Part shown: piece by piece, positions 1 to 64,000 of the stretch
Position numbering within the stretch: the stretch's first letter is position 1
Layout of the letters: the number at the start of each line of letters is the position of its first letter
Source: Hexactinellida sp. DTS-2022
Lineage: Eukaryota > Porifera > Hexactinellida
Direction of reading: 5' to 3'
NCBI GenBank assembly: GCA_028753945.1
Contig: JAPNXP010000008.1
Span: 1,612,001-1,676,000, forward strand
DNA length: 64,000 nucleotides
Program-made: the position numbers and the translations under genes
Notes under the pieces: generated by a model
Seen by the model: only the letters and a program-made list of their open reading frames with translations
Databases searched by the model: none
What the model was told of the DNA's origin: nothing

Positions 1-677
1 CCAAATGTTATGTTTACATTGTACACTTCTCTGTGTAAGGAACCATCTACAGTTATCTTTATTTACCTGAAACTGACTCTCAATATACCACAATTTATGT
101 TAACTATAATTTTATTGTATAATAAAAATATATTTTCCCGCATATTACCTTTTAATGTTTAGATATGTATGTACAGTACGTGGCACCGTGACAGCTAGAT
201 TCGTAGCAAATGGGAAATTGAGGTGAGTTAGCAAATTTCCAAAAATGGACGTAGTTAAGTCCATATTTCTATTTACCGGTAAATGGGAGGGAAACAATTC
301 AAAATGGGGGAGGGAGGGTAATATCCAAATGGCACTGGTGATAACAGTGAACTGTGACAAGTTTATCCCGTGGTCAGTCCAAAAATCATTTGTACTATGC
401 AGGGTTGGAATTTAACCCGGGTTAAATAGGTTTTGCCCAGCCCAGTGGGTTAAACCCGAGTAAAGCCGGGTTTAATTAGTTTAACCCGGGTTAAAGTGGG
501 TTTTATTCTCCAGAAACGGATTTTCCCAGTTATAGTCCTTGTTTTCAAATTCAACGATATAATTAATTATATAAGCGTGTTTATTGTAAGAGGTGCATAT
601 CAAAATCTAATACACTAATGAAAATCTGAAACAAATGTAGAGCAAATGACCAGTCAAACTCCACTGAACCTCTCAAT

Positions 678-1433
678 TAGGGGTCTCAATCCCGGGATCC
701 CGGGATCCCGGTCCATTTTAGCCCGGGATTCAATCCCGGGATTAGACTTTCCAATCCCGGGATCCAGATATATTATGAGTATAGCAATGATAGTGAATCT
801 TGATGTGAATATTATCTTCTCGCATGACATATACAGTCAGGTATGCAAATTATTAACAAGATTTCGTCTGATAATATGAAGATTTATTATTATGAACAAC
901 CCTACAGTCCCAATTTAACAACTTACATAGGGGTTGTATTAAGTTGAGTTCGCTTATTATGAAGTCTCTCTATTATGAACACAATTTTTGGTCCCTTGAA
1001 TGTTCATAATAAAAGAACCTGACTGTAATTATATTCTTTAATTCATTTTTATCGCTTACATTTCTCGGTAATCAATTATTCGTTACTTGTTCAATTACGT
1101 GTGGCTTTGTCATTAGGTGAATTTTTGATAACATGATGCTTTGTTTATTAACAACAATCTTGAACCATTTCATATAAATATAGATTTAAATTCCTATCAG
1201 GAATAATCAGAAAAATCTTAATTAAAATATTAATATTACTATACTACGATCTTATGCTCTATTTATTATGTAATGGAGTCATCAATCAATACACAATTAC
1301 ATTAATTCAACATATTTGCATGATTGGTCAAGTGTCAATAAATTATTTGATCAATCCCGGGATCCCGGGATTGAACATGATTCCAATCCCGGAATCCCGG
1401 GATTGGAAAAAGGCTCCGGGATTGAGACCCCTA
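678..1433. mobile_element. Nested hAT MITE with CCCGGGATCC-rich ends
   Basis: The ends are inverted repeats starting TAGGGGTCTCAATCCCGG. A perfect 8-bp target duplication CTCTCAAT lies at 670-677 and 1434-1441. It sits inside the 400-1976 element. The same insertion with the same duplication is present in the inverted copy at 18309-19064, so it predates duplication of the host element. No transposase coding was seen. Confidence 0.9.
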
Positions 1434-1475
1434 CTCTCAATTCCCGATAACAGGTTACCAATTTTGCTATTTTCT

Positions 1476-1574
1476 CTAAGCTAATTTATTTCGAAGTTTG
1501 TTCTGGACTAAACTAAAATTAGAAAATATCCGCTCAATAGTAGCAGAACTTACTGGTAGCCGTAGTAAAAGAAG
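1476..1574 (-). pseudogene. hAT transposase C-terminal fragment (copy 1)
   Basis: About 32 codons on the minus strand read as the end of a hAT dimerisation region: a serine-rich SSATIERIFSN motif followed by a basic KLRNKLA tail and a stop. This is the typical signature of the hAT C-terminus. The rest of the transposase is missing, so the parent element is an internal-deletion derivative. The same fragment is on the plus strand at 18168-18266. Confidence 0.75.
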
Positions 1575-2067
1575 GGCTAAGTCACACAACTTTGGATCTA
1601 CATCTTTGTATGGTTTATTTTATGCATAACCACCAAACACATGGTTTTACTTTTTCGAGAAAATTCTCATCGAACATATGTTGTGGAATTGTTTACTTGA
1701 AGCACCTCAGATTGTTGTAACTTTTAAGAAATCCCATTGTTCGTACCTCAGGTATTATCAAAAAACATCATTACGGAATCTCAATATAATACTTGCAGAA
1801 TAAGGATTTTCAATCAAAACAATTGACATAGCTAAAATTAACTTGATTTACAAGTACATTAGAATAAAACCCACTTTAACCCAGTTTAACCCACAAAAAG
1901 GTGTTTTGCCCAGCCCGGGTTTAACCCGGGTATAATTCGGGTTTAACCCGGGGGTGGGTTAAATTTGCCAACCCTGACTATAATACTATATACTAAATAT
2001 ATATTAGAATTTACTTGAAATATATCATGTAGTCAATCAATCTGTTGATAATGCAATAAGAAAATAA

Positions 2068-2142
2068 ATATATATCCAGATCAGGGATTCGAACCCATGA
2101 TCAACTGATTGTTGGCCATATATGCTAACCACTGAGATATAT
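2068..2142 (-). tRNA. tRNA-like sequence (SINE head or tRNA pseudogene)
   Basis: On the minus strand there is an A-box-like segment (ATCTCAGTGGTTAGCATA) and, about 30 bases further on, a near-perfect B box within a T-arm (GGGTTCGAATCCC). The spacing fits a tRNA. The acceptor stem could not be closed convincingly and the anticodon arm is ambiguous, so this is more likely a tRNA-derived SINE head or a decayed tRNA than a working gene. Confidence 0.5.
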
Positions 2143-2619
2143 GTGCTTATTAATATTAGTTTATATGATAGAATTATTTAAGTGCACGATATATTACCTA
2201 GAATTTCAGTTGCGATATTGAATAATGCTGAATCATCAATAATGACGTCAGTAATTGGCATTCTGAAGACTTTAGAGGATTTATTTCAAAGATTTTTCAC
2301 TTCTCAAATAATTCTATAATATATTAGCTTCATTTCAATGTATAAACTCGCTTTTCAATTTGCAACTAAAGCGCCTAAATTGTCAGTCGAAGCATCCTTG
2401 AGCCTATATTAATTTAGTCCATATTAGAATACATTGCGTGACAGACTTCGATTAGCGATATAAACTTTGAAACCAATAGGAATGCTGGAGTAATTTCGAA
2501 ATGTCATGATATTCAAACAATTCCAACTAGTCACTCCCGTAGTATTGAAAGTAAATATGAATTCAATAAGTGAGTCTGTCACGCAATGTGCAATAGTATG
2601 TACTAAGTTAGTAAGGTTC

Positions 2620-2885
2620 AAATCAACTTGAAATCAAAGCATTAAAAAAAATAGAGCTACGATGTATACAAATCGCCTGATTTGAGTTCAATATTGTTTT
2701 CTCATAGAAGCATTTTGGTTCCAATTACACAATAATTAGTGAAATAAGAAAAGTAGGATAGCTGAGACAAGCTCTCTGTTACAATAAGATAGCTAATACG
2801 TATGTTAAAATAGATTAATCAATATTAAATTTAATTTTTTTGTTAGGGGTCCTGTGGCCTAAGGGGCGCGAAGCCTTCAAGAAAA
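2620..2885 (+). repeat. Diverged repeat shared with 20090-20360, hAT-derived
   Basis: About 270 bases match 20090-20360 in the same orientation with substitutions and small indels. The last bases lead in frame into the hAT pseudogene that resumes at 4151 (PSRKDLAGPLL-like reading across the 2894-4150 insertion). The stretch is therefore probably the 5-prime part of a decayed hAT element present twice in the window. Confidence 0.6.
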
Positions 2886-3000
2886 GATTTAGCCACGGTT
2901 GTGAATCTAATCCAATCCAATCGATGTAAATTTTTTCAATCGATATCGATAAACTATCCAATTGATGATATGATCTGACAATCCAATCCAATCCAATCAA

Positions 3001-3685
3001 GGTTCAGGTATACTGTAAAGCACTTCTACTTAAGATATTTACCCAATTTACTTAGATTCTTTACAGTGGATATACTTCATCTTCAGGATGCCAAAAATTC
3101 AATAATATTGGCAAATATAGTTAGAGAGGAAAAAAAGCATATTTGCGTATAGATTTATCAGCAATGATAAACAAGACCAAGATTATTCATGATAAAATGT
3201 GTCTAGCTGGATGTAATATTCATTATGAGTTTAGGGATTGTGAATATCTACATTTTTATGGATTTCAAATACTTTTATGTGATGTCGACTTTCAAATGAA
3301 GATTTTCCTGATCCAAAATCCTGAAAACAAAAGAATTATTCATAATATAATAAATCGCTGGACTCATGAGTTGTATGTTACGAGATCTATCCGAACCCGT
3401 TTGGTTTTTTGATTCCACGAGCTAATAGACAAAATGACATCCCCCGCAAGTCTGAAAATGTTAGTTTTGAGATATAAGCTTTTGAAAAATTGATTTTGGA
3501 ATCTTTTATTCCAAGATTGAGGCGACCAAAGTGTGTCAAACTGGAAAAATAATAGGAATTTTTCTTAGAAATCTCTTGAGAGTACACATCGGTGTCCATA
3601 CAATCCAAAAATGCAATAAAAGCGAAATATTCAAATGGTTGTGATTTTATCTAAATTTTGGAATTTTCTACAGTATACCTGAACC
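3001..3685. mobile_element. TIR element with 4-bp TCAA duplication
   Basis: Near-perfect terminal repeats GGTTCAGGTATACTGTA face each other, and TCAA is found directly outside both ends (2997-3000, 3686-3689). The element is nested in the 2894-4150 MITE. It contains an 89-codon ORF (3143-3412) with no recognised similarity. The superfamily is uncertain: the 4-bp target recalls piggyBac-like TTAA specificity but is not TTAA. Confidence 0.7.
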
Positions 3686-3689
3686 TCAA

Positions 3690-4130
3690 TAATAGATAAA
3701 AATCATCGATTATTTATCGATTTTCAATAGATTATTTATCGATTATTTATCGATTATTTGTCGATTTTCTCTCGCTTAATTATCGATTACTTGTCGATCT
3801 CTATCGATTAAATTTATAGACTATTTATCATTTTAATAATCGATTATCTATCAATTATTTATGGGTATTTATCAATTATTTATCGATTATTTATCGAGTA
3901 TTTGTCGATTTTCTATCGATTATTTATCGAGTATTTGTCGATTTTCTATCGATTATGCATTGATTATCCATCGATTGTGTGTAAATTATTATGATTTATT
4001 GCCTTTACTCGCTAAATCGAAAAAATCGATAATCGATAAAATTCGTCGATAATTATCCAATCGATGAAGACTTTGGGCAATCCAATCGATACTAAATTCA
4101 GCAATCGATAATCGATGAGTTCTCTCGATT
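3690..4130. repeat. Degenerate TCGATTAT short tandem repeat
   Basis: Many imperfect units of TCGATTATTTA/TCGATTTTC are arrayed inside the 2894-4150 element. The small ORFs here come from the repeat and are not genes. Confidence 0.8.
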
Positions 4131-4736
4131 GGATTGGATTGGCAACCCTGGATTTAGCCGGTCCACTTCTTGAAAAGATATACGAAGAGGTCATGAAAAC
4201 ATCAGAATTAGAAGGGAAAAATGTTACTTTAGTCCAATATGGATGGAGCGACATACATAACACTCCTATTATTCCACACAGTGTACACACAGGTGAAAAG
4301 TCTTACTTTGTAAAATCTATGTACACTGGTTCAAATAAAAAAAACAGCAATATTGTGCCTCATTGGCAATTGAAGCATCGTTAGAAGCAACTCAAAAGTT
4401 TGGGTGTAAAGTTATCGCAGTTGTAACTGATAATGAGAAGAAAATGCAGTCCATGCGGTCTAAATTGAAATCAAATAATGATTCCCTTAAAATTTATGGT
4501 AGCATTTTTTAAATTTACTTGGTATGGATGTAACGCCTTCACAAGTAATAATCCGTGTGACAGAAATAAACAAATATTTTCGCAATCATCATGGACAAGG
4601 AGCCTTTCTGGCTAATCAGAAAGAATCAATTAAACCACAATTACCTGTTACATGCTGGAACAGTCAGCTAGAGTGTATCCAAACGTATTTAACAAATAGA
4701 CCTTTCCTACTAATTATTTTTGAACAGAATGAAGAC

Positions 4737-5044
4737 ATACCTGCCAACCAATTTGAGACATATCCCTGCACGAGGCCCCTATTTCCCCCTGTACATCCCC
4801 AAAATTTTTCTTGTAAAGGTGAAAACATTGGTTTATATAGACTGTACAGGGAATTACTGTATGCTCATATAGGAACAGATTATTTATACAAAACAAATGC
4901 TATATCTAGATGGTGTCGACATGTTTAGGTATTAATAGACTCACAATAAATAATTTTTCACTAGCTAAAAATCCCTGTACGGTCCAGCCAAAAGAGTCAA
5001 AATCCCTCTACTGTACAGGGAATCCCTGTACGGTTGGTAGGTAT
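4737..5044. mobile_element. MITE in hAT pseudogene
   Basis: The inverted ends ATACCTGCCAACC / GGTTGGTAGGTAT are flanked by ATGAAGAC and GTGAAGAT (6 of 8 identical). Removing it rejoins the hAT reading around the EQNED..GIETPIANL residues. The interior contains CCCTGTACRG motifs. Confidence 0.75.
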
Positions 5045-5169
5045 GTGAAGATGGAATCGAAACTCCTATTGCCAACCTCATTAACAATATAGGTATCTAT
5101 CGTAAAGCGAAATATCTTTATGACCAGCTTCAACCAATTGCAATATCTCTGGATAAATTGTAGGATGAC

Positions 5170-5657
5170 CAGACCTGGGGCTGATTACTAGTGAGTGATT
5201 ACGATTACGATTACGATTACATCCTTCAGAAAAAGCTTGATTATGATTACGATTACGATTACAGGAAATGTTGTAATCGATTACAATCGATTACAATTCA
5301 TTTCTTTACGATGCAATTACGATTGTTTCGATTAAGCCCCGGAGTTTCATGCGCACGAAAAATAATGCCCGTGTGCATGGGGGTAGCCACCAAGAATTAT
5401 TTGTAGGGGCCGGATATATATTTGGAGGTGCAATGAGATCAGCGAACCCTAAAACTATATCCTTATTTAAAGTTATTGTGGAAAATTTGGGGGGGCCTGG
5501 TGCCATATCTGGGGCTGATTACTAGGGGGTGATTACGATTACGATTACGATTACATCCTTCAAGAAAAGCTTGATTATGATTACGATTACGATTACAGGA
5601 AAAGTTGTAATCGATTACAATCGATTACGATTGTAATCGTAATCAGCCCCAAGCCTG
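5170..5657. mobile_element. Compound GATTAC-repeat MITE
   Basis: The outer ends are CAGACCTGGGGCTGATTAC and its inverted counterpart ending CAGCCCCAAGCCTG. A perfect 8-bp duplication AGGATGAC lies at 5162-5169 and 5658-5665. Inside are two direct copies of a unit made of GATTAC tandem repeats and TAATCGATTACA palindromes (about 5176-5336 and 5511-5650). They are separated by about 170 bases of unrelated sequence. Precise removal restores the hAT frame. Confidence 0.88.
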
Positions 5658-5954
5658 AGGATGACGAATCAAATATTGCAGATTCATGTGAAGCGTGGCT
5701 AAATTTACCAACTTAGCAATCATCACACCAAGATTCAACAACGCTTTCACCAAGCTATCATACCAATTCACTACCTTGCTGATTATATCTATTAGACGCC
5801 CATTAGTTTAGTATAGTTAGTATAAGTTATTAGTTAGAGTTTACCTAGAGTTGGTAACAACAATTTACCTTTCTTAACTGTGTTCTATTAGACTGATTAT
5901 ACATTCGTAACTCTCTCAATCACTTTCGTCACTACATAAGTTAAGAAAACTATT

Positions 5955-6148
5955 ACGTATGGCTGCGGAAATTGGAAGTTGAACATTCCACCCTCCAACA
6001 AGGTGAACGGATCTCAAGCTGGGAGAAATTCTTCCGAGAGGCCGGAGCCACATTCTTACTCATCCTAAATTAGCTATAGGTTTGCTTCCAGCGTATATTT
6101 ACCACCGCCTAGCCGAAAAAGAAACTGTTAAAGCCGTGATAAGCGCAG
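5955..6148 (+). pseudogene. Ty3/gypsy gag fragment
   Basis: Two overlapping frames give a SSWEKFFREAGAT-type helix and then HPKLAIGLLPAYIYHRLAEKE, a pattern seen in gag capsid regions of metazoan Ty3/gypsy elements. A frameshift separates them. The reading ends where another TE begins at about 6149. It continues as the pol remnant from 7490. No LTR was recognised. Confidence 0.55.
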
Positions 6149-7420
6149 TGGTAGATTTACCATAGGGCTGCTCGGGCTAAAGCCCTAGGCCCACTTCATT
6201 CTTAGGCCCAGTTTAGGTCAACTTGGCTTGGAAATGGGATTCGATTTGGGAGTAGAAACTAGTTTCCTCCGATAAAACTTCAAAATATAATGAATTTTTT
6301 CTTCAGCTAAACCCGAAGTTTCAATAAAATTTAGCAACACCAGATACATAAGTACTTCGTGACATTTTTCTCAATAAAAGTTATCTATCCATATATTACA
6401 AACACAATTGTTGTCTGCTTTTGTGTGTGTTACTCTAGAATTATTAGGGAAGTTAATATGCTCTAGAAAATACAAATTGGCATGCAAGGGTAATTTAGAC
6501 GTTCACAAAAGTGCATAAACTCAACCTTCCAAACGGCCACCCTTATTGATGTATAGTCAACTAAATATGTACTCATTTACTAATAATCACGTTTAATGAT
6601 TAAAATATGGACAAGACTTTCTGAGATGCGGGGAAATTCCCAGTTACGGGTAGGGGTGGGACAGAGCTCCGCATCCGTATCAGCGGAGCTCTACATGATT
6701 TCTCAACGCCTTACATCCGAATCCGCGGAGTTTAAAAATCTCGCATCCGCCTAACATCTGCATTCGCGGAGTTTATGAATCTTTCATCCATCCCCTCCCA
6801 ATTACAGTCTGTTCTCTCTAATATTCCACTTCTCCACATATCTAATAGTCCACTTCCTTAATTGTCTAACATAATTTTGTTATTCATTACTAGTTTAATT
6901 GCACAGTTTATATATGTAATATTGTTCTTCTCGAATAATCCATTCTCTAAGTCCATTTCTCTTATAGTCTACTTCAGTTAATGTCTAAATGGGGACCCTT
7001 TATCTATAGGTGTACTCTTAGTAAGGCCAGATATGCTTACGACTTACACTGTTCATACTCCATAATAGTCTGCTGTGCATTCATTTGTATTTATGTGGGA
7101 ATTAAACCTTGTTCGCCTAATCCCTGTTACATATTACGAGAGTCCACTGTATAGTAATAGTACTAAATAAAATATTGTAAATGAAAGCCAATAGGTTTGA
7201 AATCCGAATCCGAATCCGCGAAGTTAAAATTTTTGCATCCGCATGCACATCCGTATTCGCGGATGTGGAAAATTCGCATCCGTCCCAACCCTAGTTACGG
7301 ACACCGACACCCTTCGTTAAAAGTGCCCGGATATGGGGGGTTTGAGTGTATTTGGGAATAACTCATTAGTTTTTGTCCGAATCGCGCACAATTTTAGATG
7401 ACAAGGCAGCATAAAATGAA
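6149..7420. mobile_element. TE with CAGTGG(C/T)(G)GATTTACC terminus, inserted in gypsy
   Basis: This element begins with CAGTGGTAGATTTACCATAG followed by a short GGGCTGCTCGGGC..GCCC palindrome. Much of it is repeated in opposite orientation at about 14480-15164, including the stretch reading CTGCCTTGTCATC. A MITE (6651-7293) is nested in it. The right boundary is approximate, from where similarity to the other copy ends; no target duplication was identified. Confidence 0.6.
6651..7293. mobile_element. hAT MITE rich in GCGGA(G/T) motifs
   Basis: The ends are TAGGGGTGGGACAGAGCTCC and, inverted, TAGGGTTGGGACGGATGCG. The flanks are GTTACGGG (6643-6650) and GTTACGGA (7294-7301), 7 of 8 identical. 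The uninterrupted target is visible in the related sequence near 14600. The interior repeats GAATCCGCGGAGTT-type motifs near both ends. Confidence 0.85.
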
Positions 7421-8110
7421 GCACGCGTTACTATTTATGGGATTATTGCCTCACGTAGGAACTAATTTGGATTTACTCCTACTATTTGCAGGGTCCACGG
7501 AGTTTGTGCCACTCGATTGAAACTCGGGGGGAAGTGGAAATTCGCGTTGACGTTGTTAAAGGAAAAGTATTACACCATAAATTTACAGTATTAAGGAGCC
7601 CCGAACTCACTGTAATCCTTGGAAGGGATTTTCTCACGAAATAAGCCTCAACCGAGTTCGACTGGATAAACTACAAAGTCAGGTTATGGAACTTCTGGCT
7701 TAATTTAGAAGCCACCATTACTGGAGGACAAGCGCTGTCCCGCGCCGAGTTAGTATCGAGTACCAACTGCATATCGAATGAGCCCGTTACGACAAGTTCC
7801 AGAAACGAATGTATTATTAACCCAGAAATAGAACCTCGACAGCGGAGTGAGATTAATACATTGCTGGAATGTTTCGCGACGTATTTGCAGCGAACCCCAA
7901 AAGCCTAGCATTACTATGCACGGCAACCACGTGATTGATACTGGCAACGCCCCACCTATCAAAGCTAAGTGTATCAGAGTCTCTACACGAATCAAAGGGT
8001 AGATCAATGTCCAGGTAGGCCAGATGCTGAGAAATGGGATCATCCAAACTTCGTCCTCCCTGTGGCAAGCAAGGTCATACGAATCCAGAAAAGGATGCGT
8101 GATATAGATC

Positions 8111-9198
8111 CAGGGTTGCCAATCCTCCCGCTTTTTAGCCTTTATTTATTCCATCCTCCCGACCTCCGCCAAACTTTTTAAACTCCCGCTTTCTTGGAAA
8201 TTTGTCCTATATTAGGATTTTATGATATGTATAGGTAAAATAACTGATCATTTGTAAAAGTTAGTCTATATACCGTAATAATATAATATACGAGTTCCAA
8301 CTTTTGTTCTACTCATATACTTGTATGTTAAAATTCTATAGCCCCCTTATTATTACACTGTACTAATATTATTATGTTTTAATTCGAATTTGGAAGAAAT
8401 TCTTAAAAATATCCCGGGTGGCTTACATCAGCCAGAAAGTTGCAATACCAGATATGATGCTGCATTTTTTCTCGTTTAGTTTATATTGCAATCAATACAA
8501 CCAAGGGTGGAATAAGCTTTACAGCACATTTACAAATTTGATGGCATAATCGTCATGAAATTCCTCGAAATCTCTAGAAAAATGTCCATAATTGACATGA
8601 ACTTTTGAAGATATTTAAATCTGCTACATCTACGTAGTATATCTACTAAATACTACTTTGTAAAAAATTATAATTCAATAATATACTATCTCGTTTTGTT
8701 ATGTTATTGCATACATTGGGTGAATACGAGATACGCGAGAAGAAATTTAATAGATAGAACTTGAAAAATAATCGTTTTCCTAATTGTAGATATTCAAACG
8801 TAAAATTAATCAGATTGTATCGTTCTATTCATGATAATATAAATTCAAAAAAATAGCATATATTTTGAGTCGCCCGCTTTTCTACCAATTTTCCATCTTC
8901 GACCTCCCGCTTTTTTGGTAAAAAAACGCCAAAAAATGGCAAACCTCCGCTCTTTGGTTTTCAGAGGTTCGCATCAGGCTTTCATCCAGGAAATTTTTAC
9001 CGCGGTCCTAGATTTAGTTTGAGCTCTTTCAGTTTTCATTTTGTAAGCCTAGATTAGTCATGTATTAAGTCTATGGGAACATCTCTCGAAATTGTAGGCC
9101 TAGACTCGATTTTTGTACTCCTAGATTAAAATCCTGCCAAATTACGCTCCTTTATGCGCGCCCAACACGCCTGGATAACACCCTGGTTGGCATCCCTG
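8111..9198. mobile_element. MITE splitting the gypsy RT
   Basis: The ends CAGGGTTGCCAATCC and, inverted, CAGGGATGCCAACC mark the element. Both ends carry CTCCCGC-type subterminal motifs. It lies exactly between the pre-RT and the FDVDYRAIN motif. A TAGAT word outside each end may be a decayed duplication. A second MITE (8974-9185) is inserted near its right end. Confidence 0.75.
8974..9185 (-). mobile_element. hAT MITE, CAGGSTTTCATCC family
   Basis: The ends are CAGGCTTTCATCCAGG and, inverted, CAGGGTGTTATCCAGGCG. The flanks are GTTCGCAT (8966-8973) and GTTGGCAT (9186-9193), 7 of 8 identical. Other members are 30062-30246, 63678-63860 and a fragment near 49966-50012. Confidence 0.85.
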
Positions 9199-10649
9199 TA
9201 GATTTGACGTAGACTATCGAGCAATAAATTATTAATAAATTAAATGACTGCACTAAGAAGGATTCATACCCTCTCCCAGACAATAAAGACATTCAGGATA
9301 TACTTTAGCTGTAGCAAGTTCTACTCTTCTTTGGACGGAGCTAGTGCTTATTGGAGTATCCCAGTAATCGATGGCGACAGAGAAAAAACAGCCTTTATCA
9401 CCCCTTCGGTCAATTCAATTTTGTGTCATGCCATTTGGGCTATGCAATGCGCAAGCAAACTATTAGAGAGCTATAGACACAAATCTTAGGGGAGCTGTAC
9501 ATAGTATTCCTTATATAGATGACACATTTACATACTCTTCCTCCTTTGATAATCATATAACACATTTGCGTAAGGTCCTGGAATGGAACCGAGCAGCGAA
9601 TATGCAACTCAGATTAGACAAGTGCAAGTTCGCTTACAGTTAAATTGAGTTTCTAGGACATCTGATGACCCCACACGGTTACCTACCTATTCCCAGCCTG
9701 GTATCTAAGATAAAGGAACCTCTCCCGGCAAAACTGAAAGAACCTCGGTCGTTTTTAGGTTTAGTTAATTACTACAGGGGGTTCATCCCTAACATGTCCG
9801 AAATAACATTACCTTTATTCAGACTGACGAAGAAGGGTGTGAGATGATGGTGAGATGCAAATTGCGAAGGTAGTTACCATACGCTCTGCGAGACTCTTGC
9901 GAAAGAATCCGTCTTCCTCGCGTTCCTGTATGGGAAAAGCCTTTTCATTTGGAGCCTACCTCCAAATTGGAGGTAGACGCTTCAAGTGAGGCAGTCGGCT
10001 GGATTTTGTCTCAGGAGGATGCACAGGGGCATAGAAGGCCAATCTCTTTATTCTCATCTACTTTAGGCCCCCCTCTGCTAAAATACAGCGCCGGGAAAGA
10101 GAGGCATGGGCCATAGTAACTGCGAGTCGTAAATGGCGAAAGTATTGCTAGCAGCAGTGGAAATCGTAATTAGGACTGTCCACAACCCACTTGCCTGGAT
10201 GAGGAAACAGACGACCCCAGAGGCTAGTATACCCGATGGTTTCTCGAGGTCGAATTTCTTAATTACGTTGTGAAGTACCGGAAGGCTGCAGAAAACCTCG
10301 CAGCCGATCACCTAAGCAGGTGTCCGACAGGTGCAGACAACGTAGTTAACGATGACTTCGAGTACTTCGAAGGGAATGTTTACACGTTGAATAGGGAATA
10401 TTTAGATGGTCACGGTAATGAGTTCCCGGAATTAGAATACTTGTTGACCAAGATGCCTCTCTTTTACCACAACTATACCAATATCAAGCAAATACGGCAC
10501 CATTTCCTGCATCATTATTTGCATGCACTTATAGTTTATAGCCTACAACGTGGTGGTGAACAGCCCAGGCATCTAAAAACTTGGTCTCGGATGATCTCTG
10601 TGACATAGCCATTTCGGCATCAATTGAAGAATATTTTCAAATTTTGGAA

Positions 10650-11283
10650 TCATCCAAACTAAATTACGAAATAGACTCGGACTTGAGAAAACAGCTAAGC
10701 TTGTAGCTTGTTATATAAACTGAGAGGATGCCAAGAACTAGAGTGGTAGTAAACAGATTTTCTTACAATATTTCCTTATTAATTTAGAGATTGTACGTAG
10801 CTTAAAAACATAAATTTTGTTCATTAATTAGATTTCGTCCAGTTTTTGTCCAGGATGGTTTAAACCAGGTTTTAAACACTAAGTTTTATCCACACAGACG
10901 AAACCTGCCAACCCTAATCTATATACGAAATGTTTCGAATCATTATGAGCCCATTATTTCTGTGAAATTCAAAAATAATAGATAACAAATTTCTGAATTT
11001 GAATTTAGTTGGAATCGGTTTAGATGGGCTGGTACAATGGTTAGTACTGTTGTATGAGATTTCTACTACCAGGAGATTCTTACTACTTTGAATACAAGGA
11101 CCATGGATGACAAATTGCTATGAGATTCTTACTACCTTTGTTATTTTTTCTCACCTGTTTTCTCAAGATCTATTCTCAATATAATTGAGTATTAATTACA
11201 TGAATAACCAATTTATAAAGGAATAGCAAGAATTTAACTGTGATATTGTAATGGAATAAATTCCATTTACTAATAGAATTAGT
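10650..11283. other. Intergenic, no gene seen
   Basis: No coding was recognised. A segment at about 10845-10915 with GTTTAAACC/GTTTTAAAC motifs and the end GCCAACCCTA looks like one end of a hAT-type element. A similar GTTTAAACC..GGACAAAACCCTG segment is at 21609-21672. Confidence 0.5.
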
Positions 11284-12204
11284 CATAGCATTCTAATATA
11301 CTAAGGCAATGGCACTCATTTTTTTTTTGGGACCATGGACTGGTTAAACGAGTTAGTAGATAGTATTCGATAATATACCTAATGCGTTATGTATAATATA
11401 GATTGTCATTGTTTATAGTCAGGGTACATTGTTGATGCATATTTCTTAGGATTTTCTTATATCTTGTTCCCCTTCTGATATTAATTAAATCCCTAATAGT
11501 AGTTAGTGAAGATTTGAACTAACACTACATAGTTAATTAATTCATAAAATAAATATACAAGACACAATGAGCTAAGTGTAAATTAAACAACAATAGAGTC
11601 TCTCTGTAAAGTAATGAGATTAGGAGTGAAACTTGTATTAGCAGTATAATTCGTCAGAGGAACTCTTCACTTAACAAACATCTGATAGAGCAGCGGTTCT
11701 CAAATTGGGTCCGCGGATGGAAGTAGAGGGTCGACAATATCTCTATATTTGTATTACGGGCAATGGGAGGGGGTCCACAGAACGTTTGGTATTTGCTAAA
11801 GGGGATCCACGGTTGAAAAAGGTTGCGGTTCGCCTTTATAGTCTGTATCTAGAAGCAAATAAGAATTAATTAAAAGTTAAAACTCATTAAACTAGTTTAT
11901 TTTACAAAAATTGATACAGGCCTGTAGCCATAAAGGGATACTATAGTGAGTGGGGCTATGAGACTTGTAGGAGGGCTGAGTCTCAAAATATTCCAAATGT
12001 TAACCCAAAGTTTAGATATACCATCACAAAGTTAAGAAAAATCTCAAGGGCACAAATTTCGCATGGGGCAGGCGCAATACCTAATGGAATCACAAAACTC
12101 GATCTTAATTAATTCAGAAATATACTAATAACTAACTTGAAAATATTTGCAAAGCCTTTTCAACACAATCATATTGGTTAATACGAATCCCGGTATGAGC
12201 GCGC

Positions 12205-12325
12205 TTCGGGGACCCCAGCGTTTTAGGGCCCCTGTTCGTAAATCTCGAACATTTTAGGAACCCCGTCCCCATATCGCTAATGGTTTAAAGCCCAGGGGGC
12301 CCAAAACGCTGGGGTCCCCATAAAG
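12205..12325. repeat. Palindromic MITE-like segment, GGGGACCCCAGCGTTTT ends
   Basis: GGGGACCCCAGCGTTTT..GGGCCCC and its inverted partner GGGGGCCCAAAACGC..GGTCCCC enclose about 60 bases within P-like copy 1. It is GC-rich against an AT-rich background. Exact boundaries and target duplication were not resolved. Confidence 0.55.
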
Positions 12326-12776
12326 CGCTTACACCGGATAAGGCGAACGAACGCATATTGATGGTCCCCTGGCTGGTATTCGTACTAACGAGATTCTACT
12401 GTATATTACTTTACCCGGCCAAAAGTATTTTGAAAATCCGAAATTTGTGCCACAAGTGGATGATGATAGGGATACATATACCTGTTCAAATATCGACATA
12501 ACATGACCTGAAAACACTAGGTTTTCAAGTTTATAACGATAGTAATCATGGTATAATATTTTAACTAACTCATATCAATTTAGCGACATTTGTGTTCCTG
12601 TCAATGCGCCACTTGTGACACAAGTGGCGCAAAAAACCGCGTTGCTACACCGATGGTCCGATGCAGGCAGAGTATATCCTACAACCCACTTATTTATCGA
12701 AAGTGGAGAATACACCTTAGACTGGCTTGAACAGAGATTAAATTTACTAACAAGTAGCCACTACCATGATGCTATA

Positions 12777-13218
12777 TTATTCTATACGAGGACGTATCAA
12801 GCTATATTCTCCGGGATACCATAATGACCAATTTTCAGGGAGGGAACTAAATGAGAACTTAGCTTGCATTTCCTGGAAATCCTTTTCTTCTTTGTATGAC
12901 TCAGGATAAGTGATAGAGCTGATAAAACTATCCATCTTCATCTGATTCGAGACTAGTGCATGTGACAAATTGAGAATAGTAGGAGGGAAATCCCGGTAGA
13001 TATACTTGTGAAGAATATCTTTCAGCTTTAGATTCACACGTGTAATGTTGCGCGATGTATCGCCTCCATTGGGAACCGGTGTGTCTCTTCTCTGCAAATA
13101 TCCCGAATAAACCTTGTCTAAGTTGATCTGCTTGCTGGTGCATCTTGAAATGCGCGAACCGGTCATTTGATTTGTAGTAACCCTTACAATTTGGAGCCGA
13201 ACAACTACGTAGTGGCAT
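12777..13218 (-). pseudogene. THAP-domain exon of P-like transposase
   Basis: Reading from 13218 on the minus strand, the N-terminus MPLRSCSAPNCKGYYKSND is a THAP zinc-finger start (Cys-x4-Cys) with the RFAHFKM strand. After a frameshift the neighbouring frame continues through a basic region to DFPPTILNL, which fits the end of a THAP domain, and then to about 60 further residues (LPENWSLW). THAP domains bind the ends of P elements. At least one frameshift disrupts it. The homologous start is at 57405 in copy 2. Confidence 0.7.
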
Positions 13219-13925
13219 ATTTCACTTAGTAGCTAGCATAACCACAAGAAATCAATACAATTATGACAAACAGGAGTGTAATAATTCGTAAAACAGAATT
13301 TATATGGAAATTCTACTTCGTTTTTACATTAAACTAATCGTATCGTGACCAAATACAAACATAATTGGTGTACAGTAAATAAAATTGAACATAAAAATAA
13401 CTTGTGGTTGTTTAATAAGTCCCATTCCACTGAATTCAGGTTCAAAAATATTATTCGATTGTGAGGCCTGACATCAGTATGCTATGACATAATGATGCTA
13501 ACAATATACAATAATGAGGGGATCTATAGGGGACTAAAAATTTGCAAATCAAAGGCATATGAAAATGACTCGTTTAACCAGTCCATGGTCCAAAAGAAAA
13601 CATGAGTGCCATTGCCTTAGTATATTAGAATGCTATGAATTAGTATTATTTAGTTACTAACTAATTTCTAAAAAGGATTACAAAATAGTTTTCATTGCAA
13701 ATATATACATTACTAAAACTGTAATTCGTAAAATATTAAGGTTAACGACAATTTATGAGATCAGTAACAGGCTGAAAATGGTGATCCAAATTTGCTAACT
13801 ACATCAACTCCGCTTAATAGAGCCACCTCGGGACCAGGGGCCTTATTCACTAACAATTCTTAACTTTCTTGTTAACTTTGTATTCTTGAAATTATGAGAG
13901 AGGTTATCGAAACAATATTTGAATT

Positions 13926-14275
13926 CTAAGTTGTTTAATACGAGTATTGCGTATAATACGTATTATATGTGATACGCTATCCACCAGTACGTATTATACG
14001 TTAAATCTATGATCAACCAGGGTTATCTTTGAAGTAAATTCAATAGAATATTTCTAATTCTTGTTGTAAAAACAACATCTAACAAATAATCATATTTGTA
14101 CTATCAAACTATACTACGAGTCGATTAACAATAAAAGAATAACGATTAAACCAAAAGTTATTCAAATCAAATTCCATGAGCTCGATATTATAAGTAAGGT
14201 ATACGTATAATACGTATTACATTATACGTATTATACGTAATACGTAGACAATAAAAGACGTATTAAACAACTTAG
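13926..14275. mobile_element. ATACG-palindrome MITE, copy 1
   Basis: The ends are CTAAGTTGTTTAATACG and its inverse. A perfect 8-bp duplication TTTGAATT lies at 13918-13925 and 14276-14283. Near both ends, strings of TATACGTATTA palindromes can fold. An almost identical copy is at 36780-37139. Confidence 0.92.
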
Positions 14276-14479
14276 TTTGAATTACCAGTCTAAAGGTTCG
14301 AATTTCCTAAAACACCTTGGAGGATAAATTTTGTTCGATTCCTCAAAATATCTTCAGAGTTATGCCACCAATTCACTTAAGCATGACGTCATATTCTTAG
14401 AATTTTTCTTAACTCATTTTTATACAAAATTGCACCTTGTTTGTTAGATTTTACAGAAAATTTGGTTGTATACGAATCT

Positions 14480-15164
14480 AACTCCTAATTTATGCTGCCT
14501 TGTCATCTAAATTTGTGGGCGATTCGAACAAAAACTAATGAGTTATTCCCAAATACACTCAAACCTCCCATATCTGGGTACTTTTTACGAAGGGTGCCCG
14601 TAACTGGGAATTTCCCCGCATCTCAGAAAGTGTATTGTCCATATTTTAATTATTAAACGTGATTATTAGTAAAATGAGTACATATTTAGTTTGACTATAC
14701 ATCAATAAGGGTGCCCGTTTGGAAGGTTGAGGTTATGCGCTTTTGTGACTTCAGAATGCCCATATTTCGTTTAGAAGACAATAACACCAATTCATCCTTG
14801 TGAACGTCTAAATTACCCTTGCATGCCAATTTGTATTTTCTAGAGCATATTGTCTTCCCTAATAATTCTAGAGTAACACACACAAAAGCAGACAACAATT
14901 GTGTTTTTAATATATGGATAGATAACTTTTATAGAGAAAAATGTCACGAAGTACTTATGTATCTGGTGTTGCTAAATTGTATTGAAGCTTCGGGTTTAGC
15001 TGAAGCAAACTATTCATTATATTTTGAAGTTTTATCGGAGGAACTAGTTTCTACTCCCAAATTAATCCCATTTCCAGGCCAAGTTGACTTAAACTGGGCC
15101 TAAGAATTAAGTGGGCTCAGGGCTTTAGCCCGAGCAGCCCTATGGTAAATCCGCCACTAGTTGA
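14480..15164. mobile_element. Second copy of the CAGTGGCGGATTTACC element (inverted)
   Basis: This is largely the reverse complement of 6149-6650 plus 7300-7420, without the MITE nested there. It ends at the right with CCATAGGGC..CGCCACTA. ORFs of 67-94 codons inside it (14695-15103) have no recognised similarity and are probably not genes. Confidence 0.65.
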
Positions 15165-15434
15165 AAGACATGATACTTTCCTAGGCGTAGCCAGGCTGTG
15201 GAACTTGGCACAAGCTGCACACAAAATTATTTGTGTCAATCAAAATGCCCACTATTATAATAATACTATAGTACAGAAATGCCGCACCACTAATTTAACT
15301 GTGCTGAAGATTAGTCACGCTTCTGGATGCAACATTAGAATTTAATATTTATGTTGTTTTATGCAATCGTTGGCGCTTTGGAGGCATTAACCCTGTTACC
15401 GGGAGAATCATCACCTAGGCGAACGAATTCATTT

Positions 15435-15479
15435 GTGTATTTACATCCTTGATTTTTTAAATCAAGGATGTAAATACAC
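15435..15479. repeat. Perfect 21-bp inverted repeat
   Basis: The arm GTGTATTTACATCCTTGATTT is mirrored exactly after a 3-base TTT loop, giving a 45-base hairpin. It lies just upstream of a hAT remnant. Its role is unknown; it may be a micro-MITE or replication-slippage product. Confidence 0.85.
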
Positions 15480-16120
15480 TCTTAGAAGCCCAAAGCGCTC
15501 TTCTTTCCCAGGGATCCAAACTATTAAAATTAGATTGAGGTGAAGATACTCGATCACTGATAATTTAAATTCAATTCTAGAAAAGGAGGTACAGGATTAG
15601 GATTTCATGATGAATGTTTCATTGAAAAGCTCAAAAGTTTGGGTGGACTGTTACTCTCCGAGGCTCCATTCTAGAAGTGACACGAAATTTAACGGTTGAA
15701 ATGTTTTATCAGGAAGTATTTCCTTAAAACGGTGTGGTAGATTGACAATCTATTGACAAGTTCTCGGTATACTATGAAAAGGTGCTTACCTTAGAAAAAT
15801 CTAAGAGCAAAAATGAACATTAATGAGCTAATAAAGGTGTTGGAACCAAATGAAGTTGTCTTCGCTTCCTTCTTTTGGTAGTGCTGAAATTGAAGTACAA
15901 CTTAAAATTTGGGAAAATTTAGAGAAGTGTCTACCTGAAACTGCAATTCACCACATTAAATTCTGAAAATATTTGCAACATTATCAATCACGACTGCATC
16001 TAGTGAATGGAGCTTCTCTAAGTAGAAACGTACCTGAGGAATACGATGGGAAGAGGAAGTAACATTTCTAGAGTTGATTTAAATTCATGTGCTTCCATCA
16101 ATATCGGTTCAAACGAGATC
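15470..16120 (+). pseudogene. hAT transposase C-terminal remnant
   Basis: Scattered frames resemble the distal part of a hAT transposase: an EVQLKIWENLEKCLPE helix near 15890, then a TTASSEWSFSK motif near 15990, equivalent to the SA/SSERSFS dimerisation block. Stops and frameshifts are frequent. It is degraded beyond exact boundaries. Confidence 0.6.
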
Positions 16121-16149
16121 ATAAATGGTATGGAGAAAAGCAAAGGAAC

Positions 16150-17430
16150 ATAACCATTACTTTATAGCAATTTTTTATTGATTATTATTGGTATTAAATA
16201 TATGCCCCCCCCCTTGTTTACGCCACTGTTAAACTATCATTATTTCCGAAGAAGAACTAGCCTAAATAGTTTAATAGTAAATATCACTGGGATAAATCCT
16301 AAAGAGCTGTGGTCCCCAAACTGGGGCAGTGGCGTGGCCGGGCCAGGAGGTATTGAACACCTTTTTTGGGGGGCTGCTCAAAATTTATATCATGTCGATA
16401 GGGGAGTAGGATTCGCCAAAATGTTGTCTCAAATGGAGAATGAACCCAATTCAAAAACCTCTATCCAGAATTAGCCGAGATCAGCCACATCTATGCTCTT
16501 CATTCCCCCACCCATTTTCCACCTTGCTAACCCAAAATTTCCGCCACCACAATCGCCGAATCACCCCTGCTAAACTCAACGACTATTTTATCGACCCACC
16601 CACTCTTTTGTCACCCGTCATGGACACAAAAATATGTACCCAAGGGGAAAATATAACCGCAGGAACAGCCAGGAATCAAAATACTCAATATCCATAGCAC
16701 TGCGTAAACGCAACTCTCACTCTTGCTTCCACCATATAATAATTTCAGGGCTTTGCATAAAACATTTTGATGATTTATTTTAAATAAAATCTATGATTTA
16801 TGATTGAACTTTGGATTACATTCAATGATTTCATGATTGATTTTTTGTCTATTTCACTTTTTTATTGATTTGTAAAAATTTATTGATTTGATTTATTTTC
16901 TGTCCTATATAGTATTGCTAACCCATATTTATGTTGTATGTTCTTCCACTCCACGAGGTTATCGTATTATAATACGATTAATACAATAGCGGGTCTATGT
17001 ACATTTAATCATTCCTCTTCATTTCCGTTTGACACTACAGTAACTCAGCTTAATCGTAACCCAAGTTAGAGCAGATCTTGACCAGGAACAACCCGACACC
17101 AATAGTTTAGATTGATCCGGCCAGGGACCTCTTTAATATAAGGACTGTAAACTTCGTTTTACGGTCAGATTAGCGTAGGCCGAAAACATTATTGTGCACT
17201 TATTCATATCCCGTAATCCGCTAATGCTAGACACAGGAAATGTATTATTGTCGTATAGGTGTCATGTTTTGGGAGTACAACGGTCATATTGGTTTATCGG
17301 AAATATTTGTGAATGTAAGTTATGCGATGTTCACACCATTCCATCTATGATATATTGTTAAAATATCGACATCAGTTAGCTTCAGACATTTGAAATGTAT
17401 TATTGACGAATGGGAAGTCATATTAGGTAT
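16150..17430. other. No gene recognised; low-complexity and TE ends
   Basis: The stretch contains a GCCACTG-type TE end near 16205 and a CAGTGGCGTGGCC motif near 16328. An ATGATTTAT/TTGATTT-rich low-complexity stretch lies at about 16760-16900. Two short ORFs (16178-16697) have no recognised similarity. Confidence 0.4.
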
Positions 17431-17431
17431 A

Positions 17432-17535
17432 GGGATGCCCGGATCCTGGATCCGGCGGGATTTTCCAAATTTTGGGTGGACTCGGAATCTGGCTGGATCC
17501 AGAATGGGAATCACCGGATCCGGATTCGTATACGA
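17432..17535. repeat. GGATCCGG-rich repeat end
   Basis: GGGATGCCCGGATCC is followed by several GGATCC and CCGGATCCGGAT words in about 100 bases, resembling the subterminal motifs of the other hAT MITEs here. The other end of such an element was not found. Confidence 0.4.
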
Positions 17536-18167
17536 ATTAATAGTAAATTTGGTTATATTTACCAAATCATTATACGTATGTATAATCAAATTTAAATGAA
17601 TAAATAAATTGTATCAATGACCAGTGAACGTTACACAACACATTTTTTATAAGGAGCACCTAGGAAGGAACTCCAGGACGAGATTTCTCAAAATTAAGGA
17701 ACTGCCCAGGCTATTATTAATAGAATCTCAATTCGAAACACATCGAATTGAATAACTACATAGTACCAGGGTTGGCAAATTTAACCCACCCCCGGGTTAA
17801 ACCCGAATTATACCCGGGTTAAACCCGGGCTGGGCAAAACACCTTTTTGTGGGTTAAACTGGGTTAAAGTGGGTTTTATTCTAATGTACTTGTAAATCAA
17901 GTTAATTTTAGCTATGTCAATTGTTTGATTGAAAATCCTTATTCTGCAAGTATTATATTGAGATTCCGTAATGATGTTTTTTGATAATACCTGAGGTACG
18001 AACAATGGGATTTCTTAAAAGTTACAACAATCTGAGGTGCTTCAAGTAAACAATTCCACAACATATGTTCGATGAGAATTTTCTCGAAAAAGTAAAACCA
18101 TGTGTTTGGTGGTTATGCATAAAATAAACCATACAAAGATGTAGATCCAAAGTTGTGTGACTTAGCC

Positions 18168-18266
18168 CTTCTTTTACTACGGCTACCAGTAAGTTCTGCT
18201 ACTATTGAGCGGATATTTTCTAATTTTAGTTTAGTCCAGAACAAACTTCGAAATAAATTAGCTTAG
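18168..18266 (+). pseudogene. hAT transposase C-terminal fragment (copy 2)
   Basis: Thirty-two codons and a TAG encode the hAT C-terminal motif (VSSATIERIFSNFSLVQNK, then a basic end). It is open and in frame to the stop, but lacks everything upstream. Confidence 0.75.
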
Positions 18267-18308
18267 AGAAAATAGCAAAATTGGTAACCTGTTATCGGGA
18301 ATTGAGAG

Positions 18309-19064
18309 TAGGGGTCTCAATCCCGGAGCCTTTTTCCAATCCCGGGATTCCGGGATTGGAATCATGTTCAATCCCGGGATCCCGGGATTGATCAAATAAT
18401 TTATTGACACTTGACCAATCATGCAAATATGTTGAATTAATGTAATTGTGTATTGATTGATGACTCCATTACATAATAAATAGAGCATAAGATCGTAGTA
18501 TAGTAATATTAATATTTTAATTAAGATTTTTCTGATTATTCCTGATAGGAATTTAAATCTATATTTATATGAAATGGTTCAAGATTGTTGTTAATAAACA
18601 AAGCATCATGTTATCAAAAATTCACCTAATGACAAAGCCACACGTAATTGAACAAGTAACGAATAATTGATTACCGAGAAATGTAAGCGATAAAAATGAA
18701 TTAAAGAATATAATTACAGTCAGGTTCTTTTATTATGAACATTCAAGGGACCAAAAATTGTGTTCATAATAGAGAGACTTCATAATAAGCGAACTCAACT
18801 TAATACAACCCCTATGTAAGTTGTTAAATTGGGACTGTAGGGTTGTTCATAATAATAAATCTTCATATTATCAGACGAAATCTTGTTAATAATTTGCATA
18901 CCTGACTGTATATGTCATGCGAGAAGATAATATTCACATCAAGATTCACTATCATTGCTATACTCATAATATATCTGGATCCCGGGATTGGAAAGTCTAA
19001 TCCCGGGATTGAATCCCGGGCTAAAATGGACCGGGATCCCGGGATCCCGGGATTGAGACCCCTA
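18309..19064. mobile_element. Nested hAT MITE, copy 2
   Basis: This is the inverted counterpart of 678-1433: same TAGGGGTCTCAATCCCGG ends, same 756-base length, and target duplication ATTGAGAG on both sides (18301-18308, 19065-19072). Confidence 0.9.
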
Positions 19065-20089
19065 ATTGAGAGGTTCAGTGGAGTTTGACTGGTCATTTGC
19101 TCTACATTTGTTTCAGATTTTCATTAGTGTATTAGATTTTGATATGCACCTCTTACAATAAACACGCTTATATAATTAATTATATCGTTGAATTTGAAAA
19201 CAAGGACTATAACTGGGAAAATCCGTTTCTGGAGAATAAAACCCACTTTAACCCGGGTTAAACTAATTAAACCCGGCTTTACTCGGGTTTAACCCACTGG
19301 GCTGGGCAAAACCTATTTAACCCGGGTTAAATTCCAACCCTGATTATAGTATCCCAACTAGTGTAGACATATTATACATATTACAACATTAATCACCACG
19401 TTATCCCTGTATTATTTCCGGAAAGGATGTACCAAAAGAAAGCGCACTCAGATAATACTGAGCAACTTGTATGGAATTGGATTAATTATTGCTAATTATA
19501 TATTTAAATGATTTAGCGAACGGTAGCTAACGGAAGATTCCAAACCGGGATGTAACACCAGTGAATCTTAGCTATTGTTTGTAATAATAGTTTATTAACT
19601 TTAATCACTAATATCTCAAAACCCATATTTTTACACTTCGATGAATATTTTCTAGACGAAAGAATACGTTTAGAGCAATAATTTCATATATATTTGACCC
19701 AAGAAAGGCAAATATCGCATTTTTAGAACTCTTTTTATCAATTTCCCTTCGTTTTAATTTCCAGAAACATAATACCTACCAGATTTATCCAGAAGTGCAT
19801 CACTTTTTTCTAATGGTGGTTAAGAAATTACCCAGAAATTTTTGAAACTCTAGCTTCCATAATTTCCTCAAATTAATTAAGTCAATTTCAACACTACAGT
19901 GTTGTTGCTATAGAAGCCTTATTTCTAATGAATTCAATAGCTGCCGAAAATAGAACAATAAAAGTTTTACTGAAATGCGGATACTCTTAGTTAGTTAAAA
20001 AGCATTTATGTTACGATTCAAAAAGTTTACAAAAGAACAGGACAAGAAATCTCTCATAGAGCTAATATTGATTCAGTCGAAGCACCCTC

Positions 20090-20360
20090 AAATCGAATTC
20101 AAATCAACGCATTTCAAAAAATAGAGCAATGATGTAGGCAAATCGCCTTATTTTCAGTTCATATTGTTTTCTCATAGAAGCATTTTGGTTCTAATTACAC
20201 AATAATAGCTGAAATAAGAAATGTAGGATAGCTAGAGACAAGCTCTCTGTTAGAATAAAATAGCGAATATGTAAATAAGATTAATCAATATTAAATATAA
20301 TTTTTTTGTTAGGGGTCAAGCAGCCTAAATCTCAGGGATGCGAAGCCTTGAAGGAGGAAC
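20090..20360 (+). repeat. Diverged copy of 2620-2885
   Basis: It matches 2620-2885 in the same orientation, including the AGCATTTTGGTTC and GACAAGCTCTCTGTTA words. It is probably hAT-derived; no open frame survives. The preceding 700 bases (19351-20090) show nothing recognisable. Confidence 0.6.
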
Positions 20361-20544
20361 ATAATCTGATCGAAGCATTGAGATAGTCTGCTTGAATATG
20401 ACATAGTCTGCAAGGTTAAAAGGTAGATTACAAGTATAAAAAAACGAGCAATTTGATCATCAAGAGCAACTTTTTAGTCCTAATAGTGAAGCTATTCATT
20501 TTGGTTGAATATTCGTATTGCAAGCACGTTTTGATGATGTAACA

Positions 20545-20980
20545 CAGTGGCGGCGCCAAGGGGGGGCCAAGAGGGGCACGTGCCCCCCACGGAAAAATGG
20601 TGCCCCCCCCGCCAGGGGGGGCACACTTTTCAGATATTTTTAGCGAGATATGAACAATATTGAACATGAACAACAAGTCTTCAAACATGAATGCCCAATC
20701 AATGTTAAGTGTTAAATACAACAGTGTGATTACATTTGTCGTGTTCTGATTGATGAATCTACATGAGATGGCCAGAGCTGGTGGTCCTGCTAATAAGCGT
20801 GCTCGCGTCCAGCGCCACCCGGCGGAGGGAGCAGCTAAGGTGAACTGGGCAAATATGTGGATTTTCGAGTGTAACGCAACTATGAATTCCTGCGTTTTTT
20901 TCTAAAATGGTGTGCCCCCCCTGGGTTAAGGTTTGCCCATCTGGTGCCCCCCCAGCGGCGGCGCCCTGGCGCCGCCACTG
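20545..20980 (-). mobile_element. hAT MITE, CAGTGGCGGCGCC family, copy 1
   Basis: The ends are CAGTGGCGGCGCCA and its inverse. A perfect 8-bp duplication ATGTAACA lies at 20537-20544 and 20981-20988. Long C and G runs lie near both ends. The inverted relative at 27826-28240 is very similar. The 97-codon ORF here is shared between the copies and is not a gene. Confidence 0.93.
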
Positions 20981-21871
20981 ATGTAACATAAGGATCATTA
21001 CTTATAATTACAGCATCAGTAAGTTTTGATATAGAAAGAGATTCTTCAGAATTATTTTAATTACATTTCGCAAGGTGAGCTCTAAGCCTACAAGGTTTTG
21101 GACTTACAAAAGTATCGCATTTAATACATTTGGCTTTTGTTACTTTCCCTACTTCTTCGATCGTTATGAAAAATTTCCACACCAAGGAATTGAGTCTTCC
21201 TCCTTCACTCATTCGAAACAAATTCAGTGAAATTTAAATTTATTTAGAGAATTTTCAAATTATTTCCGAAAAATTGTTAGTAAATCTCCTAATACTTATA
21301 CTAATTAAGATGAATAACACAAGGACAAATAACAAAGACGAATACCTACAATACTGTGTGCTTGTTTGTGTATGAGCCTGTGTGGTAATTATTAATTAAT
21401 GAAAAAGAAACAGCAAGATCAAGTGTAAAATGTTAAACTGATAAACTGACTGTATATACGTAATTACTTTATTATTAGTGTGATGAATATATATTTGCCT
21501 TGTATCCCATTGAGTAATATATTTTTCACTGATAGATCGACTCAACATAATATACTACTATATTAGTTTAAAAGTAGATATTATGTATTAATACAAACAA
21601 TGAAATTGTCCAGTTTAAACCGGGTTTTGTCCACTGTTCGTCCAAACTAGTTTTGGACTGGACAAAACCCTGATATACGTAGATTAACACTTCAAAAGTT
21701 GATCCATTCCCTGAAAATTCAATCCAACGTGTACATGAATGACCCAATAAAATCCCAGATATCTATATTAAATAACAAAGCAGTTACAAACAACTCAAGA
21801 TCTTTAGCGCATTTCCCACTCTTCCTCATTCCTGTTTTGCTAACCCAGTCTTGTACGTTTCGATAATTACC

Positions 21872-22195
21872 CTACGTATAAACATATTTTGTGCGTAAAT
21901 ATTTATTGCAACTCATTCTTAGGTCACCTAGCATATTATCCATTATTAGCTCCCTAAACACTGCATGGAAATCTTGACTGCCATTGATGAGGTAAGAAAT
22001 TGTCGAGAAATAGCAATTTCCATCGACAATTATATATTGAGTCAAGTTCGCGGAATAAGTAAATAAACTTTCTTCATTATCAAAAATATCATTATACGTA
22101 AGAGTACGGTAACTCCTAGCGAAATTGAAACTTCCACTTTTTACACGTAGAAATCTGCCAGTCTGTATGTAGGGGAAGAAAGCTTGGTAATACAT
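21872..22195 (-). pseudogene. OTU-like cysteine protease domain (TE-associated)
   Basis: The 107-codon ORF contains VDGNCYFSTISYLINGSQD, then H-x4-FRELI and NMLG. This matches the OTU catalytic block: Asp and Cys of DGNC, with the following helix and GS-x-D-x-H. The catalytic His expected near the C-terminus is not present before the stop, so the domain is incomplete. Upstream on the same strand are a VENW motif and an integrase-tail-like segment, pointing to a transposon polyprotein rather than a host deubiquitinase. Confidence 0.6.
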
Positions 22196-22499
22196 ATCGT
22201 ATTATCCCGTCTCAACTATTTCCTCATCTGTAATTATAGAGGCGACTCGCATTACCAGTGATGCACTTTGCGTACGTAAATTAGATAACTTTCACATTTC
22301 ATGGGACAAATTTACCTTAACATTACACATTTGTTTGTATTCTCGACCTTTGTCTTCTTAAATGTTTGAATTCATATGATTTAGGTTTAAAATAACCACA
22401 ATACACTTTCGTTTTTCTTTACGATTCTACAACACTATGCTTTTCCAAGCTATTTCTTACTCTTTTTCCTTGTAAATACCTTATTCGCTCGCGGATGAA

Positions 22500-23580
22500 A
22501 GGAAAATTCAAATGCTGATAACCTACTTACTATACCAGGATACAGCAATTGTATCAAACTCCAGGGATCAATTATTTTAGATTCCAATATATTTAAGTTA
22601 ACAATACGTATCCAATTCTCCACAATAGCGTTGCTTAAGATGCTATTCTTGTTCTTATCCGCTACACTAATAGGTCCTAATATGATTCCACTCCATAAAG
22701 GTAATAAAGGTAGGTAGTATTATTTCGACAAAAACTGTCCGCACGGACTCTTTTGGTTAAATTTAGCAAAAAACTGTCCGGCCGACAGTTTTTGTCAAAT
22801 CTAGCCAAACGATACTATTACAGCGACATTAAATTTTCTGTGTGGTCAAGTCAACTTCAATTTCAGGAACTTGCAAAATCAATTCATTTAGAACTGGTTG
22901 TAATACTTTAGTCGCGTAATCCATGGTTTTTTGTTGCCAATGTGATGAATATTCATAATCTTCCTCACTGTATTGGTAAATAGGAATCTTGATAGAATGA
23001 CATTCTAAATACGAGTCTCAAAATCCATCAATCGCATCTCTGGAAATTCCTTTTGAGGGAAATAATGTTCTTCTCTCAATCGAATAGTTGTCGAAACGGA
23101 AGGTCAATGTTATGTGATTTCCGATGGAGTTCGGACAGTGGAGTTTCATTTTTAATAGAATGTATCGTTCTATCCTTCATTAAATTGAGGAAATCTAAAA
23201 CTTCCTCTCTTGTTTTTATACTACATTAGTCTCAAAAGTTGTTTCCTCAATTCCTTGAAATTGAGAAGACGGAATAAACAGGCTATCGTCACAATTGGTC
23301 AAAGTATCCTCGTAATTTTCATTAGACAAGCATTGGTACTTTGTAGGAGGTGATTCTTGTTGATCAAGGGACCTTTTCACCAATTTAACCTTCAACCTCT
23401 TAACTCGCTGCGTAGATTTATTTCGAAGGACGTGAACATTACTTTTGGTCACCTTAGCAACGGGATAAGGACCAAGCCATCGATCTTGGAGTTTTATTAT
23501 AGCCCTTATAGCCCTTCGGCGGTCTTCAGGGTACGGATTCTTAACTAATTTGTAACTCAGAGAGGAAAAGAGATAAATTC
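22500..23580 (-). pseudogene. Integrase-tail / transposase C-terminal remnant
   Basis: On the minus strand, KLQDRWLGPYPVAKVTKSN followed by a basic RLKVKLVKR stretch resembles the C-terminal DNA-binding region of retroviral-type integrases and Ginger transposases. Farther on, a long acidic stretch (about 23000-23300), a region near 22810-22990, and LWSGIILGPI..NAIVENWIRI (about 22580-22690) resemble C-terminal regions of OTU/Ulp1-bearing transposons. Stops separate the blocks. It probably forms one dead element with the OTU segment at 21872-22195; the catalytic core was not found. Confidence 0.5.
22728..22795. repeat. Short inverted repeat GACAAAAACTGTCCG
   Basis: GACAAAAACTGTCCG at about 22729 is mirrored by CGGCCGACAGTTTTTGTC ending at about 22788. 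It sits between the two coding remnants on either side and looks like a very small palindromic insertion. Confidence 0.65.
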
Positions 23581-23584
23581 AAGT

Positions 23585-24570
23585 TAGACTAGTGAAAAAT
23601 GATCAGAACACATGGTTTCCCATATGTGAATAATACATTTTGTGAGCCTAGGACGCACCGTTTTCGATATTGCCCTATATGGTAGTGTGAATGTGACCAA
23701 TTTTGATGACACATGCAAATTTGTATCTCCTAAACGGGAGACTCTAGAGCTTAGCTCTAAATTACTAATCACATTGATATATCATTTCTAAACCATTGCA
23801 AAGTCAAAAATCACTCAAAACCAAATGGTTACCTTGCTAATAATCTCGAATGCCCATATATGGAGGTGTCATGTGTCCATCAAAAGAGAGTAAATCCAAA
23901 TTCAATAGTGAACTGGAGCTTAGTTCTAACTTTCAGACACTATCAGTGATTGAATTCCAGCAAGATGGCCGATTTTAATTTCTACCCGAATCAATATTCT
24001 TCGCTGTAGACGTGTCGAAAATCCTCTCTGCCACTTGAAAACCACCGTAACTAATTATAGCATGCCATATTTCAAAGCTTAGTTTTGGGGAACATTTTGA
24101 AGTTTTATCGCTGAGATTTGGAATATAGCACCATAATAAGTATACTTAGAACTGCTACAGTTCTGATTGTCCGATTTCGTACTTAATTAAAATCTAGACA
24201 CCTTTGGGAGCAAGAATGTGGCTCAAATGTGGGAAAACCGTCCGTTTTTTCTAAAATGGAGCAATTCCGATGAAAAATTTGACTTTTTGATATTAGCACC
24301 TTCCTAGCTAATCTCAAGGGGATGTAGTAGAATGGATTTGAGTGATTCAGATCCTTGTAATCTTTTTCAATTCTTCAGAACTATCTTTTGGTACTATATT
24401 TTTCTCTATGGGAGCTTAAATATAGAATTTCAAAAAAAATCAGTACTTAGAAGCCTTATATTAGAGCACTAGTAGTCTTTAAATAGCTTACATATAAACG
24501 CTAATTAGAACTGAAAATATCAGCTTACTAGGATAAACGAGTAGTGTGTTGTATATACTCACTCCAATCA
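23585..24570. other. No gene recognised
   Basis: AT-rich sequence without convincing coding. A short minus ORF at 23584-23772 has no recognised similarity. The right end runs into the Helitron-type repeat. Confidence 0.4.
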
Positions 24571-24574
24571 TTTG

Positions 24575-25280
24575 GGCTGAAATAGCGTTACTATTAAAAC
24601 ACAAACATGTATATATAAATATATATATTTGTTTGTATGTTCGGAGTTAATTGAAGAAAGTGGACGGTTTCCAAATGTGAATTTTGGCATATATGGGTAA
24701 CTTTTGGCACCCGGCAACAAGTTTAGATTTCCACCGAAAATTTCTCACACCTCGAAAAGTTATGACGTCATTGTCACATTTTGAGAACCTTGAAAATTCA
24801 CTTAATCGCACATAATTCGCGCCCTCTGAGAGATAAAAATCTGAAAATTTAATAGAACATGGACATTAATGATGCGGACACGTTGGTCGCACCAGATTGC
24901 CAATATGCTTACTCATTATCGCATGATGACGTAATCATTAAAATTTCACATTGTTAAATTTGACTATTTAGTCCTATTTACGCTTTATGATCAATATTAC
25001 TGGTATATAAACGACACACCAACCGCGAAGCGGGTGGTGTGTGCAGTGTTTTTTTTAAGGCAAATTAGAGGCCCAAAATGGTCTTCTAATTTTTATCAAT
25101 GGGCCTCTAATTTTTAACGTGCTAAGTACTCAATATCATGAAATGTAGAGTGAGGGCCTCTAATTGTTGGGGTGAGGGCCTCTAATTGTTGGTAGGGCCC
25201 TCTAAGCAAATCCTTAAAAAAAACACTGGGTGTGTGGTTGTGTTTGGTCGCGAAGCGACCTAGCAAGCGAAGCGCGCTAG
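24575..25280 (+). mobile_element. Non-autonomous Helitron, copy 1
   Basis: The 3-prime end has GC-rich hairpins (GGTCGCGAAGCGACC and neighbours) and finishes CTAG, followed by T, the canonical Helitron 3-prime arrangement. The element shares GACGTCAT and AACCGC-hairpin segments with the Helitron at 59600-63391. The 5-prime boundary is approximate, from where that similarity fades. A MITE (25044-25228) is nested in it. It encodes nothing. Confidence 0.72.
25044..25228. mobile_element. hAT MITE in Helitron
   Basis: The ends are CAGTGTTTTTTTTAAGG and its inverse. A perfect 8-bp duplication GGTGTGTG lies at 25036-25043 and 25229-25236. The interior carries repeated GGGCCTCTAATT motifs. It interrupts a hairpin arm of the Helitron that is intact at 59600-59690. 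Confidence 0.92.
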
Positions 25281-25640
25281 TATATTATTAAAAGACAAGG
25301 CTGTATATATATACAGTATAAGTTAGAATGTTCAAGGTTGATTGAGGAAACTGGACGGTTTCAAAGTCTGATTTTCGACATTAAGGAGTAAATTTCGGCC
25401 TCCTACAAGTTAGGTCCCGACTCTAATTTCTGAAACCTTGCCAAGTTATGACGTCATACTCACATTTTGAGATGTGCGAAAATTCACTTAAACGCAACCC
25501 ATACGATATAAAAATATAAATTGGAAAATGGAGATCAATCATGCGGACCAGTTGGTCACACCAGTATATCAATATGCTTACTCATCATCGAATGTTGACC
25601 TAATCATTTAAATTTTATAATAGGTATACTTCGAAATTAC
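25281..25640 (+). repeat. Second, truncated Helitron copy in tandem
   Basis: Immediately after the CTAG end, sequence similar to the start of the upstream copy begins again (GTTGATTGAGGAAACTGGACGG, GACGTCAT at about 25449). It fades near 25640 without the 3-prime hairpins. Head-to-tail tandems are common for Helitrons. Confidence 0.55.
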
Positions 25641-26672
25641 AAAATATATAACTCTATGCTAAACTTGTTATTATGAGAGTTGGAAAATTTTGTAGATAAA
25701 TATACTGGTGTCACATTATATGGCCAAAATATATGATAATTCATTCGTGAATACCTTTAACTTTCTATATTTGTAATTCTGCTTAAAATCTCCTGAACGA
25801 ATTTATGCCAATAATAGGCAAACGTTTACTCAGAGTTTAATTCTTATACTTATTGCAGTAAAAATATTGGAACATCTGGAAACAAATGATAAATTGGAAA
25901 TTATGTTGTGATTCTAATACACAAGATGTACTTACAAACTCAAATCCAATTCGATATAATGGGATGTGACTGTGATATAAACTTGTTCAAGTGTGCTATG
26001 CATCATGGTTGTTTCTCAAGAAAATAATTCCCTATGTTTTAAACGCAATACCTATTGTGAAACTTAATTTCCTGGATGTCTACAACGTAATTTTGAAATG
26101 AATTTCAACACTAATCGAATATTTAATGTTCGAAGATTAAAGTAACGTTGAATCAAATAACGTTTATTAAAGAATTCCCTCTTGATGATAGAGGATATTG
26201 CATCAAGACCCAGTGCAATTCATCATATTTTGATGATGTTCGACCATGTACACATTAGTTAGGGAATTTTAACTCAAAACCGTGAAAAAAAATGTTACCA
26301 AACAATTTCTACACTAGTCTTCTTCTGGACTCAAATAAACATACAAAAAAAGTTACAAGCCCAAACCCGTGAGGAACATTTTTTACACGGGTTGCAGTTT
26401 CTGATTTTCCATAGTAAATCGCCGACATTTCTGGAGCTAACTTTCTCAAATCAGTTCCAATCAACTTATTATCACCATATTGGTACTCTGCGTTAAATTT
26501 CCAGCAATTTGATATATCACATGTCCATATTTGGAAGAATTTTTTTCCCATAGCAACGCTGGAATGTCTCAGGAATGTGTAAAAATTCCATTATCAAATT
26601 GTGTTCCCACATAATCAAGTGACCCCTCATTCGACTCCATTCAGCTACCTGAGTAAAATTATACACACACCG

Positions 26673-26931
26673 CAGAGGCGGGGCCTGGGCCCCCCCTTCG
26701 AAACTAAAATTGACTGAAATTTAAGCTGAAATTGTCAAAATAATTAAGAAACTTCAGCCCCAAGTTTTAATTATGGCTCCTTATAAAGAAATTAGAGTTT
26801 AAAATTACTTCTGAGTGTATATAACTCAAAAAAATAAGGGGGGTTACCCCCCAGACCCCCTTATAAATTGCTCGCTATGGTCGAATTATTTCTTGGACCC
26901 CCCCTTTTCAACATGTCTGGATCCGCCACTG
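26673..26931. mobile_element. MITE with CAG(A/T)GGCGG ends and C/G runs
   Basis: The ends CAGAGGCGGGGCC and, inverted, CAGTGGCGGATCC are followed by runs of G and C. No clear target duplication was found. Neighbouring stretches 25640-26670 and 26935-27825 hold no recognised gene; a minus ORF of 80 codons at 26309-26551 has no recognised similarity. Confidence 0.55.
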
Positions 26932-27825
26932 TACCGACACTCTAAAACGTGATTTTATAAAATTATTCGATATTTACAGTTAATCTCGAAAATCTCGAAT
27001 AATTTTATAAAAAAGTTAACCTATAATTTGAGGTAAAATTCCCTAAATACATAATAAGAATATTGGAAATAAACTTATTCTTCAAGATTTTCCAGGTTCC
27101 CAATTAATCTTTTTGTTTTCAACAAGTTAATGCTAAGGAACGTAACCAAACGATGAGAATAGTAAACGCTCTCGTATCGATTAATAAAACAGAATTGTTT
27201 CGAGCAATTAGAAATTGTATTGAAAACTTGAATTCATTCAGTTGATCGGAGTAAGTAATCTAACTTTCTAAGCTTTAAATTCTTTCAAATTTTAGCTATT
27301 AAATTTTAAATTGCTGACTTGAGCTCTGCAGTGGAATAATCTACTATAATCTACTTGTTAGATAACGGAATTTGGGTCAAGAGCATTCTATCTATGTGGC
27401 TTCTAGGATACCCTGGGGTGCTTACAGCGCATACAAGACACCAGCTGTTTTGTATAAATGACAACACGCCCCTTGTAAGAAATCCTGGATCCGCCTATAC
27501 TCTGAAATCATATTTTAGTTCTCGATATACTCTAACAGGCAGATTAAAGTGCCAGGTAACTCGCCACGGGAGGTATAGGGGGCAATGACCCCTGATAAAT
27601 ATTTTGTTGATATCTCAATGCTCTGATCCATAAATTCGATTTAATAAGTTATCATTAGTTCGTACTTGCCAGCCCAATTAAGACATATCACTGTACTACG
27701 CTCCAATTTCCCCCAGTAAATTAACAAAAATCTTTGGAAACCCATAATTCTTTTCTCGCTCGAACCGCTCGCTCGTCTGGGAAGTTAATCTATACTTAAA
27801 CTAAGACGAACTACACATACTAAAT

Positions 27826-28240
27826 CAGTGGCGCCGCCGCTGGGGGGGCACCAGATGGGCAAACCTTAACCCAGGGGGGGCACACCATTTTAGAAAAAAA
27901 CGCAGGAATTCATAGTTGCGTTACACTCGAAAATCCACATATTTGCCCAGTTCACCTTAGCTGCTCCCTCCGCCGGGTGGCGCTGGACGCGAGCACGCTT
28001 ATTAGCAGGACCACCAGCTCTGGCCATCTCATGTAGATTCATCAATCAGAACACGACAAATGTAATCACACTGTTGTATTTAACACTTAACATTGATTGG
28101 GCATTCATGTTTGAAGACTTGTTGTTCATGTTCAATATTGTTCATATCTCGCTAAAAATATCTGAAAAGTGTGCCCCCCCTGGCGGGGGGGGCCACCATT
28201 TTTCCGTGGGGGGCACGTGCCCCCCCTGGCGCCGCCACTG
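27826..28240 (+). mobile_element. hAT MITE, CAGTGGCGGCGCC family, copy 2
   Basis: This is the inverted relative of 20545-20980. The flanks are TACTAAAT (27818-27825) and TACTAAAG (28241-28248), 7 of 8 identical. Its long C/G runs are shared with copy 1. Confidence 0.9.
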
Positions 28241-28856
28241 TACTAAAGTATTGTATTACGTATGTGGTCAATACACGATGCAAGGCAAGTTATACAATTA
28301 TGTTATATATTTTTATTATGTTTGACATAAATCAAATTAATCACTAAGGAACGCAGAAAATATTGAATTATATAGACTGTACAGGGAATCCATGCAACCC
28401 TTGTAGTCAACTGTATTACAACCTAATATAAGGACTTTACCATTACTATGGCTGGTAGTTTTTTCTGTAGTATTTGCAAGGATCAATGTTTTTGATTTTT
28501 GTAGGCTACTTTTCATACTTGAGAAAACACTAAATAGAAAGGTTCATCTTAATAAATCTAACACCAATATAATGTTTGCTCACTCTGGCAATTACTATGC
28601 CCCCCTCTAGATGAAATATCCTTGGACTTCCCTGTGAAGAGCGATCCTCTTGAAAGATTTCTCATAACAGAGAGATGGCACAAGGTCGATTTCTGGTTAG
28701 TTTAACCGAAGTTTTGCGTTGTGAGTCGATAATTTGCTTAAACACAATCCTAAAGAATATATTTAAATATTAAAAACTAACCTCATTTGAGTATTGACGA
28801 CGAAACAGATCTCTAAATTCATTTAATAAGCTAACTTTTAGGATGACATTTTATTA

Positions 28857-29054
28857 TTGAATGATACCGCAGAGGTTATCACTTTTGTTGCAGGACACAT
28901 ATCCTATTCTATACTAAAGTTTAGTTGTGATGTTTGCGTCGGAAATCTGGATGAATATCATGTTGCCAATAACTGTGTACAATTGCTAAATCAAGGCGTG
29001 ACATTACTAACATTTCCACATAACCAATACACTAATAAGATTTTGCTATTTTAG
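28857..29054 (+). pseudogene. P-like/THAP9-type transposase C-terminal fragment
   Basis: The 65-codon ORF reads EVITFVAGHISYSILKFSCD, then a second Cys and a GVTLLTFP stretch. This fits the C-terminal block of P-element-type transposases, where an AGY(V/I)A helix is followed by a Cys-x2-Cys and a hydrophobic strand. It is isolated and lies just downstream of the DDOST gene on the other strand. Confidence 0.5.
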
Positions 29055-29228
29055 ACACTTTAACAAGCGGAGTTGACTGTATAAATATTTAAGTAAAAAT
29101 TTAGAATCAAGTATGAACACCGTTAAAAATAGAAACTGGCCTTAATTTTGGTACTCTTTTCGGTTTGTTGCATAGCAGTATATATATTAGGCTATGGTGT
29201 GTATCCCTTAATTATCGAACTCTACAAT

Positions 29229-29234
29229 ATTTAT
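29229..29234 (-). promoter_or_regulatory. Candidate polyadenylation signal of DDOST
   Basis: AATAAA on the minus strand lies about 180 bases downstream of the DDOST stop codon. It is a single hexamer in AT-rich sequence, so the evidence is weak. Confidence 0.35.
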
Positions 29235-29414
29235 TTAAACATTAGTATTTTCTTGCTTTTGTTACAATGCTCAGTTTTAGACTAAATATTCCAGGTGAGA
29301 TGTCATATATGAGATTGGGTAAGTTCATATATTCGATTACATAAATAAATACTATAAATATATTCAGTGATTGAAATTTCTAGCAAAATAGTAAACAAAC
29401 TGAATCGATAAAAA

Positions 29415-29788
29415 CTAATATATCTTGAACTTAGACAATGTCAAATGACTCAAGAATACCATTGCAAACGCAATAAATCCGAACAACATTGAAAAAGAAC
29501 TTAAATAATAAGGAAATGCACAGTAAATGAAACGTTCATATTCAGTATGCTGAAAGGGTTTAACTGAAACTTGAGTGGAAGAGTAAATACTATTAAAACC
29601 GATTCTATAATAATTAATGATAAACTGAAACACTCCATATACATCTGGAAGAGAAAAGTTAATATGATGATGGAGGGTCTGAGTAAAATCCAAGTTTAGT
29701 CTGATATAAGGATCAATTCTACGAACTTCAATTTGAACATCAGAAGCTTCATAGGATTCCCAAATATTATTGACAAGTTGTTCAATTT
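29415..29788 (-). CDS. DDOST: Oligosaccharyltransferase 48-kDa subunit, last coding exon
   Basis: DDOST/OST48 is a type I ER membrane protein and a subunit of the oligosaccharyltransferase, which transfers the glycan to asparagines of nascent proteins. This exon encodes the conserved C-terminus: YEASDVQIEVRRIDPYIRL, SLPDVYGVFQF, a YSSTQVSVKPFQHTEYERF stretch, then AFPYYLSSFSMLFG leading into the single transmembrane helix and a short basic tail. An AG acceptor lies directly upstream (TTTTTTAG on the minus strand). The exon starts in the phase left by the exon at 48500-48731. Reading is open to a TAA. It is intact and the best host-gene evidence in the window. Confidence 0.92.
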
Positions 29789-30061
29789 CTAAAAAATACA
29801 CTTTATAAATATTACTTAAAAAGATACACAAGTAAGGTAAGAAGGATTATTTATGTAAGATGTTTTTACATCAGTCCAGATCAGGATTTATCCTAGAGAG
29901 CTCCATATGCCTAGACGCGTATAAATAGGGATATGTTCGCGTTTAGGAGCGTGAAAACTGCCGAATCTTAACAGAATAATACAAAACTAACCTTATACTT
30001 GTACAAAATTCATACTTTGGTGATCTTAAACCAGTTAGGAGTGTTCACTTCTAGTCCTGTA

Positions 30062-30246
30062 CAGGGTTTCATCCAGGCGTATGCGACGCGCCTCCAGGCG
30101 CGTAATTTCAAAGGAAAACTTTTCTAGGCGCGCGGAAATCGAGAGATGCTCCCATAGACGTAATACAAATTGAGTATTTTAGGCGCGTGTGAGCGAGCTA
30201 AAACTTAATCTAGGCGCGCGGGAAATTTTGCCTGGATGAAAGCCTG
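30062..30246 (+). mobile_element. hAT MITE, CAGGSTTTCATCC family
   Basis: The ends are CAGGGTTTCATCCAGGCG and, inverted, CAGGCTTTCATCCAGGC. A perfect 8-bp duplication GTCCTGTA lies at 30054-30061 and 30247-30254. The interior is rich in TAGGCGCG motifs. It is the best-preserved member of its family in the window. Confidence 0.93.
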
Positions 30247-30743
30247 GTCCTGTATAATACACTGGTCCAAATTAATGACTCAAAAAGAAGTTCAAAATAA
30301 ACACCTCATATTAGATAAAGCAGTCCACAAAGTAAATATAAAATTGCAAAAATTAAGAGTATCCACGGATGGGAATTTTTATTAATATAAACATTATCCA
30401 ATTGGGCTCAGATTTGCTTTACGGAATAATTCGTGATACCTAGGAAATGCATAACTTGGACGTTAGTAATTCAATTCAAGAACAAATTATTATGTCTAAG
30501 TATAGATACTTTTAAAATAGAATAAGAGCGCCTATGCAGCAGTATAACTCAGTTAATATGTATTCGCGAACTAGTTCATTCTTGTCTATAATGTTCTAAT
30601 TCAATACTGAGTTACTATCACTATTAGGCCTGTTGCGTGGGATTTTGACCCGCAAGCCGGAATTGTATTTGGGTCAAATTTTGGGAAAATAATATTTCAT
30701 GCTTAGTCCACTCCACTATTCTTCAGTATTGATACAATACTAT

Positions 30744-31139
30744 CAGTGTTGTAAATCAAATCAAATATTTCAAATATTTGATTTGATTTGATTTGAAATT
30801 ATTTGAAATTATTTTCAAATCATTTTTCAAATCATTTTCAGATCATTTTCAAATTATATTCTTTAAATCATTTTCAAATCGTTTCCAAATCGCTTTAATA
30901 TAATTTCACGTCATTTTAATTCAATTTCAAATATATAAGATCATTTTAAAAATTTCTAAACGTTTTGACAGTGATTCGGAAATCATTTGAAAGTTTCAAA
31001 TATTTGAAATATTTTATTTTATTTTATTTGAAATAATTTGAAATCTCAAATGATTTGAAATGATTTGATTTGAAATAATTTAAATCTAAAATGATTTGAT
31101 TTGTTTGAGAAAAAAATAAATGCTATATTTACAACCCTA
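30744..31139. mobile_element. MITE with CAAATCAAAT low-complexity interior
   Basis: The ends CAGTGTTGTAAATC and, inverted, TAGGGTTGTAAATA enclose about 370 bases of CAAAT/ATTTG repeats that can fold back. The flank AATACTAT on the left recurs on the right with a 3-base insertion, a possible decayed duplication. Confidence 0.7.
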
Positions 31140-31216
31140 AATTATACTATCATACTACATTTAGTCACCAACATTACTTTCTTTATAGATTTCCTCACCT
31201 ATCTATATATGTACTA

Positions 31217-31513
31217 CAGTATAACTCGGTTAGTACGTATTTCGGCTTAGTAGGTACTAATTCTATTAACCAATTAGTAAATTTATATGTATCTCAATTT
31301 AATGTAAAGTCAGTTAGTACTATATAAATCAAATTATCACTTTTCGTGTCTTCTATTTCTGCTATTTTGCACTAGTCTGTTTGCACGTTCATGATAAGAA
31401 ATTGGTATCAACCGAAGTTATTCGAATTGAAGATTCTTTGAAGCGTCCAAAAATTTTGTTCATTGTCACCGTACATTCGCATTATCCGTGTTCGTACTAA
31501 TGAGGTTATATTG
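31217..31513. mobile_element. pogo/Tigger-like MITE
   Basis: The ends are CAGTATAACTCGGTTAGTACG and, inverted, CAATATAACCTCATTAGTACG, with TA on each side. The TIR type (CAGT..AACCTCG) and TA target match Tc1/mariner-pogo MITEs. Single related ends occur near 12385, 30536 and 34942. Confidence 0.65.
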
Positions 31514-31630
31514 TATATTTCAATTTTTGAATTTAATTAGGATTCATTTAGTTTAAGCGCTCAAAAATATTTTAGGCGAGAACATTCAGGGGCTAAGGAT
31601 TTTAAGAAACTATTGATGAATCTACATATA

Positions 31631-33293
31631 CGAGCCCTTCGGTCTCGGTCGCTTTGCGACGGATTGGTGCTACGCACCTAAAGTTAACGGCCGCTGTGCG
31701 GCCTTACTCCTCACTAAACCAATTGGGGGTCTGTTTACTTTGGTATATTTGAATAGAGGACTTTTTCAGAGCGTGTACTATTTTCATGCATCATGTTGCA
31801 ACGGAATTGCAAAATATTGCATGTATGATGGCTTAAGTATATCTATATACTTTGTGGAACATATACACAATATCCCTGTTTGCGACTCCCTCAGAGTAAC
31901 CTCCACCAGGGAGCAGCACTGCAATTTCAGGAGCAGAAGGAGCATTGTATCGGCGTGGGTCTGGGCAACCATCAGCTCTGATGATCAGCCTGATGTCCAC
32001 TCCTCCTTGTGCTCGCATTAGATCAACTGCGTGCTTGAAGTGAGAGACTTAGGGGTTAACCTCATGTAGCATTTGCTGCAAGGCCTTTAACTCAGGAAGT
32101 TTGGCCTCGCCTAGATGTCTCTGACGGTTTTCCACTTCAGCCTCTGCAGTACCGTCGTGGATGTAAATCTGGGCAAAGACTGGTGCCTCATCACTATTTG
32201 GAAGCAAACTTCCAATGTAATGGTGCACAACGCCCTGAATACGGAAGGTGTATACACCACGTCTAGCATTAGCAAGCTCTTTGTCGATATTTGCTCCGAG
32301 GGAACAAAACGCAAGGCTTGAGTTGTATGCTCGTATGTGGCTCCTGAAGTACTTGCCTCTGCTATCAGCAGCTGTGAGCAGATGGCGGAACAACTCAGGA
32401 AGCTTATCTAAGGAGGGAAGAACTACCTTGCCCTCTCCGCAACAGAGGGAAAACTTTGCACATGCTTTCGTACTGGTGGAAAGCTTTTCACTCTCCCAAA
32501 ACTTAGCATCACAAATTGAACAATTATAGGACATACTACCTAATGAATGTTCATCAACCAAACCATCACTAACCTCAGAAGAGATTTGTGATCTGGCTAA
32601 ATTGAGGTACCTCTTAGATTGGAGAGTCTTACTCGTCTCATACAACAGAGTCCGGGACTTCAAACGAACAATTCGCTCATTTTCAGACTCACTTTGTCTA
32701 AGGGCCTCCTGGTGTATGCGCTTGTACTCCAAGCGATCAGCTGATTCAGCCTCATACTCACTTTGTCTGAGGACCCCCTGGTGTATGCGCTTGTACTCCA
32801 AGCGATCAGCTGATTCGGCCTCAGACTCATTTTGTCTGAGGACCTCCTGGTGTTTGCGCTTGTACTCCAAGCGATCAGCTGATTCGGCCTCAGACTCATT
32901 TTGTCTGAGGACCTCCTGGTGTTTGCGCTTGTACTCCAAGCGATCAGCTGATTCGGCCTCAGACTCATTTTGTCTGAGGACCCCCTGGTGTATGCGCTTG
33001 TACTCCAAGCGATCAGCTGATTCGGCCTCAGACTCATTTTGTCTGAGGACCTCCTGGCGTTCGCGCTGGTACTCCAAGCGCATAGCTGTCTCTGCGTCAG
33101 ACTGCGCCAGTCTTCGAGAGGTTTGTCGCTCTCGTTGCTTCTCAAGACGGAGAGCTCTTTCGCCAGGAGTCTCATTCTCACGCATTGAGCGCTTTCGCTC
33201 AGCTTCCGTCTTGAACAGTTTAGTATTTGGAAAATTATTATCCGACATTCTTGAACAAAATTTATTCTTGAGCTCTACACAACTACTATACAC
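31631..33293 (-). pseudogene. Helitron protein pseudogene and 3-prime hairpin end
   Basis: The 414-codon ORF on the minus strand (33293 to 32049) has a basic N-terminus, about six 23-residue repeats (RLEYKRxHQEVLRQNESEAE type), and a Cys-containing YNCSICDAKF region. It then has the Helitron helicase-like N-terminal block (NRQRHLGEAKLPELKALQ). After a single TAA stop the same frame continues through RADGCPDPRRYNAPSAPEIA and LLPGGG to about 31833, so one nonsense codon interrupts it. The HUH Rep motifs and the helicase are missing. Downstream, GC-rich hairpins (31647-31715) and a CTCG terminus at 31631 resemble a Helitron 3-prime end in the right orientation. Confidence 0.82.
32680..33090 (-). 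repeat. 69-bp tandem repeats in the Helitron ORF
   Basis: About six units of 69 bases encode 23-residue charged, probably alpha-helical repeats. Because the unit is a multiple of three, other frames are open too. The plus-strand 233-codon and minus-strand 173-codon ORFs over this region are shadows. Confidence 0.85.
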
Positions 33294-33489
33294 TAATATA
33301 TAATTCTCTATGCATACTTAATTAGTTAATTCTCATTGGTTAACAATTCCTGCATACATAAAGCTGTTGTAAAATTAACCAATTAAATTAATAATTTAAG
33401 TAGAAAATTCTCATTGGTTAACGACACTATTTTTACATTGTAATTAATCAAATTATCTATAGTATAATATCTAGTTAGAAATTTATATA

Positions 33490-34194
33490 CGCGAAATTCG
33501 AAATCAGCATACTTGTTTACCTATAATACCCGTTGAAAGCAAACTTCTAGGTTGATTTTGAATTTCATTAATTTGTTTACCTATTTTGTGTAAACAACAA
33601 CAACAAATATTAATATGATAAATTTATAAACGCGAAATTCGAAATCAGCATACTTGTTTACCTATAATACCCGTTGAAAGCAAACTTCTAGGTTGATTTT
33701 GAATTTCATTAATTTGTTTACCTATTTTGTGTAAACAACAACAACAAATATTAATATGATAAATTTATAAACGCGAAATTCGAAATCAGCATACTTGTTT
33801 ACCTATAATACCCGTTGGAAGCTAACTTCTAGGTTGATTTTGAATTTCATTAATTTGTTTACCTATTTTGTGTAAACAACAACAACAAATATTAATATGA
33901 TAAATTTATAAACGCGAAATTCGAAATCAGCATACTTGTTTACCTATAATACCCGTTGGAAGCTAACTTCTAGGTTGATTTTGAATTTCATTAATTTGTT
34001 TACCTATTTTGTGTAAACAACAACAACAAATATTAAGATGAGAAATTTATAAACGCGAAATTCGAAATCAGCATACTTGTTTACCTATAATACCCGTTGG
34101 AAGCTAACTTCTAGGTTGATTTTGAATTTCATTAATTTGTTTACCTATTTTGTGTAAACAACAACAACAAATATTAATATGAGAAATTTATAAA
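33490..34194. repeat. Five tandem 141-bp units
   Basis: Units begin at 33490, 33631, 33772, 33913 and 34054 (each starting CGCGAAATTCGAAATCAGC). A divergent sixth begins at 34195. They are nearly identical, with a few substitutions shared by adjacent units. The array is the left arm of a larger inverted-repeat structure. Confidence 0.93.
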
Positions 34195-34664
34195 CGCGAA
34201 ATTCGTGTTCAGCATACTTGTTTACCCCTTATAACTTTTGTTTACCAATTATAACATTTGAAAGTTAGTTTATATCTTATATATAAATGCGGTTTCTATT
34301 CCCCCATCACTTTAATACAATCCGGACAAACAAACAAACACACACACACACACAAACACACAACAATCGAGATTTAATAATATAGATTATTAAAACTCGA
34401 CTGTTGTTTTTTGTGTGTGTGTGACCACTGTGTGTTTGTTTGTCCAGGTTGCATTAAAGTGATGGTGGAATAGAAACTGCATTATATACGAGATAGAAAC
34501 TAACTTCCAAATGTTATAATAGGTAAACAAATACGTATGCTGATTTCAAATTTCGCATTTTTTAATTTTAATATGAATATTATTGTTGTTGTTTACAAAA
34601 AGGTAACAAATTAGTGAAAATTCAAAATCACCCTAGAAGTTTGCTTTCACGGGTATTCGAGCCA
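33490..34664. mobile_element. Foldback-like element with tandemly expanded left arm
   Basis: The right part (about 34390-34664) is the inverted complement of one 141-bp unit plus the adjoining segment (ATAGAAACTGC, ACAAACA/TGTTTGT blocks). The centre is near 34375, next to a CACACA stretch. One arm holds one unit and the other at least five, as in Foldback/Galileo-type elements whose arms contain tandem repeats. No coding was seen; target duplication was not resolved. Confidence 0.6.
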
Positions 34665-34757
34665 TTTACCTGGAGGATGTGGTCCTCAATCGGCGCAGAC
34701 TTTTGCAATATTTTTCTTATAGTATAAGATCCACTATTTTCAGTAAATAGAATACAC

Positions 34758-34891
34758 CAGGGTTTTTTTAAGGCTGATCTTTTTTTAAGGCTGATCTTAA
34801 GGCTGGTTTAGGAGTTACACCACGATTCGGGTCGGTCGCGGACGCTGCAGTGCTGAGTTACACCAAGGTCTCAACCTTTAAAAAAAACCTG
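34758..34891. mobile_element. Small hAT-type MITE
   Basis: The ends are CAGGGTTTTTTTAAGG and, inverted, CAGGTTTTTTTTAAAGG. The flanks GAATACAC and GGATTCAC agree at 6 of 8 positions. It is similar in style to 25044-25228. Confidence 0.7.
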
Positions 34892-36526
34892 GGATTCACA
34901 GTATTGATTTATATTAAAACATCGATAAGATCTTTACACGCATGCCTATATACAGTAGAACCTCGTTAATACGAGCACCAAAGGACGATAAATTTTTGTT
35001 AGCTTTATCCAGAGTTCATATTAACCGGAGTAAACCCATTGTAGCTGGTAGGGACCAGATTCTGTGGAACTGATTTTTGTCAGGATCGGTACAAAATAAC
35101 AAGCTGATGAAGGTAATTTTCGGAGTAGTGTCACTCTCGTTAGTAGGAACAAACTATGCATCAATATTATTGAATATTAGACTATCAAGATGAAGAACGG
35201 AGGAATAAAATATGTTGAAATTCCTATTGACTCCGAGATTAATAACATTATCTGTTTCTATCACGACGTCACTCATCCCGGAATCAACACAACAAGTAAC
35301 TGTATTCGGAACAAATACGATGACACTAACCTCTTTTGGATTCCAACAGATCCTTGTTATGGTCTGCTACTTGAGCAAGTTTGTAGTTGCACGGGAATTC
35401 AAAACTAAAACTACATCAGAGATTCTAGAACGCCTCCAAGATATTTGCCTCATATTTGCTGTTCGCAAAGTTATCCAGAGCGACCAAGGAAAAGAATTAT
35501 CCAGCAAAGTAAGTTATTAATAAAACTAACAAATTGTTAAGTGAATTTCACGATTTAATTAATTTGGCTAATCTAGCTATTTATGAATGTTCTTATGTTC
35601 TACAAATTGTAATAATCAATTATAATCTTATTCAGTCTATATTTTTATCCCAATCCTGGTATGATCCAAATTATTGTTACGGGATAGGAGAATATTCCAA
35701 ATTTTCGCGCTCCTAATTAATACTTTCCAAAATCATACTCCCATTGAAGCGTCTCGCGCTTCTGGATAATTCCTTCTATCAAACACTTGTCTATCGATTA
35801 CGTAATAGATTTTTTATAGAAATTTTTATTCAAAATAAATTATATTGAACAAATTCTTACATCCCTTACCCCTTCATGTTTTATGATGTATCATAGTGAA
35901 GGGAATTACAGTCTGCACAGCTAAGCTTTATATATTAGTCAATGTTTTATCTGATTCTTATCCACATATTTAGGAATTTCAAGAATTCCACAATAAACTA
36001 AATGTTGACCTTAGGAGAAACACAGCCTACCATCCACAGAGCAACGGACTTGTTGAGGCTCATAATAAAATCATTAAAACGTATGTTGACTATCATTGCA
36101 ATTATAAACGACTAATTGATCAAATTACAAGTTATTTATTTGATAAAATAAAATCTCTATTAAGTACTGATTATTGAACTTGTTTTATACATTTAATTAA
36201 ATTGAGTAGTGACCTTCGTTATAAAAGGCCTGTTTCCAACTTGATAATTTTGGACCATGGATGTGTGCGAAGTACATTATACTGCTGGGCCATAAATGGT
36301 ATATATGGAAACGTATCAGGGTTTATACAGGATTTTTCTTCAGGGGGGGGAAGTCTGCTAGTACCAGGATCCACTAAATAATTGCTTCGCCAGCTGGGGG
36401 TCTGGGGGACGCTGCTAGCCCCCCATTTGGGTCCAGGAGCGAAGCCCCTGGAAGCCAGATACAATTTATAGTGCAAAGTATTACTGCTAACAATGGAGAG
36501 CTATTGCTGTAAATAATCACATAGTA

Positions 36527-36710
36527 CAGGTAAACCTCCCAAAGCGGCACCTCCGAGTAGCGGCAACCTCCGAGAAGCGGCACAAAATCATTCTCCCGAT
36601 GGGTGCCGCTTTGGGAGTTTTACCTTACGAGCAACCTCCCAAAGCGGCAACCTCCGAGAAGCGGCACAAAATCATTCTCCCGATGGGTGCCGCTTTGGGA
36701 GGTTTACCTG
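36527..36710. mobile_element. Mariner/pogo-type MITE with internal duplication
   Basis: The ends are CAGGTAAACCTCCCAAAGCG and its inverse, with TA on both sides. The interior contains the block AACCTCCGAGAAGCGGCAC..GGGTGCCGC twice in tandem, so the MITE is nearly a head-to-tail dimer. Confidence 0.88.
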
Positions 36711-36779
36711 TATTTGAAGCTGTGAAAACTATTGGAAGATAATTATAGCTTCTGGCACAATTTCATTAATGATTATCAC

Positions 36780-37139
36780 CTAAGTTGTTTAATACGAGTA
36801 TTGCGTATAATACGTATTATACGTATTATACGTGATACGCTATCCACCAGTACGTATTATACGTTAAATCTATGATCAACCAGGGTTATCTTTGAAGTAA
36901 ATTCAATAGAATATTTATAATTCTTGTTGTAAAAACAACATCTAACAAATAATCATATTTGTACTATACAAACTATACTACGAGTCGATTAACAATAAAA
37001 GAATAACGATTAAACCAAAAGTTATTCAAATCAAATTCCATGAGCTCGATATTATAAGTAAGGTATACGTATAATACGTATTACATTATACGTATTATAC
37101 GTAATACGTAGACAATAAAAGACGTATTAAACAACTTAG
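36780..37139. mobile_element. ATACG-palindrome MITE, copy 2
   Basis: This is the same family and orientation as 13926-14275. A perfect 8-bp duplication ATTATCAC lies at 36772-36779 and 37140-37147. It is about 10 bases longer in the TACGTATTA palindrome and otherwise almost identical. Confidence 0.92.
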
Positions 37140-37557
37140 ATTATCACTAGTAATGTTTGAATGGTATGTGTGGGGAAGATACAGAACTTTTAACATAAAA
37201 TATTCTAGTCTAGAGAAGAACACGTCGATTTGTTTCTTTATAAAAGGCTAAAAACACCTAATTTTAACTGAAAATAAGAACTTAGCAGCATATTTCCAGG
37301 GGGGGGCAACCTCATTAGAAATATTGTAGTTAGATTATAACAATTTGTGTACAACCATAATATTTTACTATTGTTGGTATTAGTATAGTAATTGTACATT
37401 TTAATGCAAGTTCGATTACTATGCACTCACTACACAGTGCTTTCAGTTTGCTATTTATTTTGAAACTTGCTATGCAGTACCAACTTTTCGCTAACCTCTT
37501 GAGTTCTGTATGCTATTATTCTCTAATTATTTTCATATTTTCTTTAATAATTTCCAA

Positions 37558-37790
37558 CTAGATTGCTATTCAGCACCTGGATGTAAAGCAACTACGCAGG
37601 CGAACCCTATACATAAGGTTTTAAACTACCGAGAGGACCACCTGAGCTAGTTCAGCAGTGGCTGAAGGCACTTTGTAGAGAAGGTGTCGATATACATGTT
37701 AGTGCAAAACATTTGTCATAAGTTGACATCGAAACTACCTATTCGATTCTAGAAGCAGATGGTACAATTACGACACAAAAGAGAAGTCCC
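37558..37790 (+). pseudogene. THAP-domain exon of P-like element 36214-43996
   Basis: CYSAPGCKATTQANPIHKV gives the Cys-x4-Cys start of a THAP finger. A frameshifted LVQQWLKAL strand and a later AKHL motif fit the middle and Cys-x2-His end. An intron acceptor may precede it (TTTCCAACTAG). Frameshifts break it. Confidence 0.6.
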
Positions 37791-38225
37791 TAAACGTCCC
37801 TAAACTTAGGAAAGAAGCTGTGCCTCTGTTTTTGCTAAATTTCCCAACATATCTGTCTTCCACCTCTACAAAATCTCTAACCCGCTTGGACAAAAGTACC
37901 AAGGAGCAAACTTTTTTTCAATGGTTCTTCAGCAAAGTCTGGAACAACGTGAAACAGAGAATGTTAAGTTTCGTCTACTAACGCTACAAGACTTGCGAGT
38001 TAAAATAAATCCTGCTAGATTGCCGAAGGATTGGTTATTATAGGCTTCTAGCGAAACTATGATATATTTCATCAAGCCATAAATTTTGGGTTCGATACCA
38101 ACTATTGAATTTTCCCTCTCCATCAATGTATCTTTAGTTGTCAAAGCATTTGCAAACAACCAACAAGTTAAACTCGTTCTTAAAACGATAACTGATGTAG
38201 ACAAATCGAGGATATTCTAGAGAAA

Positions 38226-38653
38226 TTGGAGCACGTTGAAGAAGTATCTTCACAAAACCGTCAATCTCTTCCACAACTAATAACTAATGAAACCAATCAG
38301 CTACGTCCTGCAGTTAGTAATCTTGAGAAAGAGAATAATTTCTTCCAACTAGTCCCTGATAATACCAATCGATCAAATATTTTACCGCGTCTACAATTCA
38401 TATTTAACCAATTGGAAAACCTTCTTGTACCCAAAAATTATAGAAGGTATAATCTGATTACTCTGGTAATGTCATTACAGTGTCAGCTAATTTCGCCAGC
38501 ATGTTACCGATATCTTCAATCTCTGGATTATATTTCTTTACCGCATCATTCAACTCTTCAACGACCATACTCCAATATTGGTTAGACAGTGAATTCACGC
38601 GTTTTCTTCAACAATCCACCTTAGATTTCAATAATATGGAACGGAGTGTGATA
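38226..38653 (+). pseudogene. P-like transposase, left part
   Basis: A coiled-coil-like segment (LRPAVSNLEKENNFF) is followed by a helix-turn region and, in a neighbouring frame, SEFTRFLQQSTLDFNNMERSVI. This runs up to the nested element at 38654. In P/THAP9 transposases this region precedes the first catalytic aspartate. It continues at 42067. Confidence 0.75.
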
Positions 38654-39060
38654 GTAGGGTGTATCGATATTAAATCACATGGAAAAATGGTTTAGCTACA
38701 TCGATAAAAAGTTTGGTTTACATGTAAATAACAATAATTTACGCTAATAATTTTGCCTACTTGTTCTGAGAAAGGGCGCCAAAGATTTGTGTACACACTG
38801 TCTCGATGAGATTTGATACAAATAGCTATATCAACAATTCCGTTACGATTTAAGTCATCGACTGTATTATTTGCATATAGGAAGTGTGTTATCTGCTTCC
38901 GATTCATACAAAGAGCTAAGCTCTATGTTATCCGGTTCAAGAGTTATGAGTAAATTTTATATGTTTTTACCATAGCCTATTTTATGGTCTACCCTCCTCC
39001 TCCCTCTCTATGTCATAATACTGTTGCATTGTGTTTGCATTAAAATTGACTAAGTTGATA
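38654..39060. repeat. Left long terminal inverted repeat
   Basis: This is the inverted match of 41660-42066. It includes a conserved CCTCCTCCTCCCTCTC tract near the inner end. Confidence 0.9.
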
Positions 39061-39209
39061 AATTATTTACCGAGTGTAGTACCATATTTAATTCAGATTT
39101 CAATTATTATATTTGAAACAACTGTGTCAAGCAATGACTTCATGGCCTATATTTACTTATGGAATTTGGAATGTGTTAATAACTTATGAAATTCCAAACT
39201 CAATTTGTG

Positions 39210-39261
39210 GTATCTAATAACAACAATTACAATTATAATTGTAATTGTTGTTATTAGATAC
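39210..39261. repeat. Perfect 52-base palindrome before the transposase ORF
   Basis: The half GTATCTAATAACAACAATTA.. is followed directly by its exact complement with no loop (centre AATTATAATT). It lies 76 bases upstream of the ATG at 39337, outside the terminal repeat. It could form a cruciform or, in RNA, a hairpin in the leader. Confidence 0.9.
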
Positions 39262-39336
39262 TACGTAGTCATAATTTATAATACACAATAGTATAAAAGC
39301 ACATTCTTTTATTTTATTATTAGCATAATAATTTGA

Positions 39337-41520
39337 ATGGCAGAACATCCCTCGACAAGAAAATCAACGGAACATTTCCTATTTGGACAACCATGTGAAT
39401 TACCATTGAATCAACTTCCAACAGAGAATGATGTAGTAAAATACTACATGATGAAGAGACAACAAATTACAGACTGCAAATTAACTAATGAGAATAAATC
39501 TGATATTGTTGATCGTATCACTAAAATACTTATAGAGTTATGGAAAAGGGCATCATTACCAACGATTGATCATAAAAGCGTGAATCTCAAATTACTTCGT
39601 TTGATAGAAAAAGTCAAAGCTATTAACAAACTTAAGAGTAACGAAAGAGTTGATAATGCCAAATTAGGATCACTTTGCTCTGAATTTAACAAGCTCTTTG
39701 ATATTTGTAAGTGTACATGCTTTAGGCCTAATAGGTTTGGAGTTCACAATCCATCAATGTTAATACGGTCTATGTGTACTTGTGAAAACAAGATCTCCCA
39801 TAGAGAATGGGATTTTTATATAGATCAATTAGAAAAAAGAGACATTATTATCGGAAACGCCGTCGATATTCAAGCAACTATAACAACAAGGCAACGTGAA
39901 TTGGAAAGAGACCAGAAAAGAGATCAGTTTTCCAGAGAAGTAAAGAGAAAGAGAGATATTGAACAAACCACGTGTTACTGTTCACATGAAGAACTCATAC
40001 CTGAAGAGGAAATAACTGATAGCCCTGGTATTCTGGATGATTTTCTGTTTACACCAACAACTAATATTTGTACCTCACAAAATAGGCTTGAATATCCAAA
40101 TTTAATAGCAGATGCTTGTCGATTTGGCATTTCGAGGCGTGCTGTGTGTGCACTGTCAAATGCCTTGCTTTTAGACATGGAAATTCTTACACCAGAAACT
40201 ACTCTTGATCCGAATAAAATACAGAGAATGTTCCACAGGTATGGGAAGAAATTAGCACAATTAAATCGGAATGATATTAGCGGTGTCGAATGCATCATGT
40301 TCGATGGTAAGAAAGATGCTACACTTACTGTTGATCCAGTTACTTCTAAGAGAAGAATGATCGTTGAAGAGCATGTTGTAATAGTCGAGGAGCCCAATGG
40401 TAAATACAGAGATCATTTCACACCACAGAGTGGAAAAGCAATTGACTTATCAAGATTGTGGTTCGAGTTCGTCAGTGCAACACATACTTCAGAAACTTTG
40501 TGTGCTATTGGGGCTGACGGCACAGCTGTGAATACAGGCAAGGACTCTGGTGCAATTAGGCGGTTGGAATTATTGTTAGATAAACCTCTACAATGGATTA
40601 TATGCCTCCTACATCTTAATGAACTTCCTTTCAGACATCTATTTAAATTTATTGATGGAAATACGACTGGACCATCAAGTTACAGTGGAGTGATTGGAAA
40701 AGCAATTACAAAGGATAATTTAGTAGATTTACCTGTTTGCCACTTTACAACGATCCATGGAAAGAATCCCGAACTTCCTGATAGTGTAGTTAAGGACTTA
40801 AGTACAGATCAAAAATACTTACATTCCATGTCTCAAGCTATTTCAATTGGGTATCCGATTCCGGATGCAATGATTACTCAACAACCAGGATCATTGCACG
40901 AAGCAAGATGGCTGACAAAGGCAAATCGAATACTGAGACTCTATATATCCACGCAAGAACCTACCATTGAATTGGTTCGCTTGGTGACTATTATTCAGAA
41001 TGTGTACTCACCAAGTTATTTCAACATAAAATTGAATCCCAGCTGCATTCATATAGCAAAAATTTTCCACTTTCTCATGCAATTGTCTGAAGAATGCTTA
41101 ACTTCAACAGAAAAACAAATTGTTCAACCTGTCTTAATTCGCAATGCCTTTTCAGCTCATCCGGAAAATATTCTTCTTTCTGCATTGCATGATGTCCAAA
41201 AGGAAACTCGTATTTGGGCATTTCATCAAATATGTAATGCAAGGACAAGATCAACAAAAAGGGAAGACTATGTGCGCCAATTTAAGCCTCCAAAAAATCT
41301 AAACTTTACTGCTATAACTTATGTAGATTTAATTGATTTTGCAAAAATGAAGCCTTCTGAAATAACTGAGCCTCCAATGACAATGAAGCTCACGGAGGCG
41401 GAATTGCATCAAATTATCAATGGGCATTCAGTTATAGCAAAAGATATTCCAAATAATACACAGGCAACAGAGAGAGCAGTCAAATTGGTTTCTGAATCAG
41501 CGAACAAAGTAGCAGGATAG
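39337..41520 (+). CDS. Intact 727-residue transposase-like protein, uncharacterised family
   Basis: The single open frame spans the space between the long inverted repeats, so it is almost certainly the element's transposase. Visible features are: a Cys-rich segment at residues 124-149 (C-K-C-T-C, later C-T-C), possibly zinc-binding; a charged helical stretch around 185-210; and a C-Y-C motif at 213. A strand ECIMFDGKKDATL follows, with Asp near 323; then IGADGTAVNTG with Asp near 394; QWIICLLHLNELPFRHLF; a LSTDQKYLH block near 489; and EARWLTKANRILRLYIS near 522. I recognise this as resembling a multi-copy invertebrate protein family of unknown function. The two Asp motifs could belong to an RNase H-like DDE fold, but that is inference. 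There are no stops or frameshifts. Confidence 0.85.
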   Translation: MAEHPSTRKSTEHFLFGQPCELPLNQLPTENDVVKYYMMKRQQITDCKLTNENKSDIVDRITKILIELWKRASLPTIDHKSVNLKLLRLIEKVKAINKLKSNERVDNAKLGSLCSEFNKLFDICKCTCFRPNRFGVHNPSMLIRSMCTCENKISHREWDFYIDQLEKRDIIIGNAVDIQATITTRQRELERDQKRDQFSREVKRKRDIEQTTCYCSHEELIPEEEITDSPGILDDFLFTPTTNICTSQNRLEYPNLIADACRFGISRRAVCALSNALLLDMEILTPETTLDPNKIQRMFHRYGKKLAQLNRNDISGVECIMFDGKKDATLTVDPVTSKRRMIVEEHVVIVEEPNGKYRDHFTPQSGKAIDLSRLWFEFVSATHTSETLCAIGADGTAVNTGKDSGAIRRLELLLDKPLQWIICLLHLNELPFRHLFKFIDGNTTGPSSYSGVIGKAITKDNLVDLPVCHFTTIHGKNPELPDSVVKDLSTDQKYLHSMSQAISIGYPIPDAMITQQPGSLHEARWLTKANRILRLYISTQEPTIELVRLVTIIQNVYSPSYFNIKLNPSCIHIAKIFHFLMQLSEECLTSTEKQIVQPVLIRNAFSAHPENILLSALHDVQKETRIWAFHQICNARTRSTKREDYVRQFKPPKNLNFTAITYVDLIDFAKMKPSEITEPPMTMKLTEAELHQIINGHSVIAKDIPNNTQATERAVKLVSESANKVAG

Positions 41521-41659
41521 ACTAACAGGACTGCATAAATTTTGCAAACACTAAAGTCACGAACTGATATACCAAAAGTTCAATCGAAAAAAGATTTCAT
41601 ACATTTGTGTTAAATCACTAAACACAACTAGTTATCTAATATATATTAGTTTTCCCCAA

Positions 41660-42066
41660 CTTTATCAACTTAGTCAATTATAATGCAAACACAATGCAAC
41701 AGTATTATGACATAGAGAGGGAGGAGGAGGGTAGACCATAAAATAGGCTATAGTAAAAACATATAAAATTTACTCACTTGAACCGGATAACATAGAGCTT
41801 AGCTCTTTGTATGAGTCGGAAGCAGATAACACACTTCCTATATGCAAATAATACAGTCGATGACTTAAATCGTAACGGAATTGTTGATATAGCTATTTGT
41901 ATCAAATCTCGTCGAGACAGTGTGTACACAAATCTTTGGCGCCCTTTCTCAGAACAAGTAGGCAAAATTATAAGCGTAAATTATTGTTATTTACATGTAA
42001 ACCAAACTTTTTATCGATGTAGCTAAACCATTTTGCCATGTGATTTAATATCGATACACCCTAGAC
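41660..42066. repeat. Right long terminal inverted repeat
   Basis: This is the inverted match of 38654-39060. It ends AATATCGATACACCCTA. Confidence 0.9.
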
Positions 42067-43697
42067 TGTGATACTGCAGATGGATGAAGTCCATGTAAAA
42101 TCGGAGTATACCTATAAAGGTGGAAAGATAATCGGTTCATCTATGCAACCAGACAATCCTGCGAAAACTGTTTTCGCGATAATGGTTTCAAGCTTATACA
42201 AGAAATGGTCAACTGTTGTTCGACTACTTCCTAGTGCTAAATCATCAGCTTCTGAACTGTATCCAATAATCAAGTCCGTTATTAATGATATTGAAAATTC
42301 CAATCTAATGGTTGAGGTCATTTGCACGGATAATTATCCAATGAATGTTTCTCTCTTCAAGTTATTTTCACCAACTGGTGTATTAGAGACTATTGTTCCT
42401 CATCCTTTCATTACGGAGCGGTCAATAGTGTTACTTTTCGATTTTGTACATAGTATATTAAAGAGCATTCGAAATAATTAGTTGAATCAGCATGATTACA
42501 ACCGTAATTTTCTTTATCCCAGCTTTGACGATTTCTCCAACAACAGCAAAGCACTATTCGAAGACATTCGTCAAATGTATCGAAGTGAACATACTCTGTA
42601 GCAAAACTCGCTCATCGTCTTACAGCAAAATCATGCTGGCCATCATGTTTAGAACGCCAAAATGTTAGTTTAGCTCATCGCGTTTTTAATGAATCAACCG
42701 CTGCTGCACTAACAGTTCAGAATTCTTCACGGCTCAAGTTTAAATCCGATTCAGCTGATTTCGTTACAATTATCTCAAACGTTTTGAAAATTTTCAATAT
42801 CAACACCCCGAATAAAGACATTAGATTGAATGATGAGCTATCTCTACCAATAGTTAACAACTATCCGATATTTAATTATCTTTCCAGAGAAAACCGGCAA
42901 ACTGAGTGCTCAGACATTTACTAGTTTTCGTCATTCTTGCCTGGCTTTACAAAAAATGTAACCACTTAACTCATAATCGTGGATTTTCATTCGTTCCTTC
43001 ATCTTTCCAAACAAACTGATCCCTTAGGCTTAGAACACCACTTTGGTCTTTACCGAATGATGGCAGGGGCACATTACCACATCACATATTGTCAAATATT
43101 GGAGACTAAGAGTCGAATAAAGCTGTCTAACACCATCAAAGTTATACCCAGAAAATGGTGGATGGATACGTTCTCAATTAAAGAGTATTTGATACATTTT
43201 CTTCATTTGACTATCAGGTAGACACTTCACTCAATTTGGACACTATATATATCGCAACTACAATATACTGAGGATATCGATACCGATGTAAATACTCTAT
43301 AATTTACCGTATTCATAGCTGGTTGTCTGTTCATAAATATCTCCTGAAGTCTCAAAACTGCAGTGGATGCCGTCTCGCTTTAACAGAAGAAAAATATTTG
43401 CATGTTGAAGAAACTCCTGATTCAAAGTACAAGCTTGTGCAAATTATTGACCGTGGATCACTTTTATGGCCTTCAAATGAAGTTATTGATGCCATCTTGA
43501 TTCTATGGTCAACCTTCAGAAAGATAGAGAATAGCCATGAATTATGGGAAGAATTTATCATCGAACCATCTCTACCAATACTTGTAGAACTAACAATCCT
43601 TTTAGTTGAAATTCATCAAAGCGAAACATGGACATATACGTGCCCCGGTTGTGAAATTGTTGGATGGAAGATATTGCGAAAACTAGTTATACTGTAG
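42067..43697 (+). pseudogene. P-like transposase, right part (catalytic core and C-terminus)
   Basis: Reading resumes with VILQMDEVHVKSEYTYKGG, the first catalytic Asp of P/THAP9 transposases. It passes through the VVRLLPSAKS strand and CTDNYPMNVSLFKLFS (second Asp, about 42330), then LFDFVHSILKSIRNN. Further blocks to 42925 are open only in pieces. The final ORF (43323-43697) has CSGCRLALTEEKY and a DRGSLLWPSNEVIDA strand, typical of the C-terminal region. Stops and frameshifts make it inactive. Confidence 0.85.
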
Positions 43698-44559
43698 TTA
43701 AATCTTGTAGTTAAATCTTGGCACTTAGGACATCCTGCAGTGATAATGTGCTCAAGATAGAGAAATTGAAGTCCAATTAGTGACCGACTATTAATTATGT
43801 AAATTGTTAACTCCAATTTGTTAGTTTACTCTTGTTTTTCCAGTTACGTCTTACTTTTGATGGTTTGATTAGACAAATAATCACTACTTAATGAGTTGGG
43901 GGGATTAATTTAGACTAAAGAATCCTGATATGATGGACTTCGGACACATCCATGGTCCAAAATTATCAAGTTGTGAATAGGCCTTTTATAACGAAGGTAA
44001 CGATTGAGTGTTATATTCAATAGATTTTCGGAAATTAGACAAAATGAGAAGCAGTGCAGGTAAAGAATGGACTGAAAAACTACAACCAGTTGCACTAGCG
44101 GTAAATATCCAGGAGAAACGATACACATGACACACTGCGTTCTATATAATGTTTGGTAGAGACTATGATTAATCTGACGTCAATCTCATAACCTGTACTT
44201 CTACTTCGGAACCGAGTCTAAACTCACAAGAAAACATTGAAGATGCCTCAAATCCCGAAATACAGAATACAACCAATGAAACAGATCCCTATCAACTACC
44301 AACAGACGATAATAAATGCATGAAAGTGATAGAAATTAATCGGACTATAGACAGGAAGTTAGCGATTGAAAGTATCAAAGAAGAACAGAACAATCAGAAA
44401 ATAATCTTTGATCGCAAAGTAAAAGGCAACAGGTTAGTTATGTAATCATGTTTACATGATTTTCTATTCTTACATTTGCGTAATTAGGTGATATACATTT
44501 TTCTTTGATATTACCTATTGTACAATATAATATTGTGGGAATTGGCTAATAACAATAAT

Positions 44560-45950
44560 ATATTGCCAGTAAGCTACTTTCAGTTCCCAAAGCAGCTTTA
44601 ATTAATTAAGGGAAAGCGGAAGTGATCAAAGTTGCAAAAGGAGTTTAAAGGAAAAAATATTTTTAATTGGCCATATTTGATATATATTGTACGAAAATAT
44701 AGCAAGATGACGAATCCGAAAAAAAATTCCGAAAATTTCACCTTTGAGGTTACTTTTGGTAAGAAATTAAAAAAAAAAAAAAATTTAAAAAAAAAATTAA
44801 AAATTTTTTTCTGCCACAAATTGTTGTTATTTATTACTATTGTGAACTTATTGAAAAAACTTACAAAAAAGTAAAATTTTGAAAAAATACACTTTGCGGC
44901 AAAAGTGATAAGGGGGGAAAATATCATTTTTTGAACCGGACATTCATTATAAAAAACTTCGATAATTACAAGTACTTGTGTTTGTGTCGTATGGAATTTC
45001 AAATGTTTTTATGTTTTATTGAGCAATTAATTTTTTAGATGGGAAAATATGAATATTTTCGAAAATAATTTCCAAAAATGATTTTTAGAAAATTTAAATC
45101 CTAAATCAAAATTCCCTACGACACAAACACAGCTAAATAGAGTTAAGAATGTTTTATAATTGAGGTTACTATTCGAAAAAATAATTTTAGATAGTGAATT
45201 CACTTTGCGTGGCTAGTATGGATCAGTATAGTATAGAAATTTGATTAAGCTATAACCGAGGATATATGCATTCGCAACTTCTAATATTATGGATATTTAC
45301 TAGATAGTTATAGAGCAAATTAATGGCTATTTCAACTTTCTCAATTTCGAATGTTGAAAATTCACTTACGCTGCCCCTTAATGTTGATTCTTCTCAATCT
45401 GATGGTCAACATTCCATTTATAATTTCAATATATTCCATTTAACCAGTTGTGGGCATCATCATATTCCAATCTTGAACATTTCTACGCGTTTAACTATGG
45501 TAAAAGTAGGTTATAAAACACGATATTTCGCACCCAAATAGCGATTACGTCATCCATCATATGATGAAATAGCACAATTCTGAAGGATGCTAAGTACTAT
45601 ACCTTGATACCAAGTTCCTATATAGTTATAGTACATTTATGACGTCTATCATTACTAGTTATGGGGATAATTATAAATAGCTATTTATCAATGGACTTTA
45701 AGTATCCCATGGTATAATCAGCGGTATGGCCTTATATATCGAAGGTCACGGTTGGAGTAATTTATGTACAATTTAATAAACAGGTAGAACGACCACCAAC
45801 TTGACAACAACTAACGAAAACGATTCACTAGCCAGAAGTTAGTTAAATTCTAACCTGGTCTATTTGTTATCTATCTATGTATCCATCAATCATAACATTG
45901 TGAAATGAAACTGCTTTTATACTGTACTTATTTTGTATAGCACCATATGA
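44560..45950. other. No gene recognised; poly-A tract
   Basis: This is an AT-rich stretch with a long A/T run at 44768-44815. ORFs of 72-134 codons (44598-45002, 45323-45541) reflect low complexity and have no recognised similarity. Confidence 0.4.
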
Positions 45951-46334
45951 AGACATGGAGATAGGTGCAATTGAACAGATTTACTCCATCGAAGTAGGAA
46001 AATGTGAAGAAGTAATACTTACCACACACTATCCATCTTTGAATCCTCAAATAATATCATCCCGTGCCAACCAAACCTATTTATCTACGCTACACAATAA
46101 TTTCGCCCTACAACTATAAATACCTCATGAAATAAACAAAAGTAATTACAACTATAATGGATTCTTCATAAAGATATTATATTTAATTTCATTGAACAGA
46201 TCCAAAAAGAACATGAGGGAAAAAAAATGAGCATGATGGAAGAGACATGTAAGATGATTGATGAAAAAAAATCAGAAAAAATCAGAAAATTAAAACAAAT
46301 GATGATACGATCAGAAGATATGGAGTCAAATTAA
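45942..46334 (+). pseudogene. Possible further exons of the integrase pseudogene
   Basis: After an AG at about 45941, an open stretch APYEDMEIGAIEQIYSIEVG runs to a stop near 46120. After an AG near 46196, QIQKEHEGKKMSMMEETC continues as a charged helical segment to a TAA near 46334. The reading frames and nearby AG sites suggest terminal exons downstream of the GTTAGT donor at 44433, but no homology supports this. Confidence 0.3.
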
Positions 46335-47262
46335 ATGTAGAATTATTTAATTAAAATAAGAGTATTATACTTTAGTTTGTATATGTTTTTTTGATAAATC
46401 CCCATTAAACCATTGCAAATTCCAGAGGTTAAATTTCATGCATACAGTCACTCGACATTCGACGACAATAAGATTTCAGCACGACATTAACTCGGGAAAG
46501 TGCTTCCTGCAATAATTTGAACAGTTTAATACTTTGTTTTAAAAATATGCTCTAATTTTAAATTTCTTCATTAATTCATAAGATTAAATAAAGTTGTGTT
46601 AGTAGTAATAATTAATTGTATAAATTAATTAATCAATAAGGGAAAATACGTATAGCTAGACTAGATCCTGCCTTCTAAAAGACAAGTGAATTAAAATAAA
46701 ACTTTCAATTATAAAACTTTTAAATAAGTGATGTATACATTGCAGCCAACAAAATCCTTGTCTCACAAAGAAATAAAGAATTGCAAGAGTATTCTAATTT
46801 AGCTATCGTGTTTAGGAAAAAGTTACCTATCAATGATGTAGAAACTTATAAACTTTAAAAAGGTTACAGTTTAGGAATTATTTAATTGGGATGGTTTCAA
46901 ATGATTTATTTATGAGATTAGACGAAATTCAGAATCCGTTGAAACAGTGCTGTCTGTATAAGGGGCAGTATAAGGTACTAAGGTAGGGTGACAATTTCAA
47001 TTTGCAATTGGATAAATATAAAATCAACAAATTATTGGTAAGTCCATGCCCTACCATCCATACCGGAGACTACGTAGTGCGGTAGGTCAACATAACAGTG
47101 CGGTCTGTTAATATATAAATGGAGAGGACTGGAATGTGGCTGTAGGGGAGGAGGAGGCCACATATAACTTATTTTGTTTTTAGATTATATGTCTTGGAAA
47201 TGACTTATGGTAATTTTGCATAGAATCTTTAACTCACAAAGCCAATTATCGTTCACATAGAC

Positions 47263-47334
47263 CAGCGATTCCAAACCTTTCTCAACCGTGGACCCCCTAT
47301 AGTAATTCTGTGAACCCCAGGTTGGGAACCACTG
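47263..47334. mobile_element. Short hAT MITE (72 bases)
   Basis: The ends are CAGCGATTCCAAACCT and, inverted, CAGTGGTTCCCAACCTGGGG. The flanks are ACATAGAC and ACTTAGAC, 7 of 8 identical. This TIR type is common among animal hAT MITEs. A possible decayed relative lies at 11694-11835. Confidence 0.82.
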
Positions 47335-47520
47335 ACTTAGACAGTTGCATGTAATTATGGAAAGGATAGAGGAGTGGTTAAGCAACTTAAGCAAACTACA
47401 CATGTATTCGATTTTGACTTTGTATTATACTTATTCTATTAATATACAAGTCTAATGATTATTCCAACGAATCGATTCAATATTATTAAAGTCGTGTAAT
47501 ACTAATTCGCTTTTCACATA

Positions 47521-47776
47521 CCGTATTTATTCGAATAGTAGCCTAGGCGATTATTGTTTTTTATGCCATTTTCTGACCAATAATCTTTGTGACTTTTCGA
47601 GAATATCACATGTTGATACAATTTATTTAGTATAGTCGGTTTATAATCGTATTGCGACTATTATTAGATAAAGAAATTTTCTCAGGGTACCCGTGATAAA
47701 TTTGTACTAATTTGGGGAGGCTATTATTGGAGGTAGGCGATTATTCGAATAGGGGGTACTATTAGAGTATATACGG
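47521..47776. mobile_element. Mariner-type MITE
   Basis: The ends are CCGTATTTATTCGAATAGTA and, inverted, CCGTATATACTCTAATAGTA, with TA on both sides. The GGCTATTATT/AATAGTAGCC motif repeats inside. No coding. Confidence 0.8.
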
Positions 47777-48059
47777 TACTTTTGATATGAAATATTTTAT
47801 TAAACTTTATAACGGACACTATATTTACTATAATCTGATTAAAGCAATGGGAATACGATCACTACCATGCCAAAGGGTATTCAGTACAAGAGATTCGTTG
47901 ATCTGAAATACAAATATCCCCAAATCATTAGTATACGTTGAAAACCGAAACTACTAATAAGACAAGTTAGAAAATAATTTTAAAGCATGATTTGTTAGCT
48001 ATTTCAATTATTTAATTAAATATAACAGAATATAGAAATATTTGTAATACAATATCAAT

Positions 48060-48230
48060 GTGGATCAAATCCTACGCTCTTGACTACCGTGGGATTTTGA
48101 CGCGCACCATGGTTTCGCTATTATAATTTTATACTATGGGTCAAAATCCAACGATCTTTTATACAGTGGGATTTTGACCCGCACCGAAGCTACGCTATTA
48201 TGATATTACAATGTGGGTCAAAATTAACTA
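48060..48230. repeat. GTGGGATTTTGACCCGC repeats
   Basis: Three or four spaced words of the type GTGGGATTTTGACSCGCAC and GGGTCAAAATCC form inverted and direct repeats. A similar motif is at about 30636-30680. A GC-rich stretch with CACCCGTTGC..GCGGGT follows at 48345-48375. Confidence 0.55.
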
Positions 48231-48499
48231 ACAAACTACCATTATAATCAATAACTCTAACTAAACTCAAAAATGATGGATAACTGAATTAACGGTGCAG
48301 GGACTTTGCCCTCCCCCCACGGGTTGGTTTATCATTTCTACTTGTGCACCCGTTGCTTCGGCGGGTCGCCGGTGCCCCAGAGTATTACAATATTCTGTAG
48401 TTTGACAGTTAAGTTTATCTATGCACCCTATGTGCAATATTCAAAAGTTATTCTGAGTTGTTAACATACTAGAGAAAGAGTCTAATAAAATTAACATAC

Positions 48500-48731
48500 T
48501 GATGTTGTAGATGATGTGATCATTGACAGTATAGGAATGAGATCTTGTGTCATTAATTTTTTGATGAGAAAGTGAGGCAATCCTGAGGAGTCCGCGGTAT
48601 TTAAAGCACCAGAGAACAAGATGCAATGATACATTCCTATTAGAAATTTGAGTACTAGTAGCTTGCTTAAAAATCTTATTTGAAAAAAAATCAAGGGATC
48701 CACTAATCAAAACTCTGCCATTATTACGTGC
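48500..48731 (-). CDS. DDOST: Oligosaccharyltransferase 48-kDa subunit, internal exon
   Basis: The 77 codons plus one base include ARNNGRVLISGSLDFFSNKI, the conserved SGSLDFFS motif of DDOST/OST48, followed by LVLWCFKYRGLLRIASLSHQ and YTVNDHIIYNI, aligned with the family's WVFKE-x-GVLRV..YTV-x-D block. The minus-strand acceptor TTTACTTTAG precedes it and the donor GTATGTTA follows. The phase (one base carried) joins correctly to 29415-29788. The 5-prime exons were not found in 48732-64000. Confidence 0.9.
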
Positions 48732-49199
48732 CTAAAGTAAAAAAATTTGGATTAAAAATAATTCAACTATGAAGGAGATTAATAAGGAATGATATAAAAG
48801 TTAGATAAACGAAAAATAAATGCACGCGTATAAATGTAAGTATTCATATAATAATCGTAACAAAGACTATCAAATAAATGGATAAACGGAATATGTCCTA
48901 AACGATTCCGGAATTTGTCCGAAATCTTTAAGCACTGGAAATTTAAATAATTTTTTCTAAGAAATGGAATTTGTCTTAAAGGAAACCCAACATTCAAAGT
49001 AATTTTCAGTGACATGAAAAAATCATTGATTTTGAAAAACTTAAATCAATGATTTTGATTTGATTTTGATTTACGGAATCCAAAATCACCCAAGAAACAT
49101 TAGATTTTGATTTACTTTAGAAAAATCAATATTTAGCACTTTTCAAACCTTTTTTAAATATACTTAGTCTAAAATTTAATATTTACTTCTTACATTCAA

Positions 49200-51130
49200 T
49201 TCACTGCTTCCCAAATTCATTAGCTACTAGTACCGAATGGACCAAGCTGAAAAACCTTCTCCCGAAACTTCTCAGAAGTCTAAAATGGTAGTTAAGTATC
49301 GTATCCCCTAAACTCGCCCAGAATGGTACTTGCGTTTCTTTCGAATAGTTGAAGGGACAAAAGAAAAGCGACACAAATGTGTCGAATGCGGGTTTGAAGG
49401 GATGGCTGTTCCCTATGCCCTCACCAACCTTCTTCGCCATTTTGTAGCTGCGAAATATCCTGATTGTGGGGGAAAATACCAAGGTTTGGAAAACTGAGGG
49501 CCAAGAACCTCCTACACGTCAAAGAAAAGTTCAGAATAAGATCTGTACTCGTAGTATCAAAATTGATGCTAAGGAAATTGAAAAAATAAGCTTGGCGAAA
49601 TAATTGTGTCTGATGAGTTACCCTTTAATATAGTGCAACTTCGGGAATTTATCAAATTTTGTCAATCACTTAATCCTGCTTACACCGTACTTTCTCAATA
49701 CAAATTGAAGAACAATATTCTGAAGAAAAAACGCCTTGTGGGCGATAGTTATCTCCGGACGAGTTAGCACACAGTCGTTTTGTGACCATAACCATTGACG
49801 GGTTCTCGTCGTTTGGTATATATGATGGGAATCATCGTCCACTACCATGGTGAAGCATATGCTAAGGTTAATGTATTGTATATTGAATTATTTCGAGGTC
49901 CACACACCGGCAAAAGAATTGCTCAATTTTATATTGATACGTGTAATGATTGGTGTATTACCAATCCAAATTACGCTCCTTTAGGAGCGCTCAATACGCC
50001 TGGATAACACCCTGGATGCAGTGGATGGTTTACTACCTTTATGGTTTCCCTGTGTTTGCCACAATGCGCAACTAGCTGTTAAAGATTTTTTAAAGACCAA
50101 TCTTGGCTATCGTGGGAAAATTAATGTCATTGTAATGAAAGCACAAGAATTTGTGAAATCTGCAAAACATTCCACAAAATGTGCAGAGTTGTTTATAGAA
50201 AAGGTTTCAATTTAATAAGCATGAACGCGACAAGGTGGAACAGCATGTATGAGATGCTTCGCACAATTATAAGCCAGATGAAAAGGAGTTTATCGACCTG
50301 CTTCCACCATTAAAATCTGTTGTGCCTAAAACATATTAAACAAACATAGTTCGGGAGGTTTGTGATGTCCTTCAAAAATATTGCACTATTCACCTCGGAG
50401 ATGCAGGCAACCCATGGCACAAGTGAAATGAAAATTCCAGCAATAGAGATCGTTATAAAGGAACTTGAGAATGGTGACCTAAATATGATGGATAAATCGT
50501 TGGCATCGATATTGAGTAATATTGTTAAAAAAATATTTCAGAATATTATGTCAGACAAATTTTATTGGTTAGCCAACTGTTTGGACCCTCGTTTTGCCTC
50601 AGAAGCTTTGAAAATGAACACTACATGGATATATTAAGGCGTGCAATGAAGATTGTCTCTGAACTAAATATGAACAAAAGAGTAACTTGTGAAATATAGG
50701 AAATTGCAGATAAAGACACTGGAATATGGAGTAAAGCTAAGAAGAGTTTATTTCCCACTAAAAGATACTGATATTATAACATACAGCAAAATTCTAATGA
50801 CGTTATCGATATGGAAATAACATTATTTAGAGCAGAAGCTCGTGTAATGCAGGGGATAATTGCGATAGATCATATTAGATGGCGGATGCATAATTCCACG
50901 AAGTTTCCTATTATGTAAAGGTTGGCAATGATATACTTATTACCATCCGTCTGCAGATGTCGAGAGGTTATTTAGTATAGCGGGACGGATTTGTCATCCT
51001 CATCGGTCAAATTTGAGCCCTCAATCTATTGAGCTCCTAGTAACTCTCAAGCACAGAATGCTATACGAGAATCGTAATGTTGAGTGAGTTGATAAAACAG
51101 CAAGTCCTCCTGACTATATAAATTAGAGTT
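49200..51130 (+). pseudogene. BED-finger hAT transposase pseudogene
   Basis: Blocks in order: a BED-type finger (KRHKCVECGFEG..LLRHF, about 49370-49450); a TIDGFSSFG strand (about 49790); NVLYIELFRGPHTGKRIA with a following helix; an FPCVCHNAQLAVKDFL block (50048-50095); a TRWNSMYEML block near 50235; and the C-terminal dimerisation segment SADVERLFSIAGRI..HRSNLSPQSIELL (about 50960-51035). The order and motifs are those of a ZBED-type hAT transposase. Frameshifts, stops and a MITE fragment near 49966-50012 disrupt it. Confidence 0.85.
49966..50012 (-). mobile_element. Fragment of CAGGSTTTCATCC-family MITE in hAT ORF
   Basis: About 47 bases (AATTACGCTCCTTTA..CGCCTGGATAACACCCTGG) match the right end of the MITE at 8974-9185. 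Only one end is present, in the middle of the hAT transposase. Confidence 0.6.
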
Positions 51131-51494
51131 ACTAGACTAAGGGTAGAAACATTTGGCCACTTAGGGCCGAAATCCTACTACTATTCTATTTTATTATATA
51201 ATATTTACATAAATTAATGTTGTAACAATTAAATAGATAAATATATTATATTTTAGTTATTAAAAGATCGTCAATACTCCCTATATGCTGTCCTACGAGT
51301 GGGACAACAGCCTTCCTAAAAGCAATTAGCACAAACATGCAAAAGCATGTAGCTAGAAATGCGAAGTTTAACTTCTGAATCTAGGCAATAAATAAACATG
51401 ACAAATTTCTTGATAAACTGTCAGAAAATTTGAATCTTAAATATTGAATCTCTCAGAAATATTGAATTAATTTGAATCTAATAAACTGTAAGAT

Positions 51495-53059
51495 TAGTGG
51501 GGCAAAATCTAAGATTCCGTGACCAACCTCTGGCAAGTTAGGTTTTATGCCTGATTCTGATACTTTAGGGTATATCTCGCGGTTTTATCTCCCATGCCAG
51601 TAAATAAAATTTAGGCAAACTTTTTTATAGCGATAAATTCAAAGGGCCTCAGGTAATCATTTTGAAAAATTAAGGCCCTCTCTGAACATTTCATAAATTG
51701 AGATTAAAGTGTTTTTGAACAGTATACAATAAGTAGTAGATGCACTGAAAATTTCAACTCAATAGGGACTGTACTTTTAATGTACAGTGGAACCTCTATA
51801 AGTGGGGAGCATGGGACGGGGAAAATTTCAATTGCCCCCAATTCCCCGGTTATAAAATTCAATTGGAAAAACATTATATATGCTATATTATACAAAGTAT
51901 TCATATAACACACACATTAATGCACGTATAGTTCTTATTTGTATATTATGACAATTTAGTTAACTGCTGATCTACACTAGGTGATTTCTTCTAAAAACAT
52001 CAGAGTAGATCAATCGAAAATATTTTTTCTGTAGAACTTTAGAGTCGATTTATTGGAAATATTGTATTATTTTATAAGAATCATGTTAGGATTTGTCCAT
52101 TTCCCCCATTTATGGAGGTTGTTTTGTATGCAGATAAAAACTCCTTGAAATTTATGGTCCCCCATTCCCCACTTCCCCCGCTTATAGAGGTTCATTTGTA
52201 TGGATATATACGAAAATGGTAAAAAAATTCCCCACTTATGGAGGTTCCCCATTTATAGAGACCCCACTTGTAGAGGTTGCACTGTAATAACCTTTTGAAG
52301 ATTCCTACGTCATTTGTCTCCATGGGAGGTCCATTCTTAATAAGCTTTTTTAAGGGATTTGGAGCATATCTTATCCTATATACTACATACAATAACCTTT
52401 TAGCTCGCTATGTAGTATGTCTCCATGTAAATCTCGGTAATAGACCTAAATTTAGCACTTTTACGATACAACAATTGAAAAATCCAGTCAATTGACGTCC
52501 AAATTGTGATAATTATATTATACATATAAAGTGGGCGAATAAAACGATTATGGGTCAATTCGTCACCCTCATGTGAGATTCCCAGAAGAGTCAAAGTGAT
52601 AAATTTAGGTCTATTACCGAGGTTTACATGGAGACATACTACATAGCGAGTTAAAAGGTTAATGCATGTAGTATATAGGATAAGATATGCTTCAAATCCC
52701 TTGAAAAAATAGTTCAAAGAATGGACCTCCTATGGTGACAAATTACGTGAGAATCTTCAAAAGGTTATTACATTAAATACATAGTCCCGATTGAGTTGAA
52801 ATTTTTAGTGCAGCTAGTATTTATTGTATATTGTTCAAAAACACTCTAATCTCAATTTATGAAATGTTCAGAGAGGGCCTTAATTTTTCAAAATGATTGC
52901 CGGAGGCTCTTTTGAATTTGTCGCTATAAAAAAGTTTGCACAAATTTTCTCGACCCTCAAGGGAGCTTAAATCCCGAGATATTCCCTAAAGTATCAGAAT
53001 CAGGCCTAAAACTTAAGTTGCCAGAGGTTGTTCACGGAGTATTATATTTTGCCCCACTA
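51495..53059. mobile_element. Long inverted-repeat (foldback) element
   Basis: The two arms of about 500-550 bases are inverted copies meeting near 52500. The ends read TAGTGGGGCAAAAT. Shared inner words include ACATGGAGACATACTACATA. The left arm carries a pogo-type MITE (51785-52284). Target duplication is not clear. The ORFs of 66-105 codons are parts of the repeat. Confidence 0.78.
51785..52284. mobile_element. pogo-type MITE in left arm
   Basis: The ends are CAGTGGAACCTCTATAAGTGG-like at both sides (CAGTGCAACCTCTACAAGTGG on the right), with TA duplication at 51783-51784 and 52285-52286. Multiple internal copies of CCCCCATTTATGGAGGTT-like words are present. The uninterrupted target is visible in the right arm near 52770. 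Confidence 0.88.
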
Positions 53060-53552
53060 GATAGCTTGTGGCTGGTTTATAAGATTGTAGTCACCACGAA
53101 CGATAGTTAGAGCATTGCCTACTCTATATAGGGCCTGACAGTAATCTAGAAAATATGGACCCCAAGGATGAATGAGATGGTAATATTTCTCAAACCACAG
53201 TATTTAATTTAAAAAATAACAATAATAATCAACCACATGTATGGAAACATTATCTAAATATTTACAACCATAGCATTCTAATATTCTAAGGAAATGGCAG
53301 ACATTTTTTTGGACCATGGATTGGTTAAACGAGTCATTCTCATATGCATTTGATTTGCAAATTTTAGGCCCCGAAAGATCCCCTCTATATCAGTGATGTA
53401 CTCCGTTACTAAATCTTCCGAAACTCCGTTACTCAGTTACCGTTACTTTATATCTCCCGTTACCGTTACTTTATTTCTTTAGTTACCATTACTCAGTTAC
53501 TTTTGTTTTCAATTAATCCGATCACCTTTAATCAGTTACCGTTACCTTAATG

Positions 53553-56500
53553 CACAGTGGTTTAAAACGGCATTTTGTAGGGAATAGGTATTTGGGTGCC
53601 AGATAGACGTATAAAATGTATTATTAGCCTATAGGTTATCGCCAATTTGGAATTGATTGGCCATATTATTATTTCTTTATGGTTTCGTTTTACCAAACTA
53701 TGACGTAATCAATATTAATATATATTTATTTTTTTACATTTTTTACATTTTTACATTTTTTATTTAGAATATACTACACATACTTCTTTAAGTTCTACGA
53801 TGGTTATTTCTTGGACTGTGTGGGGATATATATATATATATCATTAATATATTTTTACAGTATACAGAATACATTAATTAAATATATAAACTAATAAATT
53901 ATAACAGAACTTATTAACGAATCTACTAGAACATCAATATTAGAATTGGATTCAGTTTCTTTCTTACATTTTCTCAAATGACCACATCCTCCACAGCTCG
54001 GGCAAATTAATATTTTTCTGAAATTGAGCAAAACTGGGTCACTCTCAGAAGCCAGCCTGACGAAAATATCCATTACATTCGACTCAAAACTATTTTTCCT
54101 GGACAAATTCTCCCTGAATCGCCTGATCAATTTGTTGCAAGACTCTAGACCTTCTTCTGAGAAGCACTTGAGACCATAACCAGAATTACAATCGCGTATC
54201 AATTCTTCTGAATGGGCAAGCAGTTTGTGAAGAGTTGGAGTAATGCTGGCCCAAGGAAAAGAATCGAGAATGAGTAGGTAAGTAATTCTACACAGATTAC
54301 CGAGTTCTTCTGTATTTACTCTCCTGTCAGAATTAAAAATCCTTAGTATAGCTGCAAGTTGAGAGTGAATTATAGAGAGGGCTGGTCTATGCTGATCTTC
54401 TACCACGCTTAACACACATTCAATATATTTAGCTTCAACTGAAAAAGCTTTTCGGGCAACGTTACCAGTTGATGATGTACCTCCTTTAGGATCTGGTTGA
54501 TCTACTTTAAGCCCTGTTTGGTCCTGAATTAAACCACGAACAAATACCATAGATTGCTTTATATGGACAGAGGTTAAAGACCATTGATATTTTCCAGAGT
54601 TTAGGTGATAAATTAACAAATTAAACCACCTAAAAACACAAGTATAGGAGTGAAGTGGTGATGCTGAATTGATATCAATTGTTGAAATGGGTTCATGTGT
54701 TAAGTTGAAGCGTTGATTGGAGGGAAGTGAGAAAAATGATTCAATGTCTTCCATTTCTCCAAACATCTCAACTGCATCTGAAATTCTCCTATTTATGGGG
54801 AATCCTTGAACAACGAGTTCACGGTCTTTAAGATCTTTGTGAGTTGCGGTGCACATTTGACAACTCGCTCCTCCAGCCCCGGAAAGTAATGCCGACATCT
54901 TTCCATCAAACATAGATCGTATGATGTTGATATTGACATGATCACCATTAGCGAGATCTATTCCACTTTGCTTCATAGTTTCTGTGTCTTTGTTTATCAA
55001 TTCATTCATGAAAGTACGAATGGTTTCCTCACACTCCCTTGCTGCGCAGAGAAAAATGGGTCTTTGTGCGAAAGAGGAATTTGGACTCGAATTTTGCCAA
55101 ACTATGTGTCCAGAATGCGTAGTAATAGATATTGGCTTGAAACAAAACAATATGTAATTCTTAGTTGAGGTGTTAGTAGATACTTGGTTATAGGTAGTGT
55201 GGCTACCGGAGCCATCTAATCCATCAGCCATTTTGAAAGTAAGGGGAAACTCTTCTGCAGATGGCGGACTAATTACGCTTAGTATTCGCTCAACGGTTTG
55301 TTTAACAAATGAAATATACGAAGTACATACACCAATTGGTTTAGACGGATTAGGATAGATGTGAATAAGATCTCGTAAAATCAAAGAATCCCTGAGTTCA
55401 GCGAGCTTTTTGAAGGCAGGAAAGTTAACTCCACAAGGGAGCAACAACTGACGTAATTGAGTATACTTCCTTCTTCCTAGTTCTAATTGATCGACAAAGA
55501 AGAGAGACTTGTTGATTGGAACATCTTTTACTAATTCTTTGCCAAAGTCTCCACCAAAAGCTATACTTTTCGCGGTAGAAGCGATATCACGATCATTGCT
55601 TTCATTAGCTAAAAATTGCAATACTAATGAAGCAATTGTAATTGGGGAAGTTCCTTCACTCTCTGCTACAAGTCTAACACATTCTAAAACAGATTCTAAA
55701 CTTGTTCGCTGTTGCTTGATGGTTAGTGATAAAAGATGCTTACGAAATTGTTTAGAAACAGTAAAGGAAGTAACACTTTCTGTATGGCCAAGGATATTGA
55801 TATTCTTTCTTGGACATGGTTGCCAGGGTATTTCATGATTCCACCATTTGTCTTCGGATAAAGATTCAATCGGTTTGTGAGATTTCTTTAGACTAGTGCT
55901 TATTCTTCTAAATAGAGAAGAGACTGAGTCTTTCTTATCTTCATCCAATCCAAGTACGTCCAATAATTCATTTATTGAATCATTCACATTGAAATGAAGT
56001 TTCTTTAGCATGAATGCTAAATCAAGACGTGATTTTGGGTATGTGATTTCGGATTCAGCCATAATAATATTTTGATTATAAACGGATTTCTGTCGATTGT
56101 AAATTTGTACAGGTTATAATATGCAATTGTTACTACTTATATTTATAATAATATGATTAATTCTTTGATCGAAGTTATTGTTCCGGAGACTGAATTGATA
56201 GCCTGGAATGTGTAATATTAGAATAATTTTTTAGAAATTCATGCCACAAAAGAGCATATCATATATCTGTAATACCACAAGAGTTTATTGTGATGATACA
56301 TTATTTAGATATCATAACATAACTAAAATTAGATCATCTGTTTCCCTAGCAACAGATAGTGTAGAATGGAATGTACTATCCACCTATAGTTGCGCTAATT
56401 TTCGGGTCCTGAAATTTTTACCATATCTCCAGAATATACTAAAGATCGCCTAGCAAGAGTATTTCGTTGACCTTTTGTGACATTTTTTTTTGCGGACATT

Positions 56501-56895
56501 TATACTTCTGTCTAAAAGTTAAAAGTGAGAATCGGACAGTGGCCAATTAAAAATTGCAAAAACAACAAAACTTGATGACTTTCAAAAGATTAAGTTCAAC
56601 TATAACGAATAAACCATAGACGAAATCACTAGAATAAGTGTTACTTGAGTAGTGATGGCGATAAAACTAAAGATATGAAATAATGCATATGGAAGAGATT
56701 TTAGGATTTCGAAATTCCTAAATTTAGATGCATTGATTGTTTCGCTTAGTAATTCATTTATTCACGAAATAAGCATTGAATGAACTTGAAATTTTGGGTA
56801 TCTCCTCCTTATACATTCTAGTATCAATGTATGATATAAGATACAATATTTATAAACAGGATTTTTTTCTCTATTTCCTGCTATAAACCACTGTG
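53553..56895 (-). mobile_element. Complete Transib element (RAG1-like)
   Basis: The ends are CACAGTGGTTTAAAACGG and, inverted, CACAGTGGTTTATAGCAGG. The first seven bases equal the V(D)J recombination-signal heptamer, as known for Transib. A perfect 5-bp duplication TAATG (53548-53552, 56896-56900) has the Transib length. It contains a single intact transposase ORF on the minus strand, with about 830 bases of leader on the right and about 340 bases of trailer with a short TA microsatellite. All boundaries are visible, which is unusual. Confidence 0.95.
53891..56062 (-). CDS. Transib transposase, RAG1-core homologue, intact
   Basis: 723 residues without stops. All RAG1-core hallmarks are present: the first Asp in KMADGLDGSGSHTTYNQ (D280), the second in FDGKMSALLSGAGG (D386), zinc ligands C401-x2-C404, H612 and H617 (LHKLLAHS), and the catalytic Glu in FSEEGLESCNKLIRRFR (E637). 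In RAG1 these correspond to D600, D708, C727/C730, H937/H942 and E962. WFNLLIYHLNSG and SSTGNVARKAFS are typical Transib blocks. A Cys/His-rich tail (CPSCGGCGHLRKC, about 687-699) may bind a further zinc. The protein should cut and join the CACAGTG ends. The start ATG at 56062 gives the full length; no RAG2-like ORF is nearby. Confidence 0.95.
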   Translation of the reverse strand: MAESEITYPKSRLDLAFMLKKLHFNVNDSINELLDVLGLDEDKKDSVSSLFRRISTSLKKSHKPIESLSEDKWWNHEIPWQPCPRKNINILGHTESVTSFTVSKQFRKHLLSLTIKQQRTSLESVLECVRLVAESEGTSPITIASLVLQFLANESNDRDIASTAKSIAFGGDFGKELVKDVPINKSLFFVDQLELGRRKYTQLRQLLLPCGVNFPAFKKLAELRDSLILRDLIHIYPNPSKPIGVCTSYISFVKQTVERILSVISPPSAEEFPLTFKMADGLDGSGSHTTYNQVSTNTSTKNYILFCFKPISITTHSGHIVWQNSSPNSSFAQRPIFLCAARECEETIRTFMNELINKDTETMKQSGIDLANGDHVNINIIRSMFDGKMSALLSGAGGASCQMCTATHKDLKDRELVVQGFPINRRISDAVEMFGEMEDIESFFSLPSNQRFNLTHEPISTIDINSASPLHSYTCVFRWFNLLIYHLNSGKYQWSLTSVHIKQSMVFVRGLIQDQTGLKVDQPDPKGGTSSTGNVARKAFSVEAKYIECVLSVVEDQHRPALSIIHSQLAAILRIFNSDRRVNTEELGNLCRITYLLILDSFPWASITPTLHKLLAHSEELIRDCNSGYGLKCFSEEGLESCNKLIRRFRENLSRKNSFESNVMDIFVRLASESDPVLLNFRKILICPSCGGCGHLRKCKKETESNSNIDVLVDSLISSVIIY

Positions 56896-57404
56896 TAATG
56901 TAACTGTAACTAACTAAAGTGTAACGGCAATGGAATAAGTTTAAAGTAGTAACGGTGTTGTAATGGTAGGAGTAACTGAAAAAAGATTACGGTAACTAGT
57001 TATAAAAGTAAGGGATGTCCGTTTCAGTTACATTTCTCTGTACCGTTACTCGGCGACGCCCATTATGGTTACTCCGTTACTAAGTTACGGAGCACATCAC
57101 TGCTCTATATTGTATATTGTTTAGCATCATTATATCAAACCATACTGATGACATCAGGCATCACAATCGAATGACATTTTGAACCTGAATTCAGTTGAAC
57201 GGGAATTTTCTTTAACAACCACATCTAATTTTATGTTCAATTTTATTTACTATACACCAATATTTTGTATTTGGTCACGATGCGATTAGTTTAATGTAAA
57301 ACGAAATAGAAATTTCATCTAAATACAGTTTTACGAATTATTACATTCTTGTTTGTCATAAATATATTGATTTTCTTGTGGTTATGATAGCTGTTAAGTG
57401 AAAC

Positions 57405-57645
57405 ATGCCACTACATGGGTGTTCAGCTCAAAGGTGCAAGGTAACTATAGATCAGATGATCGGTTCGCGAATTTAAGATGCACCAATAACCAGGTTACTA
57501 AGAAAAGGTTAATTCGGGACACCAGCCACGGGACACCAGCCAATACAAGCCAGTAACAAATCAAAATGCGTTCTTTCGCCTTATCCGGAATTCGTTTAAC
57601 AGATATCTTGGATTGAAGAGGCTTTGAAGGGACTATATTAAACAT
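57405..57645 (+). pseudogene. THAP exon of P-like copy 2
   Basis: The ATG at 57405 begins MPLHGCSAQRCK, the counterpart of MPLRSCSAPNCK at 13218 on the minus strand. A frameshift soon follows. The flanking sequence aligns with 13220-13470. Confidence 0.7.
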
Positions 57646-57854
57646 GTTATTACTAACGAGCTTCTAATATATTATAAGTTACGTATATTAACTTTGAAAG
57701 TTCAAATTTAGGGGGGCGGGTGCAGGTGTCTTTGACGGAAAATATTTCAAGTTAGTTATTAGTACATTTATGAATTAATTTAATTCGAGTATGTTGGATT
57801 CTAACCTTTAATCCAGCCATCAGAAATTCTGAATGTAGAAAATGGTCCAGATCC

Positions 57855-58315
57855 TTGAATTTTTCCTTATTAGATATTGTGCCACGCCCTGTTGCGAAAT
57901 TTGTGCATCCTGAGATCTTTATTAACTTTTGTGATGATATATCTGAAAAATGGATTAAGATTTTGAATATTTTGAGACTTAGACTCCATACAATTCTCAT
58001 AGCCCCACCCACTATCATTTTATGGCAGGGGGCTGCATCAATTATCGTAAATCAAACTAATTTAATGAGTTGTAATTGATTCTTATTTTGTTCTAGATAT
58101 ACGCTATGACAGCGGCTGTTAAAAACGTGAACCTCCCTTTAGCAAAAACCAACATTCTGTGGAAACATCCCACTGCCCCTAATACAAATTTAGAGATCTT
58201 GTTGACCCCATACTTTCATCCGTATACAATATTTTATAACCTCTGCCAAATCAGATGTTCGTTAAGTGGAGAGATCCTTTGAAGTATTCTACTGTGAAAG
58301 TAAGTTTTTTAGTTG
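57855..58315 (+). other. Possible exons of unknown identity
   Basis: An open stretch (DIVPRPVAKFVHPEIFINF) begins after an AG at about 57871. A second (YAMTAAVKNVNLPLAKTNIL, 58099-58280) lies after TTTTGTTCTAG. A GTAAGT site stands at about 58300. They could be decayed transposase exons of P-like copy 2. Similarity is not recognised. Confidence 0.25.
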
Positions 58316-58848
58316 ACAGCACATGGTAACCTTCTCCTTAATAACTTTTGCAAATTTGATTCGATTAGTATAAATTTTATATGAAAATAGACAACACATA
58401 ATGGAACAACTTTTGGAAAATTATCAATTTTACGCACTTACTTAACGGAAGTTAATAGTTAAAATGTGTCCTATTTTTTTGACACTATGTGCGTGATCTG
58501 ACTTGTTTGGTTAGCAAGAATGCAATAGAGTAGTTAACTTCTCTGATGATGTATTCAATATTACACCTATATTGGCTTACTATAATAAGATTATCAATGA
58601 AATTAGGTAATTTTTAACCTAGGAATTCTACATGAAATTAATTATTAAATTAAGAGATAATCTAGGATTTGGTTTGGTCTAACGAAAATATTTATTAGGT
58701 TCATTATTGCTAACAAATAAATTACATAATTTACTATCCCAGGATTCTGTTCTACAAAATTAGTGGCTTATGTTATAATGTTTATTATTACTATCATTCA
58801 AATCAAATATTTTGCAACCTTCGATTTAACCTCTGCATAATAATGGTT

Positions 58849-58893
58849 TAATGGTGAGAATAAGACAGCTTCGCGGTCTTATTCTCACCATTA
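58849..58893. repeat. 18-bp stem hairpin with GC loop
   Basis: TAATGGTGAGAATAAGAC and its exact complement enclose a 9-base AGCTTCGCG loop. A further CTCACCATTAAA follows at about 58905. It may be a Helitron-type end or micro-MITE; no CTAG follows. Confidence 0.65.
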
Positions 58894-59599
58894 AAATATT
58901 ATTACTCACCATTAAATTATTATTAAATCCAGGGCTAATAAATAACTTTGCAATACAATTTACTGAAATAATTTCTTCCCTATAATTCAAAAACCATAGG
59001 TTTAAATTTATTTGAGCTAACAAGCTTAACCGTTAAAATAGCTGAACGAGCTAACCTTAAGAATTATTGAACTATTAATTTACCAATAATTAATAAGTAA
59101 TTAGTATGAGAATAACATTTAATACAATAATTTCCCTAACAAATTACACTAACTGATCACAACCCAGAATAAAGTTTAGGCGCGCACTAAGTAATAGTGT
59201 GTATTTACTAGCCAAAGGTCAACTAATTTATTAAATATTATTGCATTTTGAGGGAAAGTCAGCGAAAAGACCTTTACTTGTGTCGCGTAGTGGCTAACAC
59301 GAACGAACAAAGATCCAGAAGAGCCCGAAAACGAAGGGCTCGTATTATAAGAAACTATAAATAATAATTTAATGAAGCTTATAGAAATTTGGAAAATAAT
59401 CAAATCATTTCGTAGGTTAGGGTCACTAATTGAAGTTTTTATAGCATCTGACACAACTGCACACCAATTAAGCCACAGTATAGTAGAAATCAAAGGTAAT
59501 TTAAAATTAAAGGGTATTGCAACCCCCGAAACACCCCACTGGAACTGCCACTGCGTAGTTCATTACGTCTTGTATATTCATTTGCGGATTAATTAACTA

Positions 59600-62500
59600 C
59601 TAGCGAACTTCACTTGCTAGGTCGCTTCGCGGAAGAACACAACCACGCACACCAACCGCTTTGCGGTTGATGCGTGGTTTACATAATAATAATATTATTA
59701 TAATAATATAACAGTGTTTAGAACGCTTTACACTTGTGTCCCAAAGGGTTTACAGTTCAAAAAGATACAGATAAAATTATAGTACGTAAGTTAACAGTCC
59801 AAAAATATACATTACAGAAATAGAAATGTAGTGCATCTAGTTAGCAATCCAACTATGCATTAGATAGATAGTACATCAAGATTAAGAGTAATAAATTTTA
59901 AAAAGATGTGTTTTAACACGCGTTTTAAATGTTTCTATGGTCTGCGACTTTCTTACGTGATCAGAAAGTGAATTCCACAAACGCGGATCAGCATTTGAGA
60001 ACGTACGATCGTCATACTTCTTAAACTTAGATCTAGGTTGATATAGTAAATTTGTGTGTGTTGTAGACCTAAGATAATGACTACTTTGATGAAGTGTTAT
60101 CAGTTTACTTAAGTATGTCGGACAACAGCCACAAATGATTTTAAATGTGATAAGCAATATTTTGTAATCTATTCTAGCTCTGACTGGTAACCAATGTGAA
60201 TTTTGAGCATTGGAGTTATGTGGTCTCGCTTCCTTGCTCCAGAAATTAAACGAGCTGCCGCATTTTGTATACTCTGGACTCTGGAGTCTATTTAGTTCTT
60301 GTGATTGTAGCCCATAAAGTAGGGAATTGCAGTAATCTATTCGACTGGAGATGAATGCATGAACTAATCTCTCAACAGAAGATTTATCCAGATAATTGTG
60401 TAGAGCTCCAATCCGGCTTAAAGCTAGTGGTGCCACACTGCATATTCTACTTATATGAGAATTCATCCGTAGATGTTATCCCAAATAACACCAATATTTA
60501 GAGCTGAGTCTACTGGATGTATGACAGAAGATCCGAACGTAATTGGAAAGGTAGGATGAAGTATTCGAGATTGGGAAGTAAATATATCAAGTTAGTCTTA
60601 TTTGGATTACAGCTAAGTATATTTTCAATAAACCAATTCCTCAGAGTAGATAAACAGGTTTCTAGACGGATTATGGTATTTCTAATAGCGATAGCTTAAG
60701 AGATATATACAGTTGGGTATCATCCGCAAATAATTGTACTGATAGTTGATGATCATGAATGATGTCTCGTATCGGCGAAATAAATAGGTTAAAGAGTAGG
60801 GGACCTAAAACTGAACCTTGGGGCACACCCCGTAATACAGTGCAAGAAATAGAATGAAACCCATTTATGCTAACAGTCCGTTGTCTTTGGGACAAGTACG
60901 ATTTTAACCAAATAAGGGCGTTTCATGTGATGCCGAACCTTACTTGTAGGCGCTCAATTAATAATTCGTGGTCAATCATATCAAAAGCGCAGGACAAATC
61001 CAATAGAATTAACAGAGCGTTCCGTCCTTAATCGAGGGCACATCCTACGTCATTAAACAGCTTAATAAGTACTGTCTCGGTCGTGGTGCTTTCTATACCC
61101 TGATTGCATTAATGGATAAAGGTTGTTCCTAGAAAGGTAGCTTTCCAATTGTATAACGGTAGCTTTTTCAATAATTTTAGAGAGAAGGGGTAGGTTAGCT
61201 ATAGGCTGATAGTTTGATAGCACATTAGGATCCAGAGAGATTTTTTTATACAAGGAAAGATAATAGCATTTTTTAGATTTTGAGGGAATGTAGCTTGTTG
61301 ATACGAGCTATTTACAATGATTTGTATGTGTTCCACCAGACAGTCAAGACAGCTTTTAACAATTGATGTGGGTGCTGGGTCAAGAGTACATGATTTTGTC
61401 TTAGATCCTCGAAATAGCACTTCAGTCTCAATTGCACCCAAAGGTTTGAAATAGCTTAGTTGAGTTGAACATATCCTAGCTGGAGTGTGGGATACACTGA
61501 TCAAATCTGTGTCAAGATCTTTCCGGAGCTTTTCAATTTTCTTCTCGAAAAATTCAACAAATTGATTTGCAAGAACTTGTTTAGAGATTGAACTAGAGTT
61601 AGAATCAGGGAGAATGTGGCATTTATTAGGTACTGATAGTTTTTTGCTAAGTGAAATAGTTTTCTGTCGTCGCAATTACCAAATTTATCACGGTAGAATT
61701 TTGTTTTCATTGAGTGCAGTAGACGATTATACATAAGACATTTCACTTTAAATTTGTCGAGATCATATAAGGACTTTGTCTTAATGTACCTTCTCTCAAG
61801 TTTACGTACCTGTCGCTTTTCACCTCTTTGATCGTCAGTGTACCACTTACAGAAAGGGCGACTGGTTAAAGTTTTAGTACATGTAGGAGCATGAGAGTCG
61901 AGTACTTGGGATAAATTGGAATTGTATCTATTGACTAGTTCGTGAACAGTATCAAGTTCTGAGCCGAAATTAGCAAGATTTAGATCATCCTTGAACCGTT
62001 CAATATCTATTCCTTTAAGTTTTCTAAATTTGACTAAAACTTTTGATCGTTTAGGAGCTGGAAAGTATACATCGCATATCACGTAGGAGTGGTCCGATGG
62101 TGTATCAGAGAGAAAACGCTAGTTGTAATGATTGTAGCACTATGTGAGCGTTTCGTAATAACTAGGTCTAATAGATGACCAGAGCATTGGGTTGGAACTT
62201 TTACGTGTTGTTGCAGGTAAAAAGTATCGAGAAGAACCATAAATTGACTAGCTTGTGATCCTGATAACAGTTCAAAATGTATATTGAAATCACCCGCTAG
62301 AATAATCTGTGTTTGTGAGGTAATTATACATTCAATTAAGTTTGAGAAATCCGAAAGAAATTGACTGAAAGGTGTTTTGTTTTTCGAAATAGATAGAGGA
62401 CGGTAAACTGAAATTATCCGACAGAATAAATTTCCAGATGACAAAGTCAGGTCTAGATACTCAAAAGAAACATAAGACTGACCTCCATTTAGTTTAGCAT

Positions 62501-63391
62501 TAAAATCACGCCTGTATAATAATGCTAGTCCCCCCTCTCATGGCTCGTGGAAGATTTTTCAGTTTGTAGCCTGGAAGTAAGTGACGCAACATGCATAGTG
62601 AGTGTTCTTTGCCTTGAGTAATCCACGTCTCCGTTATTGTAAAAATATCAATAATATTCAATATTGTTAGAAATTACTATATCTGAAATAGAATCAACTT
62701 TGTTGTTAACAGAGCGGGCATTCCATACAGCGAATTTTATCCTATCTTTCCGATTGATGAAAGAGATGTTTCTAATGATTCTGTGACCCCAGAGGCAATC
62801 CTTCGGTCGGAAGGAATGACAGTACTCCTTGTTCTCATCCAGTAGCTTGTCACATGGGTTGGAATTTATTTTGTAGATTTCCTGGATTTTACTGAAAGTC
62901 CAGACCGCCTACCTCTAGTTTTTCTTCTATATCGACGATCAGGTAATTGCAGAAAGTTCCCCAGATATTGATAAATTGAGTGTAAATTTGGAAAAAATAG
63001 TAGATCAGAAAATATATCATGAATAATCAGAAACAAGTAGTAAGAAGAAAAATTAGACCACTCCACAAACAAAGCAGCCATGAGGCGCTTAGAGATAAGA
63101 GAGAACAGATACAAACAATAAACAGTCAAGTATTAAGGAGTAGTGACTGTGCTCTACATCTCTGTAGTTTAGTTTTATGAAGTTTTGAATATTTTTTCAG
63201 GGTTCTCGAAATGTGACAATGACGTCATAACTTGTCGAGGTGTGAGAAATTTTAAGTGGAAACCTCAAATTGTTGTAGGGTGCCAAAGGTTACCCCTATA
63301 TGAAAAAAATCGCCCACTTTATCCAATCAACTCTGAACATACAAACAAATATATACCCTTGTGTTTCAATAGTATAGATAGATCAGTAGAC
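59600..63391 (-). mobile_element. Helitron copy 2, split by a LINE
   Basis: On the minus strand the 3-prime end has hairpins ACCGCAAAGCGGT and a decayed TCCGCGAAGCGACC, and finishes CTAG at 59600, followed by host T. The 5-prime end begins with (G)TC at 63391-63389 after host A. Comparison with the empty site in P-like copy 1 (near 11535) shows insertion between A and T without duplication, the Helitron rule. A LINE occupies its centre. It is homologous to 24575-25280. Confidence 0.82.
59692..63180 (-). pseudogene. L2/CR1-like non-LTR retrotransposon (LINE), decayed
   Basis: On the minus strand: a basic stretch (RRYRRKTRGRRSGL, about 62900); an AP-endonuclease start IKFAVWNARSVNNKVDS (about 62700-62745); ILAGDFNIHFELL (about 62290); a linker with coiled segments (61500-62080); RT motifs NYQPIANLPLLSKI.., RGVPQGSVLGPLLFNLF and LFADDTQLYIS (60700-60860); and a C-terminal region RLVHAFISSRIDYCNSLLYG and NSHWLPVRARIDYKIL, typical of L2/CR1-type ORF2. 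Frameshifts and stops divide it. The 3-prime end has a TAATAATATTATTATAA microsatellite at about 59693-59720. Target duplication was not resolved. Confidence 0.88.
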
Positions 63392-63677
63392 TGTAGTGTT
63401 AGATCAAATCTTCATTAATTACTATTAGGGAATTAATGAATATCAGAAGAAAACCTAAGAAATATGCATCAACAATGTAACCTGACTATAAAACAGAGAC
63501 AAACATTATTACATAATGTATAATAAGGTAGATTATTGAATATACCATTTACGAACTCGTTTAACCAATCCATGGCCTAAAAAACAAGAGTGCCATTGCC
63601 TTAGTATATTATAATGCTATGATACAACTATCGATCAGATTATATCCCAAAGTAGTCCATAGACTTACAATCTTATT

Positions 63678-63860
63678 CAGGGTTTCATCTAGGCGTAAGC
63701 GACTGGCCTCCAGGTGCGTAATTTAGGAAGGAATTTTTTCTAGGAACCCGAAAATCGAGAGATGTTCCCATAGACGTAATACAAATTGAGTATTTTAGGG
63801 GCGTGTGAACGAGCTCAAACTTCATCTAGGTGCAGAAAATTTTGCCTAGATGAAAGCCCG
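63678..63860 (+). mobile_element. hAT MITE, CAGGSTTTCATCC family
   Basis: The ends are CAGGGTTTCATCTAGGCG and, inverted, CGGGCTTTCATCTAGGC. The flanks ATCTTATT and ATCTTAAC agree at 6 of 8. It is diverged from 30062-30246 over the whole length. Confidence 0.85.
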
Positions 63861-64000
63861 ATCTTAACCTTTTTTTAATTTCGTTCTGGTATTTTATTCT
63901 CACTAGCTTCTACAGTAAAATCGAAAGGTTTTTCAACAACAGGAATTAAAATGCAGACACAACATTCCTCTGTAAACTCTTTATTGGCTGTATAAACTAC

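Follow-up and report, generated by a model that had tools for sequence, protein, structure and literature searches.

HzTransib (PDB 6pqn and others) is described in passages of PMC8289069 as having symmetric ends with little or no nonamer. It shares with the element analyzed here, which lies in a stretch of 64,000 nucleotides of a glass-sponge genome (hereafter, the window), the catalytic and zinc residues, the heptamer ends, the 5-bp duplication and the possession of a single gene, but it lacks most of the stretch between positions 408 and 457 of our family profile. Asymmetric ends have been reported in “all” Transibs of Subgroup I (PMC9435367), which also resemble the sponge element in their CTT1-type tail and, to judge from length and alignment, may do so in an extra stretch in the zinc region (the alpha11-alpha12 region); the difference is that, in the sponge, the rule of unlike ends could be counted over hundreds of ends and is accompanied by covariation. 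Sponges are not mentioned in the main text of PMC9435367.

The same paper describes AanRAGL, from Aureococcus, with elements of 13 and 10 bp and spacings of 4 and 13 bp. When recounted from the heptamer, these spacings become 10 and 19 bp, almost those of the sponge Transibs; however, AanRAGL has RAG2L and its box reads CCTCAA[C/T]A[C/T]G (PMC9435367). For ProtoRAG, from lancelets, passages of PMC8289069 indicate that asymmetric pairs of ends outperform symmetric ones. ProtoRAG is similar to the sponge element in its bipartite ends and in its zinc tail (CTT*, which contacts the end), but, according to the same passages, its spacers are 27 and 31 bp and RAG2L is needed. Vertebrate RAG1 and the 12/23 recombination signals (RSSs) share with the sponge system the heptamer CACAGTG, a second element at two spacings that are about one helical turn apart and the pairing of unlike ends, and both the core and the nonamer-binding domain (NBD) of RAG1 can be aligned with the sponge transposase. 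By contrast, their spacers are 12 and 23, RAG1 acts with RAG2, and their nonamer, ACAAAAACC, is not the box described below; this nonamer was found at neither spacer 12 nor spacer 23 in the window element.

The element and its insertion site

Positions 53553-56895 of the window hold a complete Transib element of 3,343 bp with CACAGTG ends, whose features and surroundings are as follows:

53391..57102, no strand: hAT-like non-autonomous host repeat with CAGTGATG ends, with the Transib inside
53548..53552, no strand: target-site duplication TAATG, left copy (from the sequence and the empty site L063)
53553..53559, plus strand: heptamer CACAGTG of the transposase-3′ end, which is the long-spacer end (from the sequence)
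53580..53588, plus strand: second box GGGAATAGG of the transposase-3′ end, at spacer 20 from the heptamer (from the comparison of ends)
53891..56062, minus strand: open reading frame of the Transib transposase, 723 aa, from ATG to stop
56859..56867, minus strand: A-rich word AAAAAATCC of the transposase-5′ end, at spacer 21 (the nonamer of the earlier note)
56870..56878, minus strand: second box GGAAATAGA of the transposase-5′ end, at spacer 10 from the heptamer (from the comparison of ends)
56889..56895, minus strand: heptamer CACAGTG (CACTGTG on the plus strand) of the transposase-5′ end, which is the short-spacer end
56896..56900, no strand: target-site duplication TAATG, right copy (from the sequence)

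The 723-codon frame, the CACAGTG ends and the perfect TAATG duplication, all of them reported in the earlier note, are present as described. Since a related host repeat (L063) aligns without gaps across the junction and has a single TAATG, the duplication truly marks an insertion. The element belongs to the Transib superfamily of cut-and-paste DNA transposons.

The host repeat measures 364 bp without the Transib and is flanked by the 8-bp duplication CTCTATAT (53383-53390 and 57103-57110); from this duplication and the type of its ends, we take it to be hAT-like. The repeat (which, with the Transib and the duplications, spans 53383-57110) is rich in GTTAC units, and its relatives are found throughout the genome (at least 52 matching stretches, with 40/154 candidates scored and around 74-84% identity in the longer matches). 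One of them, L062, has an insertion of 1.15 kb close to this site, which is not a Transib.

Two-part ends

The layout of the ends was derived from both ends of the sister copies and from other families. The heptamer is followed by around six family-specific bases that are common to both ends and then by a box similar to GGAAATAGG. In the window element, this box is GGAAATAGA at spacer 10 on the transposase-5′ side and GGGAATAGG at spacer 20 on the 3′ side. The asymmetry of the ends put forward in the earlier note is real, but the second signal is not one-sided, as it had proposed.

Of 17 relatives that were scanned, ten combine matching ends with exact 5-bp flanks, and the same was observed in three non-autonomous copies. 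Matching 5-bp flanks are absent in a near-identical copy (L058) and in one element in L067, although the ends match in both. The comparison covers eleven families, that is, the ten relatives (of which L051 and L054 count as one family), the window element and one non-autonomous family. Over these families, the best shared 8-mer is found at spacers 11 and 20, with a mean of 6.0 matches out of 8, while the maximum in 300 shuffles was 4.18. The box is clear in nine of the eleven families, the exceptions being L002 and L060, and the short spacer lies on the transposase-5′ side in all eight families in which a transposase and a box are present together.

The sequence of the box is family-specific (e.g., GTCGATTAG, TCGAATAGG and GGAAGTAGG) and covaries between the two ends of a family. 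In the nine families with a box, the agreement between ends is 8.33/9 within the own family and 5.83/9 with other families, and only 4 of 20,000 permuted pairings equaled the own-family value, although the spacer was chosen per family (10/20, 11/20 or 10/19), which favors own pairs somewhat.

Spacing and pairing across the genome

The genome searched comprises 112.4 Mb in 18 contigs. In it, CACAGTGG followed by GGAAATAGG within 30 bases is found at 400 ends, and the reversed control at none; among the 100 of these ends that were listed, the spacer is 10-12 in 40, 19-21 in 58 and of another length in 2. The variant CGAATAGG gave 30 matches (reversed control, 0), with spacers of 11 in 10 cases, 19-20 in 18, 9 in one and 30 in one. 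Three A-box variants gave 58, 28 and 301 matches (reversed controls, 0, 0 and 4); once repeated matches of the same end were merged, the 58 became 53 and the 100 listed of the 301 became 67 ends.

Among the listed ends, there are 53 inward-facing pairs within 7 kb (29, 19 and 9 from three lists, with four in common), and all of them join a short with a long end, when random pairing would be expected to do so in about 45% of the cases. In the list of 29 pairs, the twelve ends that a stricter criterion had left unassigned all have the short form, of 26-27 nt, and three long ends that were first matched by their prefix alone were confirmed as long. Outward-facing pairs among the listed GGAAATAGG ends are mixed, with one each of long with long, short with short, and long with short. 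Only a limited set of families contributes to the 53 pairs, and many are copies of the same non-autonomous elements; as members of the same family do not represent independent events, the strength of the observation lies in the families and not in the number of pairs.

An apparent pair of long ends (C17:1208111 and 1214824) was discarded, as its sequence corresponds to two short-with-long elements. The first is flanked by TTTTG at either end, and the second lacks matching flanks.

Proposed recognition of the ends

In all likelihood, the window element is a Transib whose RAG1-core-like transposase grips the heptamer and the box and joins a short with a long end. From the ends, the duplication and the homology, a two-contact grip appears the most likely arrangement. 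In this model, the single-gene RAG1-core-like DDE transposase would most likely contact each end twice, at a heptamer-proximal block and at the GGAAATAGG-like box. Synapsis would join the short-spacer end (box at 10-12 bp, transposase-5′ side) with the long-spacer end (19-21 bp, 3′ side), and would then be followed by cleavage at the heptamer and insertion with a 5-bp staggered cut of the target. As the spacers differ by 9-10 bp, the box would face the same side of the helix at both ends, shifted inward by one turn at the long one. We infer that the box is read by the N-terminal region that aligns with the RAG1 NBD, that the zinc-knuckle tail may help near the heptamer and that synapsis would require unlike ends. 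The pairing would, then, work like the 12/23 rule, but with no second gene in the elements. Several observations count against this model: the lack of a clear box in L002 and L060, the small number of families behind the 53 pairs, whose asymmetry might be preserved by shared descent alone, the flank mismatches of L058 and L067, and residues 121 and 496 of the window transposase (see below).

The most serious alternative, which we consider unlikely but worth weighing, is that the asymmetry was inherited from an unlike-ended ancestor and that unlike ends are needless today. The arrangement and its polarity are common to all families, and the copies of each family cannot be counted as separate events. 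However, the spacers have remained at 10-12 and 19-21, and the box still covaries between the ends, in families that have diverged to 43-60% protein identity, and unconstrained inheritance would not keep two distant boxes matched.

A further explanation, that of the earlier note, is that an RSS-like nonamer (AAAAAATCC, spacer 21) is present at a single end of the element. The 7/9 match exists, and in several other families, too, the box of the 5′ end is followed by A-rich tracts. The match is, however, hardly a distinctive signal, as it was equaled in 897 of 20,000 shuffled versions of the end (4.5%). In the background, 119 of 1,703 stretches of the window do equally well, or 12 of 1,703 when only spacers 20-22 are allowed, while the best match at the transposase-3′ end is 5/9. 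Of the five sister copies compared, three keep 7/9 and two have only 6/9. In addition, a conserved box lies nearer the heptamer at both ends, and, altogether, we regard this explanation as improbable and prefer that of a box gripped at both ends.

The transposase

The transposase is, as the earlier note had recognized, a RAG1-like Transib protein, distantly related to the enzyme responsible for antibody-gene assembly. It matches the Pfam family RAG1 (E 1.7e-9), as do 17 of the 21 family members, and its best solved relative in a PDB search is HzTransib (6pqn, E 4.9e-22), followed by the lancelet BbRAG1L (E 5.4e-11) and vertebrate RAG1. It is closer to Transib transposases than to RAG1 or RAG1L both with a family profile of 21 rows (152.2 bits for HzTransib, 64.9 for BbRAG1L and up to 59.1 for RAG1) and with the single sequence (81.1, 44.6 and 33.6, respectively). 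The alignment of the family profile with RAG1 extends through the NBD.

All core residues are kept, but part of their naming in the earlier note must be corrected. RAG1 D600, D708 and E962 correspond to D283, D386 and E640, so that, of the three catalytic residues proposed (D280, D386 and E637), only D386 stands. E637 aligns with RAG1 E959 and the column of D280 has W in HzTransib; both are conserved neighbors of catalytic residues and not catalytic themselves. The zinc residues were correctly assigned: C401 and C404 (RAG1 C727 and C730) are kept in all 21 aligned family members, and H612 and H617 (RAG1 H937 and H942) in the 19 that reach that region.

The C-terminal tail (CPSCGGCGHLRKC, residues 687-699), whose comparison with RAG1-like proteins had been rightly recommended, forms a CTT-like zinc knuckle, CX2CX3GHX3C. 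This is a variant, one residue shorter, of the CTT* motif of RAG1L, given as CX2CX3GHX4C in passages of PMC7204232. Of the 19 relatives whose alignment extends to the tail, most have a similar knuckle, and it is damaged in P0024. Four of the 19, the glass-sponge Transibs P0029, P0031, P0033 and P0034, lack it.

The protein family is described without RAG2, and the elements examined here have no second gene. In the 11 complete elements scanned for open frames of at least 80 aa, introns not being considered, all further frames lie across the transposase gene, except in L055, where the frame represents the N-terminal piece of the transposase. No RAG2-like gene was found in the window element or in these 11 elements, and the genome was searched twice for the RAG2 family with no match, a result that carries no information, as the control genomes gave none either. 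The absence of a second gene from the elements, together with profile scores far higher for HzTransib than for BbRAG1L and RAG1, makes it very improbable that the element is a transposon of the RAGL type (RAG1L-RAG2L), be it complete or after the loss of RAG2L, despite two characteristics that would fit such an origin: the CTT-like knuckle in the tail and the 208 residues between C404 and H612, which align with BbRAG1L and are close to the 207 of RAG1 and well above the 165 of HzTransib.

Copies, intactness and age

A protein search of the genome gave 71 matching stretches, including the window copy, some of which are pieces of one element. The next full-length relatives of the window transposase are 56-60% identical to it. 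Six sister copies share DNA with the window element and diverge from it by 2-4% (K2P 0.022-0.043 over all aligned bases and, in the five of six sisters compared there, 0.024-0.063 in the transposase-5′ end stretch), and all six are broken by truncations, stops, frameshifts or insertions. The search for copies with both ends, suggested in the earlier note, gave two (C6:2433140-2437790 and C16:2373962-2378154), both broken. To judge from its sequence, the window copy is not young.

The differences between the window copy and its sisters fall at codon positions as 73, 73 and 90, and such a near-even spread is as expected mostly of dead copies. The window protein also departs at three sites from residues that are invariant in 20 relatives, with S121 (for R), F217 (for Y) and L496 (for P). 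Residue 121 corresponds to R407 in the NBD of RAG1. While F217 is common to some sisters, the readable sisters have R121 (5/5) and P496 (3/3). Thus, the reading frame is intact, as the earlier note said, but the two private departures (121 and 496) would count against understanding “intact” as functional. With both ends, the duplication and the empty site intact, an almost even codon-position spread and two otherwise invariant residues changed, it is scarcely credible that this is a domesticated host gene and not a mobile element, even though its frame is intact and those of its six sisters are broken.

Intact Transibs are no rarity in this genome, as 9 of the 11 complete elements examined have a frame of at least 710 aa. 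Other families contain near-identical pairs (99.3, 99.8 and 99.0% identity) and look recently mobile.

Three protein searches gave at least 59, at least 83 and 63 matches. Names are carried by 9 of the 59, 11 of the 83 and 11 of the 63 (in the first two, among the matches listed), all of them Oopsacas minuta, and no named relative from outside the sponges was among the matches listed. These transposon relatives point to a glass sponge as the probable host.

Relation to the 12/23 rule

Asymmetric Transib ends have already been published (Subgroup I) and, thus, the kind is known. No report of strict short-with-long pairing and no paper on sponge Transibs were found in the open-access literature searched; the words “Transib” and “RAG1” are absent from passages of two glass-sponge genome papers. 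The strictness of the pairing and the covariation of the box are cleaner than a specialist would expect.

As to the origin of the 12/23 rule, passages of PMC8355894 tie the recognition of asymmetry to RAG2, and an asymmetric ancestor has been inferred from few elements (PMC9435367 and passages of PMC8289069). We tentatively suggest, with somewhat more doubt than confidence, that glass-sponge Transibs, whose elements carry no RAG2, follow a strict unlike-ends rule through a box that coevolves with the transposase; that, with nearly the same spacing (10/19) in the algal RAGL, the core of the 12/23 rule would predate both RAG2 and the split between RAG1 and Transib; and that the RSS nonamer would be a descendant of the box with a changed sequence. 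In any case, hundreds of Transib ends in one genome constitute a large natural data set on pairing, and the sponge ends are ready substrates for asking whether transposases that lack RAG2 impose a rule on the pairing of ends.

The tree of PMC9435367 is rooted on bacterial Transibs, one of them labelled Candidatus thioglobus, which we suspected to be contamination from a host sponge. Searches with two strict peptide patterns each gave 21 pattern matches in GTDB species genomes and 22 in viral contigs, none of them confirmed; given such strict patterns, these scans argue neither for nor against a bacterial origin.

Other features in and near the window

An element of 4.1 kb that precedes the window by around 40 kb (G000:C17:1571404-1575528) shares its short and its long end with the TTTA-type non-autonomous family, of which it is possibly a longer or autonomous member. 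Within the window, a 727-codon open frame without a Pfam match (39337-41520, plus strand) and, after it, a piece with the TNP-like RNase H N-terminal domain (42065-42481, plus strand; PF21787, E 6.5e-12) may belong to another DNA transposon. Several overlapping frames at 59882-62537 (minus strand), one of them with an Exo_endo_phos_2 domain (endonuclease/reverse-transcriptase-type), are the remains of a non-LTR retroelement. Two open frames on opposite strands (20428-20901, minus, and 27894-28325, plus) start with the same long amino-acid sequence and are an inverted duplicate, probably of a repeat. Finally, a frame of 422 aa (32049-33317, minus strand) contains around seven copies of RQNESEAESADRLEYKRxHQ and has no Pfam match.
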